Shown here: positions 1 to 64,000 of the stretch, in pieces | How the letters are laid out: every line of letters starts with the position of its first letter | Position numbering within the stretch: position 1 is the first letter of the stretch | From: Saprospiraceae bacterium | Lineage (GTDB): Bacteria > Bacteroidota > Bacteroidia > Chitinophagales > Saprospiraceae | DNA: 64,000 nt | Direction of reading: 5' to 3' | Assembly: GCA_020630475.1 (NCBI GenBank) | Contig: JAHDBI010000006.1 | Location: 1 to 64,000 of the forward strand | The notes under the pieces: model-generated | What the model saw: the letters and a program-made list of their open reading frames with translations, nothing else | Told to the model about the DNA's origin: nothing | The model's database searches: none | Program-made: the position numbers and the translations under genes

Positions 1-49
1 CTTTTGACTGGCAGTCAAAAGGTCGCAGGTTCGATTCCTGTATCCTCCA
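1..49 (+). tRNA. tRNA-Ala (GGC), 5' part outside window
   Basis: Only the anticodon arm, variable loop, T arm and 3' acceptor strand are inside the window. The anticodon loop reads CTGGCAG between TTTGA and TCAAA, giving anticodon GGC. The T arm is GCAGG-TTCGATT-CCTGT. The acceptor 3' strand is ATCCTCC with discriminator A at 49, and position 70 is T, as expected for the G3:U70 identity pair of tRNA-Ala. CCA is not encoded. The 5' half cannot be checked. Confidence 0.85.
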
Positions 50-207
50 CAATTTACCTTTCTATTGATCTGCCAATACATGATTAGAAATATTTAACAT
101 GTTTCGAATGGGGTCTTAAGGTTTTCCCAATTATGAAATATTTAACGCCCATTGTCATATTAACGGAGCTTCTTTGAAGACAATTATTAAGAACTAAATC
201 CGTCACT

Positions 208-885
208 ATGAAGAATTTGTTGATTCTAGTAATCGCTATTACTTTTTTGTCAAGTTGTGCTAAAAAGGCTTATCGTGCTGAGAATATTGATTTGATTACT
301 TTAAATCATTCGGAAATTGCTATTCTACCATTCGAAATGATTCTAACTAAACAAGAAAGAGAATCAATGAATAATATCGAAAATGTAGAACGATCCGTCA
401 GTGAGAGTTTAGGTTTTCAGCTCAATTATTATGATTTTCTTTATCGAAGAAAAACCAATGATAAAGTTGAAGTCAAAATACAAGATTATAAAAAGACCTT
501 GCGACTATTGGAGGAATCTGGTATCAGCATTCAACAATCATGGGATATGGATCCAATGGAATTGGCTGCCCTTTTAAAAGTTGATGCCGTGGTTAGATCA
601 AGAATTAATAAGCATCGATATTTTAGCGATAAAGTCTCCTTTGTAGCTGATGTTAGTAGAGAAATCGTTGCTGAGCAGCTCGGTCGTCGATCACTTCGAA
701 GCCTAAATAAGTTGCGCAACTCAAAAAGTATTCATGCTCTTTACGAATTAATTGACGCTGAAAATGGAGAGATAATTTGGCATATTGCCTATGAGTGCAA
801 AGCAGATTGGTCCCTTACCATGTCCGAATTGATACGGTCTGTTAATAGGAAATCAATAAAACAATTTCCATATCAAGCTCAATAA
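208..885 (+). CDS. Putative lipoprotein of unknown function
   Basis: A 225-residue protein with a lipoprotein signal peptide: a charged MKN start, a hydrophobic stretch and the lipobox LSSC ending near residue 18. It is therefore probably exported and acylated. The mature part starts with a strand-like segment (IAILPFEM) and has a middle portion (LAALLKVDAVV) that loosely resembles CsgG/LpoB-type periplasmic lipoproteins, but this is only an impression. No catalytic motif is visible. It stands alone between a tRNA gene and the amidinohydrolase pair. The ATG at 208 is well placed for the signal peptide. The function is not recognised. Confidence 0.75.
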   Translation: MKNLLILVIAITFLSSCAKKAYRAENIDLITLNHSEIAILPFEMILTKQERESMNNIENVERSVSESLGFQLNYYDFLYRRKTNDKVEVKIQDYKKTLRLLEESGISIQQSWDMDPMELAALLKVDAVVRSRINKHRYFSDKVSFVADVSREIVAEQLGRRSLRSLNKLRNSKSIHALYELIDAENGEIIWHIAYECKADWSLTMSELIRSVNRKSIKQFPYQAQ

Positions 886-1017
886 ATGTGCAAATTGATC
901 TGGAATTAATGTCATGACCATTTCATCATGATTTATGGCTACTATGGAATGTTTCTATAATCCTTTTTTGAAAGGGTAGAAATTGTATTTTTATGCTTTT
1001 TCAAATTCCAACGAATA

Positions 1018-2013
1018 ATGGCTGATAAATCGATACAAATTAAGGTCAATGATGAAACGGCGCAATTAGAAGCGGTTATCGTCGGTTTAGCCAGTGATAT
1101 TGGTATTCCGGGCTCTAAATTTGTTCATCCGGATCAATGGTCTGGGAATATTGCACCTAAAGAAGATGGTGTCAATGACCCAAAATCTAGATTGCATCTA
1201 ATCGCCGGTTCATATCCTTTAGAAGAAGATTTAAGGCGCGAAAACCAAAGTTTATTAGCCGTACTTGCTAAACATAATGTAGGGGTTTATCAACCTAGAA
1301 ACTTACCAAAGACCAATCAGATTTTTACAAGAGACATTGGCTTTGTGATTGATGATATTTTCATTAAATCGAATATGAAAACATCCAAGAGACAATCGGA
1401 GTTTTTTGCCATTCGAGACATCGTCAGTGATATTGATCAAGAAATCTGGTTTCCACCAAAATCTGTAACGATTGAAGGTGGTGATGTTTTTCCTTACAAG
1501 GATAAAATATTCGTTGGACAAGCAGCTAAAGGTAGTGAAGGCTTAAGGTGTGATCGAACAAATCCAGAAGGTATTGAATATCTCAAAAGAAAATTTGATG
1601 GCGTCAAAGAAGTGATTCCAATCTACTTACATAAATCGGATAAGGATCCTCGAAAGAATGCGCTTCATTTAGATTGTGCATTTCAACCCATTAGAGATAA
1701 TGACGCCTGCGTGATTTTTCCAGAAGGATTTGAAGATGAAAATCAAGCTGCTGATTTAGTGCATCTTTTTGGCGGAGAACAAAATGCCATTAAGATTAAT
1801 GCGGATCAGATGTATCATATGAATTCAAATTTCTTTTCTATCTCACCATCCGTAGTTGTTTCAGGTGAGAACGAATCTGAATTTGGGTGGATTAACGAAC
1901 AATTGGAAAATAAAGGTCTAACTGTTGAGAAAGTTCCTTATTCTGAAACGGCCAAAATGGAAGGCTTGCTTCGTTGTTCGACTTTACCTTTGAGAAGAAA
2001 ATATTCAAATTAA
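1018..2013 (+). CDS. Amidinotransferase/DDAH-like amidinohydrolase
   Basis: A 331-residue cytosolic enzyme of the guanidino-group modifying (pentein) superfamily, which includes dimethylarginine dimethylaminohydrolase, arginine deiminase and glycine amidinotransferase. The EGGDVF motif lies near residue 157, an HLDCAF motif carrying the expected catalytic His lies near residue 218, and a C-terminal LLRCSTLPLRR carries the catalytic Cys. The family attacks the guanidinium carbon of arginine-like substrates through a covalent Cys adduct. The exact substrate cannot be read from the sequence. The stop codon is one base from the start of a second pentein-fold gene, so the two are almost certainly cotranscribed and may act in one arginine/citrulline pathway. 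Confidence 0.85.
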   Translation: MADKSIQIKVNDETAQLEAVIVGLASDIGIPGSKFVHPDQWSGNIAPKEDGVNDPKSRLHLIAGSYPLEEDLRRENQSLLAVLAKHNVGVYQPRNLPKTNQIFTRDIGFVIDDIFIKSNMKTSKRQSEFFAIRDIVSDIDQEIWFPPKSVTIEGGDVFPYKDKIFVGQAAKGSEGLRCDRTNPEGIEYLKRKFDGVKEVIPIYLHKSDKDPRKNALHLDCAFQPIRDNDACVIFPEGFEDENQAADLVHLFGGEQNAIKINADQMYHMNSNFFSISPSVVVSGENESEFGWINEQLENKGLTVEKVPYSETAKMEGLLRCSTLPLRRKYSN

Positions 2014-2014
2014 G

Positions 2015-2944
2015 ATGATGATTGCGGATACTGTATTGATGATTCGTCCTGTCAATTTTGGATTTAATGTACAATCAGCAGAGACGAATTCTTTTCAGAA
2101 AAAAGTGGAGATGTTTAGTGCTCTACAGATTCAAGACATTGCGAGATTAGAATTTGATCACTTCGTAGAGTTACTTCAAAGTAAAAATATTGAAGTCATG
2201 GTATTTGACGATTTGAAAGATCCCTACACGCCAGATTCAATATTTCCCAATAATTGGATCAGCACTTGCCCACATTCAAAAAGAGTGTATACTTATCCAA
2301 TGTGTAACGAGATTAGAGCCAATGAACGAAGAAGGGATGTGATTCAAAGTATTTCTGAAAAATCCAATTATACCTTGGACGAAAGTCTGATAGATTTTGA
2401 AGCAAAATCACTATACCTTGAAGGAACAGGTAGCTTAGTATTGGATCATGAAAACAAGATAGCCTATGCAGCCATCAGTCCTCGAACGACACAAAAAGTT
2501 TTAGAGGAGTGGTCTTTAAAAACGGATTATGATGTGGTTGCCTTCAAAGCATATGGTCCTGAGGGAGAATTGATTTATCACACTAATGTGATGATGTGCA
2601 TTGCAGATAAATATGTGGTGATCTGTCTTGATTCGATCAAGGATGAATCAGAAAGGAATAAGGTTAGACAATGCCTAATCGAACAAAGTCGTAAGGATAT
2701 CATTGAGATTTCCTTGGAGCAAACACATCAGCATTTTACCGGAAACATGCTTCAGCTTTGTAACAAGAATGGCGAGAAATTTTTAGTGATGTCTAAGAGT
2801 GCTGAACGATCATTAAGTCCTGAACAGTTGGATGAAATCCAAAAGAAACATGGTAATGAAATCATTGCCCCAAGCATTCATATGATTGAAACGATAGGAG
2901 GGGGAAGTGCTAGATGCATGATCGCAGAGGTATTTAGAAACTAA
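2015..2944 (+). CDS. ctlX: CtlX-like citrulline/arginine amidinohydrolase
   Basis: A 309-residue pentein-fold protein of the arginine deiminase-related family often annotated as citrulline utilisation hydrolase CtlX. Family hallmarks are the N-terminal MIRPVNFGFN, then FPNNWIS, then HTNVMMC with the catalytic His in the middle, and GGGSARCM near the C-terminus with the catalytic Cys. It follows the preceding amidinohydrolase after a single base, so it is the second gene of an operon. The first ATG is followed directly by a second ATG, and either could start translation. The gene symbol rests on family resemblance; the substrate is inferred. Confidence 0.85.
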   Translation: MMIADTVLMIRPVNFGFNVQSAETNSFQKKVEMFSALQIQDIARLEFDHFVELLQSKNIEVMVFDDLKDPYTPDSIFPNNWISTCPHSKRVYTYPMCNEIRANERRRDVIQSISEKSNYTLDESLIDFEAKSLYLEGTGSLVLDHENKIAYAAISPRTTQKVLEEWSLKTDYDVVAFKAYGPEGELIYHTNVMMCIADKYVVICLDSIKDESERNKVRQCLIEQSRKDIIEISLEQTHQHFTGNMLQLCNKNGEKFLVMSKSAERSLSPEQLDEIQKKHGNEIIAPSIHMIETIGGGSARCMIAEVFRN

Positions 2945-2971
2945 GCAAGAGTGAATAGAAATTAAATAGAG

Positions 2972-3565
2972 ATGGTTAGGAATTTTATAGGTAAGGCTAT
3001 TTTGAAGTTTCACGGTTGGAAAATCGTGGGTGAGATTCCTAAAGAGACGGAACGCTGTGTTTTAGTAGCCGGCCCTCATACGTCCAATTGGGATTTCTAT
3101 TTAGCCGCTGCTTGTATGCACGCACTCGACATTCCAATGAAAATCGGGATTAAAGATTTTTGGATGAAATTTCCGATGGGTATTTTAATCAGGTATGTAG
3201 GAGGTTTAGGAGTCAACCTGAGTAAAGACAAGAAATTTAATAGAAAAGGTCAGGTTGCGGCTTTCGCCGAATTGTTTGACGAGCATGATAGAATCGCATT
3301 TATGATTTCGCCGGAAGGCAATAGAGCTATAACAGACAAATGGAAAACTGGATTTTATCGAATTGCAGAAAAAGCGCAAGTGCCAATTGTCATTTCCTAC
3401 CTTGATTATGGAAAAAAAGAAGCCGGCATAGGCCCTATTATAAATCCTAATGATGGACTGGACAACGCCATGAGCATCTTAATGGATTTTTACGAAAAAA
3501 TAACTCCACTGTATAAAGATCAATTTAGTCGAGATAAACGTTATCCTAAAAAAAATAACTCATGA
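2972..3565 (+). CDS. Lysophospholipid acyltransferase (PlsC-like)
   Basis: A 197-residue short member of the 1-acyl-glycerol-3-phosphate acyltransferase superfamily. The catalytic H-x4-D motif is HTSNWD near residues 36-41 and the substrate-binding motif is PEGNR near residue 112, in place of the usual PEGTR. These enzymes move an acyl group from acyl-CoA or acyl-ACP to a lysolipid at the inner membrane. It begins 27 bases after ctlX, and its TGA stop overlaps the ATG of the DUF2147 gene, so it probably shares their transcript. One copy of the GGCTTTCGCCGAA motif (3259-3271) lies in this gene. The exact lipid substrate is unknown. Confidence 0.88.
   Translation: MVRNFIGKAILKFHGWKIVGEIPKETERCVLVAGPHTSNWDFYLAAACMHALDIPMKIGIKDFWMKFPMGILIRYVGGLGVNLSKDKKFNRKGQVAAFAELFDEHDRIAFMISPEGNRAITDKWKTGFYRIAEKAQVPIVISYLDYGKKEAGIGPIINPNDGLDNAMSILMDFYEKITPLYKDQFSRDKRYPKKNNS
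3259..3271 (+). repeat. GGCTTTCGCCGAA motif, copy 1
   Basis: Exact 13-base match inside the acyltransferase gene, read in the frame Ala-Phe-Ala-Glu. Confidence 0.7.
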
Positions 3566-3984
3566 TGAAGTACATTTTTGTTTTAATTTTATGCGCATTG
3601 GCTATATCAATAGATGCTCAATCCGCTGTTGGTACTTGGCAAACTATTGATGACGAAACTGGTCAAGCAAAATCTCATGTAGAGATATACGAACAAGATG
3701 GGAAGTTTTATGGAAAAGTCGTCAAGCTTCTTTTAAAACCTGAGGACACGGTTTGTGTAAAATGTAAAGGGGATAAAAAGGATCAATTGGTTCAAGGGAT
3801 GGTCGTTTTAAGAGACATGAAAGCAAAAAAAGACAAGTGGGCAGGCGGTAAAATTCTTGATCCAGAAAACGGGAAAGAATATAAATGTAAGATGGAATTG
3901 GTGTCTGCGAATAAACTTGAAGTCAGAGGTTTTATCGGTTTTTCCTTATTGGGTCGTACACAAACCTGGCATCGCGTTAAATAG
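3562..3984 (+). CDS. DUF2147 domain protein, exported
   Basis: A 140-residue protein with a signal peptide (hydrophobic stretch ending IDAQSA) and the DUF2147 pattern: VGTWQTIDDETG at the mature N-terminus, ILDPENGKEYKCKM in the second half and a final GRTQTWHRV. The family forms small beta-barrel, lipocalin-like periplasmic proteins of uncertain role. Two Cys form CVKC near residue 69. The start overlaps the preceding acyltransferase stop, which indicates translational coupling. A two-ATG start (ATGATG) leaves the exact first codon open. Confidence 0.85.
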   Translation: MMKYIFVLILCALAISIDAQSAVGTWQTIDDETGQAKSHVEIYEQDGKFYGKVVKLLLKPEDTVCVKCKGDKKDQLVQGMVVLRDMKAKKDKWAGGKILDPENGKEYKCKMELVSANKLEVRGFIGFSLLGRTQTWHRVK

Positions 3985-3997
3985 GCTTATCTCGGCA

Positions 3998-5005
3998 ATG
4001 CAGAAGCATACAGACATCATTAAATCAATTGAATCGGGAAATTTTGCTCCTGTTTATTTCCTACACGGAGAAGAAGCATTTTTTATTGATAAAATTTCTG
4101 ATGCGATCATCGAACATGCTTTAACCGAGGCAGAAAGAGCATTTAATCAAATTATTCTGTACGGTAAAGAGGCTGATTTTATGAACGTTGTTGATAATGC
4201 ACGTCAGTTTCCAATGATGGCTCAGAGAAGATTGATTGTGGTGAAGGAGGCACAAGAAATGAAAACCCTCGTTAAACTTGAAAATTATGTTTCTAATCCA
4301 TCTGAACAATCCGTTCTATTAATTGCACATAAGTACAAGAAATTAGACAAAAGGACCAAGTTTGCCAAAGCTTTAGCAAAACATGCCGTGGTCTTTGAAT
4401 CAAAAAAACTTTATTCTAATCAAGTGCCTCAATGGATTTCTCAGTACGTCAGTTCGAAAGGGAAGAAGATAGATACTAAGGCTAGTTTTTTGCTCACGGA
4501 GTATCTGGGTGAAGATCTTTCGAGAATTACCACTGAGTTAGATAAACTCTCGGTAAATCTCAATGACTCGGAAAGCATAACAACAAAGCATATAGAAGAA
4601 TATGTAGGGATCAGTAAGGACTATAACGTTTTTGAATTACAGAAAGCCATAGGAAATAAAGACCTGGTTAAGATCCACCGTATCATTAATTATTTCCAAG
4701 AAAATCCAAAGAGCAATCCTATGGTTTTGGTTGTCAGTAATTTGTACAATTACTTTACTAAGCTCTTGGTCGTCAAAGAAAATTATAAATTAAGAGATCA
4801 AGAATTAACGGGTCCCTTGGGGATGTCGCCTCGTGCTGTTGGATTTGTCAGGGAATATAGAAACGCCTCCAACAATTTTAGTTTTCCTCAATTACAACGT
4901 GCCTTTGAAAGTTTGGCCATAGCAGATCAAAGGACCAAAGGGGTAGGAGTACGAAGCATGACTCCTAAGGCCATTCTTCAAGAATTTATGGCCAGTATTA
5001 TTTAG
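3998..5005 (+). CDS. holA: DNA polymerase III delta subunit
   Basis: A 335-residue HolA protein, the clamp-loader subunit that opens the beta sliding clamp. The N-terminal segment FAPVYFLHGEEAFFIDKISDA is the characteristic HolA opening (a P-loop-like fold without a functional P-loop). It is followed by the helical collar region with NPMVLVVSNLYNYFTKLL. The reading frame is open back to 3857, inside the DUF2147 gene, but HolA homology begins only at the ATG at 3998, so that start is used here. It follows DUF2147 by 13 bases. Length matches the family (about 330-345). Confidence 0.93.
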   Translation: MQKHTDIIKSIESGNFAPVYFLHGEEAFFIDKISDAIIEHALTEAERAFNQIILYGKEADFMNVVDNARQFPMMAQRRLIVVKEAQEMKTLVKLENYVSNPSEQSVLLIAHKYKKLDKRTKFAKALAKHAVVFESKKLYSNQVPQWISQYVSSKGKKIDTKASFLLTEYLGEDLSRITTELDKLSVNLNDSESITTKHIEEYVGISKDYNVFELQKAIGNKDLVKIHRIINYFQENPKSNPMVLVVSNLYNYFTKLLVVKENYKLRDQELTGPLGMSPRAVGFVREYRNASNNFSFPQLQRAFESLAIADQRTKGVGVRSMTPKAILQEFMASII

Positions 5006-5070
5006 TGAAAGAAATGAATGGTGATATTTTTTTTTGAAGGATAGTTATGTTTAGGTTGTTTTTAGGTATT

Positions 5071-5104
5071 AAGGATAAAATGGTTTAAACCATTTATATC
5101 CCTT
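5071..5104. repeat. Long interrupted palindrome upstream of transposase-like gene
   Basis: A perfect 18-base palindrome (AAATGGTTTAAACCATTT, 5078-5095) is embedded in a longer imperfect inverted repeat that begins AAGGATA and ends TATCCCTT. It lies between holA and the transposase-like gene, 18 bases before the latter's ATG. There is no U-tract directly after it, so it is not a standard terminator. It could be an operator or a REP-like hairpin of the kind recognised by the neighbouring gene's family. Confidence 0.7.
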
Positions 5105-5121
5105 TAACTAAAAATCGAAAA

Positions 5122-5493
5122 ATGTCCTTAACTAAATCTCAAATTTATATCCGGACGACCTGGACCACGAAGTACCGACGGAAATTAATTTTGAAAGAAT
5201 TTGAAAATCAACTCTTGGATTTCATCAAAAAAGAACTCACCTACTTAAAGTGCACACCCGTATTTTTAGATTGTACATCAAATGAAGTTCAATGTATATT
5301 TCTTCTTAACCCTAGCAAAGAATTAGCAAATGTCATCAAGCAAATTAAAGGGTCTAGCGCTCACCTAATTAATCATTCGAGACTTGCCAAATACATATTT
5401 AGTTGGCAAAAAGGATATCATGCTTCTTCCATCGATCCAAAGATGGTTAAAGAAATGAGGATTAAAACAGGCTCAGAAAATAATGAAGTTTAA
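5122..5493 (+). CDS. REP/IS200-type transposase-like protein, catalytic residues lost
   Basis: A 123-residue intact reading frame resembling the Y1/HUH transposase family (IS200/IS605 and REP-associated tyrosine transposases). It has TTWTTKYRRKLI near residue 12, a central IKGSSAHLIN and FSWQKGYHASSID near residue 94, all typical landmarks. The metal-binding HUH motif, normally DHVHLL after the central Cys-rich strand, reads NEVQCIF, so both His are gone. The catalytic Tyr region after the Q-GY segment reads MVKEMRIKTG without Tyr. It cannot cut DNA by the known chemistry, yet the frame is undamaged. This suggests a domesticated DNA-binding protein or a recently dead gene. Its stop shares TTAA with that of ggt on the other strand. 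Confidence 0.75.
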   Translation: MSLTKSQIYIRTTWTTKYRRKLILKEFENQLLDFIKKELTYLKCTPVFLDCTSNEVQCIFLLNPSKELANVIKQIKGSSAHLINHSRLAKYIFSWQKGYHASSIDPKMVKEMRIKTGSENNEV

Positions 5494-7205
5494 TAACCTT
5501 CTGCATGATCGTCAGCTCGCCAATCTGCGACCGCATCAATACTGCCATCGTCATTTATCCATATGGCCTCTACCTTGCCAATATCACCTTTTAAGATCAA
5601 TTGGTGTCCCATCGTTTTGAGCTCATCCTTAGTCTGTTGATCAAAATTTTTAGCTTCAATTCTCAATTCATCTGGTTTCCATTGATGATGAAATCGAGGC
5701 GCATGTACGGCCTCTTTAAGACTTAGATTAAAGTCAATTTTATTGATAATCGTTTGAAATACGGACGTGATAATAGTAGATCCACCAGGTGTTCCAACAA
5801 TCATTTTTAATTTTCCATCTTTCACGACTATGGTTGGCGTCATCGAACTAAGCATTCTTTTTTGAGGTTCGATTTTATTGGCCTCAGCCCCAATAAGACC
5901 ATAAAGGTTTGGTGTGCCCGGTTTAGAAGAAAAATCATCCATTTCATTGTTTAGTAAAAAACCTGCACCCTCGACAAAAGCTTTCGAACCATATCCGCCA
6001 TTGATCGTTGTTGTCAGCGAAACCGCATTGCCATATTGATCGACAATACTAAAATGAGTTGTTTGTTCGGATTCCGAGAAGTCGCCGGCATCAAGATCCG
6101 AAGAGAAACTGGCCTTGGTGCTATCTAAAGTCGACATTCTATTTAAGAGATAGATAGAATCAAGCAAATTTTGTTGAGGCACATCATAAAAATCTGGATC
6201 ACCTAAATGCTTAGACCGATCTGCGTAAACTCTTCTTTCAGCTTCTGTCATGATATGAATCGCTTTCGCGGAATGAAAACCTAAATCGTTTAAATGATAG
6301 GGTTCAACCATTTTAAACAATTGCGCCAAGGCTATTCCACCGCTTGAAGGTGGTGGCATAGATAAAATTTCATATCCATTATAGTTACATTTTATTGGCT
6401 TTCGCCAAATGGACTTGTAGTTTTTTAAATCTTCATGATCAATAATGCCACCATTATTTTTCATGCTAATTACAATTTGATCTGCCACTGCTCCACTGTA
6501 AAATCCCTCTTTACCAAAGTCCCTAATTTGACTTAAAGTATTGGCCAGATCTTTTTGCATCAATAGGTCACCGCCTGACCAAGGATGATTTTTAACTAAG
6601 GCGGGTTGATGATTGTTATATTGTTTAAAAGCCTCTTGTTCTTGGTTAAACATTCGCGCTTGACGCTTAGTGATTTTGAAACCCCGATCTGCTAATTCAA
6701 TGGCTGGCTGAAGGAGTGCTTTCCAGTTTTTCAATTGACTGTATTGGACATATGCTTCATACATTCCGTCAACCGTTCCAGGCACTCCAGCTGCTAAATG
6801 ACCTCGAGTACTTAAATTCGCGGTGATATTTCCTAGACCATCAAGATACATATCTTTGTGTGCCTTGTTCGGAGCCATTTCTCGAAAATCCAAACAATTG
6901 ACTTCACCTTGAGCATTTCGAAACACCATAAATCCTCCTCCTCCAATATTCCCAGCCACAGGGTAACAAACAGCTAATGCAAACTGAACCGCAATAGCCG
7001 CATCCACAGCATTTCCTCCTTGTTTTAAAATGTCTATGCCAATTTTTGAAGCAATCGGATGCCCAGAAACTACGGCGGCTTTTTCTACTTGTATGGACTT
7101 ATTGAACGTATAAATAGACTTGGGACCTTTGCATGACGAAGAAAGGACCATTAAAAGAATAATGTATTTTAAACTATTGGAAATAAGCCTATTCATGTCG
7201 TACAC
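5490..7205 (-). CDS. ggt: Gamma-glutamyltransferase
   Basis: A 571-residue secreted gamma-glutamyltransferase, which hydrolyses or transfers the gamma-glutamyl group of glutathione and related compounds outside the cytoplasm. Features are GGNAVDAAIAVQFAL near residue 63, GNIGGGGFMV, the self-cleavage site before TTHFSIVD (nucleophile Thr near residue 382), GYGSKAFVEGAGFLLNNEMDDF and GTPGGSTI. The N-terminus carries a hydrophobic stretch followed by SSSC, so the protein is probably a lipoprotein. The frame opens at 7205, but the ATG at 7196 (MNRLISN) gives a more usual signal peptide start. One GGCTTTCGCCAAA motif lies at 6397-6409. Confidence 0.95.
   Translation of the reverse strand: MYDMNRLISNSLKYIILLMVLSSSCKGPKSIYTFNKSIQVEKAAVVSGHPIASKIGIDILKQGGNAVDAAIAVQFALAVCYPVAGNIGGGGFMVFRNAQGEVNCLDFREMAPNKAHKDMYLDGLGNITANLSTRGHLAAGVPGTVDGMYEAYVQYSQLKNWKALLQPAIELADRGFKITKRQARMFNQEQEAFKQYNNHQPALVKNHPWSGGDLLMQKDLANTLSQIRDFGKEGFYSGAVADQIVISMKNNGGIIDHEDLKNYKSIWRKPIKCNYNGYEILSMPPPSSGGIALAQLFKMVEPYHLNDLGFHSAKAIHIMTEAERRVYADRSKHLGDPDFYDVPQQNLLDSIYLLNRMSTLDSTKASFSSDLDAGDFSESEQTTHFSIVDQYGNAVSLTTTINGGYGSKAFVEGAGFLLNNEMDDFSSKPGTPNLYGLIGAEANKIEPQKRMLSSMTPTIVVKDGKLKMIVGTPGGSTIITSVFQTIINKIDFNLSLKEAVHAPRFHHQWKPDELRIEAKNFDQQTKDELKTMGHQLILKGDIGKVEAIWINDDGSIDAVADWRADDHAEGY
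6397..6409 (+). repeat. GGCTTTCGCCAAA motif, copy 2
   Basis: Exact match to GGCTTTCGCCRAA inside ggt, on the strand opposite to that gene. Confidence 0.7.
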
Positions 7206-7269
7206 ATATCTTATTCATGCATAATATTAAGTAAATAGATTCGTTAAGCTCTAGGGTAATATTTGAACG

Positions 7270-7292
7270 GATAAAACATATAATGTTTTATC
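7270..7292. promoter_or_regulatory. Perfect inverted repeat between divergent genes
   Basis: GATAAAACAT and ATGTTTTATC form 10-base perfect arms around a 3-base centre (ATA). The repeat lies in the 127-base gap between ggt (leftward) and the PorV/PorQ-like gene (rightward), 41 bases before the ATG of the latter. This arrangement fits an operator for a dimeric regulator acting on one or both genes. No regulator gene is next to it. Confidence 0.5.
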
Positions 7293-7332
7293 GTTATATT
7301 TACACTGTATTTTCATCAGTTAATTTACCGAA

Positions 7333-8415
7333 ATGCGTTATCATTTTCTTTTTACTTTGATTGTAATTGTTTGTTTGGGAAACACGCAAGTTACCGCTCA
7401 AACCAAGTTTGTCAATGAATTTTTAAATATTGGAGTAGGAGGGGAAGCCCAAGGGAAATTTGGAAGTGTAGTCGCTACTATAGATGACGTCACAGCTGGT
7501 TTTTGGAACCCTGCAGGTCTAGCGCACGTTGAAGCCAATTTTCAAGCGAGTGCAATGCATGCTAACTGGTTTGGTGGTATTGCCAATTATGACTACCTTT
7601 CTTTCGGTAAGAAACTAGGCGATTATGGTTCTTTTGGAAGTGTAAGTGTGATTAGAATGGGGATCGATAATATCCCTTACACTTTAAATCTCATCAACCC
7701 TGATGGCACGGTAGATTACAATAATATTTCAGAATTCTCTGCAGCTGATTACGCGGTTTTGCTATCGTATGCTCGTCAATTGAGAAACCCTGCATTATCC
7801 GTAGGAGGTAATATAAAAGTCATCCATAGATCAATCGGTAGCTTCGCAAGTGCTTGGGGATTTGGATTTGACTTTGGAGCACAGTTTAAGCAAAAGAATT
7901 ATTCCGTTGGATTAATGTTGAAAGATGTGACGAGTACGTTCAATGCTTGGAGTTTTAATTTGACAGAAGAAGAGAAAGATGTTTTTCAACAAACAAATAA
8001 CGATATCCCAGTGAGTAGCACTGAAATCGCATTGCCTAGATTAATCTTAGGTGGAGCTTATTTTGATAAGAAAGGATCTATTAGTTATTCCGCTGAAGCG
8101 AATCTAAATATATCAACTAATGGAACTCAATCCGGTGTTATTTCAGGTGATAAAATAAGTGTCGATCCTACTTTTGGACTAGAATTTGGATTTAACGATC
8201 AAGTATTTGTTAGAGCTGGTTTTGGAAATATCCAGCGGATCATTAATGATGTAAATGGTACTTCCTCTGAATTAGAATTTCAACCAAATATTGGAATGGG
8301 AATTGACCTTGGAAGAATCAAAGTAGATTATGCTCTAGCGAATGTAGCAGATGTTGGTGGAGCATTGAAGTCCCACATCTTTTCTCTTGTTTTAGATTTT
8401 AATGCCCGTAATTAA
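7333..8415 (+). CDS. PorV/PorQ family outer-membrane protein
   Basis: A 360-residue protein with a cleavable signal peptide (ending VTAQ) and the family opening FLNIGVGGEAQGKFGSVVA...DVTAGFWNPAGLA. This glycine- and Asn-rich start of a FadL-like beta-barrel is shared by PorV, PorQ and related Bacteroidota proteins. PorV and PorQ act at the outer membrane with the type IX secretion attachment complex. Which of the two this copy corresponds to, or whether it is a third paralogue, cannot be decided here. The C-terminus ends in aromatic/hydrophobic alternation (FSLVLDF) typical of barrel strands. Convergent with sppA, with overlapping stops in TTAA. Confidence 0.85.
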   Translation: MRYHFLFTLIVIVCLGNTQVTAQTKFVNEFLNIGVGGEAQGKFGSVVATIDDVTAGFWNPAGLAHVEANFQASAMHANWFGGIANYDYLSFGKKLGDYGSFGSVSVIRMGIDNIPYTLNLINPDGTVDYNNISEFSAADYAVLLSYARQLRNPALSVGGNIKVIHRSIGSFASAWGFGFDFGAQFKQKNYSVGLMLKDVTSTFNAWSFNLTEEEKDVFQQTNNDIPVSSTEIALPRLILGGAYFDKKGSISYSAEANLNISTNGTQSGVISGDKISVDPTFGLEFGFNDQVFVRAGFGNIQRIINDVNGTSSELEFQPNIGMGIDLGRIKVDYALANVADVGGALKSHIFSLVLDFNARN

Positions 8416-10166
8416 TTGGACGATTCGAGGATAAAAGGCAATCTCATTTGAGGGCCCTTTAGTTCGAGTATTCCATTGAATTTTTGGTATTGATTCAGTA
8501 TGTTTTGTTCTATCGGTTTTAATTCGATAGAAGCATTTAAAGGCACATTCTTCAATATTTGATCCCAAAAATCTGTAGATATTTTTGGATAAACTTCGAT
8601 TGAATAATCCTCTATTTGTGCAGATTCAGCCGCCAACTGAATTGCTGTTTCAACGTCGCCAATAACGTCAACTAAACCAATTTCAGCAGCTTTCATTCCT
8701 GACCAAACTCGGCCTTGAGCTATTTCATGGACTTCATCTCTAGTCATATTTCTGCCTTGAGCAACATGATCTAAAAATCGCTCGTAGATTACATCAGTAT
8801 CTTTTTGAAGCTTTTCTTTTTCTTCTTCATTCAAGCTATAAAAAGGAGTGATTCCAAGTGCAAAAGGATGCGTTTTTACAGAGTCTGCTCGAATACCTAT
8901 TTTGTTATCTAAGAACGATTCGACGTTCGATAACATCGAAAAGACACCAATGGAACCCGTAAGAGTATTGGGCATACTAACGATACTATCTGCTCCACAT
9001 GCGATGTAGTAACCGCCAGACGCAGCATAATCACCAAAAGAGGCTATTACCTTTTTACCTGATGCTTTTATCAGCTCAATTTGCCTCCATATTTTATCGG
9101 AAGCTAGGGCATCTCCACCTGGTGAATTCACCCTTAAAACCACTGCGCTAATCTCATCGCTAAATCGAATGTCTTCTAGTATTTTGAAATATCGTTGGTC
9201 ACTGATAATTCCATTTTTTTGATCGTTTTGTAAAATTTCACCTTCCAAGATGACCACGGCAATCTTTGAATCGTCTCTATCTTTTTGATCATTATCAAGG
9301 GAGTTAGAATATTTTGAAGCTGTTACGTAAGTGATGGACTCGCTATGATCAATTCCTAGTTTGGCTTTTAAATGGTCTCTGTATTCATCCTCGTAAAATA
9401 TACCATCGATTAATCCAAGCTCTTGACAATATTCTGGAGTTCGGTTTTCGATTTGCTTCATGAATGAAGAAAGAACTTCTCGATCAATATTTCGACCTTG
9501 GGTAATTTGATTTTGATATACATTAAACATGTCATTGAGGTAGGCCCGAGTTTGAATCCTATTGTATTCACTCATTTCAGTATTTCTGTAAGGCTCTGTA
9601 GCGCTTTTGAAATTTCCAGCATAGAAAATGTCCATTTTAATTCCTTGACGATCTAAGAAGTCCTTAAAAAACAAATAACTGGTCGCTAGTCCATTGAGGT
9701 CTAATTCACCCAAGGGACTCATAAAGATTGAATCTGCGGAAGAGGCTAAGACATATGCAGATTGTGAGAAGTAATCGTCATAGGCATATATAAACTTTCC
9801 GCTTAAGCGAAAAGAGTCTAATGCTGTTTTTATAGAAAGTAGAGTTGAAGCACCAATAGGTTTGTTATTTCCTGTTAACTCGATACCTACAATATCCGGG
9901 TCTTTTGCTGCTTTTTTGATTAATTTCTTAATTCTTGATAAACCGATGTTAGAAGAATTTACAGGTTCAAAAAAAGAACCACCGATGTTATCAGATAATT
10001 CAGGTACCGGATGATTTATCTTTAACTTCAAGATGGATTGAGCTTCGATATCTTCCCCTCCCATGCTCTGAATTCCTATCCAAGCTAATAGAATAATGCA
10101 CATAAGACCAAATGCTGCTAAAGCGCCTAGGCACGAACTAGTGAATAACTTGAAATATGAGTTCAT
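8412..10166 (-). CDS. sppA: Signal peptide peptidase SppA, 67K type
   Basis: A 584-residue tandem-domain serine protease that degrades leftover signal peptides in the inner membrane. A single N-terminal membrane segment is followed by two ClpP-like domains. The general-base Lys is K124 in SGKFIYAYDDYFSQSAYVLAS of the first domain, and the nucleophile is S383 in YAASGGYYIACGAD of the second, preceded by RVNSPGGDALASD. This is the classical SppA Ser/Lys dyad split between domains. Length is close to the E. coli enzyme (618). Its 3' end overlaps the convergent PorV/PorQ-like gene by four bases. Confidence 0.95.
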   Translation of the reverse strand: MNSYFKLFTSSCLGALAAFGLMCIILLAWIGIQSMGGEDIEAQSILKLKINHPVPELSDNIGGSFFEPVNSSNIGLSRIKKLIKKAAKDPDIVGIELTGNNKPIGASTLLSIKTALDSFRLSGKFIYAYDDYFSQSAYVLASSADSIFMSPLGELDLNGLATSYLFFKDFLDRQGIKMDIFYAGNFKSATEPYRNTEMSEYNRIQTRAYLNDMFNVYQNQITQGRNIDREVLSSFMKQIENRTPEYCQELGLIDGIFYEDEYRDHLKAKLGIDHSESITYVTASKYSNSLDNDQKDRDDSKIAVVILEGEILQNDQKNGIISDQRYFKILEDIRFSDEISAVVLRVNSPGGDALASDKIWRQIELIKASGKKVIASFGDYAASGGYYIACGADSIVSMPNTLTGSIGVFSMLSNVESFLDNKIGIRADSVKTHPFALGITPFYSLNEEEKEKLQKDTDVIYERFLDHVAQGRNMTRDEVHEIAQGRVWSGMKAAEIGLVDVIGDVETAIQLAAESAQIEDYSIEVYPKISTDFWDQILKNVPLNASIELKPIEQNILNQYQKFNGILELKGPQMRLPFILESSN

Positions 10167-10357
10167 CTCTTAAAATATTTTAATCACTTCAATTTACAAA
10201 GCATGAAGGAACATATACGACAAAATGGACTTTTTTGGCTGAATTATTGTGTATTTTACTGAGCAAACGCCGATAATGCAGCGTTTTAGTTCCTTAATGA
10301 ATCTAGTATATGATCAACTAATCTTATTAAGGCGTCAACCCATTAAAAGTAAGTATT

Positions 10358-13300
10358 TTGAATAGGACTTCCCTGTGTATTACAAATCTGTTTGTCTTGG
10401 TTCTTTTTTGCCTTTCGGCGAAAGCCCAAATACAAGTCACAGGAGCCAATACTCCAATCTACACGCCAGAGAGTCTTATCGAAAATATATTCCTAGGTGA
10501 TGGTGTCGAAGTGACTAGCATTGTTTATACAGGAACAGACGATGCTGTCGGTGCTTTTACTAATGGCCTTGCGGATATCGGTTTAGATAGAGGTATAGTG
10601 ATGAGTACTGGTGCTTCAGAAACAGCAGCAACACCTAACAATGCTGGTGGTACAACAGGAGCCACGAGTGGTTCCATTAATGATGTTCATCTCGCCGCTA
10701 CGACAACAGTTGGAATAATGGATTTATGCCGTTATGAGATTAGTTTCGTTCCGACGAGTGATACCTTAAGATTTAATTACGTTTTTGCGTCAGAGGAGTA
10801 CCCTGAGTATGCCTGCTCCGCGTTTAACGATGTTTTTGGATTCTTTATTGATGGCCCTGTACCGGGTGGTATGCCGGGTGAAATGTATAATTGGCAAAAT
10901 ATAGCATTGATACCAGATCCGTCTGATTTCAGTGGTGAGACATTTTTAAATTTTCCAGTAACGATCAATTTCGTCAATGATGGAGTGGGAGCCAATGGAA
11001 ACATTGGTAATTGTACTTTGCCTGATGGTTCTACAGCGTATAGCCAATATTACAATTCTGTTGGTGCCGGAGATACTCCGACCTATGATGGTTATTTAAA
11101 TTCTTTTATTGCTCAAGCCATCGTAACGCCTTGTGAAGAGTACACCATTAAATTAGCTATTGCTGATGGACAGGATAATCAATTTGATTCGGCGGTTTTT
11201 TTAGAAGCGAAGAGTTTTGGTACTGGATCCTTAGACGTATCTGTAGAGACAGTAAGTATTGATGGTAGTATAGCGGAAGGTTGTAATCCTGGAATACTAA
11301 CAGTGAGTTTGCCAAATACAGTAGGTTCTGATTTGGATGTAGATTTTAATATTATTGATGACCCTAACCTTCCTGATATCGCGACCAATGGTGTCGATTA
11401 TGAAATGCTTGATGGTACCATTACTATTCCTGCTGGCGAAAGTTCTGTAAGCTTTGTTTTACAAGCGTATGAAGACTTCATGGATGAGGGAGATGAGTTT
11501 ATCTATTTTGATATACAAAGAGATGTTTGTAATAGAGATACGATCAGAGTGATTATTCGAGAGAGTATTATTGAAGCCCCTGAAATGCCCAACGATACAA
11601 CGATATGTCCGGATAATATCGTGTTTTTCGATGCCAATTTACCCGAAACCTTCATGCTTCCAGAACCACCGAGATTTGAATATCAAGGAGGAGAGCAACT
11701 TTTGGGTGATCTTAATGAAGAAACTATATCCTATAATTTTGATATTGATGTCATAGGCGTAGCGCCAGAGTTTTTAGGACCAGGAGTGATCAAAAGCGTA
11801 TGTATCGATTCTATGACATCTTTAGGTATAGATTTTACGATTTATGATATCTATCTCATAGCACCTGATGGTCAAATTTTAGAGTTGATGACGGACATAG
11901 GTCAAGGTTTAAGTGACGGTACGGTCACTGATGTGGATACCTTAATAAATGTTTGTTTTACTCCAGAATCAACATTGAATATCAACAATGGAGGTCCTTT
12001 AATTGGTCCTTATTTCCCTGGTAATCCGACGTATACTGGAAACTTTGAACCAGAAGGAGTCTTTTCTGATCTTTGGGATGGTGGATCCAATAACACAAAT
12101 GGTACATGGTCACTTTTGGTTTTTCTAGATGAAAAACCCATTCCTTTGGCCATCATAGAACAAAAGAACCTTTTTAAGTCCTGGTCCATATGCTTTAACT
12201 CGGTATATCAAGTGGATTATGAATGGACTCCCGATAACGGTACTATAGATTGTCCTACCTGCGAAGATATCAATGTGAATCCTGATCAGGATACGTGGTA
12301 TTACTTAACATTGAATGATTCTTATGGATGTACTGTTGTCGATTCAGTCTTTGTACAAGTGAATTCTGGTTTCGGTTTACCAACTAATCTGGTTTGTAAT
12401 GTCATTTCGACGAGTTCGATTTTGTTTGATTGGGACGATGCCCCCGTAGGAGGAGAATTTGAGGTGCAAATCAATGGCATGGGGCCATGGATTAATATTG
12501 GTACCCAATCCGACTATTTGATAGACCTGCTTGGTTTTGATGAGACGGTTAGTTTGTCCGTGCGCATTGTTTCTCCTGGTTGTATTGGACCAGTGGCCAC
12601 AGAAATGTGTACAACACCATCTTGTGTAGGTCCTAATGTGGTAGTGGATAATTTCACATCCCCGAGCTGTACAGGTTACGGAAACGGAAATATTCTATTA
12701 AATGCATCAGGTTCTATTGGGCCATATGAATATATTTTGGATGATGATACATTGACCTCCGGATTCTTCGAGAATTTGGAAGCGGGTACATATAATTTTA
12801 TCATCTCTGATGGAAACGATTGCGACGTTCCATTCAATTTCACCTTAGACGAAGCGGATCCTATTGTAAGTTCAGTTCAAACGACTGTTCCTTTAAATTG
12901 CGTTGGCGATGTGGATGCTGAAGCGACCGTTACGGCATCAGGAGGAACTACTTTTTTTACCTACGAATGGTCAAATGGAGATATGATGGCCACGGCAACT
13001 GACCTCGGTGAGGGTTGGCATTATGTGACCATTACGGATAGCAATTTATGTCCGAAGGAGGATAGTATTTTTATATCTGCTCCTAATCCTTTAGAAGTAG
13101 ATACCATCATTATAACTAATGTTCTTTGTTTTGGTGACGCTACGGGTAGCGCCTACGTCAATGCTTCCGGTGGAACTGGAATGTATTCGTATAACTGGAA
13201 TGATCCATTAGCTACCCAAACGGATACAGTCAAGAATTTAGGTCCTGGAGTCATTGGTGTCACTGTGACAGATGAAAATATGTGTTCGGATGTAGCATCA

Positions 13301-15967
13301 GCTTTGGTAGAACAACCAGATGAAATTATAGGGGACATCACACCTACTGATATTTCTTGTTTTGATGCTGATGATGGAATGGCACTAGTGAATGTTAGTG
13401 GTGGTGTTGGTCAGTTTCAATTTATGTGGTCCGATAATCAGACAACGAATCCTGCGGTGGATATTGATCCAGGTCCAATCTCAGTTACGGTCACTGATGA
13501 AAATCTATGTTCGATTATCTTGAATACAACATTTGCAGCTCCACCGACAATATCGATCATGGAAACAATTGATTCTGTTTCATGTTTTTCTGGCGCTGAC
13601 GGGGCTATACAAATCGTCGCAACAGGCGGAACAGGTATGTTGTCATATCTATGGGACTCTGGTGAAATGACGAGTTCTATATCAAACAAAACGGCAGGAC
13701 AATATTGTGTAGTCGTTTCGGATGAAAGTAATTGTTCGGCTACAGCTTGTTATGACATTGAAGAGCCAGAGGCACTGCTCATTACGACTGATGCAACATC
13801 TGTGGGTTGTAATGGCGCTTTAGATGGATCAATAACGCTTACGGTGCAAGGTGGTGTTCCGTCGTATACCTATGAATGGCAAGGCGATATGTTCACATCA
13901 GATCAGCAAAATCCGGATAACCTTTCGGCCGGTATGTATACCGTCACAGTCACTGATCATTATAATTGTACGGCAACAGGCTTTGCAGAGGTAACGGAAG
14001 ATGATCCTATTATCGTGATGAATACGAATACGGATGTAAGATGCTTTGGAGATTTTACTGGTGAAATTAATTTGGATGTTTCTGGTGGCAATGGGACCCT
14101 TTCTTATTCTTGGATAGGACCAAATAATTTTACTTCAAATTCACAGGATATCACAGACTTAGAATTTGGTCAATATATGTTGACGATCTCAGATGAAAAT
14201 AATTGTGAATTCATAAATAGTTATTTGATCAATCAACCAGCCACGGTCTTAGCCGCAAGTATGTCACCAACGGATACCTTGTGTTTTGGAGTGAACGATG
14301 GCTCATTAACAGTTACGCCAGAGGGTGGAACTTTACCATATTCTTACGAATGGAGTAATAACGAAGTAACTCCGACAATCAATAATTTGAGTTCTGGGGT
14401 ATATACCGTAACAGTCACAGATTTGTTGCTTTGTGAGTATATCATTTCTGGAGAAGTAGTTCAATTAGAAGAAATTGATTTTACTTTGGATCTAACATCA
14501 CCTTCATGTTTTAATGATTCGGATGGAAGTGCAGAGATTGTTTCGGTAAGTTATGGAAACACCCCAGCCGATTTAAATGATTTTACTGCTAGCTGGAGTA
14601 ACCAATCCGGAAATAATACTTTGATGGTCAATGGCCTTGTCGGTGGTAATACATACTTTGTTACCATCACTGATGGATTCGGTTGTGAAGGAGTAAAAGA
14701 TTATATGGTCAGCGAACCTGATCCTGTGGAATTAGTTCTTGTTGACCAACAAGATGTTTCTTGTTATCAAGGCGAGGATGGAATGGTCGAAGTGGATGCC
14801 GTTGGTGGAACTGGGCCATATACCTATAAATGGAGTCAAGAAGCATCATTTCAAGAAGGTGCTATTGCTTCTGATTTGAAAGCGGGTAGTTTTCAAGTTA
14901 CTGTTACGGATTCAAATGGATGTTCTGGTGTAGGCTTTTATACATTGGTTGAACCGATTGCTATCAATATAGATTTTAGGGTGTTTGACGTTTTCTGTAA
15001 TGGTGGATCCGATGGTGAAGTAGAGATTATTGTCGGTGGTGGAAGCGCACCATACTCAGTCAATTGGTCAACCGGATCAGATAGTACTGAAATTACGGGC
15101 TTGGTAAGTGGCGAATATTATCTGACCCTTACTGATGCTATGAATTGTGAAATTCTGGATACGGTCGTTGTGGGTGAGCCTGAAAATGTTTTAGACTTGG
15201 ATGCACAAGCCTATGATGTGAATTGTTTTGGCGGGCGTGATGGATCTATAGAGATTACAGGTTTTGGTGGTACTGGTATTTATGCATATAGTATTGATGG
15301 TTTAAGTTATACAGGTTCTCCTACCAAAATAGGGTTAGAGGCGGGTAGCTATACTGTTTATATTAAAGATAGTAATGGATGCATTGATAGTTTGGATAAT
15401 ATTATTGTAGGCCAGGAAAATGAAATCAATGTGAATCTTGGTCCTGATGTGACAGTCTCTTATGGGGACAACTATAAATTTGAACCTGTAGTTGTAAATG
15501 CGACGGGTAATATTGATTATTCATGGGAAAGTTTCAATCAATATCAGATGGATTGTCAAGATTGTCCGATTTCAAGATTGCTCGAGGTTATTGAACCAAT
15601 GATTGTCGAACTGACGGTTACTGACGAAAATGGTTGCACTAGTAAAGATGTCGTGAATGTGTATGTAGAGAAGTTTAATTTTATTCGGGTACCTACTGGC
15701 TTTACGCCGAATGGTGATGGTATCAATGATATACTTTTGGTCTTTGGACAAGAAGAAACCTTCATTAATTCTTTTAGGATTTATTCGAGATGGGGAGAAA
15801 AAGTTTTTGAACTCAATGACTTCTTGGTTAATGATGAATTGATAGGTTGGGATGGTAATTTTAAAGGGAAACCAATGAACTCGGATGTTTTTATTTGGGT
15901 GGTTGAAGCACTATATATTGATGGTACGACAGAAGTCATTCACGGAAATACAACACTGATCAGATAA
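10358..15967 (+). CDS. Giant SprB-repeat adhesin, T9SS cargo
   Basis: A 1869-residue secreted surface protein. The start is TTG; there is no in-frame ATG before the signal peptide (hydrophobic stretch ending AKAQ). Domain order: choice-of-anchor L domain (residues about 30-290, with FNYVFASEEYPEYACSAFND); a proprotein-convertase P-like beta domain (about 440-620, with IDFTIYDIYLIAPDG); then about 12 SprB-type repeats (about 765-1690), each with an early Cys, a GG(T/V/G) turn, a Trp and a TVTD segment; and a C-terminal gliding-motility type sorting domain (VPTGFTPNGDGINDIL...FRIYSRWGEKVFE). It is expected to be exported by T9SS and fixed to the cell surface for adhesion or gliding. The stop overlaps the next gene's ATG. 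Confidence 0.92.
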   Translation: MNRTSLCITNLFVLVLFCLSAKAQIQVTGANTPIYTPESLIENIFLGDGVEVTSIVYTGTDDAVGAFTNGLADIGLDRGIVMSTGASETAATPNNAGGTTGATSGSINDVHLAATTTVGIMDLCRYEISFVPTSDTLRFNYVFASEEYPEYACSAFNDVFGFFIDGPVPGGMPGEMYNWQNIALIPDPSDFSGETFLNFPVTINFVNDGVGANGNIGNCTLPDGSTAYSQYYNSVGAGDTPTYDGYLNSFIAQAIVTPCEEYTIKLAIADGQDNQFDSAVFLEAKSFGTGSLDVSVETVSIDGSIAEGCNPGILTVSLPNTVGSDLDVDFNIIDDPNLPDIATNGVDYEMLDGTITIPAGESSVSFVLQAYEDFMDEGDEFIYFDIQRDVCNRDTIRVIIRESIIEAPEMPNDTTICPDNIVFFDANLPETFMLPEPPRFEYQGGEQLLGDLNEETISYNFDIDVIGVAPEFLGPGVIKSVCIDSMTSLGIDFTIYDIYLIAPDGQILELMTDIGQGLSDGTVTDVDTLINVCFTPESTLNINNGGPLIGPYFPGNPTYTGNFEPEGVFSDLWDGGSNNTNGTWSLLVFLDEKPIPLAIIEQKNLFKSWSICFNSVYQVDYEWTPDNGTIDCPTCEDINVNPDQDTWYYLTLNDSYGCTVVDSVFVQVNSGFGLPTNLVCNVISTSSILFDWDDAPVGGEFEVQINGMGPWINIGTQSDYLIDLLGFDETVSLSVRIVSPGCIGPVATEMCTTPSCVGPNVVVDNFTSPSCTGYGNGNILLNASGSIGPYEYILDDDTLTSGFFENLEAGTYNFIISDGNDCDVPFNFTLDEADPIVSSVQTTVPLNCVGDVDAEATVTASGGTTFFTYEWSNGDMMATATDLGEGWHYVTITDSNLCPKEDSIFISAPNPLEVDTIIITNVLCFGDATGSAYVNASGGTGMYSYNWNDPLATQTDTVKNLGPGVIGVTVTDENMCSDVASALVEQPDEIIGDITPTDISCFDADDGMALVNVSGGVGQFQFMWSDNQTTNPAVDIDPGPISVTVTDENLCSIILNTTFAAPPTISIMETIDSVSCFSGADGAIQIVATGGTGMLSYLWDSGEMTSSISNKTAGQYCVVVSDESNCSATACYDIEEPEALLITTDATSVGCNGALDGSITLTVQGGVPSYTYEWQGDMFTSDQQNPDNLSAGMYTVTVTDHYNCTATGFAEVTEDDPIIVMNTNTDVRCFGDFTGEINLDVSGGNGTLSYSWIGPNNFTSNSQDITDLEFGQYMLTISDENNCEFINSYLINQPATVLAASMSPTDTLCFGVNDGSLTVTPEGGTLPYSYEWSNNEVTPTINNLSSGVYTVTVTDLLLCEYIISGEVVQLEEIDFTLDLTSPSCFNDSDGSAEIVSVSYGNTPADLNDFTASWSNQSGNNTLMVNGLVGGNTYFVTITDGFGCEGVKDYMVSEPDPVELVLVDQQDVSCYQGEDGMVEVDAVGGTGPYTYKWSQEASFQEGAIASDLKAGSFQVTVTDSNGCSGVGFYTLVEPIAINIDFRVFDVFCNGGSDGEVEIIVGGGSAPYSVNWSTGSDSTEITGLVSGEYYLTLTDAMNCEILDTVVVGEPENVLDLDAQAYDVNCFGGRDGSIEITGFGGTGIYAYSIDGLSYTGSPTKIGLEAGSYTVYIKDSNGCIDSLDNIIVGQENEINVNLGPDVTVSYGDNYKFEPVVVNATGNIDYSWESFNQYQMDCQDCPISRLLEVIEPMIVELTVTDENGCTSKDVVNVYVEKFNFIRVPTGFTPNGDGINDILLVFGQEETFINSFRIYSRWGEKVFELNDFLVNDELIGWDGNFKGKPMNSDVFIWVVEALYIDGTTEVIHGNTTLIR
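10414..10426 (-). repeat. GGCTTTCGCCGAA motif, copy 3
   Basis: Exact match on the minus strand, in the signal-peptide codons of the SprB-repeat adhesin. Flanking bases extend it to the inverted repeat CTTTCG-G-CGAAAG. Confidence 0.7.
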
Positions 15968-17022
15968 TGAGGAATACCATAGTCATAGCATTATTGATCT
16001 TTATTGGATTTGGTTTGAAAGCCCAGGATCCGCATTTCTCCCAATACTACAATACACCGATGCACCTAAATCCAGCGTTGACGGGTGTTTTTAATGGGAA
16101 ATATCGGTTCGGCGTTGGTTATAGAGAGCAATGGACTGCTTTACTAGGGCCTAATTCGTTTAAAACAATGTTGGCGTCCTTTGATGTGAAATATAGATTT
16201 GGTAAAACTGATTTCTTTGCATTTGGAGTGAACATGTTACGTGACGAAGTCGGAGATGGCCGGTTAAGTCATACAATTGGCAATCTGAATATGTCCTATA
16301 TGATGCAGGTTAGTGGTTCTAAATATTCATCTACTAAACAGTTTCTGGTCGCCGGTTTGCAAGCTGGTATGGGCCAAAATACATTAAACTGGAGCCGGTT
16401 ATGGTTTGGTAGGCAGTTTGATGTTCAAAATTTAGAAATCAATGATATAACGACTAGCGGCGAGTCAATTGGAGATGGTAGTGATTTAAATTCTAATCTT
16501 TTTCTTGATCTAGGCTTAGGCCTAATGTGGTATGTAGTCCTTGACGAGCATAATAGTGTTTACGGTGGACTTTCTTTAAATCATTTAAATAATCCAAATA
16601 TTTCCCTATTAGGAGGAACATCTGATCCACTCTATAGAAAAATGACCATTCATGGTGGAGGTGAACTCAGCCTATCTCCTGAATGGAGTATCCTTCCGTC
16701 AATTGCATTAATGTTCCAGGGGCCATCTTTTCAAGCTAATTTTGGTAGTAATTTTAGATATACTAAGAAAGATTGGAAGGAAGTCGCATTAAGAGTTGGA
16801 TCTTATTTGAGAGTAGCAAAAACTATTGATGGATATCACACGGATGCGATTATAATGTCCACGATGTTGGAGTTTGGTAGATTCGTATTGGGTCTAAGCT
16901 ATGATGTAACTTCTTCAGATTTATCGCGAGTGAATTCTAGGAGGGGAGCTTTTGAAACTACGCTTCTTTACGTAGCCCCAATGGGAGAAAGAAGACAACA
17001 AATCATTTGTCCTAATTTCTAA
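15967..17022 (+). CDS. PorP/SprF family T9SS membrane protein
   Basis: A 351-residue outer-membrane protein with signal peptide and the family opening AQDPHFSQYYNTPMHLNPALTGVF...YREQW. PorP/SprF proteins are encoded next to large T9SS cargo proteins and help their export or surface attachment, as SprF does for SprB. Here the ATG overlaps the last base of the adhesin's TAA stop (TAATG). The two are therefore translationally coupled and almost certainly form a dedicated cargo-partner pair. The remaining sequence shows alternating aromatic strands of a beta-barrel. Confidence 0.93.
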   Translation: MRNTIVIALLIFIGFGLKAQDPHFSQYYNTPMHLNPALTGVFNGKYRFGVGYREQWTALLGPNSFKTMLASFDVKYRFGKTDFFAFGVNMLRDEVGDGRLSHTIGNLNMSYMMQVSGSKYSSTKQFLVAGLQAGMGQNTLNWSRLWFGRQFDVQNLEINDITTSGESIGDGSDLNSNLFLDLGLGLMWYVVLDEHNSVYGGLSLNHLNNPNISLLGGTSDPLYRKMTIHGGGELSLSPEWSILPSIALMFQGPSFQANFGSNFRYTKKDWKEVALRVGSYLRVAKTIDGYHTDAIIMSTMLEFGRFVLGLSYDVTSSDLSRVNSRRGAFETTLLYVAPMGERRQQIICPNF

Positions 17023-17023
17023 A

Positions 17024-17674
17024 TTACATCATAAGGCTGATACGGTGCACACCAGGTAAATATTCTTTACTGAGCAAAAGTTTAATCTCGTTATAAGCGT
17101 TTTTATTTTCTACAAAGTCGATCTCATTCAGATCCACAATAAGAATAGGGAAGGAAAGTATGTTCCTAAAATATTCGAAATAGGAGTCTTGGATTTTTTG
17201 TAAATAATCTCTCGAAATATTTTTTTCGTAATGGCGCCCACGAGTTTCAATATTATCCATAAGGATATCTATACTTCTGTGGAAGTATACCAAGATATCT
17301 GGTGTCGGAAAACTTTGATTTAAAACATTGAACATTTTTTGGAACAAGCGATATTCCTCTTCCGATAAATTCTTTCGTGCAAACAACAAAGTCTTCATGA
17401 AGAAGTAATCAGAAATAGTGAACTGGTGGAATAGATCCTGATGTAGCAGATGTTTTTGAAGTTGTTTATGCCTTTCCGTCATGAAAAACAACTCTACCGT
17501 AAAGGCAAAGCGATCTGGATCTTCATAAAACAAAGGTAAAAATGGATTTTCCGTAAACTCCTCTAAGATCAATTTTGAATTATATTCTCGACTGACCATT
17601 TCACAAAAGGTCGTTTTACCTGTCCCGATGTTACCTTCTACAGAAATATAATTATATGGAAAGTCAATCTTCAT
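17024..17674 (-). CDS. Deoxynucleoside kinase
   Basis: A 216-residue member of the deoxyadenosine/deoxycytidine kinase family, which phosphorylates deoxynucleosides for salvage. It has a P-loop GNIGTGKTT near residues 14-22, an ILEEFTENPFLPLFYEDP segment with the catalytic Glu, and the ERH/DRS region in the middle. An R-x-R-like lid segment ETRGRHYEKNIS lies near residue 139. Its ATG overlaps the stop of folK by one base on the minus strand, so the two are coupled. Substrate preference cannot be told. Confidence 0.9.
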   Translation of the reverse strand: MKIDFPYNYISVEGNIGTGKTTFCEMVSREYNSKLILEEFTENPFLPLFYEDPDRFAFTVELFFMTERHKQLQKHLLHQDLFHQFTISDYFFMKTLLFARKNLSEEEYRLFQKMFNVLNQSFPTPDILVYFHRSIDILMDNIETRGRHYEKNISRDYLQKIQDSYFEYFRNILSFPILIVDLNEIDFVENKNAYNEIKLLLSKEYLPGVHRISLMM

Positions 17675-18156
17675 TAATTCAAGCGCTCTACGTTTAATTC
17701 GTCCTTACAATGTTTCAATAAATCAGCAATTGTTTTTCTTAAAATAGGGTGCTCATAATCCCCAGCAATCTCGGATAGTGGTTGAAGGGCGAATTTACGA
17801 TTTTCTAATTCTCTATGCGGTATTTGAAGACCTTCTTCAAGCAGCTTTTCATTATTAAATAATAAAATATCTATATCTATCATTCTAGGGCCCCATCTAA
17901 AGCTTTCTACACGTCCTAAATCAACTTCTAAAGATTTGATACTAGCTAATAATTCATTGGCCTTAAGAGGAGTATAAATGCTCACAGCTTGATTGTAGAA
18001 ATCATTTTGATCCTCTACTCCCCATGCAGCCGTTTTGTAAACATTCGAGACATCGATAAGCTTACCAAGTACATAATTGATGCGGTACAGTGATTTCTTA
18101 AGAACGAATGGCGCTTCGTCAAAATTGGACCCCAAGAGTAAAAAGGCTTTATTCAA
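17674..18156 (-). CDS. folK: HPPK, 6-hydroxymethyl-dihydropterin pyrophosphokinase
   Basis: A 160-residue FolK, which transfers pyrophosphate from ATP to 6-hydroxymethyl-7,8-dihydropterin in folate synthesis. It contains LLLGSN at the N-terminus, SNVYKTAAWGVEDQNDFYNQAV in the middle, the signature RWGPRMIDIDILLF near residue 92 (metal-binding Asp pair) and IPHRELENRKFALQPL. Length is typical. It is the first gene of a two-gene minus-strand unit with the deoxynucleoside kinase. Confidence 0.95.
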   Translation of the reverse strand: MNKAFLLLGSNFDEAPFVLKKSLYRINYVLGKLIDVSNVYKTAAWGVEDQNDFYNQAVSIYTPLKANELLASIKSLEVDLGRVESFRWGPRMIDIDILLFNNEKLLEEGLQIPHRELENRKFALQPLSEIAGDYEHPILRKTIADLLKHCKDELNVERLN

Positions 18157-18241
18157 GTTGAATGAATTAGTGTATATAATTGAACACTAGCATGATCACA
18201 CTAGTTACAGCCAATATATACAAATAATTCTTAAAGTGAGT

Positions 18242-18270
18242 ATGCCCGACCTAGGTTAAAAGTCGGGCAT
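18242..18270 (-). terminator. Hairpin after AGCS symporter gene
   Basis: ATGCCCGAC (18242-18250) pairs perfectly with GTCGGGCAT (18262-18270) around an 11-base loop. On the minus strand it lies 40 bases after the symporter stop and before folK. The following U-tract is weak, so it may be a terminator or only an RNA hairpin. Confidence 0.5.
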
Positions 18271-18310
18271 TGATCAGATTGAATAAGGAGTATTTAATCT
18301 TTATACTCTC

Positions 18311-19927
18311 TTATCTATTACTTATGGCATTCAAATACTTAGCCAATTCTTCTTTTACTTTAGGAAATAGGAAAAATAATCCAATCATATTCGGAAAAAC
18401 TAATCCTAAGATCATGGCATCTGAGAAATCTAATACCGCACCCATCGTTACACTTGCTCCTAAAATCACAAATACTAAAAATAAAATCTTATACGAAAGA
18501 TCAGCACCTTTACTTCTTCCAAACAAATATTTCCAAGATTGTAGGCCATAGTAAGACCAAGAAATCATTGTTGAGAAGGCAAATAAAACAATCGCCAGTG
18601 TGAGTATATGTTGGAACCAAGGAATAACAGATGTAAATGCTCGAGTAGTTAAACCTACACCATTTAATGTTTCACCGGTTTCTTTTAAAACAACTGCTCC
18701 ATCAACACCACCATAGGCAAAAGCACCATCCATATTAAATAGAATAATCACTATGGCAGTCATAGTACATATGACCACGGTATCAATAAAAGGCTCTAAC
18801 AATGCAACAATTCCTTCTGATGCAGGAAATTTCGTTTTTACAGCGGAGTGCGCAATCGCCGCAGATCCAGCCCCAGCTTCATTTGAAAATGCAGCTCTCT
18901 GAAACCCAACAATTAAGGCCCCAATAAATCCACCAACTGCCGCATCCGGATTAAATGCAGAAGAGAAAATGGTGCCTATTGCATCATCTAAAAGTGTGAA
19001 ATTTGAAAACATGATCACAAGACAAGCCAAGATGTAAATCACCGCCATAAAAGGAACAACCTTTTCTGTCACATTGGCGATTCTCTTGATCCCTCCAATG
19101 ATTACAATACCAACTAATACAGCCATAATACAACCGATAACAAATCCAGAAGATCCGCCATCTAATCCCAAAGCTGTAGATATTTGTTGCGTCGCTTGAT
19201 TTGATTGGAATGCGTTACCGCCGCCAAACGAAGCTCCAACACATAATACTGCGAAGGTAGCACCAAGAACTTTTCCAAATCCACCAAAACCTCTTTCTTT
19301 AAGTCCTCTTGAAAGGTAATACATGGGCCCTCCATAAACCGTCCCATTTTCGTCGACATCCCTGTACTTTACACCTAGGGTACATTCAACAAATTTCGAA
19401 GACATTCCGAGAAGACCACAAATGATCATCCAGAAGGTCGCACCAGGTCCACCTAAGGCGATGGCCACCGCTACACTTGCAATGTTTCCTAAACCAACAG
19501 TTCCTGAAACGGCTGTGGCCAATGCTTGAAAATGATTCACCTCACCATCTTGTCCTTCCACACGTATTGTATCAACAATATCACCATCAACTACATTAAC
19601 AGTGTCCGTAGTGATGGGGTCAGCGCCATGCTCCAAATCATCATATTTACCTCTAACTACATTAATGGCAAGAGGAAATTTCGCAATGTTGATAAAGCCA
19701 AAATAAATAGTGAAAAATCCCGCTCCTAGAACTAAAAGCATCACCACTATAGGCATTCCAAAAATTGGAGTCAAAATTGTGTTTATACAAAAATCCGCAA
19801 CAGGTCTAAAAGCCTGATCGATCTTATCATCTAAACCTAATTCCGCCTGCGCCTCTTGAGCGGAAGCTAAAAAAGGTAATATCAAGGCAGCAAATAATAT
19901 TGACCACCTTCGTTTCAACTGTTCCAT
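18311..19927 (-). CDS. Alanine/glycine:sodium symporter (AGCS family)
   Basis: A 538-residue inner-membrane amino-acid transporter of the AGCS family (AlsT/DagA-like), which imports alanine or glycine with Na+. Many hydrophobic segments are seen, with the family signature ATFWMIICGLLGMSSKFVE followed by GGPMYYLSRGL, and later SNEAGAGSAAIAHSA. An N-terminal hydrophobic segment ending ASAQEAQA looks like an added signal sequence ahead of the transporter core. The next gene upstream on the same strand begins 83 bases away, so it may have its own promoter. Confidence 0.92.
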   Translation of the reverse strand: MEQLKRRWSILFAALILPFLASAQEAQAELGLDDKIDQAFRPVADFCINTILTPIFGMPIVVMLLVLGAGFFTIYFGFINIAKFPLAINVVRGKYDDLEHGADPITTDTVNVVDGDIVDTIRVEGQDGEVNHFQALATAVSGTVGLGNIASVAVAIALGGPGATFWMIICGLLGMSSKFVECTLGVKYRDVDENGTVYGGPMYYLSRGLKERGFGGFGKVLGATFAVLCVGASFGGGNAFQSNQATQQISTALGLDGGSSGFVIGCIMAVLVGIVIIGGIKRIANVTEKVVPFMAVIYILACLVIMFSNFTLLDDAIGTIFSSAFNPDAAVGGFIGALIVGFQRAAFSNEAGAGSAAIAHSAVKTKFPASEGIVALLEPFIDTVVICTMTAIVIILFNMDGAFAYGGVDGAVVLKETGETLNGVGLTTRAFTSVIPWFQHILTLAIVLFAFSTMISWSYYGLQSWKYLFGRSKGADLSYKILFLVFVILGASVTMGAVLDFSDAMILGLVFPNMIGLFFLFPKVKEELAKYLNAISNR

Positions 19928-20010
19928 ACTTTTCGTTTCGTTAGTTGTCCGTTAAGGTATCTATATTTTGCCACTATTTAAAACGTGAATTCGTTTTTTC
20001 AGCTAATATC

Positions 20011-21843
20011 CTAGACTATTCCGTGTAATTCTCCTCCCTTTTTAAACAATTCATCGACACGCTCAGATACTTTAGGATCTGTCTCAAGGACAGGGGCATG
20101 ATGAGGTTTAATACGTGCATCGATGATTAAGGATCCTTTACATCCCCAATGCTTATGTTCGATGAAACTTTCTACTCCGTATACATCATGTGAAGGATTG
20201 GCTCGGGTAAAACTCACCCATAAAAAGTTGTTGAAGTCTGCTGCTAGAAAATCAGCATCATCACTTATAACTATCAATGGAAATTCTTTTAGGTCTTGAG
20301 TTTTTAAAATCTCCACAAGTTCATTGATTTCCAATTGTGCTTTCTTATAATTTTCAAATGCATTTCCAGCAAAGGATAAAATACCAGGAGCTGCTAGGGC
20401 CACATTAGATATGGAATTACCCATCCTAAGGTCTCGAGGAATTTCAGTGGCTAAGGAGCGTAAATCAGGGCCGCAACACGCGATGACTACCTTGCTACCT
20501 GCATTCCACCCATCACCTGAATAATCCAAGGTGTCGATCGTCGTTTTGGTTTGAAAGTGTAAATCCTTTGTCCAGTCTACTTTCCTTAAAAAGTGATTAA
20601 AATATGCAGGGATGTCCTTAGTCGTAGTGGGTTTTTCTTTGTCTTCTGCCGCAATCCACAAAAATTTAGCTAAGGACGTTTGACCCGATCCTAAGATTCG
20701 ATTTGCGATAGTTAATATTTCCTCAGGTCTTCTTTCCCGAAAGGGCATATATCGTTCTTGTCCAATGGCAATCAAAAGTGGATGGACACCTGCAGCATCA
20801 ACTGCATTTATCTCCACTAGTCCTGGGAATTCCTGAGGGGTTAATTCTTTGACTAATTCATGAATCATCCACCCAAAACTAGAGTCTTCTTGAGGTGGTC
20901 TACCTACCACTGTAAAATGCCAAAGGGGATTTTTTCTATGATAGACACGGTCCACCTCCATAACTGGAAAGTCATGACATAGGCTGTAATATCCTAAGTG
21001 ATCACCAAAAGGACCTTCCGGTTTTTTAAGCCCTTTCTTTAAACGACCGGTAATCACAAAGTCGGCATCACTAGATACAATATGACCTTGATCATCCTTG
21101 TAAAACCTAAATCGTTTGTTGGCCAACATTCCTGCAAAGGTCATTTCACTCAACCCTTCAGGCAACGGCATGATGGCCGAAAATGCATGTGATGGAGGTC
21201 CACCTATGAAAATAGAAATTCTAAAATCTTCTTCACTTTCATTATATAATTGATGATGCACACCAATCCCTCTATGTAGTTGGTAATGTAAACCAATTTC
21301 TTCGTTGAGTGGATAATCATTGCCACTGAGCTGAATACGATACATTCCAATATTGGATTTCATCATATTCTTCTCACCCGGTGGAAGAGTGAAGACTTGT
21401 GGAAGGGTGACGAAGGCACCACCATCCATGGGCCACGATACAATCTGAGGAAGTGAGGCTATATCTGTTATGTTTTTTACAATGTTTGGTTTGAATATTG
21501 AACGACCAGGTAATGCTTTTAATGCAGTAATCGGTGCTCCTAAGTATCGAGTCGGATTTTTAAAAAAATTACTTGGATCTGCTTTTAGTTCGATGACCTT
21601 CTTTACCTTTTGAAGGGTATGTCTAAAAACAAATGCTGTTCGTTCTACGGTCCCATAAATATTCGAAACGGCTTGAAAAGGACTGCCTTTTACATTTTCA
21701 AAAAGTATTGCCGGTCCTTCCGCATCGTAAATTCTTCGATGCACCTCAGCCATTTCTAAATTGGGGTCTAAGGGTGTTTTGATTCTAAGTAACTTTTTAT
21801 TCCGCTCTAGATCATTAACACAATCTCTTAAAGATTTATACAT
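20011..21843 (-). CDS. UbiD family decarboxylase
   Basis: A 610-residue member of the UbiD family, cytosolic decarboxylases that use prenylated FMN. It shows the typical N-terminal ILFENVKGSPFQAVSNIYGT, the central IGMYRIQL...GIGVHHQLYNES and the conserved EGPFGDHLGYYS with acidic residues of the active-site loop. Bacteroidota members are often linked to menaquinone (futalosine) biosynthesis. This fits the quinol-dependent respiratory operon nearby but is not proven. No UbiX gene is in the window. It is divergent from thyA across a 145-base gap. Confidence 0.88.
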   Translation of the reverse strand: MYKSLRDCVNDLERNKKLLRIKTPLDPNLEMAEVHRRIYDAEGPAILFENVKGSPFQAVSNIYGTVERTAFVFRHTLQKVKKVIELKADPSNFFKNPTRYLGAPITALKALPGRSIFKPNIVKNITDIASLPQIVSWPMDGGAFVTLPQVFTLPPGEKNMMKSNIGMYRIQLSGNDYPLNEEIGLHYQLHRGIGVHHQLYNESEEDFRISIFIGGPPSHAFSAIMPLPEGLSEMTFAGMLANKRFRFYKDDQGHIVSSDADFVITGRLKKGLKKPEGPFGDHLGYYSLCHDFPVMEVDRVYHRKNPLWHFTVVGRPPQEDSSFGWMIHELVKELTPQEFPGLVEINAVDAAGVHPLLIAIGQERYMPFRERRPEEILTIANRILGSGQTSLAKFLWIAAEDKEKPTTTKDIPAYFNHFLRKVDWTKDLHFQTKTTIDTLDYSGDGWNAGSKVVIACCGPDLRSLATEIPRDLRMGNSISNVALAAPGILSFAGNAFENYKKAQLEINELVEILKTQDLKEFPLIVISDDADFLAADFNNFLWVSFTRANPSHDVYGVESFIEHKHWGCKGSLIIDARIKPHHAPVLETDPKVSERVDELFKKGGELHGIV

Positions 21844-21988
21844 GGCTATCCTTTGATGATTTTTCTCAAAAATTGAGTTTCGTAATTATTAACAATTTAA
21901 TTCAAGAAAGGATTAAATATATGTCAATTTTACTTATGTAAATTTCTTAGTATATATTCGTACAAACTTTCTCACTTAAATTAATGCA

Positions 21989-22783
21989 ATGAAGCAATAT
22001 CACCAATTGTTACGACATATTTTGGATCATGGAGTGGTCAAGAGTGATCGAACCGGTACAGGTACTAAAAGTTGCTTTGGTTACCAGATGCGCTTTAATT
22101 TGTCCGAGGGTTTTCCAATGCTAACGACTAAAAAATTGCACTTGAAGTCGATCATACATGAACTGTTGTGGTTTTTAGCGGGGGATACCAACGTGAAATA
22201 TCTACAAGAAAATGGAGTGAGAATTTGGAATGAATGGGCCGATGAAAATGGAGATTTAGGTCCAGTTTATGGTAAGCAGTGGAGGAGTTGGCTTTCGCCA
22301 AATGGTAAAACGATTGATCAAATAAGTAATGTCATGGAGTTGATCAAAAATAATCCAGATTCAAGAAGGATGGTAGTTAATGCTTGGAATGTAGGCGAGT
22401 TAGAGGAAATGGCCTTGACTCCTTGTCATTGTTTGTTTCAGTTTTATGTGGCTAATGGGAAGTTATCATGTCAACTGTATCAAAGGTCGGCAGATACCTT
22501 CTTAGGAGTGCCTTTCAATATAGCCTCATATGCTTTATTGACCATGATGATGGCACAGTCGGCTGGTTTAGAGGCTGGAGATTTTGTGCATAGTTTTGGT
22601 GATGTGCATTTATATTTAAATCATCTTGAACAAGCAGAATTACAATTGACTCGAGATTGTAGAACTTTGCCACAAATAAAAATAGACCCCAAAGTGAGGT
22701 CTATTTTTGATTATAAGTTCGAAGATTTTGAGTTAGTTGATTATAACCCTCATCCGCACATTAAAGCGAAAGTTTCTATTTAA
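21989..22783 (+). CDS. thyA: Thymidylate synthase
   Basis: A 264-residue ThyA, which makes dTMP from dUMP with methylene-tetrahydrofolate. The nucleophile is C146 in [12 protein letters not shown]. Other landmarks are the N-terminal [36 protein letters not shown] and the C-terminal [13 protein letters not shown]. Length is that of the short (E. coli type) class. It shares its folate cofactor with the folK pathway 4 kb away. A GGCTTTCGCCAAA motif lies at 22290-22302. The stop overlaps the convergent metalloprotease stop in TTAA. Confidence 0.97.
22290..22302 (+). repeat. GGCTTTCGCCAAA motif, copy 4
   Basis: Exact match inside thyA, read in the frame Leu-Ser-Pro-Asn, unlike copy 1. Confidence 0.7.
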
Positions 22784-25700
22784 ATCTTCGTGAATTTTAA
22801 TACTTCAGTAAAGCTCTTGTTTTGAAGAGTTATGATGTATACACCGTCTTGGTAATCCTGGATGTTTAAATCAATGTATCCATTCAAGTTATTGTTACTG
22901 AGGACTTTGGTCGAAACTAATTTGCCCGAAAGATCTCTAACCGTATAACTCATATCCCCATCAATTTGTCCTGTATACTTTATAGTGACCATCATGTCAG
23001 AAGGAACAGGATATACACTAAATTCAGCTTGTCCCAGATCGTTATGTCTTCTTAAACTGATGACTTGCGAATATCCAATTTTACCATCAAGGTCGATGGA
23101 TTGCAGTCTGTAATAAGTCAAAGATGAAGGACTCAGATCATCTAGTTGATAGTTCTTGATTTCTGTCGATAAAACATTTCCTTCAATTCGTCCAACTTCT
23201 TCCCAATCACCGGCTCCATCAATCGACTTTTGAATGACCATCCATTCATTATTAAGCTCAGAACTAGTTGTCCATTTTAATCTGTTATGTCTTTCCATTA
23301 CTTCACCTTCAAAAGTAGTCAAGATTATAGGAAGGGCACCTTGAGCCCCTCCACCAGTACCAATACCTCCACCAGAGAAACTTGGTACAGTATATTGACC
23401 ATAATGATCTGAGGCATAGGTTCCATAAGTATAGCTACCAGGATCAAATTCTGTATAATCCGCACTACTTACAGTTTGGTGACAATTATTACCAGCAGCC
23501 GTTAAATCTTCGTCACCGCCCGTAGAAACTTTATAGTGAGTTAAAGTTGCATGACTAGCTGTTCCTACCAATGCTTGCATATCAGTTAAATCTCCAGTCG
23601 AGTAGTAGGCACGAATTTCAACTGGTGATCCAGGTTGAGACGAAGGGTTTAAATCCCAAGTTCTATGGCTTACTGCCCAATTTGGTTGGTTTTCTATATA
23701 TGGTGCGCCACATCCATTTGAACCTAAATTTGAAGCTCCAGTATTTGCAATCACTTGGCAACTGGTGGCTGCAATTCCTACCCAACCAATATCTTGATCA
23801 TCTTTATTCACAGATAATAATAAGGTATTACTAGAGGTGTTGTAGTAGTGTGTCCAACCACTAGCATCTCGTCCTTCCCAATCAGCAAAAACAACATCAT
23901 TCGATTGTGAAGTTACAGAGGTAATTGGGTAGTATTCTATGGTTAGATTTACATCCCCATTTTGAGTGTTACTATACCCATCCACTTGAATGAAATATTC
24001 TTGACCGGGTATAACGGTAACAGTAGTTTTACTATTCCAATTATTAGCACCTCCGCCGTGGTAATCATCATTGGCTGAAAGGAATGTTGTAGGCGGTACA
24101 CCAACTCCAGAACAACCACCTTCCCAAATCGCTAATTGTGTATCCCATGAAGTTCCCAGAGTACTCACGGTTAATAAACCTTGAGGTTCAGATCCAGCAG
24201 GGATCGTTAATTTAAACCAGATGTCATTATGATTAGTGTTATTACACCAACTCATGTATGTATTACATCCAGTACCATATGGGCTCGAAGCAGGTGTAGG
24301 AGTTCCCGCTGTCGCGCTACTATTTGAACCATTCGCAGCTGGAATTCCAGCACCAGCATTGATTCTAGAAGTAACATCCTGTGCTCCATCACAATCGTCA
24401 TTCACTACAATACAATCAGGGCATAATTCGCCACCACAATCTACATCTGTCTCTCCAAAATTTTGAATGCCATCGCTACAAGAGGCAGTTCCGGTTCCGC
24501 AATCACCACCAGTATAACAAGTAGCGTTATTATATGCATTCGTCAATAATGTAAGTGGTCCTGTTCCAGCAGGTGTTCCATCATGAAATCCAAGGTTAAA
24601 ATCAATACCTATACCTCCCACAAGATGACAATAGCTCATAATCGTTCCGGAAGTTGGCAATGGAGGATCTCCAGATGTAGGACAGCTTCCTTCAGGATAA
24701 CCAGCGGAGCCACCGCAATTATCTATTCTAGTATTAGTTCCATTCCAATTACACGCGTGTGTATGAGGAGATCCCCAATTGTGCCCCATTTCATGTGCTA
24801 CAACTTCTACATTCCAAGAGAAGGTAGGAACCGTTGGTGGATTCGCACTTGACATGCTTGCACTAACGGCGTAAGGGCCTGAACTACTACTTGCATTATA
24901 TTCCGAGCATAGAACACCTACCCATGCAATTCCGCCTCCTAATCCTCTTGTTGAAAATAGATGAGCTAATCTACCATTGTAATCATTTTGAATTTCGTCA
25001 GCAAACGCAGTTAACATTCCGCCAGTTGAGGTCTCTGATGCATATGGGTCTACGGTATCCCATACCTTCACTTCCGAGACATAAACCGTCATTCCATCAT
25101 TGTCGTATAAAGTGATGACTTCATTGGCAGTGGCATTGGCCCATGACGCAGTGCCCGAAACACTAGACCCATTTTTTACGTAGGCGTCATTGTCACATTC
25201 TATATACATATGTACACATGACCCTAAAGCCTCAGTCTCAACAGATGGTTCAATTTTATTGACCATATGAGCTTCGTCATCTGTTCGACATGTTCCCGGT
25301 GATGGTAATAAATAATCATTATCATTGTAATGTATATACAAATTATCATGTGTCGAATGTATCCAATGATCTCCAGAGCCGTGCGAATACAAAATTCTAA
25401 ATTCTGCTCCCATTACACTTAGCACAGCTAGTGAATTTGGATAACCATCAACATATCCTCGATAATAAACATCATTGACATTCGGACTAAGCGTTTCTCC
25501 TGAACTTGATCTGACAACGAATCCTTCCGCTCTCACATCCTGCTTGTATAGTCTTAATCCAATTGTCTTCTGACCTTGTATTGTGATGTCCAGAATCGCT
25601 GGCTGAACGGATACAATATTTTGAACAGCCATTTCATCCTTTTCTAACAATTCATAATTGTTATAAAAGTCAGAAAGATTAATTCTTTTGACTTCTTTAT

Positions 25701-25845
25701 CCGAACCAGAAGCTAAATTTAATTTAACAACATCTTGTCCAAATAACCTTTCTTGATACTGATCATGTAATTTGCTAGTGTTTTGGGCAAAAGCACTTGA
25801 ACAGAAACATAGAATGATCATTAGATTTGAAAATATAATACGCAT
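22780..25845 (-). CDS. Secreted M12B-like zinc metalloprotease, T9SS cargo
   Basis: A 1021-residue exported protease with signal peptide ending AFAQ. An N-terminal propeptide-like region (residues about 40-200) is followed by a reprolysin-type catalytic domain with the extended zinc motif H351-E-x2-H-x5-H ([13 protein letters not shown]) and a Met-turn candidate GTIMSYC. Next come a Cys-rich segment ([20 protein letters not shown]), a beta-sandwich region with [14 protein letters not shown], and a C-terminal T9SS type A sorting domain starting FSVYPVPS and ending VLKFTKI. It probably degrades extracellular protein. Fold and zinc ligands are clear; the substrate is unknown. Confidence 0.92.
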
Positions 25846-25964
25846 ACTTAATTAGCGGGTTTAAGTGTGAAACAATAAACTTCTAAGGGGTTAGAGTGCT
25901 TCATTAGGATGCATAAAAATAGTATTTAATGCTCATATTTCCTTCCTATTATGTCAATTTAACC

Positions 25965-25994
25965 TTGTTTAATTTGGACATTGTTATAATTTAT
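25965..25994 (+). promoter_or_regulatory. Candidate promoter of the cotH operon
   Basis: TTG at 25965-25967 is followed by 19 bases and TAATTTAT (25987-25994), which matches six of eight positions of the Bacteroidota -7 box TAnnTTTG. It lies about 75 bases before the cotH ATG. It is a weaker match than the two promoters at 30465 and 50969. Confidence 0.3.
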
Positions 25995-26067
25995 GTCGTA
26001 ATAAAGTAGTAGGGTATAGTCCGAGTCTGTGTAAGAAAACCGTAACTTTCCAACAAATTCAAACCAA

Positions 26068-28422
26068 ATGAAGTTCTCACGATTATTGTTTATACTGACT
26101 TTTATTTTTTCGTTTCAATTTGAAATGACATCTCAGAGTGGAGAAGATGTTTTCAATACTGAACTCCTACATGAAGTAAGGATTACTTTTGAAGATGATA
26201 ATTTCTTTCAAACCTTATTGAACAATTACGACCAATTCTATCCAGATGTTCCATACTTAATGGGTGATGTTTTGTATGATGGCGAACTCGTGGATTCTGT
26301 GGGAGTAAGATTTAAAGGTTTTTCCTCTTATTGGGGTTCTGATGTCAAAAAATCCATCAAACTAGACTTCAATGAATTCGTGAGCGGTAAAAAGTTAGAC
26401 GGACTTAAAAAGTTAAACCTCAATAACGGAGAAGGTGACCCATCTGTAAATAGAGATTTCATTTGCTTCAACACTATGAGGCAGAATGGGGTAAGAGCTC
26501 CTAGAGTGGCTCATGCAAGAGTGTATTTAAACGATATCTATTGGGGTTTATACACAGTAGTCGAACAGATTGATGATACCTTCTTAAAAAATAACTTCCA
26601 AGATGGTTCAGGAAACTTATTTAAAAACATCGGATGGACCGAATTAACTTATAACGGTCCCAACGAATTTGATTACGTAGATGAAATCGAATTGAAAACG
26701 AATGAAACGGAAAATGACTGGTCCGGTTTTATAAATTTTGTCGATGTACTTAACAACTCGTCAAATGGACAGTTTAAAGATGCCATTGCCGAAGTGCTGA
26801 ACGTAAATTTATTTTTAAGAGCCTTAGCCATTGATGTGGTTACGGACAATTGGGATTCCTATATGGAGCATGGTAGAAATTTCTATATCTATCAAGATCC
26901 AACAAACAATAAGATGCAATGGATTCCATGGGATTATAATCTCGCCATGGGTGGAACATTTGCATTTAGTTTTGGAGAATGTGATTTCTTTCCTGATTTT
27001 AATGCTTTTATTGGTGAAGCCCTCCAAGTAAGTTTTGAAGACAATACTTGGCCAGCTCCGGCAGAGGAGGTCTTGTGGGATTTTGGGGATGGAATGACTT
27101 CATCTGAGGCAAGCCCATTGCACACTTATAGTAGTCTCGGCTTTTATACGGTTTGTTTAACTGTAAATCCTAATTCTGTTTGTCCAATGACAGCTTGTAA
27201 AGAAGTGGATGTCAGTAGTTTACCAGGAGATTGTAACAGTATCTTAAATGGTAGCTCTCCATATCCAGGCTCAGATCCAATTTTTCAACAAGTCATTGCT
27301 TTTGCCCCTACGTGTTGTACGGACTCCTGGACAGTAGATTGTCAGGATATTTATAATTTCTTTGAAAATGATAATCAAGGAGGTGGGGGATTCCCTATAA
27401 ACATGGAAGAATCATCAAAAGTCTTGATCAATCGATTAATGGCTGTTCCTGAATATAGAGATGAATACTATGCTAACTTTTGTAGGATTTTAGAAGATAA
27501 TTTTACTGAGGAACGTTTATTTCCTTTAATCGATTATAATGGTGATTTAGTAAGAGATGCAGTATATGAAGATGAAAATTACTTATGGTCAACAGAAGCT
27601 TTTGAGGAAGATTTAGATCAAGGAAGTGCCTTTGTTCCTGGTATGAAGCAATTCATTTCAAACAGGATTCCAAATTTGTTTGAGCAAATGGCAGATTTGT
27701 ACGATTGTTCAGAACTCTATCAAATTCAATATCAAGATATTGTCATTAATGAGTTTGTTGCTTCCAATGATGAGGGAGGGGAAGTGGATCAAGATGGTGA
27801 GACAGACGATTGGATAGAATTATATAACAATACTCCCTATCAATTCGATTTATCTGACTTTTATTTAGCGGATACAAATAAGGTGGAATTAGCTTGGAAA
27901 TTCCCACCGGAAACTTACATAGAACCCAATGGTTATTTGATTGTTTGGGCAGATAAAGATGAAAATCAAAGTGGCTTACATGCAGATTTTAAATTGTCTG
28001 CAGGTGGAGAACAAGTTCATTTATTCTTTGGAAATACTGAAATAGATGGTGTTACTTATGGAGAGCAACAATCTTTATTGTCTTACTCAAGAGTACCTAA
28101 TGGAACGGGTGATTTTCAAATTAAGGAATCTACATTCCGCGCTAATAATCAACCAACTTCAACCAAGGATTTTGAAGTTAATACAATAAGCGTTTTTCCA
28201 AATCCGTCGGATAATCAAATTAACCTAAACGGTAATTGGGATCAAAATATAAATGTTTTGAAAGTATTTGATAATGTGGGTCGTTTAGTTTTCAAGGAGC
28301 GAAATATTCCACAAAATCACTCTATCCATGTCAATGATTGGAACGAAGGTTTTAAGTTTATCCTGATTGAAAGTAAGGGAGAGTTTTACAGCGGAAAGGT
28401 GGAAGTGATTCATGGTAAGTAA
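26068..28422 (+). CDS. CotH kinase-fold protein with inserted PKD domain, T9SS cargo
   Basis: A 784-residue exported protein (signal peptide ending MTSQ). Residues about 35-315 form the first part of a CotH domain (VGVRFKGFSSYWGS, KKLNLNNGEGDPS, WGLYTVVEQIDD, and WIPWDYNLAMGG with the metal-binding acidic residue). A PKD-like domain with LWDFGDG then HTY (residues about 318-385) is inserted. CotH sequence resumes near residue 450 (SSKVLINRLMAVPEYRDEYY). A lamin-tail domain (IVINEFVASNDEG...DWIELYNN, about 553-700) and a T9SS type A sorting domain (FPNPSDNQINL) follow. CotH proteins are atypical kinases, known in spore coats to phosphorylate protein Ser. It overlaps the VTC gene by 11 bases. 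Confidence 0.9.
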   Translation: MKFSRLLFILTFIFSFQFEMTSQSGEDVFNTELLHEVRITFEDDNFFQTLLNNYDQFYPDVPYLMGDVLYDGELVDSVGVRFKGFSSYWGSDVKKSIKLDFNEFVSGKKLDGLKKLNLNNGEGDPSVNRDFICFNTMRQNGVRAPRVAHARVYLNDIYWGLYTVVEQIDDTFLKNNFQDGSGNLFKNIGWTELTYNGPNEFDYVDEIELKTNETENDWSGFINFVDVLNNSSNGQFKDAIAEVLNVNLFLRALAIDVVTDNWDSYMEHGRNFYIYQDPTNNKMQWIPWDYNLAMGGTFAFSFGECDFFPDFNAFIGEALQVSFEDNTWPAPAEEVLWDFGDGMTSSEASPLHTYSSLGFYTVCLTVNPNSVCPMTACKEVDVSSLPGDCNSILNGSSPYPGSDPIFQQVIAFAPTCCTDSWTVDCQDIYNFFENDNQGGGGFPINMEESSKVLINRLMAVPEYRDEYYANFCRILEDNFTEERLFPLIDYNGDLVRDAVYEDENYLWSTEAFEEDLDQGSAFVPGMKQFISNRIPNLFEQMADLYDCSELYQIQYQDIVINEFVASNDEGGEVDQDGETDDWIELYNNTPYQFDLSDFYLADTNKVELAWKFPPETYIEPNGYLIVWADKDENQSGLHADFKLSAGGEQVHLFFGNTEIDGVTYGEQQSLLSYSRVPNGTGDFQIKESTFRANNQPTSTKDFEVNTISVFPNPSDNQINLNGNWDQNINVLKVFDNVGRLVFKERNIPQNHSIHVNDWNEGFKFILIESKGEFYSGKVEVIHGK

Positions 28423-29188
28423 AGAAGATATTTGTTCTGTTTTAGCCGGTTTTGATGCTATATCCCTGGAAGAGTCATTGGATTCTGCCCTCATGAACAG
28501 GGTGGAGCAAAAGTTCTTTTTTTCAAAGGACATATTGACTAATATTCTGGAATATTTAAAGCGTTCAATGGTAGTTTTAGAAATTGGCGAAAGCCGAATT
28601 TTGAAATACTCAACGAAATATCTGGATACCAAGAATCTTCAAATGTATCTTGATCATCACAATAGAAGACCTTCCCGATATAAACTTCGTTTTCGAACTT
28701 ATTTAAGTACAAATCATTCATTTTTCGAAGTCAAACAAAAAACCAATAAAAAACGTACGATCAAGAATAGAATTCCAGTAGATTCATTAAGCCAAGATCA
28801 AGAAATGGTCAAAAAATACATTGCCCAATTTTCGCCGTATGCCTCCTCTGATTTGCTGCCATCTATGGAAGTTAGGTACGAAAGAATTACTCTACTTGAC
28901 ACGAATTCAGGCGATCGGATAACAATTGATAGCTCCTTAGAAACAGAAGGGAACGGTAACAAGAAAAAATTTAATAATTTGTGCATCCTTGAGTTAAAAC
29001 AATCAAGAATAAATCGAAGTTCTCTCGTGTTTGAGGCCATGAGAAAAGTCAATGTACGAGCTAGGAGAATTTCAAAATATTGTTTAGGAGTTACTCATTG
29101 TTATGATGTAAAAAACAATTTGTTTAGAGCTAAATTGAAACAAATTGAGCATATTGAAAATAGAGAGCAAAAAGTTTACGCGATTTAA
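28412..29188 (+). CDS. VTC-domain polyphosphate polymerase-like protein
   Basis: A 258-residue protein with the VTC (vacuolar transporter chaperone) catalytic fold, a tunnel-shaped domain that in yeast Vtc4 makes polyphosphate from ATP. Basic tunnel motifs are visible: RYKLRFRTY near residue 90, FEVKQKTNKKRTIKNR near residue 108, SMEVRYERI near 150, DRITIDSSLE, and the C-terminal ILELKQSR. No membrane segment is visible; the partner DUF4956 protein may supply it. Start overlaps cotH, and its stop is two bases before the DUF4956 start, so this is one operon. Confidence 0.88.
   Translation: MVSKEDICSVLAGFDAISLEESLDSALMNRVEQKFFFSKDILTNILEYLKRSMVVLEIGESRILKYSTKYLDTKNLQMYLDHHNRRPSRYKLRFRTYLSTNHSFFEVKQKTNKKRTIKNRIPVDSLSQDQEMVKKYIAQFSPYASSDLLPSMEVRYERITLLDTNSGDRITIDSSLETEGNGNKKKFNNLCILELKQSRINRSSLVFEAMRKVNVRARRISKYCLGVTHCYDVKNNLFRAKLKQIEHIENREQKVYAI
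28583..28595 (-). repeat. GGCTTTCGCCAAT motif, copy 5
   Basis: 12 of 13 bases match, with the 10-base core GGCTTTCGCC exact, inside the VTC-domain gene. Confidence 0.65.
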
Positions 29189-29190
29189 TT

Positions 29191-29757
29191 ATGGACCAAG
29201 AGAGCTTAGTATTAATATATAGATTCTTAATAGACATTGTAGTGGTTACTGCGCTTGTCAGAGGCATATATTTTGGATACAAGAAGGACAAAGAATTTGG
29301 ATTTACCTTTTACATTTTTAATGTGCTCATTTTCTTTGTGTGCTTCGTGATGGTGGAAGCCGACATCTCCATGGGATCTGCATTTGGATTGTTTGCCATT
29401 TTTGGAATTTTGCGATATCGAACGAACACCATTCCTCACAAGGAAATGACTTATCTATTCACATGTATTTCAATAGCCCTTATTAATGGAATGGCCAAAT
29501 TTGAAACGACTCTTTTCGTGATGAATGCTTTGATCTTATTCTTTGTATTAATTATGGAAAAATTGTGGTTTGCGAATAAGGAGCATTACAAGAATGTGAT
29601 ATATGAAAATGTTCGTTTAATTGAAAACGGGAATGATGAAGAGGTGATAAAGGACTTATGCAAAAGGACTTCTTTGAATATCGTCAAATACGAGATAAAG
29701 TCAATGAATTTTCTCAATGATTCCGCTGAATTAAAAGTGTTTTATATACCAGAATGA
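29191..29757 (+). CDS. DUF4956 membrane protein
   Basis: A 188-residue integral membrane protein. Hydrophobic segments lie at about residues 8-25, 34-52, 57-75 and 88-118, followed by a hydrophilic C-terminal domain with KRTSLNIVKYEIKSMNF. The conserved central motif FGLFAIFGILRYRTNTIPHKEMTYLF is typical of DUF4956. The family regularly occurs beside VTC-domain and CotH genes, which suggests a membrane partner of the polyphosphate polymerase. Its stop overlaps the DUF2490 start (ATGA). Confidence 0.9.
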   Translation: MDQESLVLIYRFLIDIVVVTALVRGIYFGYKKDKEFGFTFYIFNVLIFFVCFVMVEADISMGSAFGLFAIFGILRYRTNTIPHKEMTYLFTCISIALINGMAKFETTLFVMNALILFFVLIMEKLWFANKEHYKNVIYENVRLIENGNDEEVIKDLCKRTSLNIVKYEIKSMNFLNDSAELKVFYIPE

Positions 29758-30419
29758 GACAAACTATAAATGTTATATTAATTGGGTTATTCGTATTTCC
29801 TTGGAGTCCCATGGATGCTCAAGAAGAAAATCCTATTCGCTTAGATCAGGAATTTTGGATGCGTTATGGAATAGAGAAAAAAGTCAATAAAAAAATGGAT
29901 ATGACTTTACAGTGGTCTCGCCGATTTGATGACAAGAGAACATTTGTGAAGAACACCTTCCTCGAATTAGGTACAGATTATGGAATAACTAAAGCATTGA
30001 AAGTGGGTTTTTCTGTTCGGAGAATAGATCGAAGAGAGGGGCGTCCGGATCGTAATAGAATCACGTTTTCAGGGCGATTCAAGCATAAATTATACAAGTA
30101 TGCCTCTATGAGCTACAGAGTTAGGATAGAAAGGCAATGGGAAGAGGGAGAAGATCAAAGAGATCGTTTTAGAAGTAAATTATTACTCAAATCAAGTGAA
30201 TATAAATCTTTACCAAGACCTTATGTTTCAGCTGAGTATTTTTATTCCTTGCAAGGTGCTTTTGATGCTTGGTCAAAGAAGCGTTTTAAGCTAGGATTAT
30301 CCTATGATTTTTGGACAAATAATGAATTATCTGTGGCATTTATCGTTCAAGAAGATCTGAACATGAAAAAGCCTCAGAGAGATGAAGTATGGTCTGTAGA
30401 TTATACATATTCATTCTAA
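29754..30419 (+). CDS. DUF2490 outer-membrane protein
   Basis: A 221-residue protein with signal peptide (ending PMDAQ) and a beta-barrel pattern of alternating residues. It matches DUF2490: LDQEFWMRYGIEKKVNKKMDMTLQWSRRFDD at the start, YRVRIERQW in the middle and DYTYSF at the end, with a terminal Phe as in outer-membrane proteins. It is the last gene of the cotH-VTC-DUF4956 operon and overlaps DUF4956 by four bases. Its role is unknown; it could link the polyphosphate or kinase system to the outer membrane. Confidence 0.85.
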   Translation: MRQTINVILIGLFVFPWSPMDAQEENPIRLDQEFWMRYGIEKKVNKKMDMTLQWSRRFDDKRTFVKNTFLELGTDYGITKALKVGFSVRRIDRREGRPDRNRITFSGRFKHKLYKYASMSYRVRIERQWEEGEDQRDRFRSKLLLKSSEYKSLPRPYVSAEYFYSLQGAFDAWSKKRFKLGLSYDFWTNNELSVAFIVQEDLNMKKPQRDEVWSVDYTYSF

Positions 30420-30421
30420 GC

Positions 30422-30444
30422 TTATTTAGATTTCATCTAAATAA
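30422..30444 (+). terminator. Perfect hairpin after the cotH operon
   Basis: TTATTTAGAT and ATCTAAATAA form 10-base perfect arms around TTC, starting two bases after the DUF2490 stop. It is AT-rich and has no long U-tract. A weak terminator or an mRNA-protecting hairpin are both possible. Confidence 0.45.
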
Positions 30445-30464
30445 ATAATACACATATATATTAA

Positions 30465-30495
30465 TTGTTAATAAGCCTCTTGATTGATACTTTTG
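30465..30495 (+). promoter_or_regulatory. Promoter of the act-cox respiratory operon
   Basis: TTG (30465-30467), a 20-base spacer, then TACTTTTG (30488-30495) match the Bacteroidota housekeeping promoter (TTG-N19-21-TAnnTTTG) exactly. Transcription should begin near 30500, leaving a leader of about 65 bases before actA. No other such match is seen up to the terminator at 46035, so this promoter may drive the whole block. Confidence 0.75.
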
Positions 30496-30567
30496 GCACA
30501 AATTCGTGGGTAAACCTGAGAATTACCGAAAACCACTTTAAAAAAAACGCTTTAAAGAGAAAAAGTA

Positions 30568-31974
30568 ATGATATATAATCATTTGAAGCTGAAAGCTTTT
30601 TTAACCTGTCTACTCTTCACTTTTTCCGTCGCGATTATCGCTCAACCATCTGTTGACGTCGGTAAGGCCGCATTCAAAAATTACTGTGCACAGTGTCACG
30701 CAAAAGATATGAAGTCTGATGCCACTGGACCTGCATTGATGGGAGCGGAAGAGCGATGGGCAGATTATCCAAGAGAAGATCTTTATGCTTGGATTAGAAA
30801 TTCCCAAAAAATGATTGCTGCGGGTCACCCAAGAGCAGTCGAGTTATGGGCAGAGTATAAACCAACCATCATGACAGCGATGGATAATTTAACAGATGAT
30901 GAAATTGAATCTGTTTTATTGTATGTCAACGATGTTGTTGTGAATGGCACCGGAGGAGGTGGCGGTGGTGAATTACCCACAGAAAGTGTTGGAGTCCAAG
31001 GATCAAATACTTGGATGTATTGGTTGTTGCTCGCTGTTTTAGCTGTTTTAGCGCTTATTCTCACGCGTGTTATAGGTAGCTTGAACAAAATTGCAGCCGC
31101 TAAGGAAGGAACGACTTATGAAGGAAAAACTTTATTGGAAACATTAACAAGTAAGGGTGTCGTAAGCTTTGTAATTTTTGCCTTAGTGGTTTTAGGCGGT
31201 TACACCACGGTGAATAATGCAGTTGGCCTCGGTCGCCAACAAGGATATGCTCCCGAGCAACCTATTAAGTTTTCTCATGAAACTCATGCGGGCATCAATC
31301 AGATTGATTGTCAATATTGTCATGATGGTGCCAGAAGATCTAAGCATGCAGTAATCCCTGCAGCGAATACATGTATGAATTGTCACAAGGCGATTAAAGA
31401 AGGATCAGAATATGGTACTGCGGAAATCACAAAAATTTATGCCTCTATAGGATATGACCCTACGGCGAATTCTTACATAGAAAACTATGAAGATAAGTCA
31501 GAAGAAGAACTCCAAGCTATCTATAGCAAATGGATTGGAGATAGATATATGAAAGCGGAAGGAATTGACGAATTGGATAAAGAAGGAAAGCGAGTTGTAG
31601 CTGAGCAGTGGGATGGAATTGTAAGTTCTTTAACCAATGATCAAAAGAAAAAAATTCAAGGACCTATAGAATGGGTGAGAATTCACAATTTACCGGATCA
31701 TGTTTATTTCAATCATGCTCAACACGTAACCGTAGGAAAACTAGAGTGCCAACAGTGCCATGGTAAGGTGGAAGAAATGAAAGTGCTTGAGCAATTCTCT
31801 CCACTATCAATGGGTTGGTGTGTGAATTGTCACAGACAAACCGAGGTTCAGTTTGGAGATAACGAGTATTATCAATCTTATGTTAAATATCACGACGAAA
31901 TTCAGAAAGGTGAAAGAGATAAGGTGACCGTGGAAGACATAGGAGGATTAGAATGTCAAAAATGTCATTATTAA
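30568..31974 (+). CDS. actA: Alternative complex III multiheme cytochrome c (ActA)
   Basis: A 468-residue subunit of quinol:cytochrome c oxidoreductase (ACIII). After a signal peptide there is a monoheme cytochrome c domain (CAQCH near residue 38), a Gly/Pro linker, a membrane segment (about 150-170), a second hydrophobic segment (about 196-215), then five CXXCH motifs (CQYCH, CMNCH, CQQCH, CVNCH, CQKCH). The pentaheme part corresponds to ActA, which passes electrons from the FeS subunit ActB toward cytochrome c. The N-terminal monoheme domain brings the total to six hemes in one chain. It is the first gene of the operon. Confidence 0.93.
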   Translation: MIYNHLKLKAFLTCLLFTFSVAIIAQPSVDVGKAAFKNYCAQCHAKDMKSDATGPALMGAEERWADYPREDLYAWIRNSQKMIAAGHPRAVELWAEYKPTIMTAMDNLTDDEIESVLLYVNDVVVNGTGGGGGGELPTESVGVQGSNTWMYWLLLAVLAVLALILTRVIGSLNKIAAAKEGTTYEGKTLLETLTSKGVVSFVIFALVVLGGYTTVNNAVGLGRQQGYAPEQPIKFSHETHAGINQIDCQYCHDGARRSKHAVIPAANTCMNCHKAIKEGSEYGTAEITKIYASIGYDPTANSYIENYEDKSEEELQAIYSKWIGDRYMKAEGIDELDKEGKRVVAEQWDGIVSSLTNDQKKKIQGPIEWVRIHNLPDHVYFNHAQHVTVGKLECQQCHGKVEEMKVLEQFSPLSMGWCVNCHRQTEVQFGDNEYYQSYVKYHDEIQKGERDKVTVEDIGGLECQKCHY

Positions 31975-32019
31975 TCTAATCAGTTAATAGACATTATAAA
32001 TAAAACGCGAAACAACGCT

Positions 32020-35000
32020 ATGAACAAAAAACAATCACAAGTTTGGATCGGAGAAAAAGACCTTAACGGTGATCAGGATTTTATCAAAGAACAACAGTCC
32101 GAGTTTGTTGAGCTTCCTATTGTTGAGGGGCTTGGAAATGAAGAGCTTGTCGAAAATCTTGGAGGTAATAGAAGGGACTTTTTAAGGTTCCTAGGTTTTG
32201 GAATTGGTGCTGCAACTGTAGCAGCAAGTTGTGACACGCCTATTAAGCGTGCTATTCCTTATGTTGTTAAACCAGATGAAATTGTTCCAGGTGTGGCTAA
32301 CTATTATGCTTCTACCTATGTGAATGGAGGAGATTTTTGTCCAGTATTGGTAAAGACGAGAGAGGGTAGACCAATCAAAATCGAAGGTAACGCTAGTTCG
32401 ATGATGACTAAAGGTGGGACTAGTGCTAGAGCACAAGCGAGTGTTTTAAGCTTGTATGATACCAACAGATTACAAGGGCCAAAGAAAAAAGACGGAGACG
32501 CGTGGATTGATGTTAAGTGGAATGACCTTGACAAAGAGTTGATGTCTAAGTTTGGTGCTGAAACAAGAATTCGTGTATTGACCAATACGGTTTTAAGCCC
32601 TTCAGCGAAAGCTGCAATGAATACTTTCGTTGCTAAATACCCTGAGGCTAAAATTTATACCTATGATCCTGTTTCAAGTGCAGCAATTTTAGATGCTTGT
32701 GAACAGAATTTTGGACATAGAGTTATTCCAGATTATCGATTTGACAAAGCAGAGGTGATTGTAAGTTTCAATGCTGATTTTCTAGGTACTTGGATTTCTC
32801 CGGTTGAATACGCTCAACAGTACGTAAAGAATAGAAAGATCGATAATGTTGATCATGCTAAAATGTCAAGACATATTCAGGTGGAAAACCACATGTCTTT
32901 AACAGGTTCTAATGCTGATAACAGAATACTAGTTAAACCTTCTGAGCAAGGTGCTGCGATTGCATACTTAGCCAATAAGATTGTTGGTGGAGTATCAGTG
33001 AAGAAATTAAACGATCAAGCGAAGAAAGCACTAGATAAAGTTGCTAGCGAATTGAAAAACGCTGCCGGAAAATCTTTAGTAGTTTCCGGGTCGAACAATA
33101 CAGGCGAACAAATATTAATCAATGCTATCAATAATGCATTAGGAAATATTGGTACAACCGTTGGTTTTAATGCTGTTTCTTACCAAAGACAAGGTGATGA
33201 AAATGATTTCAATGATCTTGTGAAAGAAATGAAGCAAGGTGCGGTTGATGTAGTGATTTTTAACCAATGTAATCCTGCGTATGACACACCAAGTAAGGCC
33301 TTATTTGAGGAAGGACTAGCCAAGGTAGGAACTAAGGTTTCTATGTGTTATAGTGTGGATGAAACAGCTACATTATGTGATTATTTAGCTCCAGTTCACC
33401 ATTATTTAGAAAGCTGGGGTGATGTGGAAGCAAAAAGAGGACATTACGGTTTAATACAGCCAGTAATCTCACCATTATTCGATACGAGACAAGCAGCATT
33501 AAGCATGCTTTCATGGTCTGGAGCAGCACCACAAACTGAACAGCCATATCTATCTTTTGTAAAACAACAATGGAAAGACAGTGCTTTTGCGAGCCAGTCT
33601 ACTTATGCGACTTTTAATGGATTTTGGGATGCTGCTTTACACGATGGCGTGTTTCACATGGATAAAGGCGATTTAGGTGTAAGCTTCAATGGTAATGTGG
33701 CTGATGCTGCGGCCAATATTACGCCATCATTCAACGGAGAATTGGAAATTAATTTCTTTGAAACCGTGAATATGGGTAATGGACAATTTGCTAATAACCC
33801 TTGGTTACAAGAAATGCCAGATCCAGTAGGACGTACTTCATGGGGCAACTATTTGGCTGTGCCTGTTGCTTTTGATGGAGTAAGGAAGTTCGTCGGTATG
33901 AATGACTTGAAGGATGGAGATTTGGTAGAATTAACTATAGGCGGTACGACTATTACTGTCCCCGTTTTACAACAATTTGGGCAAATGCCAGGAACGGTTA
34001 GTTTGGCCTTAGGATACGGTAGAGAATCTGTATCACCTACTTCAAAAGGTATTGGTGTGAATGTTAATCCATTTGTACACCCTAACCTTCGAAAGTTTCA
34101 ATATTTAAATTTTGAAGTTTCCATCGGTAAAAAAGTTGGAAAGGTTGATGATTTTGCTTGTGTCCAATATCACCATACAATAGGTGTTGAAGGTCAAGAT
34201 AAAGAAACTGGCGAAACCATCAATGCGGATGAAGCTGCTTTAGTATTCTTTAACTATGGAATGGTTAAGCAAGGATACCAAGGAAGTTTAACAGAAAGAT
34301 CCATCATGTTTAATTCATCTTTAGATGAATTAAAAGAGAGCGTTGAGCATCTTCATGAGAAGCGTCATGAATATCAACATCTGAATGAGCAAACATTGTA
34401 TCCTTACGAGGAATACAAAGAAAATAGATATGACCAAGGTCACCACTGGGGAATGCATGTAGATTTAAACGCATGTATCGGTTGTGGAGCATGTACGGTT
34501 TCTTGTATGGCTGAGAATAATATTCCAGTGGTAGGAAAAGAAGAAGTATCAAGACACCATGAAATGACTTGGTTAAGAATTGATAGATACTATTACGGGG
34601 ATCATGAGAACCCAAATGTGGTATATCAACCAATGATGTGTCAGCACTGTGATAATGCTCCTTGTGAGAATGTATGTCCGGTGAATGCAACAAACCACTC
34701 CGCTGAAGGTCTAAACCAAATGGCGTATAATAGATGTGTGGGGACAAGATATTGTGCTAACAACTGTCCATACAAAGTGAGAAGATTTAATTGGTTGGAT
34801 TATACTACTGCGGATTTATTCCCAGCAAACCAACCTACATTGAATGGGGAGGAAATTCCATTTGGAGCTGATAACTTAACTAGAATGGTATTGAATCCAG
34901 ACGTTACAGTGAGATCGAGAGGAGTGATTGAGAAATGTAGTTTCTGTGTACAAAGAATACAAGAAGGAAAATTAACCGCGAAAAAAGAAGGTAGAAGATT

Positions 35001-35205
35001 AAGAGATCATGATGTGAAGACAGCTTGTCAAACAGCTTGTCCTACGGGAGCTATCACTTTTGGTGACACGAATAATCCGAAGGGAGAATTAGCTAAGAAG
35101 TTGAAGTCACCTTTAAACTTCGTATCCCTTGAGGAAGTCAACGTGAAATCTTCTGTTACTTACACGATGAAAGTGAATAACAGAAATGAATCTTTAGACG
35201 CTTAA
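32020..35205 (+). CDS. actB: ACIII molybdopterin-like/iron-sulfur subunit (ActB)
   Basis: A 1061-residue fusion typical of ActB. The N-terminus has a Tat-like NRRDFLRFLGFGIG followed by a lipobox AASC, so the protein is exported and probably acylated. Residues about 60-750 resemble a molybdopterin oxidoreductase, but ACIII members lack the cofactor. The C-terminal domain (about 790-1061) is ferredoxin-like with CIGCGACTVSC, CQHCDNAPCENVCP, CVGTRYCANNCP and CSFCVQRI...CQTACPTGA for FeS clusters. It takes electrons from quinol sites in the membrane subunits and delivers them to ActA. Lies 45 bases after actA. Confidence 0.95.
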   Translation: MNKKQSQVWIGEKDLNGDQDFIKEQQSEFVELPIVEGLGNEELVENLGGNRRDFLRFLGFGIGAATVAASCDTPIKRAIPYVVKPDEIVPGVANYYASTYVNGGDFCPVLVKTREGRPIKIEGNASSMMTKGGTSARAQASVLSLYDTNRLQGPKKKDGDAWIDVKWNDLDKELMSKFGAETRIRVLTNTVLSPSAKAAMNTFVAKYPEAKIYTYDPVSSAAILDACEQNFGHRVIPDYRFDKAEVIVSFNADFLGTWISPVEYAQQYVKNRKIDNVDHAKMSRHIQVENHMSLTGSNADNRILVKPSEQGAAIAYLANKIVGGVSVKKLNDQAKKALDKVASELKNAAGKSLVVSGSNNTGEQILINAINNALGNIGTTVGFNAVSYQRQGDENDFNDLVKEMKQGAVDVVIFNQCNPAYDTPSKALFEEGLAKVGTKVSMCYSVDETATLCDYLAPVHHYLESWGDVEAKRGHYGLIQPVISPLFDTRQAALSMLSWSGAAPQTEQPYLSFVKQQWKDSAFASQSTYATFNGFWDAALHDGVFHMDKGDLGVSFNGNVADAAANITPSFNGELEINFFETVNMGNGQFANNPWLQEMPDPVGRTSWGNYLAVPVAFDGVRKFVGMNDLKDGDLVELTIGGTTITVPVLQQFGQMPGTVSLALGYGRESVSPTSKGIGVNVNPFVHPNLRKFQYLNFEVSIGKKVGKVDDFACVQYHHTIGVEGQDKETGETINADEAALVFFNYGMVKQGYQGSLTERSIMFNSSLDELKESVEHLHEKRHEYQHLNEQTLYPYEEYKENRYDQGHHWGMHVDLNACIGCGACTVSCMAENNIPVVGKEEVSRHHEMTWLRIDRYYYGDHENPNVVYQPMMCQHCDNAPCENVCPVNATNHSAEGLNQMAYNRCVGTRYCANNCPYKVRRFNWLDYTTADLFPANQPTLNGEEIPFGADNLTRMVLNPDVTVRSRGVIEKCSFCVQRIQEGKLTAKKEGRRLRDHDVKTACQTACPTGAITFGDTNNPKGELAKKLKSPLNFVSLEEVNVKSSVTYTMKVNNRNESLDA

Positions 35206-35247
35206 TTTTTGAAATTAATATTGAATAAACCGCCAACAATTTAATAT

Positions 35248-36978
35248 ATGAGTGCTGTTGTAAGTCCAATTCGAGATCCATTAATTTACGGACATAAGTC
35301 CTATCATGATATTACTGAGGATCTTGTATCTCCAACGGAGCGAACACCGAGCGCCCCTTGGGTGATTGGTTTCATTTTATCTATCTCATTATTGGGATTC
35401 GGTCTTTTCTGTATTGCTTGGACAATATGGCATGGAATCGGTACTTGGAACTTGAATCGTACTGTTGGATGGGGTTGGGATATCACCAACTTCGTTTGGT
35501 GGATCGGTATCGGTCACGCAGGAACTTTGATTTCAGCTATCCTTTTATTGTTTAGACAAAAATGGAGAACAGGAGTGAACAGAGCTGCTGAGGCCATGAC
35601 GATTTTTGCGGTTATTTGTGCCGCGTTATTCCCAGGTATTCACGTAGGACGGGCATGGGTAGTATTTTACTTCTTCCCTTATCCGAATACAAGAGGTCCT
35701 CTTTGGCCGAACTTTAATTCGCCACTTCTTTGGGACCTTTTTGCGATTAGCACATATTTCACGGTATCCTTATTATTCTGGTATACCGGTTTAGTTCCTG
35801 ATTTTGCAACAGTAAGAGATAGAGCAAAAGGAATGAGAAAGAAGGTATATAACTTCTTATCTTTTGGTTGGGTTGGTTCGGCAAAGCACTGGCAAAGATG
35901 GGAAGCATTATCTCTTGTACTTGCAGGTATTGCTACGCCATTAGTACTTTCTGTACACACGATTGTAAGTTTTGATTTCGCCACTTCAGTTATTCCTGGA
36001 TGGCATACGACTATATTCCCACCATATTTTGTTGCTGGAGCCATATTCTCAGGTTTTGCGATGGTACTTACCCTAATGTTGGTGGTAAGAAAGGTATTGC
36101 ACCTTGAAGAGTACATCACATTGAATCACGTCGAATCAATGAATAAGGTCATTTTGGCTACAGGAAGTATTGTTGGAGTTGCTTATTTGACGGAGTTATT
36201 TGTTGCTTGGTACTCAGGATATGTTTACGAGCAGTTTGCATTCTTTAACAGGGCCTTAGGACCTTATTGGTGGTCATACTTTGGAATGATGTTTTGTAAT
36301 GTTATTTCTCCTCAGTTTTTCTGGAGTAGAAAAATTAGAAGGTCAGTGGCATGGACGTTCTTCTTATCTATTGTGATTAATATAGGTATGTGGTTTGAGC
36401 GATTCGTGATTATTGCAACGACCCTGGCTAGAGATTATATTCCTTCAAGTTGGAGTTATTATTCTCCAACATGGGTAGAAATAGGAATTTTCATTGGAAC
36501 AATAGGATTGTTCTTTACACTATTCTTGATTTTCTGTCGTGTGGCTCCTGTTGTGGCTGTCGCCGAAGTTAAAAGTATATTGAAATCTTCTGGAGATCAG
36601 TATTGTGGTCCTGATGCTATTCATCACGGACATGGACACGATGATCATGGACATGATCATAGCCATGAAGAACATGCTGTGGCAGAATCTGTGAAGGAAG
36701 AGGTAGCAGCGGTGGTAGAAGCCGTTGAAGACGATCTCAAAAAATTAGAAGGTATCGGGCCTAAAGTCGAAGCAGCTTTGAAAAAAGCAGGCGTTAAAAC
36801 TTTTGCCGCTTTAGCTGGTAGTGATACAAACGATTTACAAACAATACTTGATGAAGGTGATGGTAATTTCATGGGCAATAGTCCAGAGTCTTGGCCGCAT
36901 CAAGCGCGCCTAGCTATGGAAGGGAAATGGGATGAGTTGGAGAAATTACAGGATGAATTGCAGGGTGGTAAATATTAA
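35248..36978 (+). CDS. actC: ACIII NrfD-like membrane subunit (ActC) with HhH tail
   Basis: A 576-residue inner-membrane protein of the NrfD/PsrC family, the main quinol-binding and presumed proton-translocating subunit of ACIII. About ten membrane segments span residues 30-435, including GWDITNFVWWIGIGHAGTLISA. The usual ActC ends near residue 450. Here a His/Asp-rich linker (about 459-475) follows, then a C-terminal helix-hairpin-helix-like domain (about 493-576) with LEGIGPKVEAALKKAG and ending WDELEKLQDELQGGKY. That soluble tail is foreign to the NrfD fold. It resembles the HhH module found on some Bacteroidota ribosomal L21 proteins. Confidence 0.93.
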   Translation: MSAVVSPIRDPLIYGHKSYHDITEDLVSPTERTPSAPWVIGFILSISLLGFGLFCIAWTIWHGIGTWNLNRTVGWGWDITNFVWWIGIGHAGTLISAILLLFRQKWRTGVNRAAEAMTIFAVICAALFPGIHVGRAWVVFYFFPYPNTRGPLWPNFNSPLLWDLFAISTYFTVSLLFWYTGLVPDFATVRDRAKGMRKKVYNFLSFGWVGSAKHWQRWEALSLVLAGIATPLVLSVHTIVSFDFATSVIPGWHTTIFPPYFVAGAIFSGFAMVLTLMLVVRKVLHLEEYITLNHVESMNKVILATGSIVGVAYLTELFVAWYSGYVYEQFAFFNRALGPYWWSYFGMMFCNVISPQFFWSRKIRRSVAWTFFLSIVINIGMWFERFVIIATTLARDYIPSSWSYYSPTWVEIGIFIGTIGLFFTLFLIFCRVAPVVAVAEVKSILKSSGDQYCGPDAIHHGHGHDDHGHDHSHEEHAVAESVKEEVAAVVEAVEDDLKKLEGIGPKVEAALKKAGVKTFAALAGSDTNDLQTILDEGDGNFMGNSPESWPHQARLAMEGKWDELEKLQDELQGGKY

Positions 36979-36999
36979 AAGAAAAGACAAAACATTAAA

Positions 37000-37524
37000 A
37001 TGGCACATACGAATAGAAATGTGATTTACGGCCTTTATGATGATGAAGAAATCATGTTAACGGCAATAAAAGAAGCCAATGCTCAGCACTTGGAAATTAT
37101 GGATGTTTACACACCATTTCCAGTTCACGGTTTGGATCCTTTATTAGGTTTATCAGAATCAAGACTTCACATAGCTGGGTTTATCTATGGATTGCTAGGT
37201 ACATTGACGGCTTTTTTAGGAATGACTTGGATATTTACAAAGGATTGGCCAGTAGTATTTGGGGGGAAACCTCATTGGTCTGTTCCAGCATTTATTCCAA
37301 TAACATTTGAGCTAACTGTTCTGTTTGCAGCCATTGGTATGACGTTTACATTTTATATCGTATGTGGACTTGGACCTGGAGTAACGAATGAAGTATTGGA
37401 TGATAGAATTACCGATGATAAGTTTTGTATCGCATTTGACGAATCTGAAGTTGATTCAGCGAAAGCTAAATCATTTTTATCATCTACAGGTGCATCAGAA
37501 ATTAACAAGAAGATCTTAAGCTAG
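37000..37524 (+). CDS. actD: ACIII subunit ActD (DUF3341)
   Basis: A 174-residue membrane protein of the DUF3341 family, known as ActD. It has a hydrophilic N-terminal domain (VIYGLYDDEEIMLTAIKEANA, DVYTPFPVHGLD), two membrane helices (about 58-76 and 103-124) with GKPHWSVPAFIPITFELTVL between them, and a short C-terminal domain. It binds ActC and ActF in the membrane arm. It lies 21 bases after actC and 7 before actE. Confidence 0.95.
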   Translation: MAHTNRNVIYGLYDDEEIMLTAIKEANAQHLEIMDVYTPFPVHGLDPLLGLSESRLHIAGFIYGLLGTLTAFLGMTWIFTKDWPVVFGGKPHWSVPAFIPITFELTVLFAAIGMTFTFYIVCGLGPGVTNEVLDDRITDDKFCIAFDESEVDSAKAKSFLSSTGASEINKKILS

Positions 37525-37531
37525 TGATATC

Positions 37532-38425
37532 ATGAAAGGAAAAACAAATAACTTAATATTGGTCATCGCGATAGCTACAATCATGTTTTTGTCTAGCTGT
37601 CAACAAGCTGGGATGGATAATCCTGGTAGTGAGTTTATGCCTGATATGGCACACTCTATTGCTTATGAGGCAAACTCATATAGTTATTATTATAACAACA
37701 CTTGGGGTAGCAAAGAGGATTATTACAAAATGGCTCAACCTCGTGTTCCGGTTAAAGGCACCATTCCGCGAGGATATGCAGGTGGCGCGGGTGCAGCCTC
37801 TACAGATAATGGTTTTGCCATGGCTCCAAATGGAAGCGTACCATATTACTATGATGATACTGAAGAAGAAAGAACAAGAGCAACAAATGAAATCATCGAT
37901 AATCCATTTCCAATTACAGATGCAGGGTTAGCGGAAGGAAAAGAACTTTACAGTGTTTTTTGCGCTACTTGTCATGGTGAAAAGGGTGATGGTGGTGGAT
38001 ATCTTGTAAGAGACGACGGAGGTAAATATCCTGTCCAACCGGCAAATTTTTTACTCGATGAATTTGTGGCAGCATCTAATGGAAGATATTATCACTCAAT
38101 TATGTACGGTAAGAACATGATGGGTGGTTATGCTGATAAATTATCTTACGAGGAAAGATGGAATGTAATTCATTATATCCATTCCCTTCAAGCCAAAGAA
38201 AAAAAACTTGTCTATAGCCAAATGGAAAATACCCTAAACGGGGTGGATCGACCTGCAGGTGAAATGGTGGTACATGTTGATGAGGACCATGGAGATGGTC
38301 ATCACGACGCGCATGAATCGCATGATGGACATGGAGATTCAGATCACGGTGAAGAAGATCATGGTAGTCACGATCATGGAGATGATCACGGACATGGAGA
38401 TGATCACAATAATGACCACCATTAA
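37532..38425 (+). CDS. actE: ACIII monoheme cytochrome c (ActE) with His-rich tail
   Basis: A 297-residue lipoprotein cytochrome: lipobox LSSC near residue 19, then a cytochrome c domain with one CATCH heme site (about residue 148) and a probable axial Met in KNMMGGYADKLSYEERW. The F. johnsoniae ACIII structure has two lipid-anchored subunits; ActB and ActE both carry lipoboxes here. The last 50 residues are almost only His, Asp, Gly and Glu (HGDGHHDAHESHDGHGDSDH and onward). This is not needed for heme binding and looks like a metal-binding or flexible acidic tail. Confidence 0.94.
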   Translation: MKGKTNNLILVIAIATIMFLSSCQQAGMDNPGSEFMPDMAHSIAYEANSYSYYYNNTWGSKEDYYKMAQPRVPVKGTIPRGYAGGAGAASTDNGFAMAPNGSVPYYYDDTEEERTRATNEIIDNPFPITDAGLAEGKELYSVFCATCHGEKGDGGGYLVRDDGGKYPVQPANFLLDEFVAASNGRYYHSIMYGKNMMGGYADKLSYEERWNVIHYIHSLQAKEKKLVYSQMENTLNGVDRPAGEMVVHVDEDHGDGHHDAHESHDGHGDSDHGEEDHGSHDHGDDHGHGDDHNNDHH

Positions 38426-38451
38426 TTAACGAATACTATCAACTTATATAA

Positions 38452-39705
38452 ATGAACCAATTTACTTTTACAGGCCGTTTAAAAACATCACTCATCATTA
38501 TGATGGTTGTTGGATTGGTAAGTATGGGGTTGACCTGGATTTGGGACGACGAGATACATACCAGATTTTGGTCAAACTATTTGCATAATGCGAGTTTTTT
38601 TACTGGAATTTCGTTGATGGCAGGATTCTTTATTGCCGTTTGCATCACTGCATGGGCTGGATGGTATGCTGTTTTTAAAAGAGTATGGGAAAGTTTTTCT
38701 ATGTTCTTGATCGTTGGACTTGTTCTTATGGCCATTATGGGTCTCGGAGTTTATTTTGGATGGCATCACATTTATCACTGGGCGGATCCAGTAGCTGCTG
38801 TTGAGGATAAGATCATTTCTGGTAAAACAGGATTCTTGAATAAAAACTGGTATCTATTTGGGACGATTGTTATAGTAGGAACATGGTATTTCCTTTCGTC
38901 AAGAATTAGATCTCTTTCGATTGCGGAAGACAATGATGATAATGATACTGATTTTGCGAAGCATAGAAGAATGAGATTGTATGCTGCGATCTTTTTACCT
39001 ATTGCTGGTTTTACAAGTGCAGCAATGGTATGGCAATGGATTATGTCTGTAGATTCTCATTGGTATTCTACACTTTTTGCATGGTATTGTGGAGCAAGTT
39101 GGTTTGTTTCAATGATCTGTTTGACCATTATGTCGCTTTTATATTTAAGAGCTAAAGGATATTTACAGCAAGTTTCTGTAGAGCATATGCACGATTTAGG
39201 TAAGTTTCTTTTTGCCTTCTCTATTTTCTGGACATACTTATGGTTCTCTCAATACATGCTTATTTGGTATGGAAATGTAGGAGAAGAAACTATTTACTAT
39301 AGAACTAGATTTGATCATTTCAAACCTTTGTTTTATGCTAACCTAGTCATCAACTTTTTGTTCCCTTTCTTTGTTTTAATGAGGAATGATACAAAGAGAA
39401 AATTTGGTTCACTTGGTCTTGTTGCTGGTGTTGTATTCATCGGGCATTGGTTAGATTATTTCTTAATGATCAAACCAGGTGTGATGCATACTGCTCACGA
39501 ACATTTAAGCCATGGTCACGATGCTGGTGGCCATCATGATATGAGTTTTCAGCTAGGCGTTCAAATGCCAGGCTTTTTAGAAATAGGTACAATGATTGGA
39601 TTTTTGGGATTGTTTTTATTTGTCTTTTTTAGCGCCTTAAGTAAGGCTTCATTAGTCGCTAAAAATGATCCTTATATACATGAGAGTTTACACCATCACG
39701 TATAA
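38452..39705 (+). CDS. actF: ACIII membrane subunit ActF
   Basis: A 417-residue membrane protein with about ten hydrophobic segments, the second NrfD-related subunit of ACIII (quinol:cytochrome c oxidoreductase quinone-binding subunit 2). Conserved family stretches include FAKHRRMRLYAAIFLPIAGFTSAAMVWQWIMSVDSHWYSTLFAWY and FWTYLWFSQYMLIWYGN. A His-rich loop (HEHLSHGHDAGGHHD, near residue 348) sits between the last helices. Lies 26 bases after actE. Confidence 0.94.
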   Translation: MNQFTFTGRLKTSLIIMMVVGLVSMGLTWIWDDEIHTRFWSNYLHNASFFTGISLMAGFFIAVCITAWAGWYAVFKRVWESFSMFLIVGLVLMAIMGLGVYFGWHHIYHWADPVAAVEDKIISGKTGFLNKNWYLFGTIVIVGTWYFLSSRIRSLSIAEDNDDNDTDFAKHRRMRLYAAIFLPIAGFTSAAMVWQWIMSVDSHWYSTLFAWYCGASWFVSMICLTIMSLLYLRAKGYLQQVSVEHMHDLGKFLFAFSIFWTYLWFSQYMLIWYGNVGEETIYYRTRFDHFKPLFYANLVINFLFPFFVLMRNDTKRKFGSLGLVAGVVFIGHWLDYFLMIKPGVMHTAHEHLSHGHDAGGHHDMSFQLGVQMPGFLEIGTMIGFLGLFLFVFFSALSKASLVAKNDPYIHESLHHHV

Positions 39706-39736
39706 TTTAAATCTTGATTAAAAATTTAAACGAATA

Positions 39737-41230
39737 ATGAGCGGACTTATAGCAATTATAATCGTCATTTTATTAGCTGTCATTTTAGTACAGCTAGGAA
39801 GAGTTTCGGACCTCGCAGCTAAAATACGTGGTGAAGAAAAAGTAGAGCAACAAGGAAATGATCGAACTGCCTTTTGGTTGGTGATTTTCATGATTGTATT
39901 CTTAATAGGATGTGTTGTATCAGCATACTACTATAAGGATGTCATGTTGGGTTACGGCCCACATCAATCGGCATCTGCCCACGGTGGAGATTTAGATAGC
40001 CTCTTTAATGTTACTTTATTCTTTACGGGTATAGTATTCATTCTTACTCAGATTTTATTATTCTGGTATTCTTATAAGTATAGATATAAGAAAGGTCGTG
40101 TATCAAAGTTCTTTGTGCACAGTACTAGCTTAGAAATGGTATGGACGATCATTCCCGCTATTGTAATGACTTTCTTAGTAGTAAAAGGTTTGATGGTTTG
40201 GAATAGCGTTATGCCTGATGTTGGTCCTGAAGATGAAGTTTTAGAAATTGAAGCCACTGGATATCAATTTGCTTGGGATATAAGATACCCCGGAAAAGAT
40301 GGACAATTAGGAACGAAAGATTTTACCAAGATTCAACCAGGTTATAATGACTTAGGTATGGATTGGAACGATGAAAAAACACATGATGATATCGTTTTAA
40401 GTGGTGCGGATATTATTTACTTACCTGTAGATACCATGGTAAGGGTGAGAATCACATCTAAAGATGTATTACACAATTTTTACTTGCCTCACTTTAGAGT
40501 TAAAATGGATGCGATCCCTGGTTTACCGACTTATTTCATTTTTACACCTACAGTCACTACAGAAGAATATAGAGAAAGATTAAGGGATTATCCAGAATGG
40601 CAAGTACCGGCAGATCCAACGGAACCAGATGGTCCACAAAGATGGGAAGCTTTTGATTATGAATTGGCTTGCGCCGAATTATGTGGTACAGGACACTATT
40701 CAATGAGAAGAATTGTACGTATAGTTTCTCTAGAAGAATATAACGAGTGGGCTGCTGGAAGAACCTCCTTCTATTATGACAATGTGAGAAATACTGATGA
40801 TGATCCATTTAAAGGAAAATTATTGAATAGTGAAATAAAGAATCGTAAAAGAGATTTGAATAAAGCATTTAATAATGCATTAAGTGCGACAGACGAGGCT
40901 GCTAAAACGATTAGATTGGAACACGTATTCTTTGCAACGGGTTCGGCAACATTAGAAGATCGTTCTAAGTATGAATTAAACAATGTGGCTGATTTGATTA
41001 AGAAGAATAATGTTACCGTCGAATTAGCCGGTCATACGGATAGTGTTGGTGACGATGCAGGTAATATGAGTTTATCTGAGGCACGAGCTCAAAGTGTATT
41101 GGATTATTTACTAAATAAGGGAGTAAGTGGCCTTTCGGCGAAAGGTTACGGAGAAACTCAACCAGTTGGTGATAATGAAACTGAAGAGGGTAGAGCGGAA
41201 AATAGAAGAACTGAATTAAGAATTAAATAA
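39737..41230 (+). CDS. coxB: Cytochrome c oxidase subunit II fused to an OmpA domain
   Basis: A 497-residue subunit II. Hydrophobic segments near residues 3-20, 46-66 and 90-145 anchor a CuA cupredoxin domain with VLHNFYLPHFRVKMDAIPG and the CuA motif C312-AEL-C316-GTGHYSM. After a linker, residues about 395-497 form a complete OmpA-like domain: FFATGSATLE, ELAGHTDSVGDDAGNMSLSEARA, AKGYGETQPV and ENRRTELRI. The Asp of HTDS and the Arg of SEARA, which bind diaminopimelate in OmpA proteins, are present. The expected caa3-type heme domain is absent. The enzyme passes electrons from cytochrome c to subunit I; the tail may bind peptidoglycan. Confidence 0.94.
   Translation: MSGLIAIIIVILLAVILVQLGRVSDLAAKIRGEEKVEQQGNDRTAFWLVIFMIVFLIGCVVSAYYYKDVMLGYGPHQSASAHGGDLDSLFNVTLFFTGIVFILTQILLFWYSYKYRYKKGRVSKFFVHSTSLEMVWTIIPAIVMTFLVVKGLMVWNSVMPDVGPEDEVLEIEATGYQFAWDIRYPGKDGQLGTKDFTKIQPGYNDLGMDWNDEKTHDDIVLSGADIIYLPVDTMVRVRITSKDVLHNFYLPHFRVKMDAIPGLPTYFIFTPTVTTEEYRERLRDYPEWQVPADPTEPDGPQRWEAFDYELACAELCGTGHYSMRRIVRIVSLEEYNEWAAGRTSFYYDNVRNTDDDPFKGKLLNSEIKNRKRDLNKAFNNALSATDEAAKTIRLEHVFFATGSATLEDRSKYELNNVADLIKKNNVTVELAGHTDSVGDDAGNMSLSEARAQSVLDYLLNKGVSGLSAKGYGETQPVGDNETEEGRAENRRTELRIK
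41134..41146 (-). repeat. CTTTCGCCGAA partial motif, copy 6
   Basis: 11 of 13 bases match, inside the OmpA domain of coxB. With its flanks it forms CCTTTCG-G-CGAAAGG, a perfect inverted repeat. Confidence 0.6.
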
Positions 41231-41247
41231 TATTAAAGAGAACCATT

Positions 41248-43095
41248 ATGGGTCATTTTAAAGCAACACACGAGATGGATGTTATGATTGAGGAAACTGG
41301 TTTTGACGACCACTTTCACGATCATCATCATGGAGATAAGTACCAGTCAAGCTTTATTGGTCACTATATCTTTAGTATGGATCATAAGATCATTGCTCGC
41401 CAGTTTTTATTTACTGGTATTTTTTGGGCGATTATCGGTGCTGCAATGTCTATTGTATTCAGATTACAATTGGGATTTCCAGAAGAAAGTTTAGCGTGGT
41501 TAAAGCCTGTTTTAGGTAAGTGGATTGTAGTGAATTCTGAAGGTATTGGTACACTTGCACCAGAATTCTATTATGCGCTAGTGACGATGCACGGAACGAT
41601 TATCGTATTCTTTGTATTAACAGCTGGACTGAGTGGTACTTTTAGTAATTTGTTAATTCCGCTCCAATTAGGAGCTCGAGATATGGCATCGCCTTTCTTG
41701 AATATGTTGTCATATTGGTTCTTCTTTTTGGCGAGTGTTGTGATGTTTTACTCATTATTCTTAAGTACAGGACCATTCTCAGGTGGATGGACCGCGTATC
41801 CTCCATTGAGTGCTTTACCTCAGGCCTCCTCAGGTTCAGGAGCGGGTATGACCTTATGGTTAGTGAGTTTGACTTTGTTTGTTGTTTCCGTTCTTTTAGG
41901 TGGTATTAACTATGTTACTACTGTTCTTAACTTAAGAACAAAAGGAATGACTATGTGGAGAATGCCTTTAACAATATGGGCTTTCTTTGTTACGGCTATT
42001 TTAGGGATTTTATCTTTCCCGGTTTTAGCGTCAGGATTCTTTATGTTGATGTGTGATAGAGGATTAGGAACATCCTTTTTCCTAAGTGAAATATTTATTG
42101 AAGGTCAAGCTTTAGATTATATTGGCGGAAGCCCAATACTTTACCAGCATTTATTCTGGTTCTTAGGTCATCCGGAGGTATACATTATTATCCTCCCTGC
42201 GATGGGATTAACCTCTGAAGTACTTTCTGTTCATGCAAGAAAACCAATTTTTGGATATAAAGCCATGGTTTATTCTATACTAGCTATTGGATTTTTATCA
42301 TTTATCGTTTGGGCTCACCACATGTTTATGTCAGGTGTTAACCCATTCATATCCAATTTCTTTGTAGTCTTTACTTTGATTATTGCAGTTCCGTCAGCGG
42401 TGAAAGTATTTAACTGGATTACTACCTTATATGGTGGTAATATCCGTTTGAATTCGGCTATGCTTTTTGCTATTGGTTTCGTATCGATGTTTATCTCAGG
42501 AGGTTTGACAGGAATCTTTTTAGGAAACTCTGCGATTGATATCCAGATGCACGATACTTATTTTGTTGTGGCTCACTTCCATATTGTAATGGGAATTGCA
42601 GCCTTCTTTGGAATGTTTGCAGGTATCTATCATTGGTATCCTAAAATGTTCGGAAGATTCATGAACGAGACTATAGGTAAATTACACTTCTGGGGAACAA
42701 TGATTGGTGCCTACGCTATTTTCTGGCCAATGCACTATATCGGTATGGCAGGTGTGCCAAGAAGATATTACAGTTTTGAAACATTCGATGCTTTTGCGCA
42801 TTTCGATGATATGAACAAATTCATTACCATTTCTGCTATTGTTGTTTTTGCAATACAGATCATGTTTGTGATCAACTTCGTTTCTAGTATTTGGAAAGGT
42901 AAAAAAATGACCACGCGTAATCCATGGGGTGCAACTACATTAGAATGGACGACTCCGATCGAAACCGGACACGGTAACTGGGACGGAAAGATACCGGTGG
43001 TGCACAGATGGGCTTATGATTATGGTAAGGATGGAAAAGATTTTATAGATCAGGTTACCCCAATGGCTGAAGGTGAGGTGCCAGGTGACCATTAA
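41248..43095 (+). CDS. ctaD: Cytochrome c oxidase subunit I
   Basis: A 615-residue heme-copper oxidase subunit I with 12 or more membrane helices. Ligand motifs are seen: TMHGTIIVFF (low-spin heme His), the CuB site and His-Tyr cross-link region LGHPEVYIIILP, WAHHMFMSG, and HDTYFVVAHFHIVMG (heme a3 and low-spin heme His). The GHPEVY motif marks an A-type oxidase with the cross-linked Tyr. The N-terminus has a short His cluster (HFHDHHHGDKY) before the first helix. It is encoded 17 bases after coxB, as in ACIII-oxidase supercomplex operons. Confidence 0.97.
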   Translation: MGHFKATHEMDVMIEETGFDDHFHDHHHGDKYQSSFIGHYIFSMDHKIIARQFLFTGIFWAIIGAAMSIVFRLQLGFPEESLAWLKPVLGKWIVVNSEGIGTLAPEFYYALVTMHGTIIVFFVLTAGLSGTFSNLLIPLQLGARDMASPFLNMLSYWFFFLASVVMFYSLFLSTGPFSGGWTAYPPLSALPQASSGSGAGMTLWLVSLTLFVVSVLLGGINYVTTVLNLRTKGMTMWRMPLTIWAFFVTAILGILSFPVLASGFFMLMCDRGLGTSFFLSEIFIEGQALDYIGGSPILYQHLFWFLGHPEVYIIILPAMGLTSEVLSVHARKPIFGYKAMVYSILAIGFLSFIVWAHHMFMSGVNPFISNFFVVFTLIIAVPSAVKVFNWITTLYGGNIRLNSAMLFAIGFVSMFISGGLTGIFLGNSAIDIQMHDTYFVVAHFHIVMGIAAFFGMFAGIYHWYPKMFGRFMNETIGKLHFWGTMIGAYAIFWPMHYIGMAGVPRRYYSFETFDAFAHFDDMNKFITISAIVVFAIQIMFVINFVSSIWKGKKMTTRNPWGATTLEWTTPIETGHGNWDGKIPVVHRWAYDYGKDGKDFIDQVTPMAEGEVPGDH

Positions 43096-43103
43096 AAAGA
43101 ACC

Positions 43104-43997
43104 TTGAGTAAAGTAAAAACATATCAAATCTTAACGGAGAAGAAAACGTATTCTCGTTTTCAGGATTTCAGTATGTTGGTGAAATTTAGACTGACTATGA
43201 TGGTCGTGATTTCATCGCAGTTGGCCTATGCTGTTGCAGCCTATGGAGGAATTGATATGACTGTATTTATCTTTTTAAGTATAGGCGGATTTTTTGTTAC
43301 CTGCGCTGCGAATACCTTGAATCAGGTATTAGAAAGAGATTATGATGCGTTCATGGAACGGACTAAAGACCGACCATTAGCAGCGAAGAGAATGAAAGTT
43401 TCTGATGCTGTTATGTTTGCAGGTATTTTGAGTTTAATCGGTGTATCAGCATTGGCATTTATCAATCCATTAACTGGCTTGTTAGGTACCTTGTCCATGA
43501 TTATTTATGCATTCATTTATACACCACTTAAAAGAGTTTCCACTGTATCAGTGGGTATAGGAGCAATCCCAGGCGCATTGCCAGTTCTTATTGGCTGTAC
43601 TGCTTATAGCGGTACAATTACGCTTCTCGGCTTGTTATTGTTTTGTATTCAGTTTTTGTGGCAGTTTCCTCACTTTTGGGCAATAGGGTATTTAGCCTTT
43701 GATGATTATCAAAAAGCTGGATATAAATTATTACCTGAATCCAATGGACAGATTGATAGAAAAGTTGGATTACATTCATTTATATATGCATTATTATTAA
43801 TCGTTTGCGTATTCCTATTAGTAAATGTTCCGGAAATCAGCGCTGCAGGTATTTTGGTTTGTGCTGTTTTATCCGCCATATACTCAGGATACAGTTTGAA
43901 TTTTTATGTAAAGCATGATAGAATATCAGCGAGAAAATTGATGTTTTCTTCATTCTTTTATTTACCACTTGTTCTAATCGCCTTATTGGTAATGTAA
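43104..43997 (+). CDS. ctaB: Protoheme IX farnesyltransferase (heme O synthase)
   Basis: A 297-residue membrane prenyltransferase of the UbiA family that adds farnesyl to heme b, the first step to heme A for the oxidase. It has the Asp-rich motif NTLNQVLERDYDAFMERTKDRPL near residues 72-94 and a second motif YLAFDDYQKAGYKLLPE. The start is TTG at 43104, nine bases after the subunit I stop. The next in-frame ATG (residue 23) would remove the conserved N-terminal stretch, so TTG is preferred. No ctaA (heme A synthase) is seen in the window. Confidence 0.93.
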   Translation: MSKVKTYQILTEKKTYSRFQDFSMLVKFRLTMMVVISSQLAYAVAAYGGIDMTVFIFLSIGGFFVTCAANTLNQVLERDYDAFMERTKDRPLAAKRMKVSDAVMFAGILSLIGVSALAFINPLTGLLGTLSMIIYAFIYTPLKRVSTVSVGIGAIPGALPVLIGCTAYSGTITLLGLLLFCIQFLWQFPHFWAIGYLAFDDYQKAGYKLLPESNGQIDRKVGLHSFIYALLLIVCVFLLVNVPEISAAGILVCAVLSAIYSGYSLNFYVKHDRISARKLMFSSFFYLPLVLIALLVM

Positions 43998-43998
43998 T

Positions 43999-44577
43999 AT
44001 GAGTACAGTGAGTTTAAATAGCAACAATAGAAGTAGGGTGCATCCACAAAAATTTGCATTGTGGTTATCTATGGGCAGCATCCTTATGATGTTCGCTGCA
44101 TTTACTAGCGCGTATTTGATTAAACAAAGTTCGGGAACTTGGGTAGAATTTGTATTGCCACAGATTTTCTACATCAATACGGGAGTCATTGTTTGTAGTA
44201 GTATAGCTCTTCATATTTCCTGCAGGGCTTTCATTTCAGGTAAAGAATTGATATACAAATCTGGTTTAGTTGTCGCCTTGATTTTAGGAATTGCCTTTTT
44301 GGTTTTCCAATATCAAGGGTGGAACGCTTTATTTGAAATGGGTATTGATTTGAAAGGAAATGCATCAGGTGCTTTTCTATACTTGATAAGTTTTGTGCAT
44401 GCGGCACATATAATCGGAGGAATTGCGGCTCTAGTTTTAGCAATATTACATGCGTTTACGCTTAAATATAAAGTAACAGATAAAAGAAAGAATAGATTTG
44501 AAATGACATTGCACTATTGGCACTTTGTAGATTTGCTTTGGGTGTATTTGTTTGTATTTCTTTTATTCTCAAAATAG
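43999..44577 (+). CDS. Cytochrome c oxidase subunit III, first copy
   Basis: A 192-residue heme-copper oxidase subunit III with five membrane helices. Family marks are AFTSAYLIKQSSGTW near residue 34, SFVHAAHIIGGIAAL and the terminal ALHYWHFVDLLWVYLF type segment (here LHYWHFVDLLWVYLFVFLLF). It starts one base after ctaB's stop. A second subunit III follows directly; both are intact and differ in length, so they are more likely two subunits of one complex than a broken duplicate. Confidence 0.92.
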   Translation: MSTVSLNSNNRSRVHPQKFALWLSMGSILMMFAAFTSAYLIKQSSGTWVEFVLPQIFYINTGVIVCSSIALHISCRAFISGKELIYKSGLVVALILGIAFLVFQYQGWNALFEMGIDLKGNASGAFLYLISFVHAAHIIGGIAALVLAILHAFTLKYKVTDKRKNRFEMTLHYWHFVDLLWVYLFVFLLFSK

Positions 44578-44599
44578 ACATAACGAAAATTTATTATAA

Positions 44600-45598
44600 A
44601 TGGCAACAGATACATTAGCACATACCGATCAGCATGATTCAAAATCAGCTTGGGATGGTGGTGAACGACCATTTAAAGCCAGCTATGGGAAGTTGATGAT
44701 GTGGTACTTTCTGCTTTCGGATGCTTTTACCTTTTCTGGTTTCTTAATTGCTTACGGAGCTTTGAGATTTAGTATGCCTTCATGGCCTATTCCTGACAAA
44801 GTGTTTAGTAGTCTTCCGTTTGATATTCATAACAAGCCTCTGTACTTCGTTACCTTCATGACCTTTGTACTTTTATTTAGTTCTTTTACAATGGTTAGAG
44901 CAGTTCAAGAAGGCCAACGAGAAAATAAAAAAGGTGTTGTAAACTGGATGATTCTAACGGTTATAGGTGGATTAGCATTCTTGTCTTGTCAAGCATGGGA
45001 ATGGAATACACTAATAGCAAAAGAGCATGCTTCAGTAACAACAAACCCTTTTGGAACGCACGTAGATTCAGGAGTTTACTTAGATGCCAAGGGAAACCCT
45101 AGCGATGAAGTGTTTAATCCTGGTGATACTTACCTGATTCATAAAATCACGACGCATGCACATGGTGCAGCACATAGTGATGATCATCACGGTTCCGGTC
45201 ACTCCGCTGATGATCATGGAAAAGAAGATGCGGCTCATAGTCATGGAGCTGCCCATTATGAGGGAGCTGGTGACTATCCTGATGCCTATGTAGATGAGAG
45301 AGGATTTATACATAGAAAGTATAAAGTTTTAAATAGCGAGACTTTGGATCCTGGTGCTGTGGTTCATGAGCCATTTGGCCCAAAAGCGTTTGGAGCTTTG
45401 TTTTTCTTCATTACAGGATTTCACGGTTTTCACGTTTTGTCTGGGGTAATCTTTTTGATTATCATCTTAGTGAACGTAGCTACTGGTCTGTATGTAGAAA
45501 GAAAGAATGGTTACGAAATGGTAGAGAAAATTGGTCTATACTGGCACTTTGTCGATTTAGTATGGATATTCGTTTTCTTGGTATTTTATTTATTGTAA
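44600..45598 (+). CDS. Cytochrome c oxidase subunit III, second copy, with His-rich insert
   Basis: A 332-residue subunit III. Helices and motifs (KLMMWYFLLSDAFTFSGFLIAYGA, FFFITGFHGFHVLSG, LYWHFVDLVWIFVFLVFYLL) match the family. Residues about 150-255 between the helices hold a hydrophilic insert rich in His and Asp (HAHGAAHSDDHHGSGHSADD). Similar His-rich stretches occur in several other proteins of this operon. Lies 22 bases after the first copy and 21 before the subunit IV gene. Confidence 0.93.
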   Translation: MATDTLAHTDQHDSKSAWDGGERPFKASYGKLMMWYFLLSDAFTFSGFLIAYGALRFSMPSWPIPDKVFSSLPFDIHNKPLYFVTFMTFVLLFSSFTMVRAVQEGQRENKKGVVNWMILTVIGGLAFLSCQAWEWNTLIAKEHASVTTNPFGTHVDSGVYLDAKGNPSDEVFNPGDTYLIHKITTHAHGAAHSDDHHGSGHSADDHGKEDAAHSHGAAHYEGAGDYPDAYVDERGFIHRKYKVLNSETLDPGAVVHEPFGPKAFGALFFFITGFHGFHVLSGVIFLIIILVNVATGLYVERKNGYEMVEKIGLYWHFVDLVWIFVFLVFYLL

Positions 45599-45619
45599 AA
45601 CAATTTTAAGGAAGATATA

Positions 45620-46030
45620 ATGGGACATCACTCATACGAAGATTCAGTTAAATTAGTAACTAAGACTATTCTCTTATTGGGAGCGATTACTCTATTTGAG
45701 GTGATTTTCGCTCTTTATGGGAAAGGATATATTATAGAAGGACAAGAATTGCCACTTGTTGTGGTCGGTGGAGTAATGATTGCTTTGAGTTTAGTTAAGG
45801 CATATTATGTGGTATATGAATTTATGCACATGAAGTACGAGGTGCCAGGACTAGTAAAGTCGGTTTTATTACCTACATTATTATTAGTTTGGGCTATCGT
45901 TGCCTTCTTTTGGGAGGGAATGGATTGGAAGAAACGTCGATCCTTGATTCAAGATAAAAATACAGGGCGATACGAAGCCCAGGCCCCTCAAGGACACTTG
46001 ATGTTTGATTCAGAAACAAAAGAATTATAA
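45620..46030 (+). CDS. Cytochrome c oxidase subunit IV family protein
   Basis: A 136-residue protein with three membrane helices (about 13-31, 43-62, 76-94) and the pattern YVVYEFMHMKYEVPGL typical of bacterial subunit IV/COX4-like proteins in this position. A short His pair (GHHS) is at the N-terminus, and the C-terminus is soluble. It is the last gene before the strong terminator at 46035. Confidence 0.88.
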   Translation: MGHHSYEDSVKLVTKTILLLGAITLFEVIFALYGKGYIIEGQELPLVVVGGVMIALSLVKAYYVVYEFMHMKYEVPGLVKSVLLPTLLLVWAIVAFFWEGMDWKKRRSLIQDKNTGRYEAQAPQGHLMFDSETKEL

Positions 46031-46034
46031 AAAT

Positions 46035-46063
46035 AAAAGCGGGGTTTTAATCCCGCTTTTTTT
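46035..46063 (+). terminator. Rho-independent terminator of the act-cox operon
   Basis: AAAAGCGGG (46035-46043) pairs perfectly with CCCGCTTTT (46052-46060) around an 8-base loop, and T residues continue to 46063. It lies five bases after the subunit IV stop. This is the clearest intrinsic terminator in the window. Confidence 0.9.
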
Positions 46064-46081
46064 ATACATAAAAACCTAAGT

Positions 46082-46633
46082 GTGAAAAAGTACATTGCCG
46101 CATTAGCTGTTGTTCTCATATTATTCGTATTTCCTGCAATATCTTGGTACTACTTGCAATCTGGATACGATTATCGATTACAGTCTTTAGATGACTTAAC
46201 ACCGAAAGATAGCCTTAGTACAGAGTTGTTTGTTTTGAAAGGAGACACCTTAAAGGCGGCAGATTTTTTTGAAGGTAAAACCACAATTGTGATGCATAAT
46301 AATCATGAAAGTGTCAAAAATGAATCGGTAGAGGTAGTTTTAGATCAATTTGAAAACAGTTACTCTTTTCAATTTGTTCACCTTGTGGACGACCCCTTAA
46401 AATATTCGACGAAAGTCGGTGAAAAAGAATTGAATACACTCTTTGAAATAGGCAATGACTTCTTAACAAACCATGGTAAATCAGCTTTCAGTATTGTAGA
46501 TCAAAACATGAAAGTTAGAGGATTTTATATGGGGGATGATGATGGTATGCGAAATTTGGTTGAACATATTGCCATCGTATTACCACGAAGACCTGAAAAA
46601 GACATTAAGTTAAAAAGAGATTTAAATCAATAA
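46082..46633 (+). CDS. Sco1/thioredoxin-fold-like protein without metal-binding Cys
   Basis: A 183-residue membrane-anchored protein (one N-terminal helix) starting with GTG, 18 bases after the terminator. Its position and its C-terminal half (AFSIVDQNMKVRGFYMGDDDGMRNLVEHI) resemble Sco1/SenC proteins, which insert copper into CuA of oxidase subunit II. The segment that should carry CxxxC reads IVMHNNHESVKNES with no Cys, and the chain has none at all. Copper binding in the Sco manner is therefore impossible. It may be a divergent assembly factor. Identification as Sco-like is an inference from fold pattern and context. Confidence 0.65.
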   Translation: MKKYIAALAVVLILFVFPAISWYYLQSGYDYRLQSLDDLTPKDSLSTELFVLKGDTLKAADFFEGKTTIVMHNNHESVKNESVEVVLDQFENSYSFQFVHLVDDPLKYSTKVGEKELNTLFEIGNDFLTNHGKSAFSIVDQNMKVRGFYMGDDDGMRNLVEHIAIVLPRRPEKDIKLKRDLNQ

Positions 46634-46635
46634 TT

Positions 46636-47160
46636 ATGGAAAAGCTCTCATTAAAGACTCTGGACAGAGTTGCCTATGTGCTTACGGCGGTCGTTTTACT
46701 TTTGGTTGGTTTGATGCGGAGAGTAAAAATATCTACAGATATCGATTTTAGTTTTTTACCACCAATCATTGCAGGTCTGAATATCTTAACGGCATGTTTG
46801 TTGATCGCTGCGCTCATTCAAATTAAAAAAAGAAATATTGAAGGTCACCGTAAAATGATTTTTGCGGCTATGATTACCTCAGCTCTTTTTCTGCTGTGTT
46901 ATGTCCTATATCATTTTACCACTGCGGAGACATTATATTGTTTTGAGGGCTTTCGCCGAAAGGTGTATTTTGTTTTCCTAATTAGTCATATCATTTTAGC
47001 GGCAGTATCTTTACCATTCATTCTTCTGACCTTCAATCGTGGTTTTACTAGGAATGATGCTCGACATAGAAAATTAGCAAAATGGGTTTTTCCGGTTTGG
47101 CTTTATGTCGCTATTTCTGGACCTATATGCTATTTTATGCTTAAACCATGTTATTTGTAA
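46636..47160 (+). CDS. DUF420 membrane protein
   Basis: A 174-residue integral membrane protein with about five helices. The DUF420 family pattern is clear: IEGHRKMIFAAMITSALFLLCYVLYH near residue 72, FRRKVYFVFLISHIILAAVSLPFIL near 108 and RHRKLAKWVFPVWLYVAISGPICYFML at the end. The family is typically encoded beside cytochrome oxidase genes and is thought to help oxidase assembly. A GGCTTTCGCCGAA motif lies at 46948-46960. Confidence 0.9.
   Translation: MEKLSLKTLDRVAYVLTAVVLLLVGLMRRVKISTDIDFSFLPPIIAGLNILTACLLIAALIQIKKRNIEGHRKMIFAAMITSALFLLCYVLYHFTTAETLYCFEGFRRKVYFVFLISHIILAAVSLPFILLTFNRGFTRNDARHRKLAKWVFPVWLYVAISGPICYFMLKPCYL
46948..46960 (+). repeat. GGCTTTCGCCGAA motif, copy 7
   Basis: Exact match inside the DUF420 gene, read in the third possible frame (Gly-Phe-Arg-Arg-Lys). 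Flanks extend it to GCTTTCG-C-CGAAAGG. Confidence 0.7.
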
Positions 47161-47173
47161 ATTTGCTCTGAAG

Positions 47174-47425
47174 ATGAAAAAAGTATTCAAAAGTATTTTA
47201 ATCGTATTTGTCCTAGTGGCTTTTGTAGGTCAAATGGATGTCATCGCACAATGTCCCATGTGTAGGATGTCTGCAGAGTCAAATCTTCAAAATGGTGGTT
47301 CAGAAGGGGCAGGTTTGAATAAAGGGATCCTATATCTTTTTATGATGCCTTATCTTTTGGTGGGTACCTTAGCTTTTCTCTGGTGGAGAAATAGAATGTC
47401 GGAAGAAGAGATGGGTGAAGTATAA
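47174..47425 (+). CDS. Small exported membrane protein with CPMC motif
   Basis: An 83-residue protein with a signal peptide (ending DVIAQ), directly followed by CPMCRM, then one membrane helix (about 49-68) and a short charged tail. The frame is open from 47105, but the ATG at 47174 gives a good signal peptide and avoids overlap with DUF420. Similar small CPMC proteins occur after oxidase clusters in Bacteroidota. The CxxC next to a Met could bind copper or take part in thiol chemistry. Function unknown. Confidence 0.8.
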   Translation: MKKVFKSILIVFVLVAFVGQMDVIAQCPMCRMSAESNLQNGGSEGAGLNKGILYLFMMPYLLVGTLAFLWWRNRMSEEEMGEV

Positions 47426-47427
47426 GA

Positions 47428-47451
47428 GCACTATAGGTTTTACTACAGTGC
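47428..47451. terminator. Hairpin between convergent genes
   Basis: GCACTATAG (47428-47436) pairs with CTACAGTGC (47443-47451) with one mismatch, in the 42-base gap between the rightward CPMC gene and the leftward beta-barrel gene. It may stop both transcripts. Flanking A/T runs are short. Confidence 0.45.
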
Positions 47452-47467
47452 CCTTATTTGATATTTT

Positions 47468-48151
47468 CTAGAATACCTTTGCCGCAGTTATATACATTGA
47501 TATTCCTCTATTTTTCGCGTCTGCCGCCGCATCGAGATCAATAAAATCTCTAAACGAATGGTTATATCTAAAATTAGCGCCTAGCAATATATCGTTGCTA
47601 ACTTCGTAATCCGCACCCAATCCTAATATTGCTCCTGTATCGAATCTATTGACGAAACTACTATTCATATCGATGTTTTGCTCAGCAATACCAAAGTCAA
47701 ATAGAACTGTAGCTTCTTCTCTTAGACTGGCACTTTTGGCGTAAGCCAAATTAACACCGCTTTCGGCAATTAAGTTAAATGGACCTACTCGATGCTTGTA
47801 CTTCAACAAAATAGGTGCTTCAAAATAATTTACTCTATTCGTTACTTTAATCCCAACTGGAATATCCGTTCCTAAAACACCGATACTCGTGTTAGGATTG
47901 TACATCGATCCCTTTGCCGTGTATAGGAATTCAGGACTAATACTAAAACGCTTAGAAAGCGGTAAGTCTACAAAAACACCAGCTGAAATCCCATTGAAAG
48001 AACTTGTGCCTGGAAGGAAGTCTCCTATAACCCCACCAAAATCTATATGACTATTTGAAATCCCTGCTTTTGTGCCAACCACAATTTGTGACTGGACTGA
48101 AAAAGCAATAATCATCATAACTCCTGCTAAATACATTTTCATCTTTTTCAT
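47468..48151 (-). CDS. Outer-membrane beta-barrel protein (PorT-like family)
   Basis: A 227-residue protein with signal peptide (ending FSVQSQ) and the outer-membrane beta-barrel pattern: IVVGTKAGISNSHID at the mature start, GISAGVFVDLPLSKRFSISPEFLYTAKGS, YFEAPILLKYK and a final ITAAKVF. This fits the small eight-stranded barrels (OMP_b-brl_2/PorT-like) common in Bacteroidota. No specific role can be read. Its upstream spacer carries two sets of short tandem repeats. Confidence 0.82.
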   Translation of the reverse strand: MKKMKMYLAGVMMIIAFSVQSQIVVGTKAGISNSHIDFGGVIGDFLPGTSSFNGISAGVFVDLPLSKRFSISPEFLYTAKGSMYNPNTSIGVLGTDIPVGIKVTNRVNYFEAPILLKYKHRVGPFNLIAESGVNLAYAKSASLREEATVLFDFGIAEQNIDMNSSFVNRFDTGAILGLGADYEVSNDILLGANFRYNHSFRDFIDLDAAADAKNRGISMYITAAKVF

Positions 48152-48243
48152 AATTCCAGTTTTAATAATGAACTAATAACTGAAAGACGGAAGACGATTG
48201 TTAAGATGTATTATGAAAGTCTTATGGTTTGTTTAAAGTCTTC

Positions 48244-48285
48244 AAGTACCAAGTACCAAGTACTGAGTACCAAGTATTAAGTAAT
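48244..48285. repeat. Tandem 7-base repeat, six units
   Basis: Six units of the heptamer AAGTACC and variants (AAGTACC, AAGTACC, AAGTACT, GAGTACC, AAGTATT, AAGTAAT) run without gaps in the spacer between the beta-barrel gene and the M32 gene. The array degenerates toward its right end. Confidence 0.85.
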
Positions 48286-48320
48286 TATAGATTTGAGTTG
48301 TATAAAATCGTTATTACCAT

Positions 48321-48361
48321 ATAGTATCTACTCCGTACTAAATAGTATCTACTTCGTACTG
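48321..48361. repeat. Direct repeat of about 20 bases, two units
   Basis: ATAGTATCTACTCCGTACTA (48321-48340) is repeated at 48342-48361 with two changes. It lies five bases before the M32 carboxypeptidase stop and 36 bases from the heptamer array. Both sets share GTACT-like cores. Confidence 0.8.
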
Positions 48362-48365
48362 AATT

Positions 48366-49865
48366 CTATTCTTCAATTCCATAAATTGAACTATACTTTT
48401 CTCTAGCATAATCCATAAAATATTTGAAATTCAACGGCTCACCAGTAACTTTTCTACAAAGGCCTTTGGCATCATATAGTTGTCCGTATTGATGAATATT
48501 CTCTCGAAGCCAGGTCAGAAGTTTGTCTGTTTTACCCTTTCTCAGTTGCTTTTTTAATTTTGGAATGTCTTGACATGCTTGATGAAAGAATTGAGCAGCA
48601 TAAAAGCTTCCGATAGAATAGGTAGGGAAATAACCAAAACTTCCATGCGACCAGTGAATATCTTGTAGAATGCCTTGATTGTCATCAGGAACTTCAACTC
48701 CAATATAGCTTTTATAGAGTCTATTCCAAGCTGTCTTTAAATTAGAAGCATTGAGCTTGCCTTCCATTATTTTCTTTTCTAATTCGTAGCGAATCATTAC
48801 ATGAAAATGATAGTGTAGTTCATCTGCCTCTGTACGAATTAAATTAGGAGCTACTTTATTAATTCCTCGATAGAATTTATCAAGACTCACTTTCTTAAGA
48901 TTTTCAGGGAACTGTTTTTTTAGTTTTGGAAGCATATATGTCCAATATTCCATAGATCTTCCCACGTGGTTTTCCCAAAGTCTTGATTGAGATTCATGGA
49001 TACCTAGGCTGATAGCAGAACCTGTAGGTAAACCATAATCTTCGATGGGCAATCCTTGTTCGTATAGGGCATGTCCACCTTCATGGATACAGCTCCACGT
49101 CATGTTGGCAAAATCATTTTCAACCACTCTAGTAGTGACTCTTACATCCTCCGAACTAAAACTAGTTGTAAAAGGATGAGTAGATAGGTCTTGACGACCT
49201 TTTTCGAAGTCATAACCAATGTGCTCAAGAACCTTTAAACCAAATGCCCATTGTTTGTCTTGTGGGTAATGCTTTCTTAGAAAACCAGTTTTTATTTTAG
49301 TTGAGGAATTTAATTCGGAGATCAATTTTTTTAAACCTCGCTTGGCATCTGAAAATACCTTGTCCAATTCAGCTACATTGGCGCCAGATTCATATTGATC
49401 GAGTAGGGCATTATAGGGGTGTTTCCGCCTTCCAATGATTTTTGATTCTTCACGTTTTATTTCGATTAACTCTTGAAGTGCATCTTTATAAAGGTCATAG
49501 TCGTTGGCCTCTCTTGCGGCAATCCATGCATGATACGCTTTAGAAACCACATGAGATCTTTTGATGACAAATTCCTGTGAAAATTTCTGAACCTTTTTAT
49601 ACTCTCTTAATGTAAGGGATACATTTTTTTTCTCCTTGCGGGAAAGGTTTTTCATTGCATAAAGCCTTTGCAATAAGCGCCCAAACTTAGCATCCGTGAA
49701 GAGTTCATGTGTAATACCACTAAGCGTCGCAATTTGTTGAGATCTTTTAGCTGCCGATCCTTTAGGTAGGTTCACTTCTTTATCCCAAGACAACACTGCA
49801 ATAGAATGTCCAACATCAGCTACTTTTTGCATATGCTGAACGTACTGATCATATATTCTAGCCAT
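48366..49865 (-). CDS. M32 family carboxypeptidase (Taq type)
   Basis: A 499-residue cytosolic zinc carboxypeptidase. It carries the M32 zinc motif HEGGHALYEQG near residue 263, followed by GSAISLGIHESQSRLWENHVGRS (third ligand Glu in HESQSR), and IRTEADELHYHFHVMIRYELEK. Length matches Thermus aquaticus carboxypeptidase Taq (about 510). It removes C-terminal residues of peptides with broad specificity. It overlaps DUF423 by eight bases and is the last gene of the ung-DUF423-M32 unit. Confidence 0.95.
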   Translation of the reverse strand: MARIYDQYVQHMQKVADVGHSIAVLSWDKEVNLPKGSAAKRSQQIATLSGITHELFTDAKFGRLLQRLYAMKNLSRKEKKNVSLTLREYKKVQKFSQEFVIKRSHVVSKAYHAWIAAREANDYDLYKDALQELIEIKREESKIIGRRKHPYNALLDQYESGANVAELDKVFSDAKRGLKKLISELNSSTKIKTGFLRKHYPQDKQWAFGLKVLEHIGYDFEKGRQDLSTHPFTTSFSSEDVRVTTRVVENDFANMTWSCIHEGGHALYEQGLPIEDYGLPTGSAISLGIHESQSRLWENHVGRSMEYWTYMLPKLKKQFPENLKKVSLDKFYRGINKVAPNLIRTEADELHYHFHVMIRYELEKKIMEGKLNASNLKTAWNRLYKSYIGVEVPDDNQGILQDIHWSHGSFGYFPTYSIGSFYAAQFFHQACQDIPKLKKQLRKGKTDKLLTWLRENIHQYGQLYDAKGLCRKVTGEPLNFKYFMDYAREKYSSIYGIEE

Positions 49866-50271
49866 TTTTAAAAACTTTTAAACTTCCAAAACAAAATAAT
49901 CCCCAACCCGCGATAAAAAATAAACCGCCGAAGGGAGTAATTGGTCCCATTATTTTTAAGAACTCCATACCAATTATGTCCTTACAACTCAACAGGTAAA
50001 GGGAACCACTAAAAAATAAAATTCCAATTAAGAATATATAGCAGGTATGCCTAAATGCTGGTTTACCCGAGCGTTTATAAAACAAGTAAACAATCATACA
50101 AGCTAAAGTGTGTATAAATTGATAGTTAACGCCTGTTTTAAAAGCAGATAATTGAACATCCGATAACCGCTCCGCTAAGAAATGAGCACCAAACGCTCCT
50201 AGGCTAACTGCCACTAGTCCACTTACTCCACAAAATATGGGGATATTGTCTCTCATAATGATATTTGCCAA
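49858..50271 (-). CDS. DUF423 small membrane protein
   Basis: A 137-residue inner-membrane protein with four hydrophobic segments. The DUF423 (YgdD-like) pattern is seen: GAFGAHFLAERLSDVQLSAFKTGVNYQFIHTLA near residue 26, FLIGILFFSGSLYLLS and ITPFGGLFFIAGW. Its function is unknown. It overlaps ung by 19 bases and the M32 gene by eight, which indicates a compact operon. Confidence 0.93.
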   Translation of the reverse strand: MANIIMRDNIPIFCGVSGLVAVSLGAFGAHFLAERLSDVQLSAFKTGVNYQFIHTLACMIVYLFYKRSGKPAFRHTCYIFLIGILFFSGSLYLLSCKDIIGMEFLKIMGPITPFGGLFFIAGWGLFCFGSLKVFKNG

Positions 50272-50936
50272 TTAATGGTTTGCTTCTTTTGCTCTTCTAA
50301 GATAGTATTCGTTTTTGAGAAATGATGATTTCCGAAAAATGCTTTTCCAGCCAAGGGAGAAGGGTGGGTTGATTCTAATATATGATGTTTGTCTAAATCA
50401 ATGAGCGATTTTTTCGATTTGGCATAATTGCCCCATAAAATGAAGACGATTCCCTTTTTTTGATCGGATATGCATTTAATCACTGCATCCGTAAAATGTT
50501 GCCACCCATATTTTCTATGAGAGCCTGGACTTTTATGCTGAACCGTCAAAACAGAATTTAAAAGTAACACACCTTGTTGGGCCCATTCCGTAAGATCACC
50601 ATGATTAGGTATGTCTATGCCAATGTCATTATTTATTTCTTTATAGATATTTCTTAATGACGGTGGTACTCGTTTTCCTTTTGGTACACTAAAACATAAG
50701 CCCATGGCTTCATTTGGATTGTGATAAGGGTCTTGGCCAATGATAACCACCTTGACTTTTTCGAATGGTGTTAAAGAAAAAGCATTAAATATCTGCCTTC
50801 CAGGTGGGTAGATGATATGGCCATCCTGTTTATCTGATTTCAACTTTTTTCTTAGAGTATCGAAGTATTGGGCTTCAAATTCAGCGCTTAGAACTTTTTT
50901 CCAACTTTCCTCAATTTGAACTGATTTCGAATTCAT
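50253..50936 (-). CDS. ung: Uracil-DNA glycosylase
   Basis: A 227-residue family 1 UDG that removes uracil from DNA. Active-site motifs are VVIIGQDPYHNPNEAMGLCFSV (catalytic Asp in GQDPYH) near residue 65, LLLNSVLTV, and HPSPLAGKAFFGNHHFSKTN (catalytic His and DNA-intercalating loop) near 190. Length and order are standard. It is the first gene of a three-gene minus-strand operon. Confidence 0.97.
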   Translation of the reverse strand: MNSKSVQIEESWKKVLSAEFEAQYFDTLRKKLKSDKQDGHIIYPPGRQIFNAFSLTPFEKVKVVIIGQDPYHNPNEAMGLCFSVPKGKRVPPSLRNIYKEINNDIGIDIPNHGDLTEWAQQGVLLLNSVLTVQHKSPGSHRKYGWQHFTDAVIKCISDQKKGIVFILWGNYAKSKKSLIDLDKHHILESTHPSPLAGKAFFGNHHFSKTNTILEEQKKQTINWQISL

Positions 50937-50968
50937 TCAATAAAGCTAAATAATAATGTGATTATTGA

Positions 50969-50999
50969 TTGTGATTTTCTAAAATATGGACTAAATTTG
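50969..50999 (+). promoter_or_regulatory. Promoter of tRNA-Arg
   Basis: TTG (50969-50971), a 20-base spacer and TAAATTTG (50992-50999) match the Bacteroidota promoter consensus exactly. The tRNA starts 15 bases after the -7 box, which leaves a leader of only a few bases. Confidence 0.75.
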
Positions 51000-51013
51000 C
51001 GCACCGAAAAAGG

Positions 51014-51087
51014 GGTCTCGTAGCTCAGCTGGATAGAGCAGCTCACTTCTAATGAGCAGGTCTCAGGTTCGAATCCTGACGGGATCA
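51014..51087 (+). tRNA. tRNA-Arg (TCT)
   Basis: A full cloverleaf is present: acceptor GGTCTCG/CGGGATC, D arm GCTC...GAGC, anticodon arm GCTCA-CTTCTAA-TGAGC with anticodon TCT (reads AGA), variable loop AGGTC, T arm TCAGG-TTCGAAT-CCTGA, discriminator A at 51087. CCA is not encoded. An accessory region with broken genes begins about 190 bases downstream, and tRNA genes are common integration sites. Confidence 0.95.
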
Positions 51088-51091
51088 CAAG

Positions 51092-51133
51092 AAACCCTCA
51101 TAAGTCTAAGATTTATGGGGGTTTTGTTTTTTT
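51092..51133 (+). terminator. Terminator after tRNA-Arg
   Basis: AAACCCTCATAA (51092-51103) pairs with TTATGGGGGTTT (51113-51124) with one G-T pair, followed by a T-rich run to 51133. It begins five bases after the tRNA end. Confidence 0.75.
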
Positions 51134-51281
51134 AGGTTCTGAAATATTCAAGGTTTTAGTATTGAGCTTAGAGGTCTCTCGTCAGACGCAGTACCCTTCG
51201 GCTAGTTCCTAACTCCAGCTGCAATCGCTTTTTCAAAGCTCAATTGCCTCTAACTCCTTCGAATCAGCGGAAGTCAGCTAT

Positions 51282-52289
51282 TTAGAGCAGAACTTTTCTT
51301 TTTGACACCTCAATTTTTTCTTTAATTTCTTCAATGAATTTCATTCTGTCTATTAGGTTAGAAGTTGTAATGTTACTAGCTAATCCAACAATATGTTTTA
51401 AGTATATACTCGCATGATTACAAACTCTTTCATCATAAGAACGAATATAATTTGGAGTATCATATTTTACATATATGGCATTCCAATTATCTGATTCAAT
51501 GAGAATTTGTTCATTCCCATTAAAAAAATCATTTGTTAATATGGTAAGTTTACCACCTAAATCTTTTTTACCAGGAAACAATTTTCTGCCTTCTTTTAAA
51601 CTTCTTTCAATCAATAGGATTAGTTTGTTTAAACTATTGAATAAGCTTAATAAATTATTCTTGTCTCGATATTTCCCAAATTTTGAAAAATAGAATATTT
51701 GTCGTAGTAGATTATCAAATAGATTAGGATTCCATATTTCAACGGTTGGAAAATCGAAGTATACTTTTGTTATTTGTTCCGCCAACTTCCAAATTTCAGA
51801 GGTTACTAACTTGCCATCCATTATAGATTCATCAAAGGTTGGATTAACAAACTTCCAAACATAGATTTTAAACTCAAGTAGTTCTGGAAACATGAGATAA
51901 TAAAATAATGGCAACTCATTTGTTAAGTAAGTCCCATGAACATTTTTCAACTGGTATAGACTAGACAAATGATCTAAGATATTAGTAAAAAAATCCAAAT
52001 CATTACTCTCCTTGTGTAATGCATCTGAAAGAAAAGCATATGGAGTATCTTTTAAGTTTTCCTGTTAAGCAAAGTAATCTAACGACAACTTATATCGCTG
52101 ACAAATCTCTATTATTTCAGAAAAACTAAAACTAGTTCTTCCATTGAGCTTACCGTACAAACCACTTTTACTTATTCCTAAGAGCCGAGATATTTCATCA
52201 AGAAAATGCTCATTTTTTACATATCTCGATTTTACATCATTAAGAATTCCATTGGTTACTTTTTGACCTAACTCATTCATAATCAACAT
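51282..52289 (-). pseudogene. XRE-like regulator interrupted by one in-frame TAA
   Basis: Codons 1-74 (52289-52068) encode a helix-turn-helix protein with ISRLLGISKSGLYGKLNGRTSFSFSEIIEICQRY. A TAA follows at 52065-52067. The same frame then stays open for 22 codons (QENLKDTPYAFLSDALHKES...) and a further 238 (51998-51282), giving one 335-codon frame. The C-terminal part (YLTNELPLFYYLMFPELLEFKIYVW) looks like the ligand or effector domain that follows the HTH in a Bacteroidota regulator family I have seen with similar length. The 238-codon part has only TTG as a separate start. One nonsense codon and no frameshift: either recent inactivation, readthrough, or two shortened products. Confidence 0.75.
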
Positions 52290-52431
52290 GCATTAATAAT
52301 AATTGAGTAGCAAAAGTTAGTCCAATTATTCATATTGTATAATAAAAGTTATTAATGTCTACATAATGGAACGGTTGTCGCATGTACTTTTACATCGATA
52401 ATTACTTTTTATTCAATAACAAACTTACAAA

Positions 52432-53559
52432 ATGAAGATTCACCAAAAATCGACTATAATTATTTTTGTAAAGGTATTTACCTTTATATTATGTTGCGGT
52501 ACATTTTATAATTTTTCCATTCTTGAACCTAAAACAAGGTCATTTACTGTTACGGAATCTGTTCATTATGAACTACCAATTGGTTTTAATATCGATGAAT
52601 ACTCTAAGCTCGATATTCTTAAATTTCGTCCGAGATCATCTCAAAAAAGGCATACTGATATTCTGTTCAATGATGAGTACTCGGAAGAAATATTTTTCAA
52701 TAAAACAAGTAGAATTCTTCCTTCATGGATGCCAGAAACTGAAAAAATCATCTACTCCATTAATCATACCAAGGTTTATAAAAAGAGTTTAAAAGGAAAA
52801 CCTTCAGAGGTAAAAACATTCAAAAACAACTCAATAGAGAAAGAAGATTTTATTTCTCGAAAAAATCAATTTATACACGAACATGCTTACTCAAAATTTG
52901 AATCTGGTCAGGATATCTTGGCAAAATATAAAAATGATGTTAGCGCCATCATTACACAGAAAAATGAATGCCAGGAAATAGCTACCAAAAATTTACTTTT
53001 TAAAGTATTCCCCAATAATACATATACTAAGATTAACTTTGAAAAAGGTACATCTACTCATTTCTTTCCAGAATCATTTATGAGCATTCCTACTGTGGAT
53101 ATTTCTCACGACCAAATCTTAATTAGATATGGCGCCAATTCATAAGGTTACATTGTTCCAGTCAAAGAAATTTGGTCGAGCCCGAAGACATTATATGATG
53201 GAAAGTGTGTAAAAAGAATAATTACTAAGGAATATTCTGACTATTTATTAGAAGGTTTTGAAGAAGATGGTAATGATGATTCTGAGGTGTTTTCGAGAAG
53301 TGTTCATGACAAAAAGGCTACGTTTTCAATTTTTCCAAATCCAATAAATGAGCACGTAATAATTGAAACATCACATCACCTTTTAAACTTGTCAAATATA
53401 TTGTTACTCGATATTAATGGTCAATCTCTTTCTTGTAGAATGGAAATGAATCCAGAAAATCGTATTAAAATACATACTGACAAACTGGAAGCCGGAGTAT
53501 ATTTTATAAAAATCATTTCTCCTACCTTAAATATCTCTGAGCAAATAATTAAATTTTAA
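52432..53559 (+). pseudogene. Secreted T9SS cargo protein interrupted by one in-frame TAA
   Basis: Codons 1-237 start with a signal-anchor-like stretch (IIIFVKVFTFILCCGTFYN) and end at TAA 53143-53145. The frame then continues unbroken for 138 codons to 53559 (GYIVPVKEIWSSPKTLYDGK and onward), ending in a T9SS type A sorting domain (FSIFPNPINEHVIIE...GVYFIKII). Without passing the TAA the product lacks the sorting domain and could not be attached or exported normally by T9SS. The central region is not recognised. A separate start at GTG 53287 would make only an orphan sorting domain, so the frame is best read as one gene of 376 codons. Confidence 0.75.
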
Positions 53560-53581
53560 ACAATCAAATAAAACTGATATA

Positions 53582-55150
53582 ATGAAATATATAATAACAC
53601 TACTATTAACTATAGTGACAATCTGTGAATTTAGCCAAGTATGTCCGACTACTAAATTTGAAATCGATAAAATAAATGATGAAAGCATACCTTTTATTGC
53701 ACCAGAAGCCTTTTTGCCAAATGGAAATGGTCCTGATACCACAACCGCTCCTGAATACACTGGACCCAGAATGGTTGCCTTTGTTCATGGAATAGCAGCT
53801 TCCCAAAACACATGGGTCGCACAGAGAGATTATTTATCTGTGGAGTTTAACACTTTTGTTCCTCACATTGAGTATAATCATCAATCTATTACAGATGCTG
53901 CGTTCGATGTTAATGGAACACTTAGAACGGCTAATGAACAATTAAATACACAAATGGAAGGACCCGATGGTTTAGGTCCATCCTACGACAAATCAAAAAG
54001 TTTTATAATTGCACATAGCTTGGGAGGGATTGTAGCTAGACGTCTAGAACACAATCATGAAGAAATTAACAACCCTAATTGGTCGAAAGAATATAACGGT
54101 TTAATAACTTTTGGAACTCCTCATCAAGGAACATATATTGCTAATAATAGCGACCTCGCAGTTCAATGGACTCAAGAAGGTTGTGAACTTTTCTCATATG
54201 CCTACTTTAACGAGGCTATTAGTCAAATTGACATTCCCTACGTCCCTGCATTTGCTGAAAAATTCCTAACGAGTTTTTTGAAAAACACAGCTTTTGGCGA
54301 AGCTAAAAGTAAGAAGTTCTTAGATGATTATATTACCAATAATGGGAGTGGTGGTATTATAGGAAATGGAATATGTAATGAAGGGCTCAATTTTTTAGTT
54401 GGAGGTAAAATTGCTGAAATGCTTCCACCAATTGGTGAAGATATGCTTCCTGATTCTGAGAATATGACTGAACTTCAGAACAATAGCTTTGACTATCCTA
54501 TTATTACGGCATACGGAATTGAAACAACTCCTGTATCTTTAAAACAAATGTTTGCCGCAACAAAAAATACAAATGTAGACTATCCTTTATGGGGTGCAGA
54601 TGATGAATTAGGTGAAGATGAGTTCGAAGATATATATGAGGACATATTAGATAGAACATATTCGAAATATGAAAAATGGGCGATGATACCATATTGGGGA
54701 GATTCTCATCGTGATGCGTTTTAATCAGCTTATGAGTGGTTAAGTATTTTGGACGAACAATATCGTATCATTTTTGATATTGACTACATTGAAACTAATA
54801 TTGTCGATACTGAAATAGCTTGTAAGTGTGAAACTCCTGGGTTTGAAATTATTATAGATTGTGAAGAAACAACACTTGATGGTCCTTTTGGATCATTATA
54901 TGAGCTTGATTGTGAAGAGATAGAAGTACCAATTTATGAACATACAATCATACAAAACGAAAGTGATGCCGTTGTTCGTGCGAATTCCTCATCTGCATTG
55001 AACCATGGTAATACATTCATTCCTATAAACATGGCAGGAAGTAATCACACGAATATGAAAAATGATCTTAACACGAAGTTTATTTTTGATACATATTTAA
55101 GCCCCGATGAGGAATTTCCAATTAAAACATTTAAGTTGACTAAATTATAA
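53582..55150 (+). pseudogene. Exported lipase-like alpha/beta hydrolase interrupted by one in-frame TAA
   Basis: A signal peptide (IITLLLTIVTIC) precedes an alpha/beta hydrolase resembling PGAP1-like or triacylglycerol lipases: MVAFVHGIAASQNTW (oxyanion region) and the nucleophile elbow AHSLGG with S146, then GLITFGTPHQGTY. TAA occurs at 54722-54724 after SHRDAF. The frame continues for 142 codons with ESDAVVRANSS (candidate catalytic D462) and GSNHTNMKND (candidate catalytic H489; numbering counts the stop as one position). The usual order Ser-Asp-His is therefore complete only across the TAA. The separate downstream frame has only a TTG start. Confidence 0.78.
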
Positions 55151-55162
55151 AAATTTACTTTC

Positions 55163-56401
55163 ATGAGATTATCAATAATTTTAGTTACCACCATGTTAGC
55201 ATTCAACCTAATTCTAAGTTGCGGATGTTCAGAGCCATTTGTTCCAACTATGCCTAAAGAGCCTATGGATTCGATTGATTATAATCTTTTATGGGAAGTT
55301 CCAATAAATGAGGATACTACAATTGTAAGTGAACCTTTTTTAACAAAACTATACCAAGATCAGATATTAGTAGAAAGGGACGTGCTTGGTTTGTCACCTT
55401 CTAGAGCAGAATTACTTTCACTTGATGCTGCTTCTGGAGATTATTTATGGTATTGGAACGCCAATGAAACTATTTCTAGTCTTGCCAATAGACCAGTTTT
55501 CGATGATTCTAATTTTTTTATTGCAGCTGGCAACAATTATCATTCTTTAGATTTATCCTCCGGCGGATCAAATTGGTCCTTGGATTATTCGGATAGCGAT
55601 GGTGGTAATATTTACAGCTTCTTGAATCTAGATAGTGATAGACTTGTTGGTGTAGTACGATATGGAATTTCTGAAATATATAATAACAAAATTGTTTTTA
55701 TAGATAAAAACAATGGTCTAATAAATGAATTGTTCACAGTGGGATTAGACAATGACGGATTTACTAAATCTGTTGAATTTGTTAAACCTTATAAAGACTC
55801 TTCAAATAATCAAATGCTCCTGATAGGTATTGTGAAAACTAAAAATTCTCCATTTGAATTAAAATCTAGTTTAATCAATTATAATTTGGATAGCAATTCT
55901 ACGGTATGGGAGGTTACTGAAATTAATGATGCCATCATGAGTACGAGTATACCAATTATAGAAAATGATCATTTATATGTTCTTAATTTCAAGGGCATGA
56001 CTTGTTTCAACATTAACTCTGGTGATGTTATATGGGATAAAATCTACAATAACATTCGGTTCCTCGGCAATCATTTGATTACGGGAAGTAGCGTTATTTT
56101 TGGGAGTTCTACAGGAAATGTGATTGCCTTAGATAAAAACTCTGGTGTCGAATTATTTAATAAAAGTTTTGGACCAAATGTTTCAAATATTAATTATTTC
56201 GACAATAAATTATTTTTCTGTAACAGTAAACTTCGTATACTAAGCGCAGAGACCGGTGATATTCTACATGAGTTAGAATCAAAAAACGACAATATAGGTT
56301 CTAATTGTTTTTTTAATAACAGAGTAGCAATTAATGAAGTGGATAGTATTATGTACGTTCAAGATAATTATTTTGTTCAGGCAATTAAAATCCCTAATTA
56401 G
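55163..56401 (+). CDS. Lipoprotein with PQQ-like beta-propeller repeats
   Basis: A 412-residue intact lipoprotein. The N-terminus is a hydrophobic signal ending in LILSCGC (lipobox). The mature part shows repeated outer-strand motifs of a PQQ/WD-like propeller: LLSLDAASGDYLWYW, YHSLDLSSGGSNWSLDY, FNINSGDVIWDK, IALDKNSGVELFNKSF and LSAETGDILHELES. Such proteins scaffold complexes or bind ligands; no enzyme residues are seen. It is the only large gene of the island without an internal stop. It lies 12 bases after the hydrolase gene and is followed by a clear terminator, so the three rightward genes probably form one transcript. Confidence 0.85.
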   Translation: MRLSIILVTTMLAFNLILSCGCSEPFVPTMPKEPMDSIDYNLLWEVPINEDTTIVSEPFLTKLYQDQILVERDVLGLSPSRAELLSLDAASGDYLWYWNANETISSLANRPVFDDSNFFIAAGNNYHSLDLSSGGSNWSLDYSDSDGGNIYSFLNLDSDRLVGVVRYGISEIYNNKIVFIDKNNGLINELFTVGLDNDGFTKSVEFVKPYKDSSNNQMLLIGIVKTKNSPFELKSSLINYNLDSNSTVWEVTEINDAIMSTSIPIIENDHLYVLNFKGMTCFNINSGDVIWDKIYNNIRFLGNHLITGSSVIFGSSTGNVIALDKNSGVELFNKSFGPNVSNINYFDNKLFFCNSKLRILSAETGDILHELESKNDNIGSNCFFNNRVAINEVDSIMYVQDNYFVQAIKIPN

Positions 56402-56440
56402 TCAAAACTAGGCATTTTATGAAAATATAACCTTAATAAT

Positions 56441-56477
56441 AAAAGGCAGTTGATTCTCCAAGTTTCAACTGCCTTTT
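56441..56477. terminator. Strong terminator, end of island transcript
   Basis: AAAAGGCAGTTGA (56441-56453) pairs perfectly with TCAACTGCCTTTT (56465-56477) around an 11-base loop. A and T runs on both sides make it work in either direction. It lies 39 bases after the propeller lipoprotein stop. Confidence 0.85.
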
Positions 56478-56668
56478 CATTACAACTAGTTGCGATTAAA
56501 TTATTTAAAGAATTCGCTTTTCTTACATTTATTCTGTTTCGATCACTTTAATTTTAAATTGCATTCAAGCATAACAAATAAATATTTACAAATCTTTTTT
56601 AACTACTTTATACTTGTATAATTCAATCTTATTAAAACGAAAAATGAAACATCAGAAAAAATCCAGCG

Positions 56669-56695
56669 GGTATCACATAGTGATCACGTGATACC
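56669..56695. repeat. Nested inverted repeat at the end of a truncated gene
   Basis: GGTATCAC (56669-56676) and GTGATACC (56688-56695) are perfect inverted copies. Between them lies GTGATCAC (56680-56687), itself a palindrome sharing GTGAT with both arms. The repeat ends exactly at the base before the stop codon of the leftward small gene. Confidence 0.7.
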
Positions 56696-56938
56696 TTATA
56701 GGAAACACCGGATACTATCATTCCGTTGTGCCAGATAATCTTCTTTTCCCTTATCGGTTAAATGAGTAAAAGCATTCTTTTTTCGTTTAATATACCTTCT
56801 ACCGAGTTTTACTAAAAGCTCATGCTGCATCTTTAAAATCGGTCTTATCGAGTTGTTTTGAAATAATTCGACAGATGTCATTTTATCGTGAATAATGGAG
56901 GAGGGTAGAACAGGGCGAATACTTACTTTGTCTTTCAT
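56696..56938 (-). CDS. Small conserved-type protein, possibly truncated
   Basis: An 80-residue basic protein with FQNNSIRPILKMQHELLVKLGRRYIKRKKNAF followed by a second amphipathic part (DKGKEDYLAQRNDSIRC). This resembles the N-terminal half of a small helical Bacteroidota protein family usually nearer 120-150 residues, recalled from memory and not checked. The frame stops at TAA immediately beside the nested inverted repeat, and the frame beyond it soon meets another stop, so the C-terminal half seems lost. No function can be given. It marks the right edge of the island. Confidence 0.55.
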   Translation of the reverse strand: MKDKVSIRPVLPSSIIHDKMTSVELFQNNSIRPILKMQHELLVKLGRRYIKRKKNAFTHLTDKGKEDYLAQRNDSIRCFL

Positions 56939-57020
56939 ATTGGATGGCTTTGACTTTCGTCGAATGCATACAAAACTTTAACAAAGAAAAGAACATCAAG
57001 TTTTAACGGTTAGGCAAAAA

Positions 57021-57052
57021 AAAGTCCACGAAATAGAAATTTCGTAGACTTT
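57021..57052 (-). terminator. Terminator of the cyclophilin gene
   Basis: Read on the minus strand, AAAGTCTACGAAAT pairs with ATTTCGTGGACTTT (one mismatch) and is followed by an unbroken T run (57014-57020 as A on the plus strand). It begins 23 bases after the cyclophilin stop. Confidence 0.8.
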
Positions 57053-57074
57053 AAAGTTTTGCTTTTATGTGTGT

Positions 57075-57578
57075 TTATCCTTTAATCTCAATGCTTTCTA
57101 TAACATCTCCTTGTGCAATGTTATTGACGACCTCTTGGTCTGCATCGGAAACCACTTTTCCAAAGACGCTGTGCTTTCCATCTAACCATGCTGTCTCTAC
57201 ATGTGTGATGAAGAATTGACTTCCATTTGTTCCGGGTCCGGCATTAGCCATCGACAATACCCCCGGCCCGTCATGGGTTAATTCAGGATGGAATTCATCT
57301 GCGAAGTTATAACCGGGTCCACCCGAACCAATACCTTGAGGACATCCACCTTGAATCATGAAATCCGGAATGACTCGATGAAATTTTAATCCGTCATAAT
57401 ATCCAGCTTTTGATAGTTCGAGAAAGTTAGTGACGGTTTTTGGCGTTTTTGTAGCAAATAGGGTAAGATTAATGTCTCCTTTCGATGTATGAATACATAC
57501 ATTAACATCTTGATCATAAGAGGCACTTTCCATGGCCATTTGGACCAATGCTATATCTATTTTATCCGTAGCTGACAT
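57075..57578 (-). CDS. Peptidyl-prolyl cis-trans isomerase, cyclophilin type
   Basis: A 167-residue cyclophilin without signal peptide, so cytosolic. The isomerase motifs [17 protein letters not shown] (catalytic Arg), [22 protein letters not shown] and [12 protein letters not shown] are intact. The first 25 residues before the fold ([19 protein letters not shown]) are an extension of unclear use; an internal ATG at residue 14 or 16 could also be the start. It has its own terminator and marks the return to backbone genes after the island. Confidence 0.94.
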
Positions 57579-58011
57579 ATTTATTAATTTATCTAAAATG
57601 AATGAAAATGCAATATTAGCTAAATATCCCTATTCAATGGGAGCCTTTGATGCTCGTATTGCTCATTCTCCATAATTTAAATGGATTCATTCGGCGAAAG
57701 CCAAAAATGACTAGTCGTAATTCCAGCGTAAAGCTAACAGTGCTTTAGGTTTAAGCTTAGTTTTGATTATTTTATATAGTAAGAGTATCTATAGATATAT
57801 AAATATTTATGAGGACTTTACATATTACGATAAATGTTAAATTATAAAAAATCGTAATATATATATCCAACATATATAGATATTCTATATATTTGCCATA
57901 AGTTTAATAAGAAACTACACATTTTTAGAAAACTACATGTAACTCGGGATCCGAAAGCGGATTCGGGCTACGCTATAGAATTTTACATTAATAACTAAGG
58001 CTAAAGGTCAA
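57579..58011. other. 433-base gap with leader of the giant surface protein gene
   Basis: No gene is seen. A GGCTTTCGCCGAA motif (minus orientation) lies at 57690-57702. From about 57780 the sequence is very AT-rich with TATATA runs, and TATATTTG at 57888-57895 matches the Bacteroidota -7 box, although no TTG is at the right distance. A leader of about 110 bases would follow. It contains a hairpin GGATCCG-AAAG-CGGATTC (57947-57964) in an unusually GC-rich patch. No riboswitch class is recognised. Confidence 0.5.
57690..57702 (-). repeat. GGCTTTCGCCGAA motif, copy 8
   Basis: Exact match on the minus strand in the non-coding gap before the giant surface protein gene, the only intergenic copy. 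Confidence 0.7.
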
Positions 58012-61000
58012 ATGAGAAAACTTACACTTACATCGCGTAAAGCGTTGTCTGATAATGTACAGTACGCATGTACAAGGGCACTGCTTTCTATTCTCTTTTT
58101 CTCTTTTCTATCTATCGGAACGATATCGTCCCAGTGTAATCCTGTTCAGGGGACACTAGAAGGTGTTGTGTTTGATGATTACAACCAAAACGGGTTGTTA
58201 GACATCGATGAGTCCGGGGTAGGAAACGTAATGGTTCAAGTTTATAATTCGAGTAACAGCATTGTGACACAAACGATAAGTGGTGTTTCTGGTGTTTATC
58301 AGTTGAGTGGATTAATAGACGGTGAGCCTTACAGATTGGAATTTTCAACAATCGGAGATTTTTCTTCAACTTATCTTTCACCTGAAAGTAACTCGGCGGT
58401 ACAATTTGTTACGGCACCAGTGTGTGACGTAAATTTTGGTGTCACAAATAGTCAGTTGCTTTGTGAAAATAATCCTGAGCTTGTGCTTTCTTGTTTTGTA
58501 CAGGGTGCTTTAGGGGAATATGATGACGTTGAAACGATCATTGGCCTGGAAAGTGATTTTGATGGAAATAGTACGGTTAGAAAATACGCATCGAAAGCTG
58601 AAACAGGTTCTGTTTGGGGTATTGCGCATAAGCATTCCACTGGAGAAATATTTTCAGCTTCGTTTGTTAAGCAATATGCGGGTTTAACTACTCATGGACA
58701 TGGTGCAATACTAAAAACTAACGTTTCTGGTGGAACAAGTCTTTTTGCAAATATGTCGAGCCTAGGTGTAAACGTAGGTACTTTGGCTCATACGGATGTA
58801 GATGATTGTGAGTATGGTCAACAAGTGGGTAGAATAGGGCTTGGTGCATTGACTTTAAGTGGTGATCAGCAAAAATTATATACGGTTAACCTTTTCCGTA
58901 ATACCTTGGTTGAATTAAGTTCTACGAACCCAACACCAGCAACAACCATAGAGCATCAGATTCCGGACCCTTCTTGTTCTGATGGGGAGTACCGGGCATT
59001 TGCTTTGAAGTATTACAATGATAAGATTTATGTAGGTGTAACTTGTACTGCGGAGACTGCTCAGAATGCAAATCAATCTTCAATGAATGTTTTTGAATTT
59101 GATCCATTATCTGCAAATTTCACTTTGGTATTTTCAGATAACTATATCAAAGGATACTGGCAAGATTTTCCATCTGACGATTTAGCGACTCAACACTGGT
59201 TGACGGATATTGATTTTTCAGATGACGGAAACATGCTACTTTCTTTAACGGACAGATTAGGCCATAGATATTGTGATAATGGTTCAGGTAGATTGGATCA
59301 ACAGTATCCGGATTTATTAATGGCTTGGAATAATAATGGGGTTTGGACTTTAGAAGATAATGGTAAGGCTGGTTCATTAACTGGATCAGGAGTTGGAAAT
59401 AATGATGGACCCAATGGTGGAGAGTTCTTTGGAAATGAATTTTGGGTATCAGGTCCAGCGTATCATAATGAAACGGCTCTAGGTAGTATTATAGTAATTC
59501 CTGGTTCTGATGAAGTGATTGCTGCGGTATATGATCCAATTTTTGATTCATATTCAGGTGGTCTTCATAGATATAGCACTAAGGATGGATCTAAGATTGA
59601 TGCGATTCAATTATATACACAGACATTTGATCCATTATTTGGAAAGGCTACTGGTTTTGGAGATTTAGATGTCAAGTGTCCAGAGTTATCTAAAGAAATT
59701 GGAAATTTTGTTTGGTTCGATACAAATTCAAATGGTGTTCAAGATGCTGGTGAATTGCCTGCAACTGGATTAACAATAGAGTTGTATGATGCCAATTGTA
59801 ATTTGGTGGGTATGGATCTTACGGATAATAAGGGTCAATATTCATTTAATAATTCAAATGTTGATTTAGATCAAGATGGTCAAATGGATGGTTTAAATCC
59901 ATCAGGGACTTACAGCGTTCGAATAGCAGATCTTCATATGGATGCTGGTACTTCGTCTGTTCTTTATAACGGTTCAAATTATGTACTGACAAGTCAAGAT
60001 GTAGGATACGGGACACATTCAAATCAAAATGATTCCGATGCTCAGTATGGAACGCCTTGTTCTTCTGTTGCGGATGGTATTTATGTTCAAGTTGATTTGA
60101 GCACTTCTGAGGCTATCGATCATAGCTTCGATATTGGCTTAACTGTTCCTAATGAATTTGACTTGGCATTAATGAAGACTATTCAAAACAATGGTGCGAT
60201 TAAATTAAATGATAATGTATCGTTTAATATCACTGTTTATAATCAAGGTCAAATTACCGCAACTAGTTTTGTAGTAACAGATTATTTACAACCTGGATTT
60301 CAGTTTGACGCTAACAGCAACCCAGGATGGATACAAGATGGAGATAAGGTGCACTACTCAGTAAACACACCATTAGCTCCTGGAGGTCAATATACTGTTC
60401 CAATTACTTTAAGAGTAAAACCAAGTGTGAATAGAAAGTGGTTTAACTATGCAGAAATAAGTAAAGCAACTGATCAGTTTGGTGAAACTGATTCTGATAT
60501 GGATTCTACTCCAGATCAAGATGATACCAATGATATTGGAGGAATTCCAAATAGTCCTTTTGATGATGTAGTGGATGATTCAGGTATTTTTGATGAGGAT
60601 GATCATGATGGTGCCATGATTGAAATTTTTGATTTGGCTTTAAATAAAGAAGTATTAAATCCTGCTCAAGTATACAGTCCTGGCGACCAAGTGACTTTTG
60701 CAATGAACATTCATAATCAAGGTAACGTAGATGCCCTATCTGTTACAGTTACTGATAACCTTCCTGCTGAATTAATTTTTAGTCCTGCTTTAAATCCAGG
60801 ATGGTCAGTTTCAGGAAACGGTATGGTCAGTTATACATTGACTGATGTATTGAATTCTGGAGAGGTGGATCAAGTATTAATTACCTTAACTATTTCACCT
60901 ACAGCTGATGGAGGTCAATTAGTGAACTATGGAGAAATTAGTGCTTTTGAAACTACCAATCCAAATATTGTTGATATAGATTCAACTCCAGACGATGACA

Positions 61001-64000
61001 TGTCAAATGATATGGGTGGTGAGCCAAATTCTCCAAATGATGATGTGATTACTGATGATGGTACGGTTGATGAGGATGATCATGACCCTGCAGTAGTACA
61101 GTTAGAGAAATTTGATTTAGCATTAAGAAAAGTATTGGAGTCTGATAAATATGTGAGGCTTGGAGATACAGCTACTTTTAGAATTGATGTATTTAATCAA
61201 GGTAGTGTAAGGGCAGACAGATTCACTGTTGTGGATTATGTCAATCCTGAATTTGCCTTTTATGATAATTTAAATGCAGAGTGGAATTTTGATAGTGGTA
61301 TCGCAAAAACAAAAATTAACACAGGTTTAGCCCCAGGAGATTCAACGTCTTTATGGATAAAACTAGTGATTCAAAAAGATGATATTAGAGAGTTAATCAA
61401 TTTTGCGGAGATAAGTTCTGCTTCGACGGAGGATGGAATTCCTTTGGACGATATTGACTCAACTCCTGATGAAGATATGGCTAATGATAATGGTGGTGTT
61501 CCAAATGCACCATTATCCGACGATAATATTAAGGATGACGGAACCGTAGATGAAGATGATCATGATCCTGCTTCATTAATCGTTGTAGATGCTTCGATTT
61601 CAAATGTTTGTATGTGTTTGGATAACGCATCAACAGAAACAGACGGACAATTTTTAGATGAGATTACTATTTTATCTGATGCAGGTCAAGTTTGGTTTAT
61701 CCATAGTGTTGACGGATTATATGATCCAGCAAGTGCTGCGCCACCTGCTGTCCCAACTCCTTTTACCACTGGCCCTACTGGTTTTACAATGACAGAATCT
61801 CCTGCAGGGACATATGTAATGACAGGGGTTCATGAGCATGGAGAAGGCTATTCTATTATATTATCTAATGGAAATGGGTTTTTACAAAGAATAGATAATC
61901 CTGGTTGTTCATACGACAATCCGGATGTTGTGGGACCTACAGCAGTTTGTAATACAACTACGGAGGAATACGAAACAACTCCAATGGCAGGTGCGACATA
62001 TTCATGGGTAGTTAGTCCAGCTGGACCAGTAATCGTGAGTGGTGCTACGGATCCAATTGTAGAAATAGATTGGACGGGTGCAGCTGATGGTAACTATGAA
62101 ATTGCGTTGACAAAAACGCTTGCAGGAGCTTGTATTGCTCCAGCTACTTTAGATGTAGCAGTAGGTTCTACGACTGGAGCTATTGCATGTATTGGTGAAT
62201 TAAATGTTTCCTTAGATCAGAATTGTGAATTAGAAGTCACACCATTGATGGTTATAGCAGGACCTCCAAGTCCATCTGCCGCGTATGCTGTGATGTTATT
62301 GGACGAAAATATGAACGTCATTCCTGGTAATATTTTGACTTCAGATCATTTAGGAATGGAAATTACATTCAAGTTGATGGATGGATGTTCAGGAAACTTA
62401 TGTTGGGGATATCTCTATCCAGAGGATAAATCAGCACCAACGATCCTATGTGAGGATATCACTTTGGATTGTAATGACATGCTAAATTATACCGGCCCAA
62501 TCGCAACGGATAATTGTGATTCTAATCCTGAAGTAATTATACTATCAGAGATTATTACACCGGTTGATTGTGATCCAGATTTCTTGAAATATATAGACAG
62601 AACATATCAGGCAGTAGATGATCAAGGTAATGTTTCTGCAATTTGCTCGCAAAGAATAACTTTGGAAAGAATTGATCTTGATGAAGTAGTGGATTTTACA
62701 GGAGACTTTGATTTAGCAAATTGGGTGCCTGTTGTAGAAGGAGATGGTGTTGTAGATGTTTCAGGTGCGCCAACGACAGTGGTTTTAACGAGCTCAGATA
62801 ATGGTGTTACTTCACCCTCAAACGGTACTGACTTATGTATTGTGATGCCTGTTGAAGGATCAATTACTTTTAATTGGTCATATGTCTCAAATAATTCAGA
62901 TGCTTTTTACGATCAATTTGGTTATTATATCAATGGTAATTTCACAAGGCTTACTGAAAACGGCCCTGTCTTTGGTGCAGGTGCCTTAAATCAAACAGGT
63001 GTAGCAACGGTTTATTTGAACGAAGGTGCAACCTTTTGTTTTTCACAGGAAACTACTGATGCCTCATTTGGTTCAGCCACTACGACAATTGATGATTTCT
63101 CTTATTCTCAGATTCAATTCCCTGCAAGTTTAATGATGGCAACGAGTAATCCTTTGCAATGTGGAACATTTGCACTGGATGATCAAGGCAATCCTCATAC
63201 TGATGTAACGGGTGTACCAACATTGGCCGGCGAGCCTATATATCCAACATTTAATGGATACTGTAATCTGACGATGGGGTATTCAGATAATGTAATTGAA
63301 ATAGGAAATTGCATCACAAAAATTATCCGTACATGGACTGTTGTCGAATGGTGGTGTACTGATAGTCCAATTAGACAAGTAGATCAGATTATTGAAATTG
63401 TAGATGAGGTGGCTCCAAGCTTTGCTGCACCATCAGACATTACAATAACAGCAAATAATTATACCTGTTCGTCTAGCGTTATTTTGCCTTCAATAGAAGT
63501 AATAGATGATTGTAAACAAGATGGTATTACCGTAGATATTGAGACTCCGACAGGAATGTTAAATAACGTAAATGGTGGAGTTGTAAATCTTCCAGTAGGG
63601 ACACATACAGTGACATATATAGCCTATGATGCTTGTTACAATTCTTCATCAAGTGATGTTTCAATTACTATTGTTGATGTAACTGCACCTACAGTGGTGT
63701 GTGACCAAAATACAGTAGTTAGTTTAAATGCAAGCGGTGTTGCACAGGTGTTTGCTCCGGTATTTGATGATGGCTCGTATGATGAATGTGGATTAGATAG
63801 ATTCGAAGTAAGAAGAATGGATAGTAATGCCTTATGCGTTGCGGGGGATGATACGTTTGATGAAAGTATTCATTTCTGTTGCGCTGATGTTGGCAATACA
63901 ATAGTTGTTGTATTAAGAGCATATGATATTAATGGAAATCACAATGAGTGTATGGTGAACGTATTAGTTCAAGATAAATTTCCACCTACCATCTCATGCC
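58012..64000 (+). CDS. Giant multidomain surface protein, runs off window
   Basis: The frame is open from ATG 58012 to the window end (at least 1996 codons, no stop). Order: long signal peptide ending TISSQ; an SdrD/Cna-B-like domain (GVVFDDYNQNGLLDIDESG); a region of about 500 residues without recognised domain; a second SdrD-B domain (IGNFVWFDTNSNGVQDAG, near residue 563); three DUF11-type repeats of about 155-160 residues (716-1188); a region with Ig/PKD-like segments (ATYSWVVSPAG); and HYR-like modules near the end (DEVAPSFAAPSDITITANN, and DVTAPTVVCDQNTVVSL). It is an adhesin-like, probably T9SS-exported protein. The C-terminal sorting domain expected for that would be beyond the window. 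Confidence 0.9.
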   Translation, partial: MRKLTLTSRKALSDNVQYACTRALLSILFFSFLSIGTISSQCNPVQGTLEGVVFDDYNQNGLLDIDESGVGNVMVQVYNSSNSIVTQTISGVSGVYQLSGLIDGEPYRLEFSTIGDFSSTYLSPESNSAVQFVTAPVCDVNFGVTNSQLLCENNPELVLSCFVQGALGEYDDVETIIGLESDFDGNSTVRKYASKAETGSVWGIAHKHSTGEIFSASFVKQYAGLTTHGHGAILKTNVSGGTSLFANMSSLGVNVGTLAHTDVDDCEYGQQVGRIGLGALTLSGDQQKLYTVNLFRNTLVELSSTNPTPATTIEHQIPDPSCSDGEYRAFALKYYNDKIYVGVTCTAETAQNANQSSMNVFEFDPLSANFTLVFSDNYIKGYWQDFPSDDLATQHWLTDIDFSDDGNMLLSLTDRLGHRYCDNGSGRLDQQYPDLLMAWNNNGVWTLEDNGKAGSLTGSGVGNNDGPNGGEFFGNEFWVSGPAYHNETALGSIIVIPGSDEVIAAVYDPIFDSYSGGLHRYSTKDGSKIDAIQLYTQTFDPLFGKATGFGDLDVKCPELSKEIGNFVWFDTNSNGVQDAGELPATGLTIELYDANCNLVGMDLTDNKGQYSFNNSNVDLDQDGQMDGLNPSGTYSVRIADLHMDAGTSSVLYNGSNYVLTSQDVGYGTHSNQNDSDAQYGTPCSSVADGIYVQVDLSTSEAIDHSFDIGLTVPNEFDLALMKTIQNNGAIKLNDNVSFNITVYNQGQITATSFVVTDYLQPGFQFDANSNPGWIQDGDKVHYSVNTPLAPGGQYTVPITLRVKPSVNRKWFNYAEISKATDQFGETDSDMDSTPDQDDTNDIGGIPNSPFDDVVDDSGIFDEDDHDGAMIEIFDLALNKEVLNPAQVYSPGDQVTFAMNIHNQGNVDALSVTVTDNLPAELIFSPALNPGWSVSGNGMVSYTLTDVLNSGEVDQVLITLTISPTADGGQLVNYGEISAFETTNPNIVDIDSTPDDDMSNDMGGEPNSPNDDVITDDGTVDEDDHDPAVVQLEKFDLALRKVLESDKYVRLGDTATFRIDVFNQGSVRADRFTVVDYVNPEFAFYDNLNAEWNFDSGIAKTKINTGLAPGDSTSLWIKLVIQKDDIRELINFAEISSASTEDGIPLDDIDSTPDEDMANDNGGVPNAPLSDDNIKDDGTVDEDDHDPASLIVVDASISNVCMCLDNASTETDGQFLDEITILSDAGQVWFIHSVDGLYDPASAAPPAVPTPFTTGPTGFTMTESPAGTYVMTGVHEHGEGYSIILSNGNGFLQRIDNPGCSYDNPDVVGPTAVCNTTTEEYETTPMAGATYSWVVSPAGPVIVSGATDPIVEIDWTGAADGNYEIALTKTLAGACIAPATLDVAVGSTTGAIACIGELNVSLDQNCELEVTPLMVIAGPPSPSAAYAVMLLDENMNVIPGNILTSDHLGMEITFKLMDGCSGNLCWGYLYPEDKSAPTILCEDITLDCNDMLNYTGPIATDNCDSNPEVIILSEIITPVDCDPDFLKYIDRTYQAVDDQGNVSAICSQRITLERIDLDEVVDFTGDFDLANWVPVVEGDGVVDVSGAPTTVVLTSSDNGVTSPSNGTDLCIVMPVEGSITFNWSYVSNNSDAFYDQFGYYINGNFTRLTENGPVFGAGALNQTGVATVYLNEGATFCFSQETTDASFGSATTTIDDFSYSQIQFPASLMMATSNPLQCGTFALDDQGNPHTDVTGVPTLAGEPIYPTFNGYCNLTMGYSDNVIEIGNCITKIIRTWTVVEWWCTDSPIRQVDQIIEIVDEVAPSFAAPSDITITANNYTCSSSVILPSIEVIDDCKQDGITVDIETPTGMLNNVNGGVVNLPVGTHTVTYIAYDACYNSSSSDVSITIVDVTAPTVVCDQNTVVSLNASGVAQVFAPVFDDGSYDECGLDRFEVRRMDSNALCVAGDDTFDESIHFCCADVGNTIVVVLRAYDINGNHNECMVNVLVQDKFPPTISC
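60157..61575 (+). repeat. Three tandem DUF11-type protein repeats
   Basis: Units begin with FDLALMK, FDLALNK and FDLALRK at 60157, 60628 and 61111. Each has a beta-sandwich core (NQG motif, then NYAEIS or NFAEIS) and ends with an acidic stretch of the type DSTPD-x5-ND-x-GG-x-PN-x-P and DEDDHDPA. The DNA is less alike than the protein, so the duplication is old. The acidic ends look like calcium-binding linkers. Confidence 0.85.

Follow-up and report, generated by a model that had tools for sequence, protein, structure and literature searches.

Bacterial true lipases of family I.5 (such as 2w22/5ce5) and family I.1 (such as Burkholderia 1ys1 and P. aeruginosa 1ex9), together with BlEst2 (6wpy), carry their catalytic residues in the same Ser-Asp-His order as the lipase-like gene described here, which lies in a window of 64,000 nucleotides from a Saprospiraceae bacterium. 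They also share a fold with residues 57-520 of its predicted model (VIA Z 15.8-18.0, rmsd 3.2-4.4 Å over 217-249 residues). The window lipase differs from these enzymes in sequence (13-17% identity), in a long insertion between strand 307-313 and the Asp loop, within which an in-frame TAA falls, and in its genomic setting, a cassette that also encodes a T9SS-tail protein and a BamB-like lipoprotein. DUF676 and PGAP1-like serine esterases match its N-terminal half, whereas a Pfam search of the part after the TAA matched no family.

The second group with which the locus can be compared comprises genes bearing internal stops. Belinky et al. reported that in-frame stops occur widely in bacterial genes, that most of them do not persist, and that dN/dS downstream of them is below 1 (PMC7918605), and Cooley and Wright described how assembly errors can create internal stops (PMC11017572). 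Like the nonsense pseudogenes and in-frame-stop genes of the former study, the window lipase has a single stop in an otherwise intact frame. In contrast to them, three adjacent genes of a small region are affected, and the genome contains an intact paralogue of the cassette. We propose, with a probability of about 0.72, that the lipase is a nonsense-mutated, probably inactive copy in a recently decayed, partly redundant cassette, and that decay of the three genes has not yet gone far.

Results

Position of the stop relative to the catalytic residues

The 522-codon lipase frame is interrupted by a single TAA, at codon 381 (Table 1). The part before it encodes a hydrophobic, signal-peptide-like N-terminus, the start of an alpha/beta-hydrolase fold and the nucleophile elbow of the family, xHSxGG, present here as AHSLGG with Ser146. 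This half matched DUF676 above the curated cut-off (E 6.5e-08) and PGAP1 just above it (2.5e-05); a palmitoyl thioesterase model also matched the first 380 codons, more weakly than DUF676. The part after the TAA holds Asp462 (ESDAVV) and His489 (GSNHTNMKND), giving the Ser-Asp-His order of the family, with the Asp and His following the cap and reached only in the read-through frame. The initial annotation had placed Ser146 upstream of the TAA and the other two residues downstream. Its frame and residue numbering proved correct when checked against the sequence, and the split itself was borne out by the translation and by the alignments.

Table 1. Features of the interrupted region, numbered from the first nucleotide of the window
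Feature	Coordinates	Strand	Evidence or remark
tRNA-Arg (UCU)	51014-51088	+	edge of the lower-GC stretch with the broken genes
HTH regulator, 335 codons	51282-52289	-	all matched relatives have an open frame
In-frame TAA of the HTH regulator	52065-52067	-	just past the HTH domain; only in the window copy
Cassette gene 1, T9SS type A sorting-tail protein	52432-53559	+	Por_Secre_tail E 1.3e-10; TIGR04183
In-frame TAA of cassette gene 1	53143-53145	+	before the sorting tail; closest relatives Gln or Glu
Lipase frame, 522 codons	53582-55150	+	start ATG 53582; terminator TAA 55148-55150
Lipase N-terminal part, codons 1-380	53582-54721	+	DUF676/PGAP1 matches; Ser146 invariant
Lipase in-frame TAA, codon 381	54722-54724	+	the two relatives nearest to it align a Tyr here
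Lipase C-terminal part, codons 382-522 and terminal TAA	54725-55150	+	aligns over its whole length with relatives and with the intact paralogue
Cassette gene 3, BamB/PQQ-like beta-propeller lipoprotein, intact	55163-56401	+	PQQ_2 E 2.8e-12; full-length alignment with the C54 paralogue

Conservation of the triad and distribution of the stop

Ser146, Asp462 and His489 form invariant columns both in an alignment of 18 sequences and in one of 14 sequences from another collection, the two sharing at least two genomes. Cys416, Cys444 and Asn494 are likewise invariant in the 18-sequence alignment. In the widest alignment every one of the 30 rows has the Ser, and 29, all but the row L023, extend as far as the Asp and the His and carry both. 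Such invariance is more than chance would give, and what follows the TAA is thus the genuine C-terminal part of the family's proteins. The gene is a copy of one for a secreted alpha/beta-hydrolase (lipase/esterase), whose family is present in part of what are probably the Saprospiraceae, since the relatives retrieved with names come from Saprospiraceae MAGs.

Relatives in genome contigs were found by a search with a four-sequence alignment, a single-sequence scan having found none. When the intact paralogue was used as query against 298 genomes of the family, matches were obtained in 55 genomes, mostly as open frames of about 500-590 codons. Among some 70 related places in the 298 genomes, only the window's lipase copy has an internal stop. 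The stop is thus private: conservation in orthologues or paralogues, as looked for in programmed readthrough, was seen in none of those found. One candidate for a second truncated lipase (L023) was rejected, its frame running off the end of the contig. A search of viral contigs found no relatives, and a viral origin was rejected.

Predicted fold of the full-length chain

The full-length lipase was modelled with AlphaFold2, reading the TAA as Gln and using 13 relatives in the alignment. The model has a mean pLDDT of 71.2 and a pTM of 0.70, with values of 83-93 for the 10-residue blocks around the triad; the N-terminus and the cap are poorly predicted. It contains a strand-nucleophile-helix motif (141-162) and strand 307-313, followed by a long helical and beta insertion, and it is between this strand and the Asp loop that codon 381 falls. 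A later strand (479-485) is flanked by the Asp on one side and the His on the other. Residues 57-520 of the model aligned with solved lipases, best with PlaB (VIA Z 18.3) and BlEst2 (18.0), then with family I.5 lipases (16.4-17.5) and the P. aeruginosa lipase (15.9). Foldseek placed the same lipase families at the top of its ranking, with low TM-scores.

In this predicted fold a 380-residue product would be without the Asp loop, the last strand and the His, and it should therefore be inactive. The same expectation had been voiced in the initial annotation, and the conservation of the triad and the model, in which both the Asp and the His are lost upon truncation, point the same way.

Two neighbouring genes are interrupted in the same manner

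The lipase stop is one of three. The two neighbouring genes, of whose stops the initial annotation had made no mention, are likewise interrupted: a single in-frame TAA, unaccompanied by any frameshift, is present both in the HTH regulator and in the T9SS-tail gene (Table 1). The stretch with the broken genes has a GC content of about 28-35%, compared with about 34-39% outside it, and is adjoined by the tRNA-Arg gene. A direct repeat of the 3' end of this tRNA gene was sought around the region and was absent, and a mobile-element boundary at this point was rejected.

An intact paralogous cassette, consisting of a T9SS-tail protein, a lipase and a BamB-like lipoprotein, is present in the same genome on contig C54 (L098, 1927-5900), and intact three-gene cassettes were also found in two other genomes. 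A tRNA gene is found close to the cassette in three genomes, a different one in each case: Arg in the window, Cys (L100, 2168-2239) and Ala (L101, 934-1008). The C54 copy is not near a tRNA gene.

Comparison of the sequences before and after the stop

The initial annotation had suggested comparing dN/dS before and after the TAA in relatives. Over such distances synonymous sites are saturated, and we therefore made a closely related comparison at the protein level. Identity to the two nearest relatives was 40-41% upstream of the stop and 42-45% downstream of it, and otherwise invariant sites were changed at 5/32 positions after the stop and 23/83 before it, the relatives in both cases being too distant to date a young stop. 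Branch lengths before and after the stop are uninformative at such divergence. The T9SS-tail gene behaved like the lipase, without extra drift after its stop. For the lipase this tells no more than that the stop is young. By our computation nonsense changes make up about 3-5% of random substitutions in these genes. A gene with one lesion would therefore have undergone neutral change of only a few per cent, which is invisible at 40% identity. The protein-level comparison revealed no extra drift downstream; with nearest relatives about 41% identical, the comparison suggested in the initial annotation does not decide the case. A young lipase stop is consistent with the short life of in-frame stops and the downstream dN/dS below 1 reported by Belinky et al. 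(PMC7918605).

Discussion

The results favour recent decay of a partly redundant cassette. The stops are absent from the relatives of the lipase and of both its neighbours, and the truncated lipase is missing its Asp and His, as is looked for in a pseudogene. At the three stops the relatives carry different residues: a mixture in the regulator, mostly Gln or Glu in close T9SS proteins and, in the two lipases closest to that of the window, Tyr. Such a pattern is expected of random nonsense mutations, and the differences argue against a single reassigned amino acid. The genome does carry decaying genes, since contig C69 holds an older pseudogene, interrupted by several stops and apparently also by breaks of frame. 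This older pseudogene (L126, about 6984-8100, minus strand) encodes a T9SS-tail protein that resembles leucine-rich-repeat proteins.

Under this explanation, the cassette would have become dispensable, being partly redundant with the C54 copy, and one lesion would have relaxed selection on the remaining genes; decay of the regulator, of the T9SS-tail gene and of the lipase would still be in its first stages. Translation of the lipase would stop at codon 380 and give a stub lacking Asp462 and His489, which would hydrolyse no substrate and would probably be degraded. The composition of the lesions speaks somewhat against decay, as does the lack of any acceleration of change beyond the stops. All three are nonsense mutations and none is a frameshift, for which the chance is 4 to 12% if between a third and a half of inactivating mutations are assumed to be nonsense; that all three stops are TAA has a chance of about 10%, again with assumed shares. 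The all-nonsense, all-TAA pattern is mildly odd, and not a strong objection.

The best of the other explanations, although an unlikely one, is that the genes are intact in the cells and that wrong or minority bases entered the consensus through misassembly or a mixture of strains. The genome is probably a binned draft, since it consists of 124 contigs with a completeness of 89.9 and a contamination of 2.09, and spurious internal stops of this origin are known (PMC11017572). However, an error process would have had to make three independent in-frame substitutions to TAA within 2.7 kb without a single frameshift, while no similar gene was recognised in a 367 kb sample of the genome, and this is an improbable pattern.

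It is considerably less probable that the stops are functional, such that a near-cognate or suppressor tRNA reads the TAAs and yields a little full-length regulator, T9SS protein and lipase, possibly as a switch. Such recoding would fit the finding of one stop per gene, each a TAA, in frames that are otherwise intact, with conserved catalytic residues beyond the lipase stop, and in-frame stops with purifying selection downstream are reported to be widespread in bacteria (PMC7918605). Yet the lipase and regulator stops were seen in no relative, and the residues aligned at the three positions disagree. The RNA structure 3' of the three stops was no better than that of shuffled sequences (z 0.0, -0.8 and -0.6). 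The genes for both RF1 and RF2 (prfA and prfB), which recognise TAA, are present, and the T9SS-tail gene and the lipase themselves terminate with TAA. A tRNA with the anticodon UUA was absent among the tRNAs found, a list that is incomplete for this draft genome; nor did the anticodon occur in the 60 loci matching an anticodon-arm pattern, whose counts were at or below those of a reversed control.

A general reassignment of TAA was rejected. This codon is the usual terminator, ending 22/27 long frames in the window, the T9SS-tail gene and the lipase included; both release factors are present; and in the 367 kb sample we recognised no further gene whose in-frame stop looked coding-like. The two most suspicious other in-frame stops, judged by eye and without a clear start codon, turned out to be gene boundaries (SAICAR synthetase/HD phosphohydrolase and Dabb/aminotransferase). 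None of the 150 T9SS tails examined had an internal stop, only a handful lying in short frames. As a separate observation, a locus on contig C78 (14000-30000; L129, 3379-8961) was seen by eye to carry an RtcB-like ligase, an array of eight tRNA genes, a TPR-like protein, a second RtcB-like ligase and a PrfH-like release factor; this row looks like an RNA-repair locus carrying its own tRNAs.

The initial annotation had seen in the lipase a clean test case for readthrough. The results do not support this view, given that the stop is private, that the cassette has an intact paralogue, that both neighbours are broken and that nothing that would decode TAA turned up in the sequences surveyed. We consider readthrough improbable.

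That the truncated products function is slightly less probable still, whether as the first 380 lipase residues alone or as two separately translated halves that assemble. The upstream part does retain the hydrophobic N-terminus and Ser146, and a TTG start codon is available at 54749. Against this, there is no ATG shortly after the lipase stop, and the C-terminal half would lack a signal peptide, so the two halves would be in different compartments. Furthermore, the truncated T9SS protein would be without its sorting tail, and the lipase is a single chain in the matched relatives. We regard as the least probable idea of all a genetic switch in which a three-gene island of regulator, T9SS cargo and lipase partner is kept off by one TAA each and is co-expressed under conditional suppression of stops.

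Recent decay of the cassette therefore remains the explanation that we prefer. The gene is a weaker test case for readthrough than had been hoped, yet the split triad would give an all-or-nothing activity readout for leakage at the TAA. The present analysis documents a conserved three-gene cassette in Saprospiraceae, consisting of a T9SS-tail protein, a lipase and a BamB-like lipoprotein, and suggests that the lipase stop is not an isolated event, but probably belongs to a short region in decay, whose cassette has an intact counterpart at another place in the genome.
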